Below are positions 1 to 64,000 of a stretch of 64,000 nt of DNA, one piece after another (position 1 is the first letter of the stretch; the number at the start of each line of letters is the position of its first letter). Where the stretch lies: the NCBI GenBank assembly GCA_039000515.1, contig JBCFYV010000024.1:42915979-42979978 (forward strand), given 5' to 3'. This DNA is from Timema cristinae (lineage: Eukaryota > Arthropoda > Insecta > Phasmatodea > Timematidae). Position numbers and translations under genes: made by a program. The notes below the pieces were generated by a model. It did not search any database. It was not told the origin of the DNA and saw nothing but the letters and a program-made list of their open reading frames with translations.

Positions 1-115
1 TATTATTTAACATAATTAATACTAAATATTATTTTATTTTTTATTTTTTAATGATGCCAAAGAAGTATAACTTCTCACGCGCGTACATAAGTACACACAC
101 CCATTTTTTTTCTTA

Positions 116-240
116 ACAGTTTTCCACGGCTTCCACGCAAAGGCGGGTGCACTTCCTCTCAATCTTCCCTAATTGCTAAATTATTAATGTAATTAGTACA
201 TATGAGTGTAATCCGAACGGGAAGTAAGACGCGGTGCTAA
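116..240 (+). repeat. SINE 3' fragment
   Basis: From TTTTCCACGGCTTCCACGCA to the tail AACGGGAAGTAAGACGCGG. The tRNA-like head is absent. The first 110 bases of the window hold only AT-rich sequence. Confidence 0.7.
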
Positions 241-266
241 AAGAAGTGGTTTCTTCTGTTACCTCA

Positions 267-762
267 TCTATACTTATAAAATAACATGTCCTGACTGACT
301 GACTGACTGACTGACTCACTGATTCATCATCGCCGAGCGCAAACTATCAAACTACAAGCATGAAATTCGGACTGTATATTCATTTTGTTATGTAGGCACC
401 CATTAAGAAAGGATTTTAGAAAATTCCACCTCAAAGGGGTCAAAATAGGGGATGATAATATGTATGATAATATGTATGAAAGTCCGTCATTTTGAAAGTT
501 ACATAAACAAAATTTTGTATTTCGGTTATTGACGTAAAACAAATAAATATGTGTTTCAGGAATTTTAGAAATTTTATTTAATAAGGGATGAAAAAGGGGG
601 TGAAAGTTTTTATTGGACTTGCATTATTTTTGATCTGAGGTCAAGTTATGGTCATCAACGTAACGTAATATTTTAAATTAATCTGTAAATACATATGTAT
701 ATTTTCGTATTTGTATATAATCAACTTCCACGCGAGCAAAGCCGCGGGCAACAGCTATCTAG
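267..762 (+). mobile_element. probable non-autonomous Helitron
   Basis: Starts TCTATACTTATAAAATAACA next to a host A and ends GCCGCGGGCAACAGCTATCTAG before a host T, fitting Helitron insertion between A and T and a CTAG terminus. The end motif (AAGCCGCGGGCAACAGCTA) and start motif recur in insect Helitron-type elements I remember. Length 496 bp; contains a (GACT)n run at 289-316. No coding capacity. Confidence 0.65.
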
Positions 763-1091
763 TATTAATATAAATAAGTACCACACAATTTGTAATTACT
801 TTGTCTAATAGTATTTGATTGTTTTCGATAAAATTTTCAACATTAGATTGTTAGTTATAAAATAAGTTACCTCTTAGTAAATTTTCCTTGGAAAAATACA
901 AACACTATCAGTCATCAGTAAGCTACATTAAAATGGTTTTTTTTTTAAATGAACACACATTCTTATTTATCATGTAAAATCCACCAGTTTCAAAAAAATT
1001 CAAGTTAAGAAAATAAGTCATAAATAAAATAGATTTAAATAAAAAAATTTATCTGAAGTAGAACTATACAGTGTTATTTGTAGGGTAATAC

Positions 1092-1346
1092 CCGCCTCGG
1101 TGACGTAGTTGGCTAACGTGCCAGTCGTGTTTAGCTCGACTGCTGAGGACGGGGAGATCGAGGTTCGAATCTCGGTCGGGTGAACTGGGGGTGGTTTTTC
1201 CTAAATGGTTTTCCACTCTCCCTCCACGCAAATGCGGGTTCACTTCCTCTAATTCAACCTTCCTAATTCCTAATACATTAGTGTAATCAGTACTTAAAGC
1301 GTATAACCCGAACGGGTAGTAAGACGCGGTGCTAAAATAAAAATAA
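1092..1346 (+). repeat. SINE type A, full length
   Basis: CCGCCTCGGTGACGTAGTTG head with A-box, GGTTCGAATCTCGGTCGGGT B-box region, middle TGGTTTTTCCTAAATGG, tail AACGGGTAGTAAGACGCGG and short A-rich end. This is the reference copy I used for type A (about 250 bp). Confidence 0.9.
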
Positions 1347-1351
1347 AATGT

Positions 1352-1490
1352 AGGGTAATGTTTTTCCAGTCTCCCTCCATACAAATTTGGATACTCTTTC
1401 TATAAATATAGTCTTCTTCATCCCTAAAGCCATTAGCCTAATTAGTAGATAAGCGTGTAATCCGATCTGATAGTAAGACAAGGTGCTATT
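1352..1490 (+). repeat. SINE type C 3' fragment
   Basis: TTTTTCCAGTCTCCCTCCAT to GATAGTAAGACAAGGTGCTA, a headless copy directly downstream of the type A copy. Confidence 0.7.
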
Positions 1491-1549
1491 TTTTTACCGT
1501 TAGATCCAATTCCGGAAAATATTGAATGTTCAAAAACCAGTCATTCATA

Positions 1550-1766
1550 CAGTAGCCACATGACTTCTTTGGTGCTGACTGACAGCTCACAGCTGACTTC
1601 TGACAGTCAACATTTAGGTTCAGAATTAACAGTCGCTAAACACACATTTTTTTGAAGATCATATGGTTCGGCGTAGGGATACCTAATTTGGTCTGGTAAC
1701 TTTTCAAAGCCGTCAGCTTTCAGCTGTGAGCTGTCAGTCAACACCAAAGAAGCCATGGGACTACTG
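1550..1766. mobile_element. Tc1/mariner-like MITE
   Basis: 47-bp terminal inverted repeats (CAGTAGCCACATGACTTCTT at the left; reverse complement of right end CAGTAGTCCCATGGCTTCTT), about 83% identical or better, flanked by TA on both sides. Length 217 bp, no open frame of note. Confidence 0.85.
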
Positions 1767-1989
1767 TAGCTACCGTTAATTTTAGGTCCAGAAACAAAAT
1801 CACAATAATCCCGAGATATGACCCTCCTATAGCATCAAAATATCGAGTTTATTTAAGATCCATAAAACGGTTTATGCTGTCGTTTTTGAGACATACAAAA
1901 TTGTTAGTCCTACTTTTATGAGAACGGGGTCACGTAAAATGACAAGATCCAAAATTAACTCAATGTAGAAATTTTGTCACGATCACAAT

Positions 1990-2560
1990 ACCTACATTAT
2001 ATGAGACAATTAAATTTTTTTTTTCTCCCAGCAGTAGTTACCCTCTGAGGAATGCAACTGGACGAGTACCGGTGAGGCGATGACATGTCGGTATGTAAAA
2101 AATACGAGACGCACACTTCACATACTTTACATGTTCATCATTGTTGACGACATTTCTGCATAAACAAACACACCAAGTTGAGTGCGGCTTACCATTCGTT
2201 GCCCTTGCGGCGACAATGTGACTTCCATGTTGAAAAACACTCGAGGTAAGCGGAGTGCGCGTAGGCTCGTCCACAGCGAGACTTTACTGTGAATTCACAC
2301 GTGCCCCATTAATTCATCACTGTGAAAAAAACACGCGCAGAACAGATACAGGGTCACGTGACGCGCTCTGAGCCAATCACAAGATTTCCGTCTCAACGGT
2401 ACTAGTGGTTTGCTGTAGTTCAACTTATATCTACTTTGCCTGAGATATTCAGCACGGGAAACCCAATCTAAGCTCAAAACCAACCATCTCAAATCAGTGC
2501 GCATGCGCTGTAGAGTTAGAAACAAGCAGTCAGTCGTGTTGGCATTTGTGAGGAGATTGG
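1990..2560. other. higher-GC single-copy stretch, no gene recognised
   Basis: Around 2040-2540 base composition is richer in G+C than the flanks and there are 76-78 codon open frames on the minus strand. They show no domain, no clear splice context and no matching neighbour, so I call no gene. It could be an exon or promoter of something outside my recognition. Confidence 0.3.
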
Positions 2561-2809
2561 AAATAACCCGTTAATGGAAAGCGTGTGTGTGTGTCGATGT
2601 ATTGGATTGTGCCACGACACAGCGTTATAATTTGAAAACATCCATCCTGACAATTATCTAAATTTTATTATGTTGATCCACTTGATTAGAAAATAAAATA
2701 TGTTGATGGTCAGCTGTTTTAAGATTGCATCGCAATGCATTAGGGGTCAACATACAGCGTGGGAATCGCTATGCCCCCCAATTTTCGGCGAATGTGTGAG
2801 GGGTACTGG

Positions 2810-2990
2810 TGGAGGATCCGAACCACGGTGGAAGCCTGGCATTCCACACATTCAAAAGTTGTTATTAATACACGTCTTGTCAGAGGTGAAGGAAGGTAAT
2901 CAGATAAATCTGTGGCGGGACCGAGGATTGTACCCCGGAACCCCAGTACAGAAGTTCACCTTACTCTTTGGACCACCAGGTCACCAGGAT
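2810..2990 (-). repeat. SINE type B, truncated
   Basis: From the body (CCGAACCACGGTGGAAGCC) to the tRNA-like head (GGACCACCAGGTCACC) in reverse orientation; the 3' tail is missing. Confidence 0.8.
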
Positions 2991-3061
2991 GGTAATAAGC
3001 ATGGACAATGGAGACTTATGTGTTCACATATAGAATATACATCAACCCTTCTAATTTATTT

Positions 3062-3455
3062 TATAACCGCGTCTTACTACCTGTTCAAGCTATACGCGTA
3101 AATTATTAGGCCTATAGTTATTCTATTGGTGGGGAAGGAATTAATTTAGAGGTGGTCTACCCGTATTTGCGTGGAAAGAAATTGGGAAACAGTTTTTGGA
3201 AAAAACACCCGCACTAGATCTGACCGTGATTCGAACCCTGATTTTCCCGTCTTTAGCAGTTCAATCTAACACGAGGGATGAACAAGGTTGAATTTAGAGG
3301 AACTGTTCCCACATTTACTTAGAGGGAGTTTGGGAATACGTTTAGGTAACGAACCCTCAGTATACACCCAACCGGGATTCGAACCTCAATCTACCCATCG
3401 TTGACAGTCCAGTCTTATGCAACAGTGACACCCTATTTGACCACCGATGTGGGTG
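3062..3455 (-). repeat. two adjacent SINE type C copies
   Basis: First copy 3062-3282 has tail (CCGCGTCTTACTACCTG), GCGTGGAAAG middle and head; a second copy lacking the tail follows at 3283-3455 and ends GGCCACCGATGTGGG-like. Tandem or nested insertion. Confidence 0.7.
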
Positions 3456-3579
3456 AATTTACCAAGAGTCGATAAAAGGTCCATTTGTTCCCTGCCGTGA
3501 TGAGAATAATCCTTAGAATGCAACATTACAAAACTTTTATTGTGTTAAAGTGTGATCAAAAAGTAGACGAAGTAAGGCC

Positions 3580-3715
3580 CATATTTTGAAGATTTTATGA
3601 TAATTTTTTGCTGTTGCCAAAATAGAAAAAAATATTTACTCAGTAGATACAGTTAATTTAATTTTCCTCATACAGTAATATCAACATTGCTTGAATACTT
3701 GTTATGTGTATAGCA
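3580..3715. mobile_element. fold-back family fragment
   Basis: TTGCTGTTGCCAAAATAG, AATTTAATTTTCCTCATACA and ATATCAACATTGCTTGAATA match one arm and the centre of the fold-back family. Confidence 0.45.
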
Positions 3716-3787
3716 TAATTTGTGCAAAAACCTTTTAAATAGTTATATTGGTAAAAAAAAAAGTGATTTTGTCATTACATTGAAAAA

Positions 3788-5390
3788 GTATATCACACGC
3801 TTTTAAGTAGTCACGTGGTGTAGATGGTAGGAATATTGTGTGAATACCACTTTCTGTCAGGTAGCCACGTGGTGTAGAGCCTAATACGTGAATATCACTT
3901 GTTGTCAATCAGCCACGTGATATAGAGGGTACTATGTGAATATCACTTTATGTCAGGTAGCCATGTGGTGTAGAGCCTAATACGTGAATATCACTTGTTG
4001 TCAATCAGCCACGTGATATAGAGGGTACTATGTGAATATCACTTGTCAGGTAGCCACGTGGTTGTAGAGGAAACTTTGTGAATATCACTTGTCAATTAGC
4101 CACGTGGTGTAGAGGGTACTATGTGAATATCACTTGTCAGGTAGCCACGTGGTGTAGAGGGTACTATGTGAATATCACTTGTCAGGTAGCCACGTGGTGT
4201 AGAGGGTAATATGTGAATATCACTTTATGTCAGGTAGCCACGTGGTGTAGAGGAAACTTTGTGAATATCACTTGTCAATCAGCCACGTGGTGTAGAGGGT
4301 ACTATGTGAATATCACTTTATGTCAGGTAGCCACGTGGTGTAGAGGATACTTTGTGAATATCACTTGTCAGGTAGCCACGTGGTGTAGAAGGTACTATGT
4401 GAATATCACTTGTCAGGTAGCCACGTGGTGTAGAGGATACTTTGTGAATATCACTTGTCAGGTAGCCACGTGGTGTAGAGGGTACTATGTGAATATCACT
4501 TGTCAGGTAGCCACGTGGTGTAGAGGATACTTTGTGAATATCACTTGTCAGGTAGCCACGTGGTGTAGAAGGTACTATGTGAATATCACTTGTCAGGTAG
4601 CCACGTGGTGTAGAGGATACTTTGTGAATATCACTTGTCAATCAGCCACGTGGTGTAGAGGGTACTATGTGAATATCACTTGTCAGGTAGCCACGTGGTG
4701 TAGAGGGTACTATGTGAATATCACTTTATGTCAGGTAGCCACGTGGTGTAGAGGAAACTTTGTGAATATCACTTGTCAATCAGCCACGTGGTGTAGAGGG
4801 TACTATGTGAATATCACTTTTCAGGTTGCCACGTGGTGTAGAGGGTACTATGTGAATATCACTTGTCAGGTAGCCACGTGGTGTAGAGGGTACTATGTGA
4901 ATATCACTTGTCAGGTAGTGGTGTAGAGGATACTTTGTGAATATCACTTGTCAGGTAGCCACGTGGTGTAGAAGGTACTATGTGAATATCACTTGTCAGG
5001 TAGCCACGTGGTGTAGAGGATACTTTGTGAATATCACTTGTCAGGTAGCCACGTGGTGTAGAGGGTACTATGTGAATATCACTTGTCAGGTAGCCACGTG
5101 GTGTAGAGGATACTTTGTGAATATCACTTGTCAGGTAGCCATGTGGTGTAGAAGGTACTATGTGAATATCACTTGTCAGGTAGCCACGTGGTGTAAAGGA
5201 TACTTTGTGAATATCACTTGTCAGGTAGCCACGTGGTGTAGAAGGTACTATGTGAATATCACTTGTCATGTAGCCACGTGGTGTAGAGGGTACTATGTGA
5301 GTATCACTTGTCAGGTAGCCACGTGGTTTAGTGCTGTCAATCAGCCACGTGATATAGAGGGTACTACGTGAATATCCCTTGCTGTCAAGT
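3788..5390. repeat. 45-bp satellite/minisatellite array with E-boxes
   Basis: About 35 tandem copies of GTGAATATCACTTGTCAGGT + AGCCACGTGG + TGTAGAGGGTACTAT. Most copies hold the palindrome CCACGTGG (an E-box). Two variants, GGTACTATGTG and GATACTTTGTG, alternate in 4.3-5.25 kb, giving a 90-bp higher-order unit. Because 45 is a multiple of 3, both strands stay open for up to 237 codons; those frames begin at GTG or TTG, not ATG, and are repeat artefacts. Confidence 0.95.
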
Positions 5391-5395
5391 GGTCA

Positions 5396-6062
5396 CACAA
5401 AGAACGCCCCTGGTTAACTACACTTGCTGACAAGTCTCAACGTCCTTCTAACTCTCCCATGTGAGCCCCGCTCTTTGGCAAGTATTTACACTAGACCGGC
5501 TCTCACTAAACCCAGGTGCGCAAAGCACAAGACCACTTTTATTTGAGTTATTTTGTTTGCTCTTTTGTTAGATTCCCTTCTTCTTTAGATACCCCCAACT
5601 CGCCTCCCCAGTCTTTTGAAAAAAAAAAAAAAAAAAAAAAAAAGCTGCTGCAGAAGAATCGCTTGTTTATTTTCCCTTGTGTGTCGGACAAGTTTGTTAA
5701 TTTGTTTAGAGAAGACGTTCCACTGTATTCAGTCAGTCATTATCACTGTCTTTGTACCAACACTTTATAGAAGCGACACATTAGCACTTCGAGGGAAGAA
5801 ATAAAGAAAGAAAGCAAGCAAAGGGAAAGGCGTAAAGAAAGAATGAGAGTAACGAATAAACAGGTTGAAACAATTATTGGTTTAACTTTTAGACAAAGAC
5901 TGGTTCATTTTGGTTTTGGTGAGCCATACATATCATTACTGAAAAATATACACCATTGTAATGTTCATTATATTTTATTTATTAGTATTTTTCTATTCCA
6001 TTCCGTCTTTGTACTCGTTTGGGTTGTACCCATACATTAATTACGCTAGTTAATTTAAAAAA
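5396..6062. other. no gene; homopolymer A and purine-rich tract
   Basis: Contains an A run at about 5619-5643 and a purine-rich run at 5790-5850. Nothing else recognisable. Confidence 0.5.
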
Positions 6063-6063
6063 A

Positions 6064-6592
6064 TGTTCCTGCATTTACGTGAAGGGAGAATGGGGAAACT
6101 ATTTATTTATTAAACAAAACTCTCAGTTACTTGACAGGAATTCGAACCTCGATCTCCTCGTCACTGGCAATTTAGACTAACACGAGAGTGACGCATCGCA
6201 CCATGCGTCCACCGATATGGATATTATTTTTTATTAAAAACTGGTAAAATATCGTTTTCATTAATAAGGTGACGTTTTAAACTAATAATATATCATTAAA
6301 ACATATTTTTAATTTTATTTAATTTTATTTTAAATTACTAAAAGTGGGTTTCTTCACATCGCGTCTTACTGCTGGTCTATTTGCATTTAGCCACGTAAAT
6401 AGGTTGGGGGAAAGTATGGTAGAAGGGGGAGGATATGTGACAGCATTTGCGTGGAGAGAGTATTAAACCATTTAACTGAAACAAAATCTCTAAGTACACC
6501 CAGTCAGATTCGAGCCTCTATCTCTTCTCGTCATCAATAAATCAGACCAGACGAGTATGATGTTTAGTCCGTGTTACACACTTATGTGGGTG
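6064..6592 (-). repeat. two SINE type C copies in a row
   Basis: 6064-6223 (middle to head, ending CCACCGATATGG) and 6355-6592 (tail CGCGTCTTACTGC to head CACTTATGTGGGTG), both reversed and diverged. Confidence 0.7.
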
Positions 6593-6688
6593 ACTTAAAG
6601 TTAATGTATTTATTTTCAGATTGAAGTTATTTCAATAATTCTTGAAGCTTATTTATTATACTATAGTTTCAGATTAAGTTTTATAAAA

Positions 6689-6912
6689 TCCGCCTTGATG
6701 GCGTAATTAGATAACGCGCTAGTTAGATTGCTCGAGGTTCAAATCTCGTTCGGGTGAACTGGGGTGGTTTTTCCTAAATTGTTTTCCATTCTCCTTCTTC
6801 GCTAATGCGGGTTAACTTCCACTATATTCAACCTTCCCTATTCCTAACGCATTATTGTAATTAATACTTGAGCGTATAGCCCGAACGGGTAGTAAGGCAT
6901 GGTGTTAAATAA
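6689..6912 (+). repeat. SINE type A
   Basis: Head CCGCCTTGATGGCGTAATTA, B-box GGTTCAAATC, tail CCCGAACGGGTAGTAAGGCA. A short deletion removed the anticodon-arm region. Confidence 0.85.
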
Positions 6913-7186
6913 ATAACAATTTTTTAAACGTTGGTATATTTTCATATAGGCTACTTTATCACTGTCCAATATTCTATTAATTTTATAATAGTCCAATTTT
7001 AATAGGAAGAAACATATCTGACAGCTAGAAAAGTCTTGGGATCTACTTTCACGTATTCATACATCAAATCATGTGATCCGGAGCCGTCACTTTTGGATGT
7101 GTACTATCAATACCTATAAAGTGAATTTAATAAAACAGTGACATTTTATAATTCTAGCCGGAAAAAATCATGTATTTTCTAAAAGT

Positions 7187-7242
7187 TTTTTTTCTTATTA
7201 AATGAGGATTGTAGTATTTTCTTATTAAATGAGGATTGTAGT
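7187..7242. repeat. 27-bp tandem duplication
   Basis: TCTTATTAAATGAGGATTGT occurs twice in direct succession with its flanking bases. Confidence 0.8.
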
Positions 7243-7282
7243 CTCAGCTTAAGTTTTCTAAGCAGTGATATATTTTATTTTA

Positions 7283-7737
7283 ACCCGCTTAGGTGGCCGA
7301 ATAATCCAAGGTCTAGTAGATTAGACTGACGATGACGGGGAGATCAGAGTTCGATCCTTGTTGGGTGTGGTGAGGGGGATTTTTCCTAAATGGTTTTCCA
7401 CTTTGTCTCTCTATCTCTACAAAAACAATCGGGTATTCTTCTAATTTAAACCTTCCTCATCCCTAACCCATTAGCTTAGCTATAGTTATTAACCTGCCTC
7501 GGTAGCATAGTTAGCTAACGCGCTAGTTTTGTGTTGAACTAGACTGCTGAGGATGGGGAGCTCGAGGTTCGAATCTTACTCGGGTGAACTGAGGGTGGTT
7601 TTTCCTGAATGGTTTTCCCCCTACCGCCACACAAATGTGGGTTCACCGCCCTGAAATTCAACCGTATCAATTCCTAGCCCATTAGCGTAATTAGTACTTA
7701 AGCGTACAACCCAAACTGGCAGTAAGACACGGTACTA
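7283..7737 (+). repeat. SINE type C followed by SINE type A
   Basis: 7283-7480 is a type C copy (CCCGCTTAGGTGGCCGAA head, GAGTTCGATCC B-box). 7490-7737 is a full type A copy (CTGCCTCGGTAGCATAGTTA head to GGCAGTAAGACACGGTACT tail). Confidence 0.8.
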
Positions 7738-7744
7738 ATTATTA

Positions 7745-8560
7745 TACTACTATAAAGCCACATGGCCGACTCACTCAATGACATTAATAATGTTTATCCA
7801 CTTCCAGATGAGCTAGAATCTTGAAATTTGGCAAACTTATAGCTTCTAGCCTGTAACCGACGGGAAAATTCCAAAAAATTAAAAAAAATCTTAATTATGA
7901 AATTTTGACAAAATTCAAAATGATGGAGTAACTTTAAAGTCGGTGCGGACCTTTTTTTAGAGGTCTCTTGTGGCTAAACGGTAAGACCTATCAAAAAACG
8001 GCTCTGGAATGACATTAGTTTACATCCACTTGCAAAGAGCAAAGAGCCCTATAAAATATAAGTACAAAATTAGTACACCTTGTAGATACGAACTCTGGAT
8101 GATATTTGCAAATCTTGATTTCAAATTTTCATTTTATTTCAAACATGTGCAAACATAATGTCGTCGAAAGCAGGTACTGATGATTGAAATGATAATTTTT
8201 TTCTTTCAAGTACAATCTGTCGTCATCCTCATACCAGAGAATGTTTGAACAGCTGACAAAACATTGCCTCATTTAGCCCAACTATGCACGAGAACCGTCT
8301 CCCCCCACACCCCTCTCCACCATTTTCCCTCCACGACCAAGAGACCTCATACCTTCTAGCAGCAAACAAGTTGGAGAGATTTCTATAAGTGGATCAGGTG
8401 AAAACTTTTATTTTAAATATTAGGTACGTCTCCTAGGTTCTTAAATCTCTCTCTAAAAAGGGCTCAATGGTGGAGTCAGGATTTTTTTTTTTTGTGAATT
8501 ATTGTGGGAGAAATATGTATAATTGTTCGCTTACTTCATAGCTTTATAATTTAAAAAAAA
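7745..8560. other. no gene; possible Helitron-related start
   Basis: ACTATAAAGCCACATGGCCG with ATCTTGAAATTTGGCAAAC resembles the opening of Helitron-type repeats, but I cannot find a matching end. The rest is AT-rich unique sequence. Confidence 0.25.
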
Positions 8561-8595
8561 TGTTCTTATAAACTTTTTTTTAACACCTAATTTTA

Positions 8596-9130
8596 TTGCC
8601 CGTTCATGTTAACACGTATAGTTATGTACTAATTCCACTAATGTGTTAGGAACGAATACGTTTGAATTTAGAGAAAATGTACCCCTATTTGCGTGGAGGG
8701 GAGAGTGGAAAACAAATAGGGGAAAACCTGCGTAGTACATCTAAACCCAGGCTGGATATGAACCCTTATCTCCTCATAATTCGTAGTCCAGTCTATTGCG
8801 AGAATGTCGTCTTAGACCATTCAAACATCGAAGCGGTTATTTGAAAAACTAAAGTGCTATTTTTTTGCGGGAACAGTCGCTCTAAAATCACTGGTAAAAT
8901 CGCTGGAAAAAATAGCCGCCGTTTAAATGGTATCTACTACAACTTGTCATGTTTTTTTTATAGCAGAACGTTTTACTATCTGTTAGGGTTATACGCTTAT
9001 GTACTAATTATGCTAATTTTTTTAGGGATTAAGAAGATTATATTTAAAGAAAGTGTATCTGCATTTGCGTGGAGGGAGAGTGGAAAATTATTTTGAAAAA
9101 TAGCCCTCAGAACACTTGACCGAGATTTGT
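8596..9130 (-). repeat. two SINE type C copies
   Basis: 8596-8840 (near full length, head end CATCGAAGCGGTT) and 8964-9130 (tail and middle GCATTTGCGTGGAGGGAGAG). Confidence 0.75.
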
Positions 9131-9221
9131 TAGCCTATCTTAAGATCAATTTTATCCAGATTATTTTTAATTAAAAATCTTTGTATTTCAAGATGAAACA
9201 TGCCAATTTATATAACTGTAG

Positions 9222-9544
9222 CTTAAGGTGGGGGGGGAGGGGAGGGAGCGCGAAGTTAAATTTAAATACTTCAGCTAGGCCTATTATGTCAAAATATTTT
9301 AATTTTTGTTGCCAAAATGATTAGAGTATTTCAGAAGATACGTTTAGTTTAATGTTAAACGGTTTTCCATCAAATTCCATTATGTTAACGACAAATATTA
9401 AAAAATTGAGATTACTTTTTGTAGAAAACTAAATAAACGTCGTATCTACTAGAGCAATATTTTATTTATTTTGTACAAACAACAAAGTTCTGAAAACTTC
9501 AAAATTGTGGACCATAACTTTTTCTTCTTTCCACCCCCACATTA
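9222..9544. mobile_element. fold-back element copy
   Basis: CTTAAGGTGGGGGGGGAGGG at the left and CTTTCCACCCCCACATTAA at the right, with TAGAGCAATATTTTATTTAT in the right arm as in the other copies. Confidence 0.6.
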
Positions 9545-11015
9545 ATGGTTTCAGTGGTATTAAACCTTTTTTTATACCCCCAAAGTTGTTGATGAATATT
9601 GCAATTTATATCATATTCTATCATTCACACTTTAAAAATAAGTACAATAAATTACATCCAAAATAATATTTTAAATAATAAGTTTTAAAAGAGGAAATAC
9701 GCTTCATGGCCAAACAGTCTAAGGCGTCACCCAAAAATCATCCTATAATATAAAAATGGCCAATGTCCTTCCCGTGGTACAGTATATTCCAAATAAGGCC
9801 CTTTCTCAAGAGGCCAATGTGATATTAATTAATTAATTTGGCTTTTCTCAGAAACATTTATATGTGACATTGGCCCTTTTTCTACCAAGGTACAGATATA
9901 TTACCGAGAACAAGAGCTAACCTAACCTAACTAATCTTACCTAACTACCCTATTCTAAAATAACATAACCTGACCAACTTAAATCCTAGAAATTAGGTGT
10001 ACCTGCAAGAAAACGGCACAAAACTTTCATATAATTGGCTAAAATAATTAATAGCATATTCCGGCACTTCAAAAAGACAAATAACTTGAAAATAAGTATA
10101 AACTACAACAGAAAAACTCGTTTATTCCATACTTTGCCAAAACCACTCTGGAATCATATATAGAAAGTCTAGGAATTTTATCGAACGACTGGATTTCTCA
10201 CATTACCGGTGACATATACACTTTAAAAGTCTTCACATACTATAAAAAAAGTCTTCACATTCCCCAGTTTTTTTTATCACGTGTGCGAATTTTTGTAATA
10301 AGTATAGGCCTATATTACGTTCCAAAACTTTGAGGAACTGCTTTATTTGCTTAGCTCGAATACGACATCAAATTGTCTATGATTAAGTAACAATTTTTTA
10401 TTCATATATGTTTGTGATTTTTTTTTTGTCATATTGACAGACTAACCGATAAATAAACCACTCAGGATATGGTCATTAATAATCGGGTTTCCTGTGCTTT
10501 TTTTTTTACCACCATTTATACATTCTTCTCATTCTTCTAGCCCCAAACATTTTTAACGACCCATATTGGTGGGACAAATTCCCCCACATTCAGTATCATT
10601 CATTCCCAAAAAAACATAACATAAATATAAAGAAAATAAAAAATAAATAAACGAAGTTTGGAATGGAGCAATTTGTAGGTCCGAACCTTAAAGCATCATT
10701 TTCAATGCAGGTTTCCACTGCTAATACCTATAATCAGCCGGCAATTATCACAATCCACCACTTTCTTTATGGACAGCATTTCTTTTCATCGGGACACACT
10801 CATTTCTACCTCCCTCCCCCTCCCTTCAACAACATTTTATTTTTCAAGGGCGTCTGTATACTTAAGATATAAACTAAAAAAAAAAACTTTTGAAGAGTGT
10901 TTCCCAGGTGTTCAATAATATTACATAGCACGATTCAAAAATGATTAGATAAAGATGCCTTCTATCTTTTTGTGACGTAGCAGATTTAAAACAACCTAAA
11001 AAAACAACTTAGTGG
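9545..11015. other. no gene seen
   Basis: AT-rich. 9580-9690 resembles 61420-61540 (shared AATTACATCCAAAATAA and AAATAATAAGTTTTAAA), so it is a dispersed repeat. A 69-codon open frame at 10663-10872 has no recognisable domain. Confidence 0.5.
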
Positions 11016-11017
11016 TA

Positions 11018-11176
11018 CTTTTATTAGTTTAGTTTATTAAAGAAGGCTCAAATATATTTTCAATAAATCAGTTCTACAAAATAGCAGATGGACGCGGTTT
11101 GTAAAAATAAAAATAAACGTTTTAAAATAAAATTGCTATTTTGTAGAACTGATTTAATAAACTAAACTAATAAAAG
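11018..11176. repeat. near-perfect inverted repeat (hairpin)
   Basis: CTTTTATTAGTTTAGTTTAT (11018-11039) and AAATCAGTTCTACAAAATAG (11065-11086) have their exact reverse complements at 11155-11176 and 11134-11155. The left arm carries an extra 25 bp between its two blocks. Confidence 0.9.
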
Positions 11177-11317
11177 TTCATTTTATGTTGTTTGTTAAAC
11201 ATATTTAACGGGTTCGGCTTTTGTTCAAAATATACTTCGGTTGGATCAATTCAAATTAAGTTATAGTAGAGGATGGTTTCTAATAAAATCATTTCCCACT
11301 CTCTTCACGCAAATTAG
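11174..11317 (+). repeat. inverted dispersed repeat, copy 1
   Basis: Reverse-complement partner of 14078-14245. Shared blocks include CGGTTGGATCAATTCAAATT and GTAGAGGATGGTTTCTAATA. Confidence 0.85.
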
Positions 11318-11325
11318 ATTATTAT

Positions 11326-11487
11326 AGATGAGGAAGGTAGAATTAAGAGGAAATATATCCTATTTACTAGTGGGACAACGGGAAACCTTTAGATAGGATA
11401 AATCAACCTCAGTATATCCCTCTGGGATTCAAACCCCGATATTCCTGACATCTGACAAGGCAACCTTGACACTCACCGATGCAAGTA
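11326..11487 (-). repeat. SINE type C fragment
   Basis: Degenerate middle and B-box (GGGATTCAAACCCCGATATT) to head (CACTCACCGATGCAAGT). Confidence 0.6.
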
Positions 11488-11689
11488 AAACTTTCTCCTA
11501 AAAGGAGGTTTATATAATTTTGTTAAAACTATTATTAGTAGGACTATGTCATAAAATACATATTTAAAGTGTTTTTAAAAACATATTGAATTTGAAAAAA
11601 GAATGTTTGTTAATATTTTAACTCTAGACAAAAAAAACAATTTTGAGTTGAAACCTTTTTTCAATAATATTATAAACTTATATTCTATT

Positions 11690-11800
11690 CACGGTAGGAA
11701 TTACTCTCTGAAAGGTCTTTTTTACTGCCAATATCCTACTATATAACATATTTCTGGCAGGGAAAAGGCCTTTCAGAAAACAATTTCTATAGGTCTATTT
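11690..11800. mobile_element. small palindromic MITE
   Basis: GGTAGGAATTACTCTCTGAA ... AATATCCTACTATATAACAT; an inverted relative lies at 49484-49592. Ends are imperfect inverted repeats around a CTGAAAGG motif. Confidence 0.55.
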
Positions 11801-12031
11801 GTAACATTTATCAAAATTTACAGCACAACATTTCGACCGTAATAACTTTAATAACATCAACCCATGTGTTTATAACAAGACTACATTAATAGTCACGTGG
11901 AATAGAGGCTTCAAGTCTCGTATAGTCCGTTTTCCTGCTGACTCGAATCATACCAAGTGTACTGTGGATGTTCCATCCTAAATAGTTTGCCAGCCTTCCT
12001 ACACGCAAATAATAGTTTTAGTTTTTTTTTA

Positions 12032-12262
12032 TTTAGCACTATGTCTTACTACCCGTTTGGGTTATACGCTTAAGTACTAATTACGTTAATGTTTTCGGGA
12101 TTTGAAAGATTGAATATAGAGGAAACGAACCTGCATTTGCGTGGAGGGAGAGTGAAAAACCACCCCCAGTTCACCTGACCGAAATTCGAACCTCGATATC
12201 CCCGTCCTAGGGCGGTCTAGCTCAACACTAAACTAGCGCGTTAGCTAAATACGCCACCGAGA
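12032..12262 (-). repeat. SINE type A
   Basis: Tail TTAGCACTATGTCTTACTAC, GCGTGGAGGGAGAGTG middle, TTCGAACCTCGATATCCCCG B-box, head ending ACGCCACCGAG. Confidence 0.88.
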
Positions 12263-12485
12263 TGATTGCAAATACTAGTGAATTTACTCTGGATTATCCC
12301 TTTCTCCTCCCTCCCCCTTTGGCGTATGGATAGGATAGGCCAGATAGTAAAATAAGATCACGGAAATATTTATAAAAAGAGATTAAATATTTATTTAAAA
12401 AAATCACCACTAAGCTATACGCAGACTATAAATACGCTAACGGCATAGGGACGAGGATTGGGATGTAGAGTATTGTAAAGGAAAT

Positions 12486-12735
12486 GCCAACTTCAATGGT
12501 CTTGGGGTAAACGGCTTGCCTCAGTACCCGATGTTCGAGGGTTCAAATCCAACCGGGGTCAACGGATTTTTCTTGGGCGATAAAAATCTTAGCACAACTT
12601 ACATCGGAGGGGAAGCAAAGCCGTTAGCCCCATGTCGATTGTGACATGTAAAATCGGAAGGCCCTTTCCGCTCGCTCTTAAAAAATTCTTGTGCACTGAT
12701 ATAATCAGTCGGTTCAGAAAGTGAACGTTAAATAT
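12486..12735 (+). repeat. SINE type G
   Basis: B-box GGGTTCAAATCC, body ATGTCGATTGTGACATGTAA and CGGTTCAGAAAGTGAACGTT, ending in an (AAATAAAT)-rich tail. A second copy is at 60335-60540 and reversed ones at 19.4-19.6 and 59.5-59.7 kb. Confidence 0.75.
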
Positions 12736-13467
12736 AAATAAATAAAATATATAGGAATTTTTCCAGCATTGGGATTTAGGAAAAGTGGGAAAACATTCAG
12801 TAAAAAAAAAACCACTCTCAGTAAAGTCGACCGAGATACGAGCCTTGACCCCCCTAGTCAATGGCGATCCAGTTTAACACGAAAGTAACGCGTTAGAACA
12901 AGCACCTACAGCTTCGGGTTGTCAAATAATTTTTCCCTGATTAATCACAAGCTCCAAACGGAGAACACTTATCAATTTTATTGTAGTCTTCATAACAAAA
13001 TACGATGTGTGGTGATGTTTGTCTGTCTACCTCTCTCTCTGGTTTTATCAACAGGTCTTATTCTTATCCACCTGCTCTTTGTAATGGAATGTCTTGATGG
13101 AAAAAAATATTGGACAAAACCAACAAGTACAAGGTAAAATTATTTATTCTTGAAGTTTCGCTTTACAGGCCGTGTACGTTGAATCCGACAAGTATTCTAC
13201 TTTGTCTAATACCCTACGCGAGCAATCGGAAGGTGGTAAATTTGGGTAAAGAGGGGAGTGTATGAAGTGTTTAGCAAATTTTTGGAAATCTTTACAGTTA
13301 TACTCATTGTTGATAGTTTAAAAAAAAAAATTATTTTCAAATTTAATGTCTATATATAAACATATAAAAATACTTAGGGATGCAATAGAAACCTTTAGGG
13401 TATATATACACCATATAATTGTATAGTATATACCACTTTATTTTATTATAGTATATAATTAATATTT

Positions 13468-13770
13468 ATACCACCTCTGTGGTCTAGTAATTGGGCTACA
13501 GACCCAAAAGTACCGGGTTTCGATCCTCGGCACTTCCAAAATTCTTTTGTGAAGCAGTGGGTCTGGAACGGGGTCTAACTCGGCCTTGTGATGACAAATA
13601 AGGAGCTACTTGAATAAATAAGTAGAAGTTACGGTTTAGCAAACTGAGATTAATGGTCGGAGGGCTCGTTCTGATGACCATTTGACACCCTATATCCACA
13701 AATGTTGGCACAATCATCGCTATCGGTGACGGTCGCTCGTCGGTATAGCTCACTTACGGGATCACACCAT
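13468..13770 (+). repeat. SINE type D
   Basis: Head CCTCTGTGGTCTAGTAATTG with B-box GGTTTCGATCC at tRNA spacing, then a body of about 200 bp (GGTCGGAGGGCTCGTTCTGA, CGGTCGCTCGTCGGTATAGC). Confidence 0.65.
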
Positions 13771-13969
13771 GGAGGTTTTTTTATAATTATTTTTATCATA
13801 TAATTAAATATAATTTTCATACATTCATACAACAAACCATGTGATCTGCAAACTATCACTTTTCATGGATAGTATCAACATATTTACAATACTAATAAAA
13901 TAATAAAGTGTTCATTGATTTTGTTCAATTTAAAATAGTATTCCAATAAATATTGGACTTGTATATTTC

Positions 13970-14245
13970 AATCGCATCTTAATACCCGTTTGGGGTATAT
14001 TCACTTATTAATTTATATTAATTACGATAGTGGGGTAGTGGTGAGGAACGTTGGATTGGGAGTAAATATACTCTAATTTGCGTGAGAGAGTGGGAAATGA
14101 TTTTATTAGAAACCATCCTCTACTATAACTTAATTTGAATTGATCCAACCGAAGTATATTAGACATTGGCATGAAAAATTTTTTTTTGAACAAAAGCCGA
14201 ACCCAATAAATATGTTTAACATACAACATAATATGAACTTTGATT
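13970..14245 (-). repeat. SINE fragment plus inverted dispersed repeat, copy 2
   Basis: 13970-14075 is SINE tail-like (CGCATCTTAATACCCG); 14078-14245 is the reverse complement of 11174-11317. Confidence 0.75.
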
Positions 14246-14470
14246 TATAAATCGTAATACATAAAAATATATAATGGTAGCCTGATGTATAAATAGTAAT
14301 ATATATTTTAAATGATGTTATTTATGTATAGCCATTTATAAATTTTATATTATCTGCTATGTATTATCATTTATAAATCCAAAAGTACCAGCTATATAGT
14401 GCCATTTATAAATCAAAGACTATCATCTGTACATTACTATTTATGAATTAAGGATTATCATCGATAGTTA
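14246..14470. repeat. degenerate AT-rich tandem repeat
   Basis: Recurring ATTTATAAATC with spacing near 55-65 bp and TATCATCTGTACATTACTAT-type inserts; about four copies. Confidence 0.5.
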
Positions 14471-14886
14471 TTTAATTAAAATATATTAATTATTTATCAG
14501 CTGTTTTTAACAAGAATCTTTAAGTACTTCCAAACTATACATTACAATTGCAGGGTTAAAATTGGTAAAACATGTTTTATTAAATTTATAGAAGAAGTTG
14601 ATGACGAGCGGTCTGTCTGCGTTGGGAGAGTTGAGATAAACCTCGAATGTCGTCGTCTCATGCTCCGGCTGACTTACACACGCCCTTGAAGGGTTCGTGT
14701 TAGGATGGACAAGTCTGGGAAGTATTGTAATATATTGTATAAAAATCTAAGGACGCAGATAATATCTGTCAGGTTTGTTGTTTTTTAATATGTTCGGCTC
14801 ACCTGCGCGCAGATCTCTGTGAAGGAACACGCAGTCATCTCGCTTCCCTTGACCCCTGACCTATCTCTACGCCTTTACTGCACAGC

Positions 14887-14925
14887 ACGTGTGTGTGTGT
14901 GTGTGTGTGTGTGCGTGTGTGTGTT
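14887..14925. repeat. (GT)n microsatellite
   Basis: GTGTGTGTGTGTGTGTG with one GC interruption. Confidence 0.95.
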
Positions 14926-15014
14926 GGGGCCGTGTCTTACTGGGACACCGGTCCTCGTCACCGGTGACAGGTTTCAAAGTACAGTAGTTTGAATTGCAGC
15001 TTTTCACACTGGTT

Positions 15015-16320
15015 CAATACAGTGTCTGACTGAGTCACAGTGACACGACCTTGTATGGATTCGTCACATTTAACTGACAAGGTCTCAGTGTCCAAATTCC
15101 GTCACAAGTTACGGACAAAGTCACAATGACTAGTTCCATAACATGTTACGGACAAAGTCACAGTGACTAGTTCCATAACATGTTACGGACAAAGTCACAG
15201 TGACTAGTTCCATAACATGTTACGGACAAAGTCACAGTGACTAGTTCCATAACATGTTACGGACAAAGTCACAGTGACTAGTTCCATCACATGCTACAGA
15301 CAAGGTCACAGTATCCAAGTTCCCTCACATGTTACGACAAAGTCACAGTGACTAGTTCCATAACATGTTACGGACAAAGTCACAATGACTAGTTCCATAA
15401 CATGTTACGGACAAAGTCACAGTGACTAGTTCCATAACATGTTACGGACAAAGTCACAGTGACTAGTTCCATCACATGCTACAGACAAGGTCACAGTATC
15501 CAAGTTCCGTCACATGTTACGGACAAAGTCACAGTGACTAGTTCCATAACATGTTACGGACAAAGTCACAATGACTAGTTCCATAACATGTTACGGACAA
15601 AGTCACAGTGACTAGTTCCGTCACATGTTACGGACAAAGTCACAATGATAGTTCCATCACATGCTACGGACAAGTCACAGTATCCAAGTTCCATAACATG
15701 TTACGGACAAGGTCACAATGACTAGTTCCATAACATGTTACGGACAAGGTCACAGTGACTAGCTCCATCACAATGTTACGGACAAAGTCACATGACTAGT
15801 TCCATCACATGTTACGGACAAAGTCACAGTGACTAGTTCCATAACATGTTACGGACAAAGTCACAATGACTAGTTCCATCACATGCTACGGACAAGGTCA
15901 CAGTATCAGTTCCATAACATGTTACGGACAAGGACACATGACTAGTTCCATAACATGTTACGGACAAGGTCACAGTGACTAGCTCCATCACAAGTTACGG
16001 ACAAAGTCACAATGACTAGTTCCATCACATGTTACGGACAAAGTCACAGTGACTAGTTCCATAACATGTTACGGACAAAGTCACAGTGACTAGTTCCGTC
16101 ACATGTTACGGACAAAGTCACAGTGACTAGTTCCATAACATGTTACGGACAAAGTCACAGTGACTAGTTCCATCACATGTTACGGACAAAGTCACAATGA
16201 TTAGTTCCACACATGTTACGGACAAAGTCACAGTGACTAGTTCCATAACATGTTACGGACAAAGTCACAGTGACTAGTTCCATCACATGTTACGGACAAG
16301 GTCATAGTATCCGAGTTCCA
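15015..16320. repeat. 37-bp minisatellite array built of two palindromes
   Basis: About 34 copies of ACGGACAAAGTCACAGTGAC + TAGTTCCATAACATGTT. Each unit contains the dyad GTCAC-A-GTGAC and the palindrome TAACATGTTA. Variants with CATCACATGC and GTATCCAAGTTCC recur at irregular blocks. Copies at the left edge are most diverged. Confidence 0.95.
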
Positions 16321-16808
16321 TATCAGGAAATGCTCTAAAAGTAATACATGTAGTAATTAATGCTAGAAACCATGTTTTTATACATATAAGGGTTGATTTT
16401 CTACCTAACATACTTGATCTGTATAAAGGTACAAGGAACAACTCTTCCAAGTTTGAATAAAATTGGTTTTATGCGTTCACAAGTTAACGTGAGAGATACC
16501 ACCAAGACAAATGCAAATTGGTGGAGTTAAAACGGAGAACTCATTTCACTCGTTCAATAAATCAAACCACATGATTATGATTGTATTTGTTTCTACACTC
16601 TAACAATATTTGCTAGATAACCTATACAGGGAACCTACTTATTATACGAGTGCGAAATGAGTTTTTTTTTGCGGTCAAAACTGATAACATTTACTATACT
16701 ATTTATTTTATTTAACAAGTATTGAAACTATATATCAAAAGGAACCGCTACAGGTCACATGACTTGACACTAATTTAATAAATGCCATACATTATTCTTT
16801 GAAACTGT

Positions 16809-17010
16809 CCTCGTGGAATAGTGGTCAGATCTCCTGGCTACTGATATAGGAGTCCCAGGTTCGAGTCTTGGATGGTACTGGGGGGTTTTCCTCGAAAAGG
16901 GAGTAATTCCCACGGTCAGCAGGGTTTGGTTAGTTAAGATTAAGCTAGTTTAAGATAATCATTGACTTCAACCCATCATTTTCTGTATCATTATCCCTTC
17001 ATCTCATCGG
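16809..17010 (+). repeat. SINE type E
   Basis: Head TCCTCGTGGAATAGTGGTCA, B-box GGTTCGAGTC, body GGGTTTGGTTAGTTAAG, end CTTCATCTCATCGGG. Second copy at 25048-25310. Confidence 0.8.
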
Positions 17011-17084
17011 GACATGGAAAGAATGTACGATTGATACATTCAGACATCTCCTGAGCCTCGGTACATTAATACTGGCTAATATAT

Positions 17085-17440
17085 CCGCAAACAAATTGAT
17101 GTAGCCCACACATTATTAATATATTGCATAAAAGGGTGTATAGATGATGTTGAAGCGAAGGGAGTATGCAAAGATAGAGTATGGAGAAAGTTAGTGAAAA
17201 TGGATTAAGTACGGATAGTTCTTTTTGAGGTATATGTACAGTTTCTTGCCTACCTCCTAAGGGAACGGCGTGATTATGTATGTGTGTATGTATATATGTG
17301 TATATGCGTGTATGTAAATATATGTATGCGTGTATGTATATATGCATGTGTTTATATATATATATATTTGCATGTATATGTGTATGTATGTGTGATTGTA
17401 TATATGTTTTTGTATATGTATGTATGTAAAAAAAGGCTAT
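17085..17440 (+). pseudogene. LINE reverse-transcriptase tail with (TATG)n 3' end
   Basis: 17135-17208 reads CIDDVEAKGVCKDRVWRKLV, KMD and stop, the typical far C-terminus of a non-LTR retrotransposon ORF2. It is followed by a 3' UTR (GTTTCTTGCCTACCTCCTAA) and then a long (TATG/TG)n run at 17275-17440. The same order occurs on the other strand at 38716-39300, so the microsatellite is part of the element's end. The rest of the element is absent. Confidence 0.7.
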
Positions 17441-17599
17441 ATTTTAAACCCCCCGATTCTTGAATCAATCTAAATAAACTAGAATGATAGCTCGAATCAG
17501 AAGAATATTTTTTCCCCGCATCGCGACTCGATACTGTCCGGACTGTACACTGGGTGGAAAGGAGTAGGATAATATTCAGAGGAAGTTTACACACATTTT

Positions 17600-17695
17600 C
17601 AAACTCTCACTACATCCAGCTTGGATTTGAGCCTTCACCTCCCCATCACAGGAGAAATCTGACCAAGTGAGCCTGACATTCAGTCCGCGTGTGCT
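17600..17695 (-). repeat. SINE type C head fragment
   Basis: TTGGATTTGAGCCTTCACCT and CAGTCCGCGTG match the B-box to head region, reversed. Confidence 0.55.
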
Positions 17696-17920
17696 CTTGT
17701 GCGGGGTAAGAAAATTGTATTACTTCTCACTTCTACTCGAACAATAGTTTTCACATTTACTACGCAATCAAATACATTTACTTTTATGCAGCCTATTTTT
17801 TTACATAACTACTTAAAGTTGTATTTATTATTCCTAAACATTACGTATTCATTAGGAATAATTTATGTTGCGAGACTAAACCAAAATCATGTTGGGTGTA
17901 TTTTTTTTTAATGTTGCTCC

Positions 17921-18140
17921 AACATCTTAGCTCAGTCGTTAACATGTCTGAATACTGTACTAAAAGTCCTTGGTTCTATTTCCGATTCGGTCGAATAAAT
18001 AATCATTGATGAAATTATGGATTCTCCTTTCACAGAAATAAAAATAATGGCCGGAGGAGTTGGCGGTGTTTCTGTTCTAGAGTTAAATCAGTTTGTAAGT
18101 CGTGTGATATGAAAGCGCACGTTAAACACACAAAATTAAT
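17921..18140 (+). repeat. SINE type F
   Basis: tRNA-like head ACATCTTAGCTCAGTCGTTA, degenerate B-box, body GAGTTGGCGGTGTTTCTGTT and GTGTGATATGAAAGCGCACG. Confidence 0.7.
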
Positions 18141-18147
18141 AATAACT

Positions 18148-18402
18148 AAACCCATTTCGGTGGCTGCATGGTCTAATGCGTCACTCTCGCAGTAGATTAG
18201 ACTGCTGATGACTGGGAGATCGTGGTTAGATCCCGGTTGGGTGTATTGAGGATGTTTTCCCTAAATGGTTTCACATGATTCTTCTCCACGCAAATGCGGG
18301 TATACTTAATCTAAATTCAACCTTCCTCATTCCTAACCAATTAGCGTATTTTTTAATAAGCGTATAGCTCGAACAGATAGAAAGACGCGCTGTTAAAAAT
18401 AA
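18148..18402 (+). repeat. SINE type C, near full length
   Basis: Head CCCATTTCGGTGGCTGCATG, B-box GGTTAGATCC, middle TCTCCACGCAAATGCGGG, tail GAACAGATAGAAAGACGCGC. Confidence 0.85.
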
Positions 18403-19107
18403 AAGTTTCCCATTTAATTTTAGTTTCTAATTGCTTAGCCACGTGACAGGAGATATAATAATGTTCGTCTCATTGATCTTACTTTGTTCACGGTTACTAA
18501 ACCATAAATGATTGTTTTTATTGTCTCAAAAATATATTATGATGAGGTAGAGAGGGGTTGTGTGGTTCTACAGTGATCCTTAGAAGTCGTATTTAATAAA
18601 ATACTTAAAGAAAAGGATAATGACGGAAAACTTAAGAAATAAATTGAACCAAAATTTAAAAAGCTATTGTCGCAGCTCCTCGCAATCCGCCACTGAGCCG
18701 CCATACTGTCTGCGTCGTTCGGGGAATGGCCTTCAAGAGGAGAAAACATGCAAACGATTTCCAAGAAAGGAAAAAAAAAAAAAAAAAAGCAAGTAGGAAA
18801 ACAACACGAGTATAATTCACTTCAACTGGTCAGTAAACATCTCATTGAGCTCATCAAATAAATAAATACTTGTTCAGGAGGAGGAAAGGGGGGATTTGGG
18901 AGAAAGAACACCACTTCGCCGTTGCACCTGGCGGTACAGACTTCATTGGTGACGTACCACTTCTACCTCTGACCTTTGCCTTTTTTTTAAAAAAAAATCG
19001 AGAGTACACTCCATCTGGAGGGAATCCGATGCTTTACTGTAGTAGTGGGTTGTTAAAATTCTGGAAAAAATACTGTCTTTAACTTGTGATATTTTTTTCC
19101 ATCCAAC

Positions 19108-19671
19108 CTTGAGGTGGTAGTGTAGCGAACGCGCAGTATTTTTGTGATTTTTGTAGCAAAACATTTTTCGGCCGAAATTTATTTTTTTCTCCACTAGAAA
19201 CATAAAAGTTTATTTTTTCTTCACACGGTGATATCAACATTTGTTGAGTGTGTGTCAGGAGTAGACCAGCATTAGATGAGAAACTGTTTTAATGAAAATA
19301 AAAAGTTGTCATTAAACTCCAGGACATCCTTGACATATATTCAAGAACTGTTGATATCAACACGCGAAGAAAATTAAACTCTTATGTTTCTACTGGAGTA
19401 GTATTTGATTTTTTTTCTATATCTATTTATTTATTGTATTAAACGTGCAATTTCTGAACCAACTGATTATATCAGCACACGATAATTTCTATGAGCGAGA
19501 GCGAAAGGGTCCACCAATTCTGCTGTAAAAAGGTATTTTCACATACCTTCCAGGGTTCTTTTACATACCCCTCCGAAGGAAGTTGTGCTACGGATTTTTA
19601 TCGCAATTTTTCTATAAAAACTGAAAAAACACTACCCTTGTCTCACTTTCTCTTCATTCCCTACCTTAAGG
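19108..19671. mobile_element. fold-back element interrupted by SINE type G
   Basis: Left end CCTTGAGGTGG, left arm, centre (GGTGATATCAACATTTGTTG ... CAAGAACTGTTGATATCAAC), and right end CTCTTCATTCCCTACCTTAAGG. Within the right arm, about 19428-19605, a reversed type G SINE (GATTATATCAGCACACGATA, AAAAGGTATTTTCACATACC) splits it. Confidence 0.7.
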
Positions 19672-19711
19672 ATCAGTGACTAAATCTGGGTGATCTTAAT
19701 TAGTCGTGCTG

Positions 19712-20230
19712 TACAACACCTTAGCTTAGTCGGTAGTTGGTATATCTACTGAAATAAGGGTACCGAGTTCGATTTCCTGGCATGGCCGAAAAATTTATCA
19801 TTCATGAAATGTAGGTTTGCCCTCTCACAATGATGAATTAACGATCGGGGGTTGGATGTTGTGTCTGTTCTAGATTTAAGTTAGTTTATAGGGTGACCTG
19901 GTGGTCTAGGGTAAGGTGTCAGACTTCTATGCTGGCGGCCGGGGTTCAATCCTCGGTCCCAGGCACAGATTTATCTGATTACAGAACCCTTCCTTCACCT
20001 CTGACAAGACATCTTGTGAATGTGGGGAATGCCAGGCCTCCACCGTGGTTCGGATTCCACGTTAAACTGTAGGTCCTTCATTTCATCTCATAATCACCCT
20101 ACCATTACACATTAGCGTAAGTGCGTATAACCCGAACGGGTAGTAAGACGCGGTGCTTATAAATAATATATATAGTTAGTTTATAAGTCATGTTTGATAT
20201 AATCAGACGGTTCAGAAAGTGCAAGTTATT
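19712..20230 (+). repeat. SINE type F, split by SINE type B
   Basis: Head ACACCTTAGCTTAGTCGGTA, B-box region, body GATCGGGGGTTGGATGTTGT to AGTTAGTTTATA (19890); the copy resumes after 20173 with AGTTAGTTTATAAGTCATG and CGGTTCAGAAAGTGCAAGTT. Confidence 0.85.
19891..20173 (+). repeat. SINE type B nested in type F, with 12-bp target duplication
   Basis: Full type B: head GGTGACCTGGTGGTCTAGGG, B-box GGTTCAATCC, body, tail CCCGAACGGGTAGTAAGACG. AGTTAGTTTATA stands at 19879-19890 and 20174-20185. Confidence 0.92.
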
Positions 20231-20559
20231 ACCTCAAATAAATTTAAAAAAAAAGTCGTGTCGCCATGATTTACGATCACGCTAGGCCATCAAACTCGTC
20301 AGGATGTAACATGTTTACTCTGTTGGGTTTCTTCAGATATCTATCCAAATCGACCTCTAGACTCAAAAGTTCATACAAAGTGATCATAATTGACCTCGAT
20401 AAATAGATCACCATCTGGCACAAACATATGCTTGATTAATAGTATTTCCCGAGAAGTGGTATTGATTGCGAACGAACCGTCCTAACAGTTGCAATATATT
20501 CTATAACTGACAAAATAATGAGATAGTGATTTAAAAAAAACAAGCATTGTCTAGCTATC

Positions 20560-21180
20560 CGCCAGTTTTCTTTCCCGGAGAACATTGAGAGCACTCAAGA
20601 GGAAGAAACTTCCATGTAAAAGCGCACCTAGACCTTGTATTAAAAGGGCACAGGGAAAGAACAATTGCATTACCTGGCAACATGGCAACATGTATTGTAA
20701 ACAACACCTCATTACTCTGGACAATAATTACGAAAAATATCACAGCTACAGCAATCCCCTTTTTCTTTACAGTCGTTGGGTTAGGTGTTGCCACATGGGG
20801 CTCAAAGACTACACCCAATGTCATTTCTGAGGGAACTTCGGGTCTTATGGAGAAAAGCTTTATCTTCGCTCTCTTTCAGTTACCAAATATCCTCGCTCTC
20901 ACTTAAGGTGGTGTGTTGGGTGAGAAGTAGCTACTGGCAACCTCAACTATTCAGCGTTGCGAACCTTGTCTTATATTTGAGGGGAGTTGACTACACTGTT
21001 TCCTAATAGTAGCCATTCAATTCCCTCAGTGATGATATCCAGTGTACAAACAATGGTGTTCTATTGATGCTCCCACCTTATGCGCTTCTGATACACTCCA
21101 AACAAGATACACAAATTAGGCCTGTGCGCTTTCAGTGCGAATCCTTTCCATAAGCAGCTTAGATTCTCAAAATACAACTA
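20560..21180 (+). repeat. dispersed repeat X, copy 1
   Basis: Shares blocks with 39400-40420: AAAAGCGCACCTAGACCTTG, GGGTTAGGTGTTGCCA, TTGATGCTCCCACCTTATGC, TTTCAGTGCGAATCCTTTCC. Here the 48-bp segment is single. No coding function seen; overlapping 73-89 codon frames on both strands are accidental. Confidence 0.8.
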
Positions 21181-21712
21181 TGCCTATATATTTGCCATGA
21201 AATATTCATTTATAAGTTTAAATTTTGCCATAAAATGATTATTAAAGCTTCACGCTGATTTTTCTAGGAATGTATATATAATTTTTTATTTTTTTCCCCC
21301 TACCGGTATTCTACTTTATAGAAGGTTTTAGATAAGAATAAAAGCCTTTCAGAGATTCATCACAACCAAAATTTAATGCATACATCGGTGCTCCATTTTA
21401 CGAAAAGATTTGGTGATTTTGGCTATATTAAGCTAGCCCCTGGTTTAATATATTATACTTTACTTCTACCATCTACTTGTGATACGCACTTCTCTACAAA
21501 GAGTGCGTCAGACTATTCGGACGATTAACAAGCTCTTAAGATCCGCAAAGGTCTATAATGACACAAAAAAAAAAGGGGTGCAAGGGGAAGAATTAAGGCT
21601 TTTTCCCCCCTCTTAAGACAAAACATAATTATAATTACAGCTTAAAACATAGAATGTAAAATTATAAATGACCAAGGTAGCGAGGTCCTGTATTAACTTG
21701 ACCATTTGGCAA

Positions 21713-21715
<3 letters not shown>

Positions 21716-21748
<33 letters not shown>

Positions 21749-22023
21749 ACATCTTACTACCCGTTCGAGTTATACGCACTTACGCTAATGTTAATGGTAG
21801 GGTGATTGTGAGATGAAATGGGAGGACCTACAGTTTTAACGTGGGATCCGAACCACGGTGGAGGATTGTCACTCCACACTTTCACAAGTTGTGATTAATA
21901 CACGTCTTGTCAGAGGTGAAGGAAGGGTTTGGTAATCAGATAAATATGTGCCGGGACCAAGGATTGAACCCCGGACTCCAAACACAGAAGTCTGACAACT
22001 CACCCCTAGACCGCCAGGTCACC
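21716..22023 (-). repeat. SINE type B with (TTA)n end
   Basis: (TTA)n at 21716-21746 is the SINE's 3' simple-repeat end; 21748-22023 is a full reversed type B copy (tail ACATCTTACTACCCGTTCG, head GACCGCCAGGTCACC). Confidence 0.88.
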
Positions 22024-22039
22024 CTCATTTGGCATTTAA

Positions 22040-22230
22040 TATGTTTGTCTGTTTTTCCTATTGTTTGTTCCGTGGTAGCTGTCAACATTGGCCATGTGCA
22101 TTCTTTAAAACTAGGCCGAACAACTTATGTAGATGGTTTTTCAATCTGGTTATCCGTTTCAAAATGGCGGCTGCTCAAAATGTGTTTCGTTTAATATCTC
22201 ATCTCAAGTAATTTTAATTTCAAATTCTAA
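22040..22230 (+). repeat. dispersed repeat X, second segment
   Basis: TTATCCGTTTCAAAATGGCG, CTCAAGTAATTTTAATTTCA match 40515-40610 (TTATCCGTTTAAATATGGCG, CGAGTGATTTTAATTT). It lies about 0.9 kb after the first segment in both places, allowing for the SINE here. Confidence 0.7.
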
Positions 22231-24450
22231 GCAAATTGATAAATATAAGTTACTATTTAAAAAATGAGACAGAAAATGTTAGAAAGACGAATTTATTATG
22301 ATAATAATTGCTAAAATATTATACTTCATATGACTAATTTATTTCATATATAGTTATATTTACCATGAATCGACATTCCTATATAAATACTACCATTATA
22401 TATGAATACTTTCAAACGGAATGCTATTTAAGACGAGTACATTAATATATTTTTATCACCATGTCTTACCAAATTTTCGTGGTAAAGGCTTATCAGTCAT
22501 GTTATTTTCCACAAACGAACGCAAGTGAAAAACACAAAACATGGCTAACTAGCTTATTTTTGCATCTCAGCACTTGATTTAAAAAAAAACGGTGAAAATT
22601 ATGTCCCAAAGTTTATCATAGCCATAATTTTGTGTTTCATTTCTTTAGGCAAAGTTACTTAAAGTAGTTAAGTTCATATCATAAATGAAGCTTTCCATTA
22701 TAAATATTAAGAAATGGTTCAAATTATTTATACTATTTTTTTAAATATACATGAACGCCATATTGTTCGACCTTGGCCTATACATCGTATTTTAACTATC
22801 TTGACCTTAGTTTCTCTTTTGCATTTGGATAACTTAGTACAGCTTTAAAATTAAAAAAAAAAACATTAGTTTTCTGATTTAGATTTAAGTGACTTTGGAT
22901 ACTTTTTAAAATTACTTTTTTTTTATATATAAACAAATTTCAAGATAAAGACAAAACACCCGGAGGATGATAGGTAAATTTGTAATTTACAACTCATCAT
23001 AATAATTGTGAAGTGTCGGAAACATTTTGAAACGATCTCCGTATTCACGATCGGTCGTTACAAGGTTGTGGGCATAATATATATAAAAAAACAACAACCT
23101 CAAGTTCAAACTTGAAAGAGGAGACGTGAAATGCGGAATTTGTATTCCCCCACCTTCCCCCCCTCACAGTCAGCCAAGTGTCCGAGTGAAGGCTATGAGG
23201 TCATCTCGAGGTCATGGAGAGTGTGGAGCTCAGCCAATGACGGGTTCATGCACATGCCAGACGTTCTGGCTGCTCTGGGATGGAATTCTTCGCTGTTTTC
23301 AGCGGACCACTACGATCATACTGTCAAACGACTTGTGTTTATCATCTCAGACATTCTGATTACACGTGTATTATTTGTCACAAATACTAGTACTGTCCGA
23401 AAGACTGATTTATCATTTAAATTCTTTTTATATTACACGTGCCATGTCTAACAGTGCACTAACAAAGTTTTACCCATTAGTTTATCTAAGTGGCTAGCTT
23501 AATAATTTCAGAAATTATAGCTGCACGCCTGGAATTTGTATCTCATCTAACATTAAACTAATATATCACATAAAAAAAGTAGCATCAACAGTGCCACATT
23601 CAGAAATTAATTTTCGGAGTGAAAGAAGGATTAATGTAATTGAAGATATTAATTTCTCCACTTTTTTTTTCATTTTGGAATTTCAGGGACATTTTTAATG
23701 TATAATTTAAATATCAAGCCGTAAGGCTTGCCTTAAAATTTAGGCTATATATTTGAAAAATCTTAGTGTTGTACTATGTATATCATAGTGACAATTCTAA
23801 TATTCAAATTTTCGTTATAATTACTTGCAATCTTAGGAAAAGAGGGTCGGAGAGATAAGGTGTTTAACTGGCATTTGAGTGCATTGCCAGTTACATCCAT
23901 ATTACGAATTAACAACACAACTCAAATGAGATCCCCACCCCCCCTCCCCCAAGAACTAACTAACCAATTTTGGAAGGAAGGAAAAACAGTAAGTATTTAT
24001 GGCTTTGTTGTACCACATCGCATTTAAACTGCAAATTGTTGTTGATGAAATCGGGATCCAACTGGCGAGATTTTGATGAAGAGTGACACAATCGGTTCAT
24101 GAGGAATACCTAGACAACTCTAAAGCATATGATATATTGCTCGATGTCAACTGGAAAAAGGTCATCCTCTACAAGTTTTACTAGTAACCTTCTAATTAAA
24201 ACCAAAATAGGGGGGAGCAGATTTGAAATAAATTCAAACAATTTGCTGCAATATAATACGAATATACTGCAGTCTTATTTATCCATGTGCTGTGTAAGTA
24301 TATTAACTAGCGTTAGACAGTGTCACAACCAGAAATTGAGTTTCGGGATGAAGAAAGATTAATGGAATTTAAGATATTATTTTATTACTTTTTTTCTATT
24401 TTAGAATTTCAGGGACACTTTTAATGTATATTTTAAAATCAAGTTTATCT
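22231..24450. other. no gene recognised; one higher-GC patch
   Basis: Mostly AT-rich. At 23120-23360 a compositionally different patch carries a 106-codon open frame beginning MRNLYSPTFPPSQSAKCPSE. It has no domain I know and no clear splice partners, so I do not call it. 23581-23700 and 24330-24430 share GGAATTTCAGGGACATTTTT, a dispersed repeat pair. Confidence 0.4.
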
Positions 24451-24454
24451 ATTA

Positions 24455-24725
24455 TTATTTCCAGTCTGTGGCCTTGGTCAGTTTTTTTTATTCAAGCCAT
24501 ATATTCTTCACTACCGGCTGGCTAGGCCTGTCGTAGCTTCATATGCCTTATCATCTAACTTAAGACTAATACAGGCACAACATCCAGTCCCAGTTTCTTA
24601 ATTTATCACTGTGAAAGGGTAAACCCACATTAAGCCAATGATAAATATTTCGGCCATGCCGGGAATAGTTCCCAGGACCCTTAGCTCAGTAGACATACAT
24701 GCTACTGAGTGAACTAAGGAGTTGG
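24455..24725 (-). repeat. SINE type F, reversed
   Basis: GGCTAGGCCTGTCGTAGCTT body, ATTTCGGCCATGCCGGGAAT B-box region, CCTTAGCTCAGTAGACATAC head. Similar to 54361-54574. Confidence 0.75.
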
Positions 24726-25047
24726 ATGTTTTTATATATCAAACTTCCAGTACAATTTTCAAAGGAAAAGCCTTTTAGAAAATTCAAATATATATTTTTG
24801 TGGCCGAAATTGATGGTATATTGCCATTTGAATAGTATTAATTTTGTGTTGATAATATCAATCAAAAGTGACAGCAGATCACATGACTCATGACGTGGAC
24901 GTAACGTTTACGACTGTCAGAGTAAAACATTTCATCTGGGATGTTTAACGTGCACTTTCTGAACAGACTGATATATCTGCACAATTTACAGAGCAAATAT
25001 TTATAAAACAAACACAACACCCAGTACCCTGCGCATTATTTTATCAC

Positions 25048-25247
25048 TGTACATCTTATTGGTCTAATGGTTAGCATTCCTGGCTACCAATCTAGAGGTC
25101 CCATGTTCGATCCCGGTGGTACTATATGTATTTTTTTCCGAAGGTGAGTTGTTCCTATGGTGGCCGGGGTTTGGTTAATCAGGCTCAAGCTAGGTTTACG
25201 ATTTCTTCTGGCATCACATAACCACCACCACCACCACCACCACCACC

Positions 25248-25281
<34 letters not shown>

Positions 25282-25320
25282 TCATCATCACTTCAACTCA
25301 TCGGGGCGAAGTAACCACAC
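25048..25320 (+). repeat. SINE type E with CAC/CAT trinucleotide expansion
   Basis: Head ACATCTTATTGGTCTAATGG, B-box GTTCGATCCC, body GGGGTTTGGTTAATCAGG, end CTTCAACTCATCGGGGCG. Inside, (ACC)n followed by (ATC)n at 25219-25291 replaces the TCAACCCATCATT segment of the 16.8 kb copy; it reads as poly-His in one frame but is not coding. Confidence 0.85.
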
Positions 25321-25424
25321 TTACATCAGAAGATGGATACATATGGTGTTCGCCATTGCCGGTAGAAAACAAGGAATGTCAGCCGAAAAATCCTGGGGGA
25401 ATACACTAAAATATATATAATTAT

Positions 25425-25540
25425 AATAAAAAAAAGCCATCACTGTGAAAAAGGAAGCCCCAAATTCAGCAATGATTCGTTTTTCGTGCATGCCGGGAAT
25501 TGATTCTTAACTCAATAGGAATACTGAGCTAAGAGATTTG
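25425..25540 (-). repeat. SINE type F fragment
   Basis: CCATCACTGTGAAAAAGGAA, TCGTGCATGCCGGGAATTGA, CTCAATAGGAATACTGAGCT, reversed head and body. Confidence 0.6.
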
Positions 25541-25585
25541 ACTCGAGCAAATATTATGTATTCAATTTATAGAGATAACTAACTA

Positions 25586-26239
25586 GGCGGGATTCACACC
25601 AGGACGATACGATAGATATTGTAAGGTCGTAAGCGATACATGATCATTTTCTTATAAGATAGGTATGCTTGTTGGCGTTCAAACTGTATATAAGTGACAA
25701 AACAGTTACACACCAATACGATGGCGACATCAATCGTACAATATGTATATTAAAGCGACACGCTCCGCCAGTCTCTTCACTCCTGTATCATACGATATTT
25801 CAAGGTGACGACATGTCTAGGTCAAACCAGGTTGAAGAAACATTCTTAATTTCTTTAACTAAGGGAAGGAGTCACGAGTTGCAATTAAGAATTGGAAGCT
25901 CCCAGGATTCATTCTAAAAGAAAAAATTATTTACATTTTCCTTCGTGTTGGTTGAGATAGTCCTCTTGAAACTACTTCGTAACTGTGTCACACATTAATT
26001 GAATTTTACGGATGCAACCAATACTTCCTTTTCTTCAAATACCAATACATCACGGGAACGACCTCTTCGTTAGAAGAACTCACGATTACAACTGATAGAC
26101 TGACTCTAAATGACTCTAAAATATGTCTCCTTCCTAAAGATCACCTCGTTTTGGTGTGCAGCAAAACAATCTTAAGATAAAAGTCGCGCCTCGAAATGGT
26201 CGCACGATATAAATCGTATCGTCCTAGTGTGCATCCGCC
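25586..26239. mobile_element. Harbinger-like non-autonomous DNA transposon
   Basis: Left end GGCGGGATTCACACCAGGAC + GATACGAT and right end (reverse complement) GGCGGATGCACACTAGGACG + ATACGAT are clear terminal inverted repeats of about 35 bp; the element is 654 bp. Flanks CTA and TTA could be a mutated TWA target duplication as in PIF/Harbinger. An 82-codon open frame inside (25669-25917) has no transposase motif I recognise. Confidence 0.65.
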
Positions 26240-26345
26240 TTAGGGTAAGAGTGAAGGGGAGTTTTTATAGCACAATATTTTGTTGGTCAAAATAAATCAA
26301 ATATTGCTCAAGTAGAAATATCAAGTTTTATTTCTTCACCACAAC
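26239..26345 (+). mobile_element. fold-back family, left-arm fragment
   Basis: CTTAGGGTAAGAGTG..., ATTTTGTTGGTCAAAATAAA and CAAATATTGCTCAAGTAG match the left arm of the fold-back family (see 63404-63788). It abuts the Harbinger-like element directly. Confidence 0.55.
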
Positions 26346-26573
26346 AGTTCTTGAATAACTGTCGAGGGGGCGAGTGGGGGGTGTCCTGGAATTTAACGAC
26401 AACTTTTTCTCTTTACTTAAAATAAAATGTTTCTTATCTAACGTCACTTCAACAGAATACAAATATATCTTTCTATATGGAGAATTAATTGATTAAATTT
26501 GCTAATTTTTTTATATTACAACTACAAAAACACAATTTTTCTCCCACAACATTATAATTACAACAAACTTTTT

Positions 26574-26613
26574 TTAACACTGCGTCTCACCACCCGTTCG
26601 GTTTATATTCCTT
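26574..26613 (-). repeat. SINE tail fragment
   Basis: ACACTGCGTCTCACCACCCG + TTCGGTTTATA is the common SINE tail, reversed; nothing else of the copy remains. Confidence 0.5.
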
Positions 26614-26727
26614 CTAAAATTTATATTTACATAAGAAATAACCTTCTTAGATTTTCTAAGATTTTTTATTCTAATTAGAAATTTGGGAATTCGTCGGTAA
26701 AATGAAGAATCATATTTGAAAAACTAT

Positions 26728-26733
26728 TTTATT
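26728..26733 (-). terminator. candidate AMN polyadenylation signal
   Basis: AATAAA on the minus strand, about 73 bases past the AMN stop codon, in an A/T-rich 3' flank. The position is right for a short 3' UTR, but this hexamer is common in sequence this AT-rich. Confidence 0.4.
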
Positions 26734-26805
26734 CGATTCATATATAGTTAAAATCTTCTTAATCTCTCTTAATATTAGATGATGATTTTGTTGTAACGGA
26801 CACTG

Positions 26806-26931
26806 CTAATCATCCCTATCCTCCAAAGCTATTTCCTCCAAGTGGAGGGGTTTCACCCTACCCTCTTGCTCTTCCTCATCCTCATCCTCCTTTCTCCTCA
26901 GCGAGCTATACGCAGGACTCTCATGGCTCAC
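26806..26931 (-). CDS. AMN: AMN exon 8: C-terminus and stop
   Basis: The last exon starts after TTTGCAG in phase 0 and encodes [20 protein letters not shown], then [20 protein letters not shown], Asp and TAG (26808-26806). It is acidic and carries SPAYSSL, a tyrosine context that lacks the NPxY or FxNPxF consensus. The exon agrees with the end of exon 7 in phase and has an open frame to the stop; sequence similarity to other AMN tails is not expected here, so its assignment rests on splice signals and phase. Confidence 0.78.
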   Translation of the reverse strand: MSHESPAYSSLRRKEDEDEEEQEGRVKPLHLEEIALEDRDD

Positions 26932-29900
26932 CTGCAAACATACACATCAACACAGCCCCTGCCATGTAGACCACACACAGTACAGCCTGTTTTATTGGAG
27001 GTATTCCACCTATACTTTCTAGCCACACAGATTATGACATGATAGTACATTAGAAGTTACCAACCTGTGACATAACAGTAAATTCAGGTGGAATTTTCCA
27101 TTCTAATATGTTTGAGTTTTATTTAACGAGTTTTAAAGATAAAACGTTTAAACAAATATCATACATTCTTAAATAATTCTTTAAATATATCTATATTATC
27201 AATACCATATTTTTTAAATCATAAAGTAATTGTATTACAAACAAGTTAACCCATTAAAAAGATCATAATGTAGTTCCATTATAGACGAGTTTTTTAAAAT
27301 CGTCTACAACTTTGGCTACTCGGTCTACTAACGAAAATGGCCATTAAGAATCTTTCTGTTAGGATGTAGAGTAAAAATGTCCGTGGAAGAATATGTCTTT
27401 CTAGAATATGAAGCAAGAAAATGAGTATATTTTAAATGATGTCTAGGCTCAAAAGGTAAAGTGAGTATTTATACTTGTCAGCGGAAGAGGATATACCTTA
27501 TCAGTAACTAACTAAGATGCAACCCGCTACGCTAACTACTTCCTCAAGTGTGCATGCAAACTTACCTCTGCGCTCGTCTTGCCGAACATTGGGTTATCGA
27601 AGGCCTGTGGGAGGCTCGTCCAGTGCTGCGCTCTGCCGGTGTCCACCTGAACCTTCCCGCCATTCTCGCTGCCGGTCTCGCTGCTCTGCACCTCTTCTTC
27701 TTCTTCTTCTTCTGCCTCTTTGCCGAACCTCGCGAACACGAAGGGGACAGCTTCAGCCGAACTCAGAAGATTCCTGAGGGAATTAATATCTCCGAGGGTT
27801 GTTTATACAACTATGTAGAGGTTTAGTGCAAATAACTTTGTTTTCTATAGTTTTAGGTAGGATTGAAACAAAACGCGAGCTAAGCCCGAATTTTTTCAGT
27901 TTTAATTTAGCCAATTTTAATTTGTGTGTGTGTGAAAATAAATCTAATATTGCTTAGGTATATACCCCCAGTTTAATTTTTTACCGTAATTTGTACCGTA
28001 TTTTAATACCTATAGGACCCTTAACCCTCTTTAGAACGGCCTTGAATTAAATACATCAAAATTGCTCATCAAATTCCAGAATAGGAAGATATATACATAC
28101 AAATAAATTAAATAACTAGGCTATTATATATTAATAATAATTACGTTTATAGCGGCATCTAAATATCATATTCTTTAAATCAATAAATATACTAACTTAT
28201 CTAATTAATCCATCATGATATGCACATTTGTGCAGTTGTAATTGTACTATTGTCAGCATAAAGCCCTCCCGAGTGTAAGGTGGCTGCGTTATCTGATAGC
28301 TCATGATCTTAATTGATCACTCATATGTAGCTGAAGATTTACACACGTCTATCACAGACTCAAAGTATGTGTGAAGAATGACCCTGGGCCACAGACAAAT
28401 AATATACCCAGACACTCAACCTCCAGGTTAAAATGGTTGCGCTCCTTTTGGCAGCTTGAGTCCTTCAACACTAGGATCGCTGCGGTTAGTCCTATCCTCA
28501 CCCAGCAGCGACACTAGCGAGGCCCAGTGTTGAAGGAGTCAAGCTGCCAAAAGGAGCGCAGTGAAACCTCCATAAGGCTGAGAGTCTGTTTCTTACTTGT
28601 CTGCGGCCTAGGCACGAGACAACCCCTGGATAGCTTAGTAGTAAGAGCGTTGGCGTACTAATCCAAAGGTACTGGTTTCGATTCACTTGTTTAGGTGTCA
28701 TTTTTCAATTTAAAGAATACATATATAAAAGTTATGATATATTAGATTTCCTTTATTTTCTTAAAATTTAATTTCTGGGTACGCCATTGGACGATCATAA
28801 TATCTATCCACTCAGGAGCAATCAGCATAGTGGTGTCATTCATCCACTTTTTTCTCACCACATTACTGAATAGACTCTGGTCTTGTATTAAGTGAAGTTG
28901 TCAAGTGCAAACTTATTACAGAGACTTTAGGCCCTTATAAGTCAACGCTAACAAAATAATTATCCCCAGTAACAAACATTAAATAGGCCTACCTAATATA
29001 TAGAATGCATTAAACCAATAAATACATTGTAAGTTAAACATTTTAAAGACTAAGCTTCTTGCAATTTAAAATAATAATCTTTTCAAACTTTGACTTTTGA
29101 TATCATCTGCACGTTAATCGGCCATCTTGCAACCGATGACCGGAATATTAAATACAAGTCCACGATCGACCAAGGAATAGTTTGGACTTAATTTTTTTTA
29201 TACATTCTTCATTTGACAGCAGCAAAATATGTACCAGTAGAATAGTTTTTCTTTCTTTATGAAATAATCACTTATCAATTTTATTATATTTTTCCATTAT
29301 TTTAAAACCAAAATAATTACTAAAGTCGGAATTTGAAGACTTATTTTAAAAATTAATATTTTTATTGGTAAATATTTTTCATCAACAATTCAAAGTATTA
29401 CCAGAACTAATGAAATGGCGAGGGGATGAAATGGATCATGTGAAATAATTAGGTGATCATATGGATCATGTGAAGTGGCTAGAAGATGATATGGATTATG
29501 TTAAATAGTTAGAGATGATATGGATCATGTGAAATAATTAGGTGATCATATGGATCATGTGAAGTGCTAGAAGATGATATGGATTATTTTAAATAGTTAG
29601 AGGACGATATGGATCATGTGAAATAATTAGGTGATCATATGGATCATGTGTAGTGGCTAGAAGATGATATGGATTATGTTAATAGTTAGAGGACGATATG
29701 GATCATGTGAAATAATTAGTGATCATATGGATGATATGAAATAGTTAGGTGATCATATGGATCATGTGAAGTAGCTAGAAGATGATATGGATTATGTTAA
29801 ATAGTTAGAGGACGATATGGATCATGTGAAATAATTAGGTGATCATATGGATTATATGAAATAGGTAGGTGATCATATGGATCATGTGAAGTAGCTAGAA

Positions 29901-32900
29901 TATGATATGGATTATGTTAAATAGTTAGAGGACGATATGGATCATGTGAAATAATTAGGTGATGATATGGATCATGTGAAGTGGCTAGAAGATGATATGG
30001 ATGATGTGAAATAGTTAGAGGATGATATGGATCATGTTAAATAGTTAGGTGATCATATGGATGATGTGAAATAGCTAGAGTATGATATGGATCATGTTAA
30101 ATAGTGAGAAGATGGTATGGACTATGGGACTTGTCCAAACACCCACCACACTACGGGTGTGTCTGATGCCATAAACACGACTTACAGTTTGTCGCTATAG
30201 ACGACGAACACCAGGTATATCAGCCCCATGACCACAACAACGGCGAGCAAGGAACCGAACATGGTACTCATCGCGCCAGCGAGTCTGGAAGAAGTGATGG
30301 CTGGGCCCGAGGCGTAGACCACAATCCTGGTCACCCCTAGCGACATTTCTGAAACAATCGCAAGACTACTATTGCCTTTCATTTTAGAAGGGCCATATGA
30401 TTCATGTACAAATAACTAAACACATGTATTTGTTGTTTTTCTTTGCTGAAAAATGTATCATTGGTGAAATTTTCCCCTTTCAAAATAATTATTAATTAAT
30501 TGCCGGGGATTGAGTGCTGTGTATGGTCTAGCTAGACTCTAGATTAAAGTTAGTTTTTGAGTCATGTGCTGATATTATCAGTTGCTTCCGATTTTGTAAT
30601 TCCATGTTAAATTATATATATATATATTAAATATATATAATATAATGTATACACCCTTTTCTAGCTCCCAGATAGATAATAATAATAATAAAAATAATAA
30701 TAAATCCTAGTAATAATAATAATAATGTATTAATTCGGGGGCAGCTACACTTCACTTTTTGATAGTAAAGAATGTGTTGTAAGATGCGGTGCTAAATAAA
30801 AAGTGGCCTGTTTTGTTTATGTTAATCATTCACACAATGTTTTTTTAATCACTGCCTCTTATTAATAGTTCAGGTTATACGCACATATATGATACTTAGT
30901 CTAATGGGGCATGGTTGAAGAAGGAAGCATTTTAGAGGTAGTCTACCCGCGTTGGCATGGAGGGAGAGTGGTAAACCATTTAGGGGAAAAAACACCCTCA
31001 GTATACTTGAACGGGATTATATAGCCCCGATCTCCCCTTCATCAGCAGACCAGTCTAACATGAGAGTGACACCTTAGTCCATTCGGCCACTGAAGTGGGT
31101 CACAGTGATGGTTGATTTGTACTAAATTCAGTATTGATTCAAATACGATAGCTTCGCCCGTATGGACAGAGTATGGAAAATAGACTCGACACTTAACCTC
31201 TCTCCAGTATGGTCGCCAGCTCCTTGGCCGTATCACTAGAAGCGCCATTGTAGCTGGCCTTGTCCACCATCACCACCTGGATCTGCCTGGTCAACGTGGT
31301 CTTGCCAACGTAAGCCGTCACGTCGGAAAACTTCCCTTCATTCAGATACCTCTCGACGCGGTCTCGCAGGGAGGCAATCTTGAAGTCACTGTTGTATTCC
31401 AATAACAAGTGAGCACCTGCAAATTATTGCTACCGTTCAAACATCTACCTTAGAATAGTCACTAATTTTAGTCCTTAAAATTTCACAGAAGTTTAGCAAT
31501 ATTAACTAACCATGGAAGTATGATTAGCTCATTAAAGGATTATAAGATCACCAAGGTCATGTCGAATCACCATGCCAGTATTATCTAAGCCTGGCAATGC
31601 CAGCTCACCATGACAGTACCATCTAAGTTTGGCAATGCCAGTTCACCATGCGTGTACCATCTAAGTTGGCAATGCCAGCTCACCATGACAGTACCATCTA
31701 AGTTTGGCAATGCGTACCAGCGTGTATATCTAAGTTGGCAATGCCAGTCGCCATGACAGTACCATCTAAATTTGGCAATGCCAGTTCACCATGCCTGTAC
31801 CATCTAAGAATGCATGCTGGCTCACCATGCAGTACATCTAAGCCTGGCAATGCCGCTCACCATGCCAGTACCATCTAAGTTTGGCAATCCGGCTCACCAT
31901 GCCAGTATCCATCTAAAGCTGGCAATGCCGGCTCACCATGCAGTACCATCTAAGTTGGCAATCCGGCTCACCATGCCAGTATCATCTAAGCCTGGCAATG
32001 CCGGCTCACCATGCCAGTACCATCTAAGTTTGGCAATCCCGGCTCACCATGCCAGTATCATCTAGACTGGCAATAGCAGCTTACCGTGGCAGTGTCATCT
32101 AACCCAGCAATGTAAGCTAACAACGGCAGTCTCGGCGGTAAGCCGACTCGGGTGCGATTGCTCAACGCAACGATTGTGACGTACTCACCACAGACATCGC
32201 AGCAGTGTCCAAGTGGCCGTACCGGTCTGGCGCAAAGGGGTGGTTGACCCTCGCACTGCACGTTGTGGCAGATCTCACGTTGCACTGCCTCCGAGACGCA
32301 CCTACACCCCGTCTGGTCGGTGCAAGATGTCTCCGTGAAAGTGACGAGGTCATAGCGAGAATCTTCCGAGGCCAGAAACTGACGCTCCCCGGCCTCAGAC
32401 CTCAGGAGGTCTTCCCAGTCGTAGGAGCTCATCAACTAAATCGGTCAATACACTTACTATTTCATTGGCCAAAAATATGTGCCCTTTGTTTACAATTTTA
32501 AAGGGCAGCAAAGATTACCCTAATCGGTTACACCAGGCCTGCCCAACTGGCGACCCGCGGGCTGCATATTTTGCGGCCCATAACGCACTAGAAAAGTTTA
32601 AAAAAATAACATCATTCAGGAATCAAGAGAGTTTCTGTTCAAGAGCATCAACTAAAAAAATTGTTGATATTGTAAAGGGCTAATTTCCCGCACACCATTT
32701 AGGGATATTAAATGAGGCCCTTAGCTAACTTCAAGTTGGACAGCCCTGTAGTAGCAGAGTATAATCCATCAAGGCAGGACTGCTACCATCCAGAGAAAAC
32801 GGAGTGTACATTAATTAAACATAAACATGATTAAAATGAATAATTATTTTTTTATAGCAATATTATCCCAATCTCTAAAATGAAGCCAGTGAGCTACTGA

Positions 32901-35900
32901 AAAGTAACGCCTTTCCTTCGGCTAAATCCACAATTTTATGCATTTATTTTTATTAGTATCTAATTAGTAACATAACCGTTTCGGTCACCAAATGGTCTAG
33001 GGCATCACTCTAGTGTTGGACTGGTCTGCTGATGATGGGGAGATCAGGGTTCAAATCTCGGTTGGGTCTACTGAGGGTGTTTTTTCTAAATGATTTATCA
33101 CTCTCCTTCTACTAAAATGCAATTAAATTACCCTTAAAATGGTTCCTTCCTCATCCCCTGAACCGATAATAAGACGTGGTGATCAAAAAAGTTAATAACA
33201 TACGATTTTACTAATAATATTTTCATGACACGAAAACAAAAAGGCTATAAAAATTACCTCGTTGCTGAAGTACAATTGGCCGATACGCGTGTCCGTGTTC
33301 ATCTGATGCATGATATTTCCTACCTCCTTGCTGAAGTATAATTGGTAGATCGACGCTTGGTGTGTTTTACCCCCTCGCTGAAGTTTATTTTGCAGATCAA
33401 CGCTTGGTGTGTCTTACCTCCTCGCTGAAGTTTATTTTTCAGATCAACGTTTGGTTTCTTACCCCCTCTCTGAAGTTTATTTTGCAGATCGATGCTTGGT
33501 GTGTCTTACCTCCTCGCTGAAGTTTATTTGGCAGATCGACGTTTGGTGTATCTTACCCCCTCGCTGAAGTTTATTTGGCAGGTCGACGTTTGGTGTATCT
33601 TACCTCCTCGCTGAAGTTTACTTAGCAGATCAACGCTTGGTGTATCTTACCTCCTCGCTGAAGTTTATTTGGCAGGTCGACGTTTGGTGTATCTTACCTC
33701 CTCGCTGAAGTTTATTTAGCAGATCAACGCTTGGTGTGTCTTACTTCCTCGCTGAAGTTTACTTAGCAGATCAACGCTTGGTGTATCTTACCTCCTCGCT
33801 GAAGTTTATTTGGCAGGTCGACGCTTGGTGTGTCTTACCTCCTCGCTGAAGTTTATTTGGCAGGTCGGCGTTTGGTGTATCTTACCTCCTCGCTGAAGTT
33901 TATTTGGCAGATCAACGCTTGGTGTCTTACCTGCCCGTTGAAGTACATCTGTCCGATCGACACGCGTGCTCGCGGGAGTGTGATGCTGAAACTGCTTTGG
34001 CCTGGGAACACTACTGTGTCCGTCTCACAAGGCACTTTGTCCGAATGGGGGATGGCAGGGTTGGCCGGCGACGAGAGGTTCACCCCTATGGGGGAGTGAA
34101 GATCCCCGAAATCCATCGAGAATATCGGGTTATACCTCTCCTCCGTCTCTCCCAATCCCTTCCAGCTGTCCGGATTTAGCCACTCCAGGGGCTGCCATCG
34201 GGTGAAACGTACGTCTAGACCTGCAACAAATCTCCGGCAATAGTTAGGTGTACGATGCCTTTCTTGACCATAAGAGGAGAGGCCTGGGGTTTGATACCCA
34301 TCTGAATGGTTTGGGTGTGTTTTTGTTTCAATTTGGGTTTTCCTTTCACACTGAGGACTTATAGGTGTTAAGTTTATTTAACAGGGATGTACTGAATAGC
34401 TTATGTTTATAAAAGCGATAAAAAATTATTGTTCATAAATATTTTTTTAATATCTTCACCTAACAATACAAAATATATTTTATATATTAATATAGAGGAT
34501 TATATTGAATATACAAATGTAAACCACAGTAATAACACTATTTCTTATTATTATTAAATTCAAATTTACCTGCTGAGCCGCTGTGCTCGTCATTTTGTAT
34601 CCAGTGGTCCCCGTGACCGTCAAACTCCCTTCTAGTGGTAGTATCAACTCGCCGCTACGAGGTAGCACTAGTCCTCTCAGCGTGGTATCGCCATCTGGTA
34701 GTGACACGGCCATCTGAAGCTCACTGGGGAAAACAACTGTGTCTCTGGAACACGGTTCCCTGTTGACGTCCCAGTTGGCAGGGTTATTGAAGTTGGTATT
34801 GTGCCACCAAACTTTGAGAACACCGTTGACGTATGCCGAGCCTTAAACACAAGAAATGATAATATATTTTATAGATACAGTCAATTTTTTTTAATATAGG
34901 AGAGCGCCTTATAAGAAAAAGTATCTACATTCACATATTCATACGTACAAGACGTGTTCTGCAGCTGTCACTAATTATTAATCGGTATACCTATTTTGGA
35001 AGCGCAAAACCATTAACCCCTCTCACTCACCCCAAACAAAAAAGAAGAAGAAAGAGTTGGTATATTTGGTGATTTAAGACTTAAATGCCTGGAGGACCGT
35101 TTAATTTTAGTTTGTGACTCAAAATACTGTGTGGGTATGTATGTATGTGTATATATATTATTTTGAGTCACAAACTATATAATATTATTAGTAAAAAAAT
35201 AGTCATTGTTCTACATGAGAAAATGGTTTATATTCTCAGCAAAATATATATTTGAAAACAGATTGTTTGATTACTATTAGCTATCAGGGTGCCCAACTTA
35301 TGACCGAGGGCCACAAGTGAATCCACGAGACTAGTGGTGGGTTAATTTTGGTGAAGTTATGCAAATAACGAGAGCGGGTATTTAATTGTGAGTGAAATAA
35401 CAAGTGTTAATTTAAACGTGTTTATTTATGTACGTATCAAACGGATTTACGGACTAAAATACACTATCTTCTAATACGTCAATATAATTCAGCAGATTTA
35501 AGAAATAAATTAAACATGAACCTCAATTGGAACTTTCATGGATTTTTTCCCCACTCAGGTCAAAACTTTCCGTTTCTCGGGCTAAAAAACATCGATTTTA
35601 CTACAGTAAGCTACGTACTTTTCCAAGAAACTTCATAGGCCACAAAAAAAAGTGGGTCTAGTTGGACACGCCTTAGTTATATGCTTTTATTGTGTCGAAA
35701 ATGACGGTATATTACAAAAAATGTTAGAGTGATACTAGCGTCAATGTTGTGGTCGCTAGACACTACAACTACTTAACTTCAGGAAACACTACTAATCGTA
35801 CCCAACTAAAAAATCACCAAAATTTCGCCTTTATTTATTGATCAAGTCACAAAGTTTCTAGTAAAATGCAGCACAACTTGAGACGTTTTGTGATTTTTGT

Positions 35901-38155
35901 TTTCTAAAAACTAAACTTCAAAACCATTTATTTTAGCTAAAAATGTTTTGCTCTCGCAAACCTCTCGGTTAGATAAAGTATTGTGACCGGAAAAAAAAAA
36001 GCTAGAAATTTTTAAGTATGTCGACGTTTTACTACCCCTTGCCGTCCAGAACTCAAAAAAGTGTTTTTTGCAATGCCATCTATCTGTCTGTTATCAGAAC
36101 TAGAGGCGAAACCATTTTACTAATCGGATAAGACTTGGTATCTGCGGTTTTCATAAAGTACTCAGAGTCGTTTTTGGAACTATTCATCCAACCATATAAC
36201 CAAGGACCGCCTCTGTGGCGTAGTTGGCTAATGCGCTTGTCGTGTTGAGCTCGACTGCTGAGGACGGAGATTGAGGTTCGAATCTCGGTCGGGTGAACTG
36301 GGGTGGTTTTTCCTAAATGGTTTTCCACTCTCCATCACGCAAATGCGGGTTCACTTCCTCTAATTCAACCTTCCCAATTCCTAGTCCATTAGCGTAATTA
36401 GTACTTAAAGCGTATAACCCAAACGGGTAGTAAGACGCGGTGCTAAATATTATTATTATTATTCATAAAACCAAGGTGGTTAACTAAACGGAAAAATAAA
36501 AATAAAATGATTTTCTCAGAGTCTGCTCTAACGATTCTGATTAAATTTAATATTTACGCATAGTTTAACATTACAAATAAAATCGTAACTCTTAATTTGG
36601 TATGAAAATGACTTGGAGAGTACTTTAAACAAGCAAAAATATAAAATTTTGGCTATATCCCCGAAACTATTTTAGAAACAAATTAACATATCTTTGAGAT
36701 AAAAAAAAGTATTTATAAAATCAATTGTTCCCGAGATATTGGTAAATATACTCGTATATTTTAAATGATACATGGGAAATTGGTTGTTATGCACTTTGGT
36801 GAATGGAGATGTTACTTTACCCTCAATATGTTTCTGTAACAGTGTATATTATTTCATGTATGCTCTGTGGTGGAATTTTATGCAAAAATTAATATTATTT
36901 TGTTTAACATATCTTACGAGTTTTGAGTAAATATCTCCATTTTTATGAAAAGGAGCAATAGAGTATTTGCGGTGCAACGCACCATTTGTTTTTATGGCAT
37001 CAATAACCCCATTTTAATAGCACCCATACATTCACCGAATAACTGAAATCATATATAGATTGTGGCATCGCTATTGGATTTTTTTTAAGACTTTGGTAAT
37101 CCTAGATATGTATAGAAATACATATTTAAAGGACTCGATACATTTTTCACAAAGAAAGTGTAGTTTTTATAAAATTGCCAATTTAAACTTTTGGACACAG
37201 ATCGATTGTATTAGCTTGATTAAAAAATGATGAAAATAAGTTTTGCAGAACTCTATAATTGTACAAACAAATACATAAAGTTAAATATATAGATAATAAT
37301 TAATTTGTAAAGATAATGGGAGGCAACACTGTAAAAAAAACACACCTCAATTCAATGATCGCACCTCGACCTACTGGGTCAACACCAAGGACACTAGTGT
37401 AGGCCTATTCGTAAAACAGTCGACTATGAAACGTTAAATGTTAAAATTATTATTATTAGCACCGCGTCCTACTACCTGTTCAGGTTATACGCACTTACGC
37501 TAATGTGTAATGATAGGGTGATTGTGAGATGAAATGAAGGACCTACAGTTTAACGGGGAATCCGAACCACGGGGAGGCCTGGCATTCCCTACATTCACAA
37601 GATGTCTTGTCATAGGTGAAGGAAGGGTTTGGTAATCAGATAAATCTGTGTCGGAACCGAGAATTGAACCCCGGCCGCCAGCACAGAAGTCCGACACCTT
37701 ACCCCTAGACCGCCAGGTCACCTTTAAATGTTAAAAAACATGCTAAATGGAATGATTAGTTTTCAGAAACTATAATGGATTTTTGTAGGAAGAACAATTT
37801 AGAAAGCCGTTTCGGTGGCCGCGTGGTTTAAAGCGCTATTCTCGCAGTTGAGTAGATTACCGATGACGGTAAAATCGAAGTTAGAATCTCGGTTGGATGT
37901 ACCGAAAGTATTTTTTCCAAAATGATTTCTCCCTCTTGCTCCACGCAAATCTGGATAAACTTCCTCTAAATATAACCTTCCTAATCCCTAAACCATCATC
38001 GTAGTTAATACATAAGCTTATAGCGTATTTGCGGTATCTTTGATTTTAATTTTCTGTAAAGGTCGCATGTGTTTTTCCTAGTCAGATTCTACTACTGATA
38101 AAACCAAATTCTCACCTGCTAATAGACCCAAGATGACAGCGAACATTTTCCCCAT
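26806..38155 (-). CDS. AMN: amnionless homologue, whole gene (8 coding exons)
   Basis: Amnionless is a type I membrane protein that pairs with cubilin, carries it to the apical plasma membrane and links it to clathrin adaptors. In insects the pair works in nephrocyte protein uptake. The coding sequence is the join, on the minus strand, of 38155-38116, 34841-34570, 34220-33931, 32435-32189, 31416-31198, 30348-30186, 27773-27566 and 26931-26806. That is 1565 nt, about 521 residues; vertebrate AMN is about 450. Seen in order: signal peptide, a 'NFNNPANW' block with a PC-DTVVFP motif, a second W-P-D-W and PC-TDTVVFP block, a Cys-rich module ending CCDVCG, a transmembrane helix and an FDNPMF tail motif. 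Introns are GT-AG and phases match (1,?,0,1,1,2,0), except that exon 2 ends in phase 0 while exon 3 needs one extra base. Family assignment is from remembered AMN features; no search was run. Confidence 0.9.
27566..27773 (-). CDS. AMN: AMN exon 7: cytoplasmic tail with FxNPxF motif
   Basis: The exon encodes [20 protein letters not shown], a run of seven Glu, and later [20 protein letters not shown] is a canonical FxNPxF motif, which in mammalian AMN recruits the Dab2 and ARH adaptors for clathrin-mediated uptake. Human AMN has two such motifs; I see one. The acceptor CCCTCAG|G completes the Leu codon from exon 6 (phase 2); donor GCAGAG|GTAAGT in phase 0. The Glu run is coded by a near-perfect GAA trinucleotide tract (plus strand 27691-27718) and could vary in length. 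Confidence 0.9.
28438..28560. repeat. inverted repeat with 35-bp arms in AMN intron 6
   Basis: Arms 28438-28472 and 28526-28560 are reverse complements with a single mismatch (TGCGCTCCTTTTGGCAGCTT is the start of the left arm); the loop is 53 bp. Transcribed as part of the AMN pre-mRNA it would form a long stem. It could be a small MITE or a hairpin RNA precursor; no coding sense. Confidence 0.85.
28618..28710 (+). repeat. tRNA-headed SINE fragment
   Basis: Polymerase III A-box-like TAGCTTAGTAGTAAGAGCG and B-box-like GGTTTCGATTC at tRNA spacing, followed by unrelated AT-rich sequence. Only the tRNA-like head is present. Inside AMN intron 6, opposite to the gene. Confidence 0.5.
29415..30125. 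repeat. 30-bp minisatellite in AMN intron 6
   Basis: About 24 copies of a 30-bp unit (GATGATATGGATCATGTGAA + ATAGTTAGAG). Variants (GATCATATGG, GATTATGTTAA, GACGATATGG) recur in a fixed order through part of the array, giving a 90-120 bp higher-order period. It ends 60 bp from exon 6. Confidence 0.92.
30186..30348 (-). CDS. AMN: AMN exon 6: transmembrane helix
   Basis: The exon encodes [20 protein letters not shown], then RLAGAMSTM and the hydrophobic [20 protein letters not shown], a single membrane-spanning segment of about 20 residues, then YSDK at the start of the cytoplasmic side. Acceptor GTTTCAG|AA (phase 1, completing Glu) and donor AAACT|GTAAGT (phase 2). Reading through the donor gives an immediate TAA, so an unspliced transcript would end three residues after the membrane and lose the endocytic tail. 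Confidence 0.92.
30435..30615 (+). repeat. SINE type F body fragment
   Basis: Matches the body of type F (ATCATTGGTGAAATT..., GCCGGGGATTGAGTGCTG, TAGATTAAAGTTAGTTTTTG) seen more completely at 19.7 kb, without the tRNA head. Followed at 30620-30650 by a TA-rich run and at 30676-30725 by a (TAA)n tract. Confidence 0.55.
30848..31100 (-). repeat. SINE type C copy in AMN intron 5
   Basis: Reverse-oriented copy: tail (CACTGCCTCTTATTAATAG) at the low end, GCATGGAGGGAGAGTGG middle, B-box region and head (GGCCACTGAAGTGGGT) at the high end. About 250 bp, diverged. Lies about 100 bases from exon 5. Confidence 0.75.
31198..31416 (-). CDS. AMN: AMN exon 5: membrane-proximal ectodomain
   Basis: The first codon is the Gly of CCDVCG, completed across the intron, giving [21 protein letters not shown], then a [13 protein letters not shown] segment and [10 protein letters not shown]. 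Human AMN continues after CDLCG with GAVVLL...FDLERYRARI, the same pattern of a hydrophobic strand followed by a charged helix. Acceptor TTTGCAG|GT, donor GAGAG|GTTAAG, phase 1 at both ends. The donor GTTAAGT is weaker than the others in this gene but keeps the frame into exon 6. Confidence 0.9.
31565..32110. repeat. 38-bp minisatellite in AMN intron 4
   Basis: About 14 degenerate copies of a unit like GCCAGTACCATCTAAGTTTG + GCAATGCCGGCTCACCAT, with 1-5 base indels in many copies. On the gene's sense strand each unit contains ATGGTGAGC, again donor-like. The array lies between exons 5 and 4. Confidence 0.9.
32189..32435 (-). CDS. AMN: AMN exon 4: Cys-rich VWC-like module
   Basis: The exon encodes [20 protein letters not shown], then a Cys-rich stretch with [24 protein letters not shown] and GHCCDVC. 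The human protein has DCADPSGCVCG ... GQCCDLCG at the same place. Spacing of the paired Cys is VWC-like. Acceptor GATTTAG|TTG (phase 0, matching exon 3) and donor TGTG|GTGAGTA (phase 1). Neighbouring intron 4 carries a 38-bp minisatellite that starts about 80 bases downstream of the donor. Confidence 0.93.
32534..32748. mobile_element. hAT-like MITE in AMN intron 3
   Basis: Begins CAGGCCTGCCCAACT and ends with AGTTGGACAGCCCTG, imperfect terminal inverted repeats, and contains the GACCCGCGGGCTGCATATTT motif common in non-autonomous hAT elements. Length 215 bp, no coding capacity. Flanking 8-bp duplications are not clearly recognisable, so the copy is old. Confidence 0.65.
32972..33187 (+). repeat. 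SINE type C copy in AMN intron 3
   Basis: Starts CCGTTTCGGTCACCAAATGG, has B-box GGTTCAAATC, the shared middle (TACTGAGGGTG...TTTTTTCTAAATG) and ends near AATAAGACGTGGTG, the common SINE tail of this window. Opposite to AMN. Confidence 0.8.
33254..33930 (-). repeat. 47-bp minisatellite in AMN intron 3, derived from exon 3 end
   Basis: About 14 head-to-tail copies of a 47-bp unit (plus strand: CTTACCTCCTCGCTGAAGTT ...). The array runs directly into exon 3: the exon's last bases (TACTTCAACGGGCAG|GTAAGA) align with TAAACTTCAGCGAGGAG|GTAAGA of each unit. Each unit therefore holds a splice-donor-like site on the sense strand of AMN. Copies differ by point changes and small indels; the copy farthest from the exon (33254-33302) is closest to the exon sequence. 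Confidence 0.92.
33258..33302 (-). other. possible in-frame cassette exon copied from AMN exon 3
   Basis: On the minus strand, ATGCATCAG|ATG ... GAG|GTAATT encloses exactly 45 nt encoding [15 protein letters not shown], with phase 0 at both ends. It resembles the end of exon 3 ([12 protein letters not shown]) and keeps an open frame, unlike the more decayed copies between the two. If spliced in, it would insert 15 residues after exon 3 without shifting the frame. It may equally be just the outermost copy of the 47-bp minisatellite. Confidence 0.3.
33931..34220 (-). CDS. AMN: AMN exon 3: second amnionless extracellular repeat
   Basis: In the only open frame the exon reads (G)[19 protein letters not shown], then after about 40 residues '[18 protein letters not shown]', ending [10 protein letters not shown]. 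This matches the second half of the amnionless ectodomain (human FSWHDPHLW ... VPC-DDVFFP-SASF). The acceptor is TTTGTTGCAG|GT and the donor CAG|GTAAGA, phase 0 at the end. The acceptor implies that two bases (GT) complete a codon begun in the previous exon; exon 2 supplies none. Phase 0 at the acceptor would give an immediate TAG. The 3' end of this exon is the template of the 47-bp minisatellite in intron 3. Confidence 0.88.
34570..34841 (-). CDS. AMN: AMN exon 2: first amnionless N-terminal repeat
   Basis: The exon begins after an AAG acceptor and completes the Gly codon of exon 1. It encodes [12 protein letters not shown] then '[17 protein letters not shown]' and '[19 protein letters not shown]', then [17 protein letters not shown]. 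This is the signature start of amnionless (human: NTDFDVAANW...PC...VEFP...LPLDGELVL). It ends at CAG|GTAAAT in phase 0. Oddity: the family normally has a Cys before the next block, and in this frame the exon's last 20 residues ([14 protein letters not shown]) show none. The phase also does not fit exon 3, so the 3' end of this exon may hold a 1-nt sequence error, or a very small exon follows. Confidence 0.9.
35285..35675. mobile_element. hAT-like element in AMN intron 1
   Basis: CAGGGTGCCCAACTTATGA at the left and GTTGGACACGCCTTA at the right form imperfect inverted termini like those of the 32.5 kb element. About 390 bp, non-coding. Confidence 0.5.
36206..36463 (+). repeat. SINE type A copy with target-site duplication, AMN intron 1
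   Basis: Nearly full-length: A-box GGCGTAGTTGGCTAATGCG, B-box GGTTCGAATC, middle GGTTTTCCACTCTCC, tail AACGGGTAGTAAGACGCGG and an (ATT)n end. Flanked by ATATAACCAAGG and ATAAAACCAAGG, a duplication with one mismatch, so it is a fairly recent retroposition. Confidence 0.88.
37447..37723 (-). repeat. SINE type B copy with perfect 13-bp target-site duplication, AMN intron 1
   Basis: Complete reverse-oriented type B: tail (ACCGCGTCCTACTACCTG), body, and tRNA-like head ending CCGCCAGGTCACC. TTAAATGTTAAAA flanks it at 37434-37446 and 37724-37736, an exact duplication. A young insertion. Confidence 0.92.
37806..38035 (+). repeat. SINE type C copy, AMN intron 1
   Basis: Head CCGTTTCGGTGGCCGCGTGG, degenerate B-box (GTTAGAATC), middle TGCTCCACGCAAATCTGG and part of the tail. 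It lies about 80 bases from the exon 1 donor. Confidence 0.75.
38116..38155 (-). CDS. AMN: AMN exon 1: start codon and signal-peptide core
   Basis: The exon reads [13 protein letters not shown] plus one base of a Gly codon. The ATG at 38155-38153 has A at -3 and G at +4, a good initiation context. The exon ends at a consensus donor, AG|GTGAGA, in phase 1. With the first residues of exon 2 it makes a signal peptide whose hydrophobic core is [10 protein letters not shown]; cleavage is likely just before the VLKVWW stretch in exon 2. A second Met at codon 4 could also initiate and would leave the signal peptide functional. The exon lies 3.3 kb from exon 2, but frame, donor and signal-peptide character support it. 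Confidence 0.78.
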
Positions 38156-38235
38156 CTTGAAACACTCCCGTCTGCTCGGTGTTGAGGAAAGTGCCTAGTC
38201 CGCGGGGGTAGAGATTCTCGTCTGGCCAGCACTAG
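38156..38235 (-). promoter_or_regulatory. AMN 5' UTR / promoter-proximal sequence
   Basis: The 80 bases upstream of the AMN ATG are clearly more GC-rich than the surroundings (CCCCCGCGGACTAGG region) and end at a (CA)n tract on the minus strand. I see no TATA box and no convincing Initiator, so the transcription start cannot be placed; an upstream non-coding exon is also possible. Confidence 0.3.
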
Positions 38236-38395
38236 CGTGTGTGTGTGTGTGTGTGTGTGGCATCACTATAACACATGTGGCTCATGTGACATGGGGGGCG
38301 TACACGGAACATAATCACATCCAACACGTTCCACACTGGAGCTGGCTCAGGGTACATCAAGCCTCCTGTAAAACACACACACACACACGTTTTAT
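38234..38395. repeat. (GT)n and (AC)n microsatellites upstream of AMN
   Basis: (GT)n at 38235-38258 and (AC)n at 38372-38387 bracket 110 bp of moderately GC-rich sequence just 5' of AMN. Confidence 0.85.
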
Positions 38396-38715
38396 CTTGT
38401 CTCTCTCGTTAGTACGAAAGTGTATATTCCTGTCAGACCCAATGGGTTTAAATTGACAGATGAAGACTTAAAGAGAAATTTGTTGACCTGAAGATGTGCT
38501 ACTGTTATTAAAATATAACAATTTCCATCCAAAGTAGAAAGGGTCTCCCCTTCCATACCCATCTCGGGAACGTCTCTTTAAAACTAAAATTTACGTCTAG
38601 TTGTGTTCAGTTCAGTTGAGAATTTTTTATTGTCTTTAGCTTAGACACAATCTTAATCAAAGAAAATATTTTTTTAATTTTCATCAAAGTATTGCGCAAT
38701 TTGCGCACGGGATTA

Positions 38716-39300
38716 ATCATACATACATACATACATACATACATCATACATACATACATACATACATACATACATACATACATAGATCATACATACATAC
38801 ATACATATACACATACATACACACATACATACATAATACATAATATATATACATACATACACCACAATATATATATATATAATATAATATATTAACACAC
38901 ACAATTCCTAATCATGCCTTTCCCTTAAGAGGTAGGCAAGAAACTGTGTATATAGCTCAAAAAACAACTCCGTACTTAATACATCCTCACCAACTTTCTC
39001 CTCATTTCCATATCTTTGCATACTCCCTTCGCTTCAACAACATCCATACACCGAGTCATAGATGCTCTGTTATTCTTAAAATTATTAATGTTTTTCTTTT
39101 TCGCACATTCGTCTACAACATTCAGCCATGCCTTACATGGACTACCCGTTCATTTTGTTCCACGCAATCTACCTTCATATATTTTCTTCATCACTCGATC
39201 CACACTCATCCTCTCAACCCAAACCCACATCAGATGATTCTTTCACATTGACCTATTGGATTTCCTTTCAAACCGCACTTTTCAGCACTAATTTATTACA
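38716..39300 (-). pseudogene. LINE reverse-transcriptase tail, decayed, with (CATA)n end
   Basis: Reading the minus strand from about 39220: VWVERMSVDRVMKKIYEGRL, then RGTK and an in-frame stop, then 'CKAWLNVVDECAKKKN', NNRASMTRCMDVVEAKGVC, KDMEMRRKLVRMY and stop at 38978-38976. This is the usual end of non-LTR retrotransposon ORF2 (WxGHVxRMxxDRxxKKIYE ... EAKGVCKD). The 3' UTR (GGCAAGAAACTGTG on plus) leads into (CATA)n at 38716-38893. Same family as 17085-17440. Confidence 0.78.
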
Positions 39301-39399
39301 GACCATATATATTTCACACATAGCCTATTCTTGAACTTCACCAATTTTTTGACCGAGCGTAGCGTAGTTCTGTTATAATTCAACCATATGTCATTTCGT

Positions 39400-40420
39400 T
39401 TGTATGACTGTCCCGTCGGAAAACATCGAAAGCGTACAAGAGGAAAACAAAATCTCATATCAAAAACGCACTAAGAACTGGATCAAAAAGCGCACTTAGA
39501 CCTTGTATCAAAAACTCACTAAGCTCCGGCTCAAAAAGCACACCTAGACCTTGTATCAAAAACTCACCAAGATCCGGGCTCAAAAAGCGCAATAGACCTT
39601 GTATCAAAAACGCACTAAATCCGGCTCAAAAAGCGCAGCTAGACCTTGTATCAAAAACTCACTAAAATCCGGCTCAAAAAGCACACATAGACCTTGTATC
39701 AAAAAACCATAGATCCGGCTCAAAAAGCCACCTAGACCTTGTATCAAAAACGCACTAAGATCCGGCTCAAAAAGAACACCTAGACCTTGTATCAAAAACT
39801 CACCAAGATCCGCTCAAAAAGCGCAACTAGACCTTGTATCAAAAACGCACAAAATCCGGCTCAAAAAGCGCAGCTAGACCTTGTATCAAAAACCACAAGA
39901 TCCGAGCTCAAAAATACACACCTTACCTTGTATCAAAAAGTCTATCCAAGATCCGGCTCAAAAAGCGCAACTAGACCTTGTATCAAAAACTCACTAAGAT
40001 CCGGCTCAAAAAGCACACCTAGACCTTGTATCAAAAACTCACCAAGATCCGGCTCAAAAAGCGCAACTAGACCTTGTATCAAAAACTCACCAAGATCCGG
40101 CTCAAAAAGCGCAACTAGACCTTGTATCAAAAACGCACAAGGAAAAAAATCTGCATACCGTGGTGACATGGTAAAGATTTACTGTAGGCATTCCCCTTAC
40201 CCTTTACAATAATTAGGTTAGGTGTTGCCATATTAGGGGAACAACTAACCTAGTCTAATTATTATTATGTGGCCCAGAAACTACAGACAATGGCGTGCTT
40301 TTGATGCTCCTACCTTATGTGCTATTGATTTACTCCAAAGCAGGTAAGTTACACAAATTCAGCCTATGCGTTTTCAGTGCGTAGCCTTTCAGGTAGTTTA
40401 CAGTTAAACGATAACTGTTA
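39400..40420 (+). repeat. dispersed repeat X, copy 2, with internal expansion
   Basis: Flanks (AAAACATCGAAAGCGTACAA at the left; AATTAGGTTAGGTGTTGCCA, TTGATGCTCCTACCTTATGT, TTTCAGTGCGTAGCCTTTCA at the right) match copy 1 at 20560-21180. The part corresponding to 20615-20650 is expanded into the 48-bp array. Confidence 0.8.
39470..40145. repeat. 48-bp minisatellite inside repeat X
   Basis: About 14 copies of CTCACTAAGATCCGGCTCAA + AAAGCGCAACTAGACCTTGT + ATCAAAAA. The unit length keeps frames partly open on both strands (141 codons plus, 75 minus); these lack any domain. Confidence 0.95.
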
Positions 40421-40514
40421 AATGCGTAGGCAAATTTTGACTAAATTTGGTAGGGGGGTTATTTGAACCTAGGTTTAATGATGTATTTACTGCAAAAACA
40501 TGGTTTTTACAAAT

Positions 40515-40610
40515 TCCTTATCCGTTTAAATATGGCGGTTGCTTAGAAAGGTTTATCTTTTTAATACTTTATTTCGAGTGATTTTAATTTTATAGCTATA
40601 AGCAATCAAT
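40515..40610 (+). repeat. dispersed repeat X, second segment
   Basis: Counterpart of 22140-22240 (TTATCCGTTTAAATATGGCG). Confidence 0.65.
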
Positions 40611-40660
40611 CGAGCACTTAGGACATTTGTTTTTAAATTCTAACATTTATTTGATTGAAT

Positions 40661-40885
40661 CTTACTTTCGGATTAAACGCATATGTAGACTATTAATTAT
40701 GGTGATGTGTTAGGGATGAACAAGTCTAACTTAAAAGGAAGTGTACCCGAATTTGCGTTGTGAACCATTAGAAAAAAAAAAAACTCCTCAGCACACCTGA
40801 TCGGGATTTAAGCTATAATCTAATCGGACAGTCCAGTCTGTTGTGAAAGGGTGACGTCTTAGACCATGCTGCCAACGAAGCAAGC
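40661..40885 (-). repeat. SINE type C
   Basis: Tail AATCTTACTTTCGGATTAAA, middle GAATTTGCGTTGTGAACC, head CATGCTGCCAACGAAGC, reversed and diverged. Confidence 0.7.
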
Positions 40886-41529
40886 CAATTTGGTATTAAA
40901 TATAGTGTTTTGAGATTCTTATTTCCTAAACAACCTTTTATCTATGCAGACAAAAATTAATATTGATACGTGCTATTTATCTTGAAGATTTTAATTTAGA
41001 CTAATTGTCTTGTTAATGTTTTGACTTCTCTTTTCTCTTTAAATGAAACTCTTAGGTATCTGAATATTGGTAAAAAAACTTCCCCAAACACATTTGTCGC
41101 TATGTTACTAAACACATTTCAGAGGTAACTAATCAAGTACCAACTATATTTTCGACGTGTTACTGACGCCTTTGATTCATAACTTTACAGTCATTATCAA
41201 ATTAATGGTACTAGTACTAGTAATGTACCGTACTGAATAATCTATTACGATACTTTTTGTATTGACACTACCTATCAGCCCACATAATTGGTAACGTTTA
41301 ATTATTGTAAACTTGTGTACGTACGACAAACAACAAAGGATAGCAAATGTAACCTTGGCGCTCACATCTGAAACAACATTTCCCTTTACACATTAGTTAC
41401 GGCCTGTGCGAGGACATACTATTGCTTGGAACATAGACGTATTATGGAATTGACCTCAGAAGGGAATGCTATATGAATGGTGACTATATATATAAAAAGT
41501 CGGACAAAAATATATATCAAACATGGATA
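40886..41529. other. no gene seen
   Basis: AT-rich unique-looking sequence without a convincing open frame or repeat. Confidence 0.5.
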
Positions 41530-41697
41530 GAATCCCGGACGTGTGTACTAACGATGGTTTATCCTATGTGGTTTTCAGCTTTCCCTCGACGCAAATGTGG
41601 TTACCCTTCCTTTGAATCCACCACCTCATCTCTAACACATTATCGTAATTAGTGCATATTATGATTATAAACCGGAAGGGTAGTGAGAAGCGTAGAA
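41530..41697 (+). repeat. SINE type C, 5'-truncated
   Basis: From CCCGGACGTGTGTACTAACG through CCCTCGACGCAAATGTGG to CCGGAAGGGTAGTGAGAAGC. Confidence 0.65.
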
Positions 41698-42303
41698 AAA
41701 AAACCACAACAAAACTGTTTTGTAGCTAGCAACTGACGTATTTATGCAGTAGTGGAGCTAAGGACCCGTAGGGGAGGTGAGAGGGGTCTTCAGGAGGTTT
41801 GTAGAGAGATTTGGGGCTCGAGGTTAAGAAGATTTGTACGGGCGTTAGTTTTTAGAGGAAAGAACGAAAAGATGACAGAAACAATTTGATTTCATCAAGT
41901 TTAGGACAGAATACGTATAAAAAAAAGGTATTATTTTGGTAGAAAGAACCGTATTTGTTAGTTATCAAACAAAATACAACCAATCATGTTATCTGCAATT
42001 GTGACGCTTGATAGATATCATCAACACCTATAAAATAATATTACTAATATAGTAAAATTTTACTCGTGTTGGGCGCAAAGAAATAGGTTTGATTTTTATA
42101 GACTGTTATTCCAACCAAAACCAGGGTACGGATCTTAATTTTTTCTACCAGCGCTTTATTTTTGAGATCTTGCGCATTTTATTAATTTCCTGTTGAATTA
42201 ATGTTTAAATACACATAATCTAGAAGGTTCCGGAAACATTCATAACAAAAAAAATGAACTGATACAAGATGCTTGTGACATACGAGTTTTTATTTGCACT
42301 GTT

Positions 42304-42594
42304 GGTGACTTGGGGTCTAGGGGTAAGGTGTCGGGACTTCTGTGTTAGGGTTCCGGGGTTCAATCCTCGGTCCCGGCACAGATTTATCTGATTACCAAAC
42401 CCTTCCTTCACCTCTGACAAGACGTGTATTAATCACAACTTGTGAATGTGAGGAATGCCAGGCCTTCACCGTGGTTCGGATCCCACGTTAAACTGTAGGT
42501 CCTCCATTTCATCTCACAATCACCCTACCATCATACATTAGCGCAAGTGCGTATAACCCGAACGGGAATAAGACGTGGTGCTAATAATAATAAT
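42304..42594 (+). repeat. SINE type B, full length
   Basis: Head GGTGACTTGGGGTCTAGGGG, B-box GGTTCAATCC, body CACCGTGGTTCGGATCCCAC, tail CCCGAACGGGAATAAGACG and (TAA)n end. Confidence 0.9.
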
Positions 42595-43004
42595 TGCCCT
42601 GTCAACTTGAGTTTTGTTGTTTTGTAAAATGGGCAGATCTAATACTTTGTGGAGGTGGTTATTAAAGGGGTGAAATGTTTTAAGCGCCAAGAGGGTAACA
42701 TGAGGCCTACTTCCGGCCTATGATGCGTCTATGCCTGGTCTCAGTTATTACAGTCGTAGCTACCAACTACGCTTCCCCTAAGGGTTGAATGATAATCTGT
42801 TTTCTGTTTGCTGCCGGTCTAGATTATAATAATTGTTGTTGAGCTTGGAAGGAATGGGGAGGGAATGAGAACGGAAGGGTTTATATTGTTGTTCGGCAAC
42901 ATTACCAGAACGTCACTTGTTGTGCGTCTACAATTCAGGGGTGAACAAATGGCACACTTGTCTTTCCCTTCATTCAGAGACAGATCGTGAAAGAGTTGAG
43001 CCCT

Positions 43005-43075
43005 TGGCTGAATGGTTAGAGGGGTCAACCACAAGTCTAGAAGACCCTAGTTTGAATCCGGGTTATACTGATTAA
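43005..43075 (+). repeat. tRNA-like SINE head
   Basis: GCCCTTGGCTGAATGGTTAG (A-box-like) and AGTTTGAATCCGGG (B-box-like) at tRNA spacing. Acceptor-stem pairing is absent, so I do not call a tRNA gene. Confidence 0.45.
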
Positions 43076-43199
43076 GGTATATATATGCACTGTTTATTAG
43101 ACAATATAAAACTTTTAGTTACTTTTGGAACTACCATGGCAGTGAAAGAAAAAACTACAGGAAGAAGAATCACTTTATAGTTAAGTAGTTCTACTAAAG

Positions 43200-43860
43200 A
43201 TAGTGTCTTAAATTAATTCTAAATTAGTTAATCTCTTGAATTAGTTCTACAATAGATTATGTCTTGAATTAGTTCTACAATAGATTATGTCTTGAATTAG
43301 TTCTACAATAGATTATGTCTTGAATTAGTTCTACAATAGATTATGACTTGAATTAGTTCTACAATAGATTATGACTTGAATCAGTTCTACAATAGATTAT
43401 GACTTGAATCAGTTCTACAATAGATTATGACTTGAATTAGTTCTACAATAGATTATGACTTGAATTAGTTCTACAATAGATTATGACTTTAATCAGTTCT
43501 ACAATAGATTATGACTTGAATTAGTTCTACAATAGATTATGACTTGAATCAGTTCTACAATAGATTATGACTTGAATCAGTTCTACAATATATTATGACT
43601 TGAATTAGTTCTGCAATAGATTATGACTTGAATTAGTTCTACAATAAATTATGACTTGAATCAGTTCTACAATAGATTATGACTTGAATCAGTTCTACAA
43701 TAGATTATGACTTGAATCAGTTCTACAATAGATTATGACTTGAATAGTTCTACAATAGATTATGACTTGAATTAGTTCTGCAATAGATTATGACTTGAAT
43801 TAGTTCTACAATAGATTATGACTTAGTAGTTCTACAATAGTTACTTTCTTGAAGTAGTTC
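43200..43860. repeat. 28-bp minisatellite array
   Basis: About 23 copies of GATTATGACTTGAATTAGTT + CTACAATA, highly homogeneous (most differ only at TTAG/TCAG and TGTC/TGAC). The left copies carry TGTCTTG, the right ones TGACTTG. Confidence 0.96.
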
Positions 43861-43941
43861 CACTTACTTGGAATGTTGAACCGATGTCAACTCTAACAAT
43901 GGTAGAAATAAACTATATATCTTTTCTTGCAACATTCAACA

Positions 43942-44145
43942 TTTACTCTAATGTATTGAGAATTAGGAAGGTTGACTATAAAGGAAGTGTAACGTCATTT
44001 GAGTGAAAGGAGATTAGAAAACCATTTAGGATAAAACCATCCATATTACATCCAACCGGAATCTATTATCTATCTCCCCATCATCGGCAGTCTAGTCTAT
44101 TGCGAGAGAGGGATGCCTCAGACCGTGTGGCCACCGAAGAGGGTT
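43942..44145 (-). repeat. SINE type C
   Basis: GAATTAGGAAGGTTGACTAT middle, CCAACCGGAATCTATTATCT B-box region, head GTGTGGCCACCGAAG, reversed. Confidence 0.75.
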
Positions 44146-44559
44146 CTTATTATTTGTTAATTGGTATTTTCTAACAAAGACAAGCCACTGAACATATACA
44201 CATGAATAGTGTCAGTTTGTTCACCCTTGTTAAGAGTGTAGATATGTTGACAGGTCTACGCCCTAGTTGTGCCAACCACGGGGCACAAACAAGTGAAGAC
44301 TACATCACGTTGTTTAACGATAATTAGCATTTTCCAGGCAACGTTAGTGTTGGTAGTGCCGCGCTCCTGACACTACAAACAAAGACCCTGCTCTGTGTCA
44401 GTTTAGATTAGTTTTAACCACTGCTCGTGGTCGAGAGTTCTCGGTGCTGACCCAACACCACCTACTGCAAAGAGTCGGTTTGAATCCCTGAGGGGACGGA
44501 TTTGATAACCTTGGGTGTTACGGAAACAAGCGGAGGGTACGATTAATTTGGAATTCACC

Positions 44560-45570
<1,011 letters not shown>

Positions 45571-46397
45571 ATACATCAACAAAATGCAACAACAATAACC
45601 GGTATTGCTCATTACGTCCCTTTTAGGCTACAGAAGGTTCTAATAATGGCCTGGCCTCAGACTGTGGGCATAATCGTTTAAGCATTATATCTTTATGGAT
45701 CGTACAACTAAGCGAAAGAAGGATGACGACTTTATTTGAATACCAGTCAGATGGAATCTTACTGGCCTTAATGTGTGTGCGCAAATAGATTAAATAGGGT
45801 AATTCCGAGTTCACTAGAAGTACGATCTCAGGTGATGGTATGTGTGTGTATGTGCATCTGATGGTGGCTAAGCTTGTCTTAAAAGACCGACCGAGGAAAA
45901 GAAAAACTAAACAAATTAAATCACAAACGTAAGTTAAAAAAAAAAAAAAGTGTTCGGGCGTAGCTTTAAAAGTGTAGAGCGTCCGCCCGCAGTTTTACCC
46001 TTTTCCCGATCCTTGTGAACGAAATTTATCCCTCGTCGGGTGGTAGCCCTGGGTGAAGATACGTGACTTTTTTTATATATTAGATCAATGAAATCAACTC
46101 ACTCTTTAATCAATGTATTGGAATTCAATTTTGATCAAATCGAACTTCATTTTTTTTTTTTTTAAACTCTGTATTTCTGTAGAAGAAAAACTCGTGCCTT
46201 TATTACTGCGAACCTTATACGAAGTATTTTTGTCTTATCTTTTTAGATTGAAGTATCATCAGGGAATAAGCTTCATCACAAGAGTACACCCCCTCACCCT
46301 AATAGTATGCTCAAATGGGATACCATTATTACTGTAAAAAAAACAGAGAATGGTTTAATTCAGAAAAATAAAAACTCACGTTTGAGCTATGCTAAAT

Positions 46398-46730
46398 ATT
46401 AAGGTTGGTATATAAAGAAAGTGAAGAAAAGCCAGTGTTTCTTTACTTCAGTTTTTACAGCAAAACATTTATTTTGGCCAAAATAAATAAAATATTGCTT
46501 CAATACAAAAGTTAATTTTCTTCACATGGTGATATCAACAATTGTTAAATATCTGTCATGAGCATAGCAGCATCAGATGAAAAACTTTTTAAATTAAGAG
46601 AAAAAGTTGTAATTAAAATCCAAGATATCTTTGACAGATATTCAACGAAATTGTTGCTATCACCATGTAAGGAAATTAAACTATGTTTCTACTGAAGCAA
46701 GATTTTATTTATTTCGATCAAGAATTATCC
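46398..46730. mobile_element. fold-back element copy
   Basis: Left end TTAAGGTTGGTATATAAAGA; centre CATGGTGATATCAACAATTG and TTGTTGCTATCACCATG; right arm TTCTACTGAAGCAAGATTTT. The right terminus is lost. Confidence 0.7.
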
Positions 46731-46940
46731 TGTATATTATTTATGTTGTCAACATCCCTTTTTTTCTCAATAATATAAAGCCTACAGCGATTAATAAGGT
46801 ATCAGTGGATATGACTTTTCACCGACCTCTGACATAGCATGCTCATTTACGTTAAAACACATTGCTTGTTAAAAATTTAAGTTAAAAGAAAAATCTAACA
46901 ATATTTTTGTATCAATTAGCGATAATAAACTCCTTTCTCA
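46731..46940 (+). repeat. dispersed direct repeat Y, copy 1
   Basis: TGTTGTCAACATCCCTTTTT, AAAGAAAAATCTAACAATAT + TTTTGTATCAATTA also occur, slightly changed, at 53915-54115 in the same orientation. Confidence 0.75.
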
Positions 46941-47202
46941 CGTACCCTACACTCTCACCTCAAAGATAACATTTATATGACTTATATAATTAATTTAGTT
47001 TTCATATTCTTCGCGTTATTCATTTGATACAAAATGATTAGTATTTTATAGTTTAAAGCGAAAATGGGTTCATTCTGTACCTCTGTGCAGTGAAGAGGTT
47101 GCGAGGCGTATGGTCTTAATCGAAACATGTAGCTTTACTACTTTCATGATTGATTATAAACATTTTTAATTTATGTCAAGTTAACCTGGATATTTTATTT
47201 TG

Positions 47203-47465
47203 ATACGCGTCTTACTACCCGTTCAGGTTATACGCACTTACGCTAATTTTAAATGGTAGGCTGATTGTGAGATAAAATGGAGGACCTACAGTTTAACGTG
47301 GGATACGAACCACGGTGGAGGTCTGGCGTTCACACATTCACAAGATGTCTTGTCAGAGGTGAAGGAAGGGTTTGGTAATCAGATAAATCTGTGCCGGACA
47401 GAGGATTGAACCCCAGACCCTCAGCACAGAGGTCTGACACCTTACCCCTAAACCTCTAGGTCACC
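47203..47465 (-). repeat. SINE type B
   Basis: Tail CGCGTCTTACTACCCGTTCA, body ACCACGGTGGAGGTCTGGCG, head CTCTAGGTCACC; followed at 47480-47540 by a type C B-box fragment. Confidence 0.88.
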
Positions 47466-49483
47466 AACGTTTAAGAAAAATCCCTCAAACACACCCGGTT
47501 GGGATTTGAACCTTAACCTTACCATCACCAACAAAATGGACCAGTGGTCGCCAAACTCATTGTGTATTGGAGATACTGTCGAAATGTGAAATTACAGAGA
47601 CACTTGGCCATCGCGCCTTTGCTCAGTCTCTGTGGCTTGAGTTAGTAACTGAAGAGCACAGGGGAATAAGAGGAGGCAGGTCACGTGACACATTTTACAG
47701 TACACATTACTCTTATTTCTTAAACCTCATAAATACCCAACCAAATACTTAAAAAATAATTAATATGACAGAGGCCTCTTTTAACCATATTCTTAAGTGC
47801 ATTATAAAGGTACCATGATTGTTCAACAATGGTGCCCAACTCAATTTGAGTAAAAAATAAACTTTCCCCCTTCTCACTCCGTACCTTTTAATTGCAATGG
47901 GAAATTATGTGAAAATGTTGGTAACTGTCACAATAAATGAACTTTTATTGCTACAAAACAAAAGGATAATTAAATTTTTTAAACAAAACGGTATTTAAAT
48001 ACACATTAAAAACACATCGTGTAACTTAGTGAAAATAATTACATTCACTTTCGTACAGTTTATTATTTTAATAATATTTAATTCTTAATTGAATGCATTT
48101 ATCAAGATATGATAAAACGTTTGTATTTGTATTAAATTTCACCACCTTCAGCTGAAAATTATGACACATTATCCACACAAGCTAAACTAGCAGAACAACC
48201 CTTTTATAAGGAGTGCTAAAAGTTACAGAACTGATACTTTTTTTCCTTCGAATATTAATAATCCTCGCATATTATAGACTTCAGGTAACTCTCTTCAACG
48301 CTAAACTATTTCGGGGAGTTCAAAATTAGTTTCTCGGTTGAGCTAACGAAAATAAAACCACGAGCAATCGACGTTTGGCATTCCCTTAACTATATATATA
48401 TAATATATTTTTATTTACCTCTTTCCACCCACTCTCCCGATTCACCCACGGTAAGATTGAAACCCGGACCTCCACTGTGTAAGTGGTGACCATCATGCAG
48501 TGCAAGTTTGTCGCCTTACCTCCCTCGGCTACCGCTGTGAGTATATTTTAATAACGAACATACCCGCAACAACGGGAACGTGGATAAAGGCATCAGTATT
48601 GTCTTGTCTGGTTTGACATTGGCAAGGAGGTTGGAGATCAAATCTCGTATGATGTACCCTGTAAGGTAGAAAGCTCATCTTACATCATTCCGCTATGATA
48701 TCTATCTCCTACTACCTTGGTCTTATTCTTATTATCTAACTCACGCAAAGGGTTGACAATTTAAAAATTTAGTAGTCCCTGTGCACGAACGTGTCCACCT
48801 CAAAACAGAAATTTAAAAACTTTTAATTAGATCTTTTTAAATTAATTAAAAATCGAGTCAGAAGCAAAGAAATTTATAAGAATAAGAAAAGACTAGCTAT
48901 TCCTCGTACTTCAGTCTATGCGCTCAACTGCTACAAAACGCCCTAACTAGCTTGACATGTAAGACTCAATTGTAAAAAATGTATTAGAATAGGATACCCT
49001 TTACTCACGACTAGACATTGTTAGTGTAATTAAATATCGCAGGTTACGGTGAGTGGAATAGGGCTGCGCGAATGGAATAAACTTGAGCTGCTTTCAAAGT
49101 ATTGAGTGAAAAGCAATGGGAAGACCTAGACGAAGATGAGAGGGTAGCATTAGAGTAAACCTGGAAGAGAGTGTGTATTAAGGTAGCCTGGATATATAGC
49201 TTAAGATAGAGATAGGGTGCAGTGAGGTGGATGGATAGAACCAGACAATATAGGGATAGGTGTAATGAGGTGAACTGGATTAACTCAAGATAAGGGTAAT
49301 GTGTGATGAGGTGGACTGGATAGACCACTCAATATAGGGATAGGGTGTAATGAGGTGGACTGGTTAGAACAAGCTCAAGACAGGGCTAGATGGCGTACTT
49401 TTATAAGTGCCGCAATGAACATTTGCGGTACTAGTGTCATATACCAAGAAAGTAAGCAAGATATTAAATTTTATTGGGTAAAG

Positions 49484-49592
49484 TCTGTTCAACGTAGGAA
49501 TTGTTTTATGAAAGGCCTTATTCCTTAACAGAAATATATTATATAGTAGGATATTGATAGGAAAAAATACCTTTCATTCCTACCGTGAATGG
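49484..49592. mobile_element. small palindromic MITE, inverted relative of 11.7 kb copy
   Basis: ATATAGTAGGATATTGATAG and CTACCGTGAATGG match the reverse complement of 11690-11800. Confidence 0.55.
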
Positions 49593-50428
49593 AGTATATA
49601 TGCAATGCCTTTATTATTTTAAATATTTGCATTTTAATTACGTGCAGAATGAAATGTAGGGATTTTACTATAAACACTGCACACATTACACAATTTTAAC
49701 ATCGCTTAGCCCTTCCCCCGTCTCCAGAAAACATCCGTGGGCACTCTTCTAACAAATATTGATCCTTGTGAAATACACTTAGAGTGAATTAACCAATTAT
49801 TACTTTACATGTTTTGTTTATATCCTTTTATATTTACTGATGAAACAGATAAAATAACCTCTGTAACTCTTGAAATATTTCTGTTTTCATTCCCAAGAAG
49901 AGTTTGGTTATGATATCACCTTTAGTTGAGGAAGGAACTCGTTCACAGAGGTCACAACGATACCCTCTTCATTCTTCGTTCCCGCTAACGGCTAGCCAAC
50001 CTTCAGCAACTAACCTCCTTGATGGGCTTCCGGAAAAGTTGATAATCTTTTTAGGGACTGGATTATTTACGAAGTCTAATGTACAGTTAATAAATAATTT
50101 ATCTCTCATGTTAATTCTGTGAAAGGTAATTTTTAAAATTAAAAATTAAAGGATGTTGATTAGTGAGACTTACTTAAAATTTGTTATTCCTAGAACAATA
50201 TCGTTATTTTTTCCGTAAGGAAGAATAAATTATCGATACACAGGTCGAAAAGAGTAAATTAAAAAGTTATTAGATATTATACAAAGACTTTATTCCAATG
50301 TTTTATGAAAACCGAAAGGGATTTGATGAAGAACATACAATCATCGATAGGTCATTAATCTTGTGATTAATTTCCTGTATCTCTGCAAGTTTGTCTAAAC
50401 TGGGCCAGATTTCTTACATCTTTGTACC

Positions 50429-50700
50429 TTATTCTGCCAACTCGTTATCTGATTCGTGTACTCCAATCTTGTTCTCCCTATTAAATTTCTCTCGTCCACA
50501 TCTCCTCATCATCTTCATCAAAATCTCATGTCTAAGTTTATGTTTTATCATGTTACATCTTATTTGCTCTTTATCTTTACAAAGTTTCCTTTCTTCATTT
50601 GCTTTTCTTAGCACTTATTTATTCTAAACAATCTCCATCATTAATATTTTCAACATTCGTCTGTATCACCATGTTTAAAATGCTTCTAATATTTTCCTTT
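50429..50700 (-). pseudogene. possible LINE reverse-transcriptase remnant
   Basis: Minus-strand reading gives YRRMLKI, two stops, then VLRKANEERKLCKDKEQIRC and KHKLRHEILMK. It resembles the YRRMLKIxWxDxVxNEEVLRRxxEER segment of some LINE ORF2 proteins, heavily decayed. A chance match is possible. Confidence 0.35.
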
Positions 50701-52359
50701 CATGGTCCATGTTTGACACCTGCAAAGTGCAATGCTTCATCCATATATGCCTTTACGAACCTTTTATTGATTTCCAAATTGATGCTTGTCGATTTCTCTC
50801 ATTATTATGCTTACATATATTATTTGTTATGCCTATATTTATTAATACTGTTTTATCTTTACCAATTTAGTGAAAGATAAAGGAGCTTATAAACAAACGT
50901 GCTTAGAAGGTGAAATATATTATTTCAATGCTTCATCGATATTTTAGGACTTAATATGAATTTCACATGATGAGTGATTATTAATCGCTTTTTCTTTTGC
51001 TCAAAATATGTAAAAAAAAATTGCAAATTAAACGGACCAAAATATACATAACAGCCAATGTTTGACTAACTTTTTCCTGCAGGTTATAGGGTCTAAGATA
51101 CAGTCGCTAATATCATATTTTATTAACAAATTAACTATGTATGCATTGAGAAACAGCAGTGCTATTGTAATTGATTAATATTTTTAATATCCATAACTAG
51201 AATACTATATAATGACAGTTTTGTGTAGAAATGAATGTGGGACATAACATTAATGTGTGATGGACTCTATATCTAATTTAGAAGGTTTAATTTGTATTTT
51301 TTGAACAACAATTTATATCAAAATAAGATTTAAAATTTACAACTCACCTAAACCTAAGATAGCATAACTATTCATTTTTAGTAATATGCAATTCTGTTGG
51401 CAAAATTGACAATCTCATAAGACCCTTAGCCCTGTCGGGTGCAAGTCTAAAACCTATTTTGTGGGATGGTGGGCGGGAGGATGAAAGTCATGGCGTGGCT
51501 TCACAACCGACCTAAGTATCCTTCCGCGCCAACAAGATAAGATAGATCACGTTGCGGAAAAATCATACGTTTGGAAACATACGTTTTCTCGAGAACGAGT
51601 GAAATTTCTGTAGTAATATTTTCAACACCTCTTCTAAGATAATGCATCAATGTTTATTAGATGTTAAATTTTCTTAATTTTTGTTATGAAAGTGGCAGTT
51701 TTCTATTGAAAAATGTCAAAATTATTGATATTCGATCCCTGTTAAAACTATAGAGGAGGTGTGTATATATATAAGTATAACTTAATCAACATGCTTCTAT
51801 TCTTGAACAAACCGTTTCCGAAAAGAAAATTGCAAAACAATAAAAATTCTTGAAGATAACCGTTTGTTCCCATAGCTCTTCATTTCCACGCCAAATGAAA
51901 AGGGTCGATCGCCTTAATAAGCTTGGATTTCCTAGCCTCTCTAACGAGGGAGGCTTGGACTAGTTTATGATCTTATAATCATTTGTGAATACTTTAAAAA
52001 TAAGTACTACTTTAACTTTAAAACGTGTCTTTAAGGACCAAATTTTTTGGATATTTACTTAAAAAGAAACCATATACGGAAAGTACTGTCGCATAATAAA
52101 TATATATTTTTGTTTCAAACAAGCGAAATCTACAATAAAATTGGCATATTCTCTTGTAGAATTTCATATAAAATTAAAGCCCATAACCTTATCTACATTC
52201 CTATGAAATATGTAAACCAACGTCGCAAAGATTCAACCAAATTTAGATAGATACCTACTAAAGATATAGAAACTTGTTTTCATAAGTAGCTTCATTGTAT
52301 TATTTTATTTATTAAAGGAAAGGCAACAGTTATATTTTTTTGCGTTGTTGCATATTTTT

Positions 52360-52660
52360 TTAAGCGTTACTGTGCACTTTAAATGCAGCAGAGCAAGCAA
52401 ACATTCGAGCCAAGTGTGTTACAGTATATATTTTTTTACGATCGAAAAAGCCGTGCCAGTTGTCCTGCAACGTTATTAAACGAGAAGTTTTACGAGCGTG
52501 TGTGACATCAAGATGGCCGTGTGCACAGGGCTGCCAACTAACTTTACGACTATCCCTTGTTATGTTTGCTTCGTTAATACCCGGCCAAGAAGTTAAGGGC
52601 GTTAAGGGGTGTGACGAGGCAGATTCACAGTTGATCACTCGCTACTACCCCTAAACAAAG
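52360..52660. other. higher-GC single-copy patch, no gene called
   Basis: Compositional island with open frames on both strands (92 codons minus, 64 plus) and a CAAGATGGCCG motif resembling a YY1 site at 52510. No domain is recognisable; could be a promoter or repeat. Confidence 0.3.
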
Positions 52661-53031
52661 ATGATGTGCCTCCTGTTCTAACATTGGGTATGTATTCCAG
52701 GCTAAGCGCTTGGTATTCGAAAATATAATACATATATTTATACCGTAAAAATGTGTACCATCTGTCTTTATTTCTAATACTCGAATAAGAGTAATATTTT
52801 TTGTTTTATTTATTTTATTGATACAGCAATTTCATTCTCACCACAAAAGGGAGGTAAGCGGGCCATTGAATGGTTACGTCTTTCCTTCAATCAGATATAA
52901 TTTTATACATTGATTTTTTCTTAATATAGGTTCTATATTTAGTAAAATTAAGTTTACTTATTTTAATACTTACATTTTCATTAAGAAATGTTTTATTACA
53001 TTACTTTTTTAATACTATTTTTTAAAGTAAA

Positions 53032-53033
<2 letters not shown>

Positions 53034-53062
<29 letters not shown>
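53034..53062. repeat. (TA)n microsatellite
   Basis: Uninterrupted TA run. Confidence 0.95.
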
Positions 53063-53066
<4 letters not shown>

Positions 53067-53914
53067 TGTGAAACTATAAAATTGTGATACTATATATGTA
53101 TATTATATATATTTATATACTGGGCATTGAAGCAATATATAAATGTTATTCGGTAGATATTGCAAAGATGAGAGTCTGGATGTTGAGGACAATGGCTGTA
53201 TTTGGTTACATGTTTTACTTTGATGTACACAAAAGTAGTTTTAAAGTGAAATTACAATAATTAACATCAACCCTGTGTAATGGGCAGTGGAAAAGAGATT
53301 TAAAACTGAAGAACAAACAAAAAAAAAGGGGGAGGGGGACATGTAAGAAGTCCCTATTTTTAAGGAAAGCGACTTTTATAATTTAAAATTACACTCAATA
53401 CCTTAGCAAATTAAAAAAAAAAAGTAAATATGACAGCGACTTTTTTAAATCATAGTCTAGAGTGCATTAAATATGTTACATGGTTATATGGCAAATTGCA
53501 ACAATAGCTCAATTTGAGATAAAATTGGATTCTTCCCCTTTTATCTTTGTACCTTAAAAAATTCTCATGTTTATAATTTTTCTTACATTGTAAAAAAAAA
53601 ATCGATAACTTAACTAGGTAACTAGGATATTAAATACACAGTAATTACTAACTCTTATTCGTGAAGTTATTTAAGATTAGTGCCATTAAAAAAGGTTTTT
53701 CAGTTTTAATTCTCAGATTTTTTATTTGTCTTCATAGTTTTTCACAGACTTCTGCAAGCTGTATCTTCAACAATACTTTAATTCATTCAGAGTGGAAAAA
53801 ATGATCATTTTTAATTTTTTGGTAGTTTTTATTTTTTTATTGTCAAATTAAACCTACAAAATTGAATATTGGCTCGATTGATGGGGAAAAATTGGGTTCC
53901 ACAATAATTATCCT

Positions 53915-54115
53915 CTATATTATTTCTGTTGTCAACATCCCTTTTTCTAAACTAATACAAAGTATACAGCGATGAATATGGTATTAGTGGATAGAATTTT
54001 AATGACTTCTGACATAACATACTAGGTTTAGTAAAACACATTGTTTGTTTAAAATTTAAGTTTAAAGAAAAATCTACCAATATTTTTGTATCAATTACCG
54101 AAAATAGACTCACTT
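53915..54115 (+). repeat. dispersed direct repeat Y, copy 2
   Basis: Partner of 46731-46940. Nearby 53425-53530 also resembles 47745-47860 (AATATGACAG..., CTCAATTTGAG), so the duplicated unit is larger and rearranged. Confidence 0.7.
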
Positions 54116-54360
54116 TGCTATTTTGTGTATACACTTAGCTGAGTATTTAATTTCAACAGCCCAGAAAAAACTAAATTTGGGGGGAAGGTTGAATGTGCGA
54201 AAGTTTTGTAAGGGTTTACTGATTTAACATTGAAAAATGTTCAACAATTTAAAGAGGAACATATTTGATTCTAAGAGGGATGATCAAACAAGAGAATTAA
54301 TCCATTACAGTTTACAGCCTGTGGCCTGAATAAATTTTTTTTATTATTAAAGCCATATAT

Positions 54361-54574
54361 CTTCCACTACCAGCTGGCTAGGCCTGTCATGGCTTCATAT
54401 GCCATACAATACAACGTTAGACTAGGACAGGCACAACATCCAGTTCTCGACCGTTAAATTATCAATATGAAAGGATAAACCCAAATTTACCCTATGACAA
54501 ATTTTCTGCCATACCGGGAATCAAACCCGGGACCCTTAGTTCAATAGGCAGACATGCTACCAACTGAGCCAATG
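54361..54574 (-). repeat. SINE type F with well-preserved tRNA-like head
   Basis: On the minus strand GGCTCAGTTGGTAGCATGTC and GGGTTTGATTCCCGG keep A- and B-boxes and a perfect T-stem; the acceptor stem does not pair, so it is a SINE head, not a tRNA gene. Body as at 24.5 kb. Confidence 0.8.
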
Positions 54575-54802
54575 TGTCATAATGAATTAATAAAATTACA
54601 TAATGAAGAGACCCATGGTTTGGATGCAGTTCCAAACATATTAATGATAATCAAGGCACGAAAGCTGAGGTGGGGGGATCACGCGGCGCGTATGGGCCAT
54701 AACAGGCCTGTACACAACATTTTAGTTGTGAAAACTGAAGAAACAAGATCCTTCAGTGGGCCAAGACGTCAATTAGAGGATAATGTGAAAATGGATATAT
54801 AG
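54575..54802 (+). pseudogene. LINE reverse-transcriptase tail fragment
   Basis: Reads ELIKLHNEETHGLDAVPNIL, then KARKLRWGDHAARMGHNRPV, then LVVKTEETRSFSGPRRQLED and a stop. RLRWxGHxxRMxxxRxxxxI...GxRxxGRPRxxWxDDVxxDL is the common end of LINE ORF2; several consensus residues are changed (GDH for AGH). No start, 5'-truncated at a SINE, so non-functional. Confidence 0.75.
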
Positions 54803-54893
54803 AATATGGGTTGTCAGGTTAGGGTTTGGATTAAGGTGTTTCAGAATAAGGTTGAATGGAAAACGTCCTGACCAGCAATGGACTTTTGAGTTG

Positions 54894-55295
54894 CTTAAGG
54901 TGGAATGGAAAGAGGACGCGAGAAAAGGCCAGTGTTTTTTAATTTTTTTTTATGGTAAACACATTATTTTTGACAAAATAAATAAAATATTGTTTCAGTA
55001 CAAACATTGAGTTTAATTTTCTTCACATAGTGATATCAACAGTTGTTGAATATCTGTCACGAGCATGGTATAGCATTATCTAACCAACTTTTTAAATGAA
55101 GAGAAAAAGTTGTCATTAAATTCCAGGACATCTTTGACCGATATTCAAGAAATTTGACGTCACCATGTAAAGAAAATTAAATTCTATGTTTGTACTAGAG
55201 CAATATTTTATTTATTTTGTAAAAAAAAAGTTTTTGCCTTAAAAACTGAAAAAACAATGTCCTATTCTCGCGTTCCCTATATCCCCACCTTAAGG
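54894..55295. mobile_element. fold-back element, complete
   Basis: Ends CTTAAGGTGGAATGGAAAG and CTATATCCCCACCTTAAG; centre ACATAGTGATATCAACAGTT. About 400 bp with arms over 100 bp. Confidence 0.85.
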
Positions 55296-56550
55296 CCAGA
55301 GAATTAAATGATGCAGACATTTTTAAAACCAATAGGAACAATCATTCAAATTTGATCGTATCTCAATACATATAAACTTCAGTTGTCTGACTTTCAATTA
55401 TATTGAATCTCATTTGTCTTAGTTTTGTGTTTCCTTAGAATAATCCTTGTTCCATAATAGCAAAAACACCTCATTTTGATGTTTATTCATTATAACTGTC
55501 GGCCCTCCGAAGCAAATGTTGATAAGATTTATTAGCATACCTACGTTAAAGACTCTTTCTATTAATTTTATCTTATCTTGAAGGAAGTTTTGATCGACTC
55601 GATTCCTAAAACTTTAATTGGCTTTCCGTATATTAGAGCACATCCTGTAGGACAAATAAAATAGTGAATCCTAATGTTGGCCAATGACACCCTCGGAATT
55701 ATTCAGCATCCAATCATCACACATAATATATATGGTCACTTTTAAAGCTTTATATAAATGAAAAAAACAAAACCATAAATTTTAATGGTTCGTACGAGAA
55801 TAGGTGTTTTAGAAACTGTTTATTTCAAAGATAAAGGAGTAAGAAGAGATCTACATTTCTCCTACGCCCAATTTTATATTGGTGTTCTAGACTTGTTAGT
55901 AGAGAGAAAAATAGATTATTTGAAGACATATTCTTCCAGCGTGACACTGGAATTTATTTTTGGTGTTTCACAAAAGTTAAAACAAATATATTCGCCTTAA
56001 TATTAAATAATCTAGATATTAATTATCTTCATAGAAAGGGTCCTTAAGAAAAAATAAACTCTTTTTGTGGCCAAAATGGATTATTTTATATATATTTTGT
56101 TAATACTTATAAAATTGACACCTGAATATCTCATAATATGAAATATGAATACATTAAAGTGGACTAGTAGCTTTTGTACATGTTTGATAAGGCCCTTCCA
56201 ATTCAAGTTTGACTGTAGGTTTACATTGTCAGGTGCAGAGTTAAATTAGGTTGTAATTTATAGACCGTTCTAATCTAAATTGTTAAGGGTGCGTAACCAC
56301 TTCTTAAGACACTTGCACTTTAAGTAGATGTAATTTTGAATTGAGGTAATCCATGTTTATATTAAGTTTTTATTTAATTTTTGATTGCCAAATTTGTTAG
56401 TGGCTCATTAAAAAAAACACAGTTAAATTTAATAGAAATTTTTTCAATTTTCACATTTTATATCTTTGTAGAAACCCACACACCGGTCCAATGTCTAGGA
56501 ATAGTGTTTTAAACAACTATTAGTCTTTATATACTTCACTGAACACGAAA
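55296..56550. other. no gene recognised
   Basis: AT-rich. A 71-codon frame starting with ATG at 55785-56000 (MVRTRIGVLETVYFKDKGVR...) has no family resemblance and no codon-level support; left uncalled. Confidence 0.4.
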
Positions 56551-56880
56551 GCCTTCCTGGTTTGTCACCAAACCTCCCCCGTTCCCCCTCACCCTCCCAC
56601 AAACCCCAAAACAGTTCTAACATCCATCCTTCTTCGTCACCTTTCCCAACGCACATCAACATAGCCACCCCCTTTGAATCCCATCAGTGATAAGCCACGA
56701 CCAACAGGGATTACCATCCCCCGCCATCATTAATAAATCACGTGACCACCCTTCAGTGTGACGTCACAAGAGTCACGTGTGAATACGTTACCTACCCCCG
56801 GTATATCCCACTCTCCAACCCCTACTCTCTTTCTTTCCCTCTCACACACGCGGCGGTACAAAGTTTATTGATCGATACAT
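56550..56880. promoter_or_regulatory. C-rich stretch with CRE and two E-boxes
   Basis: A strongly C-rich island in AT-rich surroundings. It holds CACGTG at 56739-56744, the perfect CRE TGACGTCA at 56759-56766 and CACGTG at 56774-56779, i.e. a palindromic trio within 41 bp. Followed by CTCTTTCTTTCCCTCTC and CGCGGCGG. Enhancer or promoter is inferred from motif clustering only; no neighbouring exon is visible. Confidence 0.35.
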
Positions 56881-57479
56881 TTAGGTGCAAATGATTTCGA
56901 AACTTACACGGTTGTTGCAAGTAATTTTGACCTTTCATGCATGAATGTGATTGTTACGTGCTTTTAAAGTTTTCTCGTTCAATTTTGTTTTGATTATTTT
57001 GCAAATTAAGTACAATCATAATCAGAACGGTTCTCCAGTTCTAAACTTTCAACGATATATTATTAATGTTCGAGCAAAATTGCTTAAATACCTATTTGAA
57101 AAATTTTCTCGTTAACTTAAAGAGAAAGCTGGATAAAATCTACCCAAGCTGCGAATTAATATTGATGAAGTAATCAATATCACACGCACACACATCACTG
57201 CTTAGAAATAGATATTCAAAAAGTAGAAATTTTCACGCTCATCGCTAGCTAACTCAAGTGAAAACAATGATGCTGACATATAAGAAACTGCACCAGCATT
57301 CATTTGTACAAAGACTGAGAAACCCCATTGGAGTAAAACAAGCCCCAATTAAACTGATGGATAACATTCCCTGAATTCCTGCATCAAAGTAAAGTTCCTT
57401 ATCCAAACGCCTAACTGCCAGTTTCAAAACCATCCATAAATAGTTTTTGATTTTGAAAAATATTTAATTCTAAAATTGG

Positions 57480-57550
57480 CATCAGACTCAGGACCGCTAT
57501 CTCCATAGACATACACGCTACCAACTGAGCTAAGGTGTTGGACTTGTAAA
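57480..57550 (-). repeat. SINE type F head fragment
   Basis: CACGCTACCAACTGAGCTAA + GGTGTTGG, reversed tRNA-like head. Confidence 0.55.
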
Positions 57551-57884
57551 TGTAAATAAATCATTTGCATGTGAGTGAACATTTGATCTGCGTGTGAGAG
57601 TATTAGTTCACAGCTATTTAGTCTGATGTAAGTGTGGGTATGCAAATTAACAGGCTGTTCTTGTTCAAACAAAGCTGTGGTGCCATAAGCAGCTGAATTT
57701 TTGAACACATCCAGCGTTGAGAGCTGATCCTGTCTGCAGAAGATCAATGTTAAATAAAAATTGGGTGGGGGGGAAGAGGAGTCCTTAAACCGTTGGGAAT
57801 TTATGTTTTTGAAGTAATTTGGTGGATTTTTTCTTACTGTGTCTCACTACACGTTCTGGTTATAAACATAGGCTTATGTGTTTT

Positions 57885-58440
57885 TTTAGCATCACGTCTT
57901 ACTACCCATTCAAGTTGCACTCCTATGTACTAATTAAGCTAGGAAGTTAAGATTTAGGAAGGTTGAATTTAGAGAAAATGTAATCACATTTGCGTGGAAG
58001 GAGAGCAGAAAACCATTTTGGAAAAACAACCCTTACTCTAGCCTACCGGAATTCTAACCTCGATCTTCCCGTTATCGGCAGTCTAATCTTTTACGAAATA
58101 AAACCATAGACCATGCGGCCACTGAAGCGGGTAGCATTTATGTTAATTACGCTAATTTTGTGAGGATAGGGAAGGTTGAATTTGGATTAAGTATACCCGC
58201 TTTTATGTGGAGGTAAAGTGAGCAATCATTATAAAGAATGCGTACAACCCGAACGGGTAGTAAGACGCGGTTCTAATAATAGTAATAATAATAATAATAT
58301 AATAAATATTATTATTAATTATAAAGAAACTCTCTCGGTACATTTAGCAGAACTCGGAACCTTATTTTCCCGTCTTGGCCTTATCGCGAAAGTGATGCCT
58401 TAGAATATGTGACCATTGGAGCAGGTGATGTTTTAGTCAA
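57885..58440 (-). repeat. SINE type C plus second SINE remnants
   Basis: 57885-58131 is a near-complete reversed type C (TAGCATCACGTCTTACTACC to GCGGCCACTGAAGCGGGT). 58141-58430 mixes further middle and tail pieces, with CCCGAACGGGTAGTAAGACG at 58249 in plus orientation and an (AAT)n run. Confidence 0.7.
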
Positions 58441-59519
58441 AATTAGTTTTTGTGTCATATGGTGGAATACCATCTTTTGCGTATAGTTTTTTAGGTAGTC
58501 ATTGACTGAAGACATTTCTGTAGGGAATTATGTAAACTATTTTTTTTACCTAGGCCCTTGATGCAGAGAGCAATTCATTAATATAATTAATTACTTAATC
58601 TAATTGGTAGGGACTAAAAGGATAGCTTGGAAGAAATTGATAAAGGGGGATATTTAAAACATATGTAGAAATTACTTTCAGTGTACCTAACTGGGATTCA
58701 AATCACGACCTACCATTAAAAACGAGCTTTTATCTTATTTTTCCAACTAAAAATAAGTATTTTTTTTCACGTTGAAGTGGTAGCGTGCACTAAGAGTTTC
58801 CGAGTAAAAGAGGTAGTTAGCTATACACATCTGATTTAAACTTTGAAGTTTAACGCCGAATACAGCTCTGCATTGTTAATTCACTTCGTAGTGTTAGAAA
58901 TTCTGTATTCATGAGGGTTGGATAGTGTTGGATATAGTACGCTCTACGCCTAAGTCGTCTCGTGTTCGCGTCAAACTCTACCCAACCGTTCAGTCGCTTT
59001 GCAATTATAATTTGAAGGGAAGTTGAAGGATTGTGTTGCAAGGGTTTTGTAAAACAGGGAAACAGGGGTGGATGGTTTGGGGGAGGGGGGTGGGGTTGCG
59101 TTCAACCCGCAAACCTGAGCTAGTTCAAAGGAGAGCTTTCTTATTTTGTTTTCTGTTGGTCCGGAAGTTGTCCTCTACTCCTGAGAAAATCATCAAATGG
59201 ACACGGTATTTGGAGGAAGATCTACGACTTGTATGGGTTTTAGACGATATGTAGCGAATAAATATTTTAAGATGAGAATAATAATAGGAGTCTACATCCT
59301 GAAAGTTGGTCCTGTTGGGTTTCCCATAATCCAGGCCAGCACGTGCACTCTGTCCTTAGAATCGTTAGTGTATGTCACCCACCCGCACCTCCTGGGAGAA
59401 AGCACATACTAAGGACGTCTTGAAAATGTGGTGGTTGTTTTTCATACTGAATTTCTACAAGTTAGTCTGTGTAAGAGAGAGAGAGAGCCTACACAAATTT
59501 TGTCGGAAAGATATATAAT

Positions 59520-59760
59520 CATACCTTTCTGGGATCTTTTACATACACAATCAATATGGGCTCGACGGGTTTATTTGCCCTTTGAAGGCGAGCTATACTA
59601 CTTAATTGCTTGGTAAAAATCCGTCGATCTCAGCTGGGATTGAACCCATAAACATCGGGTTATGGAGCGAGCACTTTACTCGATGACCCCCTAAGTGTCA
59701 AGATGTAGATATGCAGAATATTTTATAATAAACGGCCTCGATGGTTATGGCGTTTTGTCA
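59520..59760 (-). repeat. SINE type G, reversed, and following fragment
   Basis: CATACCTTTCTGGGATCTTT, TGGGATTGAACCCATAAACA (B-box), GCACTTTACTCGATGACC. At 59732 GGCCTCGATGGTTATGGCG begins another head. Confidence 0.6.
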
Positions 59761-60329
59761 AAGTTTTGCATACGACACTAAGTAAGAGTTTACCCCTGAA
59801 TCACAGATTTAGGTGTATACAAGAGAATGTATCCATGAGTCTTTACATCGTGAGAGTCCAAATAATCTCTCTCATTGGCTAGAGAATCAATCACCAGCAA
59901 ATAAATAATATCGATCTGCGTATTGAAATGAGACAACAACAGAAGTAAGGTAATCTGATTACAATTTCTAAACGTATCAAAATTTCTATTTATTTACCTT
60001 TTATGGAAATTCATGGAAAATTTCAGTAAATTAAGGCTATCGATAATACAGTTTTTGTTTAGTGAAAGTGTTGTTTTGAAATTTAAGGAAACTGTTTTCG
60101 TTCAATGAATTTTGGTTAAAATAGCAAACATTCTCACTAATTATCACAATATCACGTGATAAGAGATACGGACTGTGTGCCCAAGAAATGAATAATTTAA
60201 GGTCACTTAAGGGCACGAGGGACAGTAAGAATATTAAGTTAGGGAGTATTTAGACACGTGGCACTAACCCAATAAAAAGAGAAAAGTCAACAAAATGGAA
60301 GCAATATTTCAGTAATGTAAATTTGTGGG

Positions 60330-60545
60330 CCTCGATGGTCTTGAGATCTAGTGCTCACCTGAAGCAGGACCCGACGTTTGTGGGTTCAAACCCGGCCAAA
60401 GCCAACGGATATTTACTGAGCAATGAATATACGTAGCACAACTTTCTTAGGAAGGGAAGTAAACCGCCGGTTCTATGTCGATTGTGACATGTAAAATATC
60501 CCTGGAAGTTATGTGAAAATACCTTTCCCGGTGCACACATTATTA
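60330..60545 (+). repeat. SINE type G
   Basis: Head GGCCTCGATGGTCTTGAGAT, B-box GGTTCAAACCCGG, body TATGTCGATTGTGACATGTA + AAATATCCCTGG. Confidence 0.75.
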
Positions 60546-61013
60546 ACAATTTGGATTTTGGTGGTGAAATACATAATCCGTTTACAACTAAAGGTGGCAA
60601 GCAGTCTTACCTGATGAATTACACTATGGCCTTATATTATAAGTTACGCCTAGTGGAAACGTGCAAGGTAGACTTAATACTTTCCAGAGTAAACGGTATG
60701 TGCATTTGATACATTATTAAAAAAAGTTACACAAAGCTGTTATTAAGAATGTATTTTAAGATCCAGCATCTAAAACATACTGGAATTTAAGAAAACATGT
60801 CTTAAGAGTACTTGATATTTAAAAAATTAAAAATAAGGCATGTGGGGATAGGAGACGGGGGGGTGGGGGGGAGAAGTCTTTGTAGTTTGCCCTTCCCCTA
60901 CTAATTGTATATTAAATCAATATGCTAATTAGTGCGAGCGCGTCTCTCTACATTTAAACTATCAAGCTTGCACCGAAAGCCAAACTACCCCTCTGTATAA
61001 TATCATTTAGCCG

Positions 61014-61215
61014 CAAGAACCCGCCGCTTGGAGCGTCAGTGTGCTCGCAACATCAAAGCCTTTCTTCACCTCAGTGGCGTCACGCGTCTCAGGGATAACC
61101 GTAGAGACTCCCATCAAGACAACACGAACAAGTTTTTGAACCCTACCAAATGGGCTGTTGGCCAATATCTTGAACATGAAGTTATCAACTTATTAAAAAC
61201 AACAAGATTTTAACT
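61014..61215 (+). other. unclassified open frame, not called as gene
   Basis: A 61-codon frame (starting at CTG/TTG-type codons; QCARNIKAFLHLSGVTRLRD ... EHEVINLLKTTRF) in a slightly GC-richer patch. No known domain and no ATG; could be an exon or TE scrap. Confidence 0.2.
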
Positions 61216-61367
61216 CCTCTGGCAAGAAATGCACAGAGTACCATTTTATTGGTTGGGAAAGAGAGTAAAAATCATTAAAAAAAAAAAAACCAATCTCAAT
61301 ACACCCGACCAGGATTCAAAGCCATCAGGAGTACAGTCTATGGTGAGAGAGAATCTTAAGAGCTAGC

Positions 61368-61677
61368 TAAGTGATATTCAACCTTTATTTTTCGCGAGCT
61401 CCCAGATATAATCTTTCTTCAAACTTGTACTCAAGTTGTTGATGCATAATGAAAGCTATAGGCCTTATATTCTATAATTTACATCTAAAATAAATTACAT
61501 CCAAAATAAAATATGAAATAATAAGTTTTAAATTACACTATGTGCACATGTGTATGTATATAAATAATATTTATTTATTTATGTTTTTATAAAAGCCTTA
61601 TATATACTGTATATATTTATTTTAAACTTTACGTACATCCATAGCTGTCTTCGCGTACCCCTGGTTGAAGACCACTG
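61368..61677. mobile_element. hAT-like MITE
   Basis: Left AAGTGATATTCAACCTTTAT and right (reverse complement) CAGTGGTCTTCAACCAGGGG with a following TACGCG are the termini common in hAT-type elements. About 310 bp. Confidence 0.6.
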
Positions 61678-62143
61678 ACTTAGATTCGACCACAGAAGTT
61701 TAATCATATACTAGTTATCCAAATCAAGAAGTACGTATGCTTACTACCCAGGAGGACTAGGTACGTATGAATCTCTAAATGCAAGTACGTATGAGAATTA
61801 TTTTATAAAAATAGGAAGAACTTTTTTTTTAATTCGTATAGGAATATAACATAATGTTGACATTTTATAAGCCTTAGTTTCTATATGGTATAAACAACAC
61901 ATTGCTCTGTTTGGTAAAAATAGTATCATGCACCCGCATTAGCGTGAAGATGAGGTTGAGAAAACCGCAGTGATAAGACGCATGTGGTAAACCATCCCCC
62001 TAAGATCCGAGCCATGACTATTGTGAGCCTGTTGTCTTAGACAGCTTGATCACCGGTTTGCATAATTTATCACATCACTGTAAATACCCAATTTAATAAA
62101 AAAAAAGTCACATTGGTTAAACTAATATTTTTATTTCAGTGAT

Positions 62144-62352
62144 ACCCACTTAGGTGGCCGTATGACTGGCCTGCTGATGACGGGGAGGACTGGGTTCGAG
62201 TCCCGGTCGGGTGTATTGAGGGTATTTTTTCTGTTAAACTGTTTTACACGCAAATGTGGGTACAGTTCCTCTCAACTCAACCTTCCTCATCCCTAACATT
62301 CTAGTGTAAACAGTACATATGCGTACTATCCGAACGGGTAATGAGACGAGGT
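62144..62352 (+). repeat. SINE type C
   Basis: Head CCCACTTAGGTGGCCGTATG, B-box GGTTCGAGTCCCGGTCGGGT, middle TACACGCAAATGTGGG, tail TCCGAACGGGTAATGAGACG. An internal deletion shortens the anticodon region. Confidence 0.85.
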
Positions 62353-63015
62353 GAAAATATATATTTCAACGACGCCACGAGCACAAATATTTTATAACAC
62401 TAAGACTTGTCTTCCTTTCATCAAACTCTTTTGATGGTTATTTTTCCTTCTTTTTATTTTTAAGTGACATGAGTGTAAAACCATACCCCTCCTCTTCCTC
62501 CAAGTGCACCAGTCTAGCCCCATTAGACCGCAAGTTAAGGTGTGTGTGTGAGTGTTGTCAGTGCGGAACATAAGCTGAGGGGCTGTAATCTTGCAGGGAA
62601 GTTTTAAGAGAGAGGGTTGGTATAAGGGTAGGAACCACTCAAGTATTAGTACTCTACTCCACAGTACACCGGTAAAGTGGTCTAGTGATAAGACTGAGAA
62701 GGGTGGGTTGGAAGGTACTGAGAGAAAAGCAACTTACCCTCCTACCCACGGCTGTAATACCTCGCTCCACTAAATAAGGTACAGACTCGGTAGCAAGTGT
62801 TAAACCCCTCGCGGGAGGAAACGAGAGAGAATATATGGTGGCCTTGAGGGGGAAGGAAAGGATATGAAGTGAGAAGATTGTAATGCCACTAGATACTGGT
62901 TCAGTTAAGAGGTGATAACAGTCTAACAGTTGTCCGTCCTTTATAAAACAGTCCTTAGCCTCCCCATGCCAAACCCCTCCCCATAAAAAAAGTTTGTATT
63001 TAAACTTTGGTTAAT
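62353..63015. other. no gene seen
   Basis: Moderate GC, purine-rich at 62580-62900; a 60-codon frame at 62591-62773 shows no domain. Confidence 0.4.
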
Positions 63016-63017
63016 GG

Positions 63018-63260
63018 CAGCCCGACATGGTGGGCAGACAGTTTAGGGTGTCAACTTTGTCTGGTTTAGTTTACCAGTTATGCGGAGATTGGAGCTCGAT
63101 TCCCGGACGGGTATACTAAAGACTTTTTTTCTATAGTGACTTTTTACTCCCTTTTTACGTTAACGGGAGTACATTTCCCCTAAAATCACTTTCTCATCAC
63201 TATAAAATTAGTGAAAATATGCGAATATCCCGGACAAATAGTGAGGCATAAGTATTTAAG
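63018..63260 (+). repeat. SINE type C, diverged
   Basis: Head GCCCGACATGGTGGGCAGAC, B-box GAGCTCGATTCCCGGACGGG, end GACAAATAGTGAGGCATAAG. Confidence 0.65.
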
Positions 63261-63403
63261 AATAAAAGGCTAATTTCTACATAAAAATTCCTACGTTTAA
63301 CAAAAAAGTTATTGCTTCCCTGTGTCAGAGGGATTAAATTGATGGGTCACTGGTTCACCGGATTCTTACCGCTCTCGAATTAGTAGATATATTAGTAGTA
63401 GGT

Positions 63404-63788
63404 GTTAAGGTGGGAGTAGAGGGAAAGTGAGAAAAGTTGCAGTTCTTACAGTAAAATATTTGGTTGGTCAAAATAAATCAAATATTTCTCCAGCACAGAC
63501 AGAGTTTAATTTTACTCACATAATGATATCAATAGTTATTGAATATCTGTTAAGGGTGTCTGAAATTTAATGATAATCTTTTCTATTCATTTGAAAACGT
63601 TGCTCATTTAATGAAGCTGTGCTCATGACATGTATTCAACAACGGTTGATATCACAATGTGAAAAAAAAATTAAACTCTAGGTTGATACTGGAGCAATAT
63701 TTTATTTATTTTGTTCAAAAAAGTTTTGTTTTAAAAACTGCAGAAACACTTTACCTTAACTCGCATTCCCGACACCCCCATCTTAGGG
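63404..63788. mobile_element. fold-back element, complete reference copy
   Basis: Ends TTAAGGTGGGAGTAGAGGGA and CATTCCCGACACCCCCATCT + TAGGG; arms of about 110 bp; centre ACATAATGATATCAATAGTT ... CAACGGTTGATATCACAATG. 385 bp, no open frame. Confidence 0.85.
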
Positions 63789-64000
63789 TAGTTTACTGAT
63801 GACTTAAAAAAAATATTGAAATATGTAGTTAAAAAATGACTACTAAATTTATTTGGTTCAAAAGAGGTATCTGTAACTTTTTTTACAGCATAAATAATTA
63901 TACATATTATATTTTTTTAAAAACTTTTAATAGTAGATTCTGCTGAATTATTTTAACTAAATTTGATTAAAAAATACATCTATAAAGATTTTGTTCAAAA

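What the first reader, a model, noticed from the sequence alone, without database searches (positions are those of the whole stretch)
33254..33935. Minisatellite made from an exon/intron boundary: a ladder of splice donors in AMN intron 3
The 47-bp unit repeated about 14 times aligns with the last bases of AMN exon 3 plus its donor. On the gene's sense strand nearly every unit contains GAGGAG|GTAAGA or a one-base variant, so the true donor is followed by a row of near-identical 5' splice sites at 47-bp spacing. This could capture U1, cause extended exon 3 isoforms, or select for a stronger true donor. The exon itself is unit number 15. I know of no named system of this kind.
Basis: partly seen in the sequence, partly recalled or inferred. 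Interest (0 to 1): 0.75.

Follow-up and report, generated by a model that had tools for sequence, protein, structure and literature searches.

The report
Repeats copied from an exon's edge
In a stick insect, the end of a gene segment and the splice signal after it have been copied about 14 times in a row, and other genes of the same genome show the same thing, which may be a way for introns to grow and new gene segments to appear.

Summary
The window comes from a Timema stick insect closest to T. cristinae. On the minus strand the AMN exon 3 donor (33930) is followed by 13 units of 45-47 bp and one divergent distal copy. Each unit ends in an exon-3-like tail plus GT; 8 of 13 are exactly GAG|GTAAGA. 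The exon end matches the unit in register with the donor, 21 of 30 bases, 0 of 5000 shuffles as good. The array has one genomic match, itself. A name exists: amphioxus "mirages". The new part is scale. Three spaced CAGGTRAGT give 1056 genome-wide matches against 142 reversed; an acceptor motif gives 60 against 52. Of 15 donor-array loci in two capped lists I read 13; 5 start at the donor of a clear coding exon, including CTR9 and TRAPPC10. A tachykinin-receptor-like case lay in one of 12 arbitrarily placed stretches. Best reading: tandem duplication across the boundary, tolerated because the first donor is normally used. The distal AMN copy is in frame, and gene models of three Timema species count it as coding: a candidate newborn exon, without RNA proof.

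The parts
33931..34220 (-). AMN exon 3, ends ...SIGQMYFNGQ|; its last ~31 nt are the source of the unit
33929..33930 (-). true exon 3 donor, CAG|GTAAGA, U1 duplex -11.0 kcal/mol
   Evidence: Bacillus rossius, Calliphora and human AMN align across exon 3/exon 4 without a repeat-sized insert
33324..33930 (-). minisatellite: 13 units of 45-47 bp, about 16 nt intron start plus about 31 nt exon end each
33884..33885 (-). first array donor; use would add 45 nt in frame (VRHQALICQINFSEE)
33258..33323 (-). distal divergent copy; reads ...MNTDTRIGQLYFSNE and shares a further exon stretch (CACGCGT) that the units lack
   Evidence: DNA similarity to the exon alone not significant; with exon 4 it scores 70.7 bits to Pfam Amnionless against 72.9 for the real exon end with exon 4
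33256..33257 (-). distal donor GAG|GTAATT, U1 duplex -6.7 kcal/mol
33258..33377 (-). candidate 120-nt exon made of the last unit and the distal copy; coding in the T. cristinae gene model P0003 (RGGKTHQASIYQLYFSKEVGNIMHQMNTDTRIGQLYFSNE)
   Evidence: protein model only, exon limits inferred from the window DNA, no RNA seen
32189..32435 (-). AMN exon 4 (LMSSYDW...CCDVCG|GTGAGT)
31567..32102 (-). second array, intron 4, 38-bp unit, most units with ATG|GTGAGC; not significantly like the exon 4 end

Best explanation
The array is a mirage-type minisatellite. A tandem duplication copied the last ~31 nt of AMN exon 3 with its donor and the first ~16 nt of intron 3, and the copy number then grew into the intron. 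Shown: units that contain the exon end, one donor per unit, no second genomic match, a divergent distal copy, and the same arrangement at other exons of this genome. Inferred: the start is a slip between short matching stretches in the exon end and the intron start (visible at CTR9), and the arrays persist because the upstream-most donor is made first (and at AMN is the strongest) and is normally used, so the copies leave with the intron. Inferred too: acceptor-side copies are not kept, because an upstream acceptor copy would change the mRNA. The array is thus mostly tolerated intron growth that leaves spare splice sites and coding-like sequence from which exons can be recruited; the distal AMN copy is a candidate.
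For: Register match and controls. One genomic match for the 682-bp array. Other Timema AMN models carry the array: T. shepardi reads six units and the distal copy, T. californicum four units and part of a fifth. Same structure at other exons: CTR9 (PDB match E 4.4e-35; 28 of 30 in register), TRAPPC10 (Pfam E 1.2e-26; 24 of 30), a tachykinin-receptor-like 7TM exon (PDB neuromedin-K receptor E 9.7e-5; Pfam 7tm_1 E 2.8e-4 but below its curated cut-off; 30 of 30) (register counts). CTR9: 489-bp intron, 407 bp of it array, and a 10-of-11 match, read by eye, between intron start and exon end at the unit junction. Donor motif 1056 against 142 reversed; acceptor motif 60 against 52. Outgroup and human AMN lack the insert.
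Against: No RNA data, so use of the first donor is assumed. Pattern counts are matches, not arrays; a few long arrays can inflate them. The acceptor motif is T-rich and, I expect, fits fewer real acceptors than CAGGTRAGT fits donors; a softer acceptor pattern did not complete. Of the 12 comparisons, two (AMN exon 4 with its intron-4 array; the PCI-domain exon of L021) show no exon similarity though a donor-bearing array starts within about 110 nt, and L024, L020 and the E2F-like L026 pass the ungapped test but not the gapped one (156, 1612 and 1288 of 2000 shuffles as good). So not every donor-bearing array is shown to be exon-derived. In T. cristinae, T. shepardi and T. californicum models parts of the AMN array are coding.
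Confidence: 0.8

Rival explanations
1. Exon birth: the last unit plus the distal copy is a real 120-nt cassette exon that inserts 40 residues in frame between exons 3 and 4 of AMN.
For: It is open and in frame, and coding in the T. cristinae model. The distal peptide MNTDTRIGQLYFS[N/K]E is in the three Timema models that hold exon 4 (P0001, P0003, P0004), 14 of 15 residues identical. It matches Pfam nearly as well as the true exon end.
Against: The insert lowers the Pfam score (115.2 to 104.2 bits); outgroups lack it; the acceptor cttcag|CGAGG has little pyrimidine run and the donor is weak (-6.7). The models are unreliable: P0003 also translates the unrelated 48-bp minisatellite at 39458-40138. 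An analogous repeat-derived exon in lancelet PGBD5 was left out by its authors for want of EST or mRNA support (passages).
Confidence: 0.25
2. Alternative donors are used: AMN mRNAs end exon 3 at array donors, mainly 33885 (+15 residues), others giving truncated products.
For: Array donors pair well with U1 (8 of 13 at -9.6, better than the real donors of exons 2, 5 and 6 at -8.3, -7.7 and -5.4); human IFI6 is said to use downstream repeat units as donors (introduction passage).
Against: The upstream donor is stronger (-11.0); amphioxus mirages are reported not to disturb splicing; only one array donor is in frame before a stop, and its product scores lower in Pfam (106.6 against 115.2).
Confidence: 0.2
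3. The donor rows act as U1 decoys that keep transcription going through introns (telescripting).
For: Donor-only excess genome-wide; U1 silences premature polyadenylation sites (abstract starts in a search listing).
Against: No expression data. The CTR9 intron with its array is only 489 bp, hardly in need of protection. Tolerance explains the asymmetry without a function.
Confidence: 0.1
4. The resemblance is chance, or the unit is a dispersed repeat that happens to lie here.
For: Some donor-bearing arrays are of this kind: L019 and L022 share a related unit at distant loci. Gapped shuffles occasionally equal the AMN score.
Against: 0 of 5000 ungapped shuffles and 0 of 18,014 window pieces match as well; a single genomic match.
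Confidence: 0.02

Closest known systems
Mirages of amphioxus (Adh3, globins BflGb6 and BflGb9, TnC, PGBD5); PMC3087553 and PMC3902484, passages seen
   Same: Minisatellite-like tandem copies of an exon/intron boundary, many with splice signals; edge units escape homogenisation; repeat-derived exons are proposed, and one was predicted and doubted.
   Different: Here an insect, 13-14 units against 3 and 6 in the two BflGb6 haplotypes; a donor-motif excess genome-wide with no acceptor-motif excess, while amphioxus cases include both sides.
Human IFI6 (6-16) minisatellite; Turri et al. 1995, title in reference lists only, paper not held
   Same: Tandem repeats that offer splice donors downstream of an exon.
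   Different: There repeat units are said to be used as donors (passage of another paper); use is unknown here. That its unit is about 12 bp is recalled.
Intron gain by tandem duplication of AG/GT proto-splice sites (Rogers model; Drosophila cases, PMC2891723, passages seen)
   Same: Tandem duplication that copies a splice site.
   Different: There a new intron arises inside coding sequence; here an existing intron grows from its donor.

Membership tests
Mirage (exon/intron-boundary minisatellite) | tandem units contain exon-end sequence joined to the start of the adjoining intron | tested here: met
Mirage (exon/intron-boundary minisatellite) | many units carry splice signals | tested here: met
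   13 of 13 array units are followed by GT, 12 of 13 within one base of GAG|GTAAGA
Mirage (exon/intron-boundary minisatellite) | edge copies escape homogenisation | tested here: met
   the distal copy diverges from the inner units, which are alike; no tree of units was built
Mirage (exon/intron-boundary minisatellite) | length instability between alleles or cells | tested here: inconclusive
   only protein models of other species; T. californicum and T. shepardi show mostly 15-residue (45-bp) units, the window mostly 47-bp units
Mirage (exon/intron-boundary minisatellite) | normal mRNA is made despite the array | not testable with these tools
   no RNA held
IFI6-type donor minisatellite | repeat donors are used in mRNA | not testable with these tools
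   no RNA held
Intron gain by tandem duplication | a new intron appears inside an ancestral exon | tested here: inconclusive
   exon 3 and exon 4 join without a repeat-sized insert in outgroup proteins; intron presence in the outgroup genes was not examined

The most novel reading that the evidence does not exclude
Timema has a genome-wide, donor-specific process in which introns lengthen by copying exon ends with their 5' splice sites, and the copies are being recruited: in AMN the distal copy has become a translated 40-residue exon, so array-bearing introns act as nurseries for exons and perhaps as U1 platforms.
Probability: 0.2. Interest if true: 0.88.

Novelty: new variant of a known kind. 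Interest (0 to 1): 0.68.

Why it matters
In the passages I saw, exon/intron-boundary minisatellites are described from a few lancelet genes. Here they recur at several genes of an insect genome, with a strong genome-wide excess of donor rows and none for the acceptor motif tried. That asymmetry turns the question of how splice-site choice filters DNA duplications, and how introns grow and exons are born, into something countable and testable in a genus with several sequenced species. It also warns that such arrays can corrupt gene models.

Tried and rejected
Intron-4 array as a second AMN mirage: I first took exon 4 to run to its CACG|GTAAGC. Homology puts the donor at 32188, and exon 4 end against unit is not significant. 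Searches used the wrongly extended exon 4; searches use the corrected one. Searches used the exon 2 end in the window's own frame, which differs from the Timema models.

L019 and L022 as mirages: dropped, they share a related, dispersed unit. L017: dropped, antisense in the intron of a Rab-like gene (Rab named from recall). L021: array starts 58 nt after a PCI-domain exon donor but is unlike the exon. L020, L023, L026, L028: possible only. L023 fails the ungapped test (4 of 30) and passes the gapped one (0 of 2000). Two listed loci (C1 2105k and 7295k, units like those of fetched loci) were not read.

Kinase exons as an unbiased exon sample: places returned without sequence. Short AMN query for further Timema proteins: nothing. 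Turri 1995: not held. Earthworm metallothionein introns: passages seen, a different thing. Softer acceptor pattern: not completed.

Full report
What is there. The window belongs to a 1.29-Gb genome. Its AMN exons translate to a protein 96% identical to the T. cristinae model P0003 in the alignment (89% by BLASTP, over the whole query); T. shepardi and T. californicum models are more distant. AMN lies on the minus strand: exon 3 34220-33931, intron 3, exon 4 32435-32189. From the exon 3 donor at 33930 a minisatellite runs to 33324: 13 units of 45-47 bp, then a divergent distal copy to 33258. The unit consensus that I wrote out for one search is GTAAGATACACCAAGCGTCGATCTGCCAAATAAACTTCAGCGAGGAG; exon 3 ends GTCGATCGGACAGATGTACTTCAACGGGCAG.

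Is it more than chance. Exon end and unit align without gaps and in register with the donor, 23 of 31. Leaving out the last three bases, to avoid rewarding the splice consensus, it is 21 of 30; 0 of 5000 shuffles reach this, and the same exon end against units of 10 other loci gives at most 12. With gaps allowed, 2 of 2000 shuffles do as well, and the best of 5000 shuffles equals the score. The 682-bp array has one match in the genome, itself (that search skips very common words).

Donor ladder. Of 13 array donors 8 are GAG|GTAAGA, 4 differ at one base and 1 at two. U1 duplex energies: true donor -11.0; array 8 at -9.6, one -9.3, two -9.2, one -6.5, one -4.5; distal donor -6.7 kcal/mol. The other AMN donors read -8.3, -10.6, -7.7, -5.4 and -10.7 (exons 2, 4, 5, 6, 7). 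About 1.4% of 3816 GT sites on that strand reach -9, array sites included. Donor 33885 would add 15 codons in frame; a stop follows in the next unit.

The distal copy. It reads NIMHQMNTDTRIGQLYFSNE and scores, with exon 4, 70.7 bits to Pfam Amnionless against 72.9 for the real exon end with exon 4, which points to a coding origin; as bare DNA it is not significantly like the exon. The T. cristinae model has exactly the 40 residues of the last unit plus this copy between exon 3 and exon 4. T. shepardi reads six units and the copy as protein; T. californicum P0001 begins at the copy, and P0002 ends in the array. Against this, Bacillus rossius, Calliphora and human AMN (6GJE) join the two parts without a repeat-sized insert, inserts lower the Pfam score (115.2 to 106.6 or 104.2), and P0003 also translates the 48-bp minisatellite at 39458-40138, so these models cannot be trusted at repeats.

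Elsewhere in this genome. I took 12 10-kb stretches at round coordinates (8 of the 20 asked did not exist; 10 of the 12 are on the window's contig). With the window they hold 19 minisatellites by my filter. Two of the 19 are of this kind: AMN, and in L016 a tachykinin-receptor-like exon followed by about 20 copies of 78-105 bp made of its last 80 nt and intron start, first unit 78 of 80 identical. A genome-wide pattern of three AGGTRAGT at 20-50 nt gaps gives 4061 matches against 1758 reversed; three CAGGTRAGT give 1056 against 142. The places printed are capped lists from the start of contig C1, so not a random sample; they come from 15 loci, and I read the flanks of 13. Five begin right at the donor of a clear coding exon: CTR9 (E 4.4e-35), TRAPPC10 (E 1.2e-26; no PDB match), a Pumilio-like exon (named from recall; no Pfam hit), an unnamed exon whose next exon continues in frame (L024, L034; no Pfam or PDB hit) and a signal-peptide-like first exon (L030; so read by me, no Pfam hit). 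Register scores: CTR9 28, TRAPPC10 24, Pumilio-like 16 (4 of 5000 shuffles; gapped 3 of 2000), L024 15 (27 of 5000; gapped 156 of 2000, so weak); L030 gapped, 1 of 2000. Four more are possible: L028 (21 of 30), L020 (16; gapped test fails), L026 (13; gapped test fails; E2F-like from recall, no Pfam hit) and L023 (gapped only). In L021 the array starts 58 nt after a donor without exon similarity, and three loci are not of this kind (L017, L019, L022).

Donor side only. An acceptor pattern of equal information, TTTTYCAGG three times, gives 60 matches against 52 reversed. The counts are of matches, not arrays, and the motif probably fits fewer real acceptors, so this supports but does not prove donor specificity.

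How it likely works. At CTR9 the intron start (CACTACAGCCG) and the exon near its end (CACCACAGCCG) share 10 of 11 bases where the unit closes (by eye); the intron is 489 bp, of which 407 bp lie between first and last array donor. I infer slippage or repair between short matches, then minisatellite growth. A copied donor lies downstream of the original, which is transcribed first and usually used; a copied acceptor would lie upstream of the original and alter the mRNA. Selection would then keep donor copies and remove acceptor copies. This last step is inference.

Comparison. The name for this structure is 'mirage' (PMC3087553 and PMC3902484, passages); the IFI6 minisatellite is a cited functional parallel. 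Judged by titles and abstract starts, searches that combined mirage with minisatellite or amphioxus, Timema with tandem repeats and introns, and minisatellites or tandem duplications with splice sites (10 of 11 listed in 115) showed no insect mirage in that library.

Noticed in passing
window 34600-34620 (AMN exon 2 end, minus strand): The exon 2 end reads in a different frame (TTGYKMTSTAAQQ) from the Timema models (DHWIQNDEHSGSA); a one-base difference near the run of four C at 34609-34612 would explain it, an assembly slip or a real frameshift allele.
   Followed up: partly
window 39458-40138: A 48-bp minisatellite on the minus strand appears as 16-residue repeats at the N terminus of the T. 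cristinae AMN model, probably an annotation error.
   Followed up: partly
window 31567-32102 and 29425-30121: Minisatellites also start within about 110 nt of the AMN exon 4 and exon 6 donors; the first has a donor-like GTGAGC in most units but no significant exon similarity.
   Followed up: partly
L016 5316-7365 (minus): Tachykinin-receptor-like exon with about 20 tandem copies of its end plus donor (AAG|GTCAGT), nearly identical to the exon and so probably recent.
   Followed up: yes
L019 and L022: Arrays at distant loci of contig C1 share a related unit (GTAAGT..CTGGCTATCCCTCCTA..), a dispersed donor-bearing repeat of unknown origin.
   Followed up: no
L018 and L032, CTR9 intron C1:1172506-1172994: An intron of 489 bp is mostly array; without it about 82 bp remain, an example of intron growth by boundary duplication.
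   Followed up: yes
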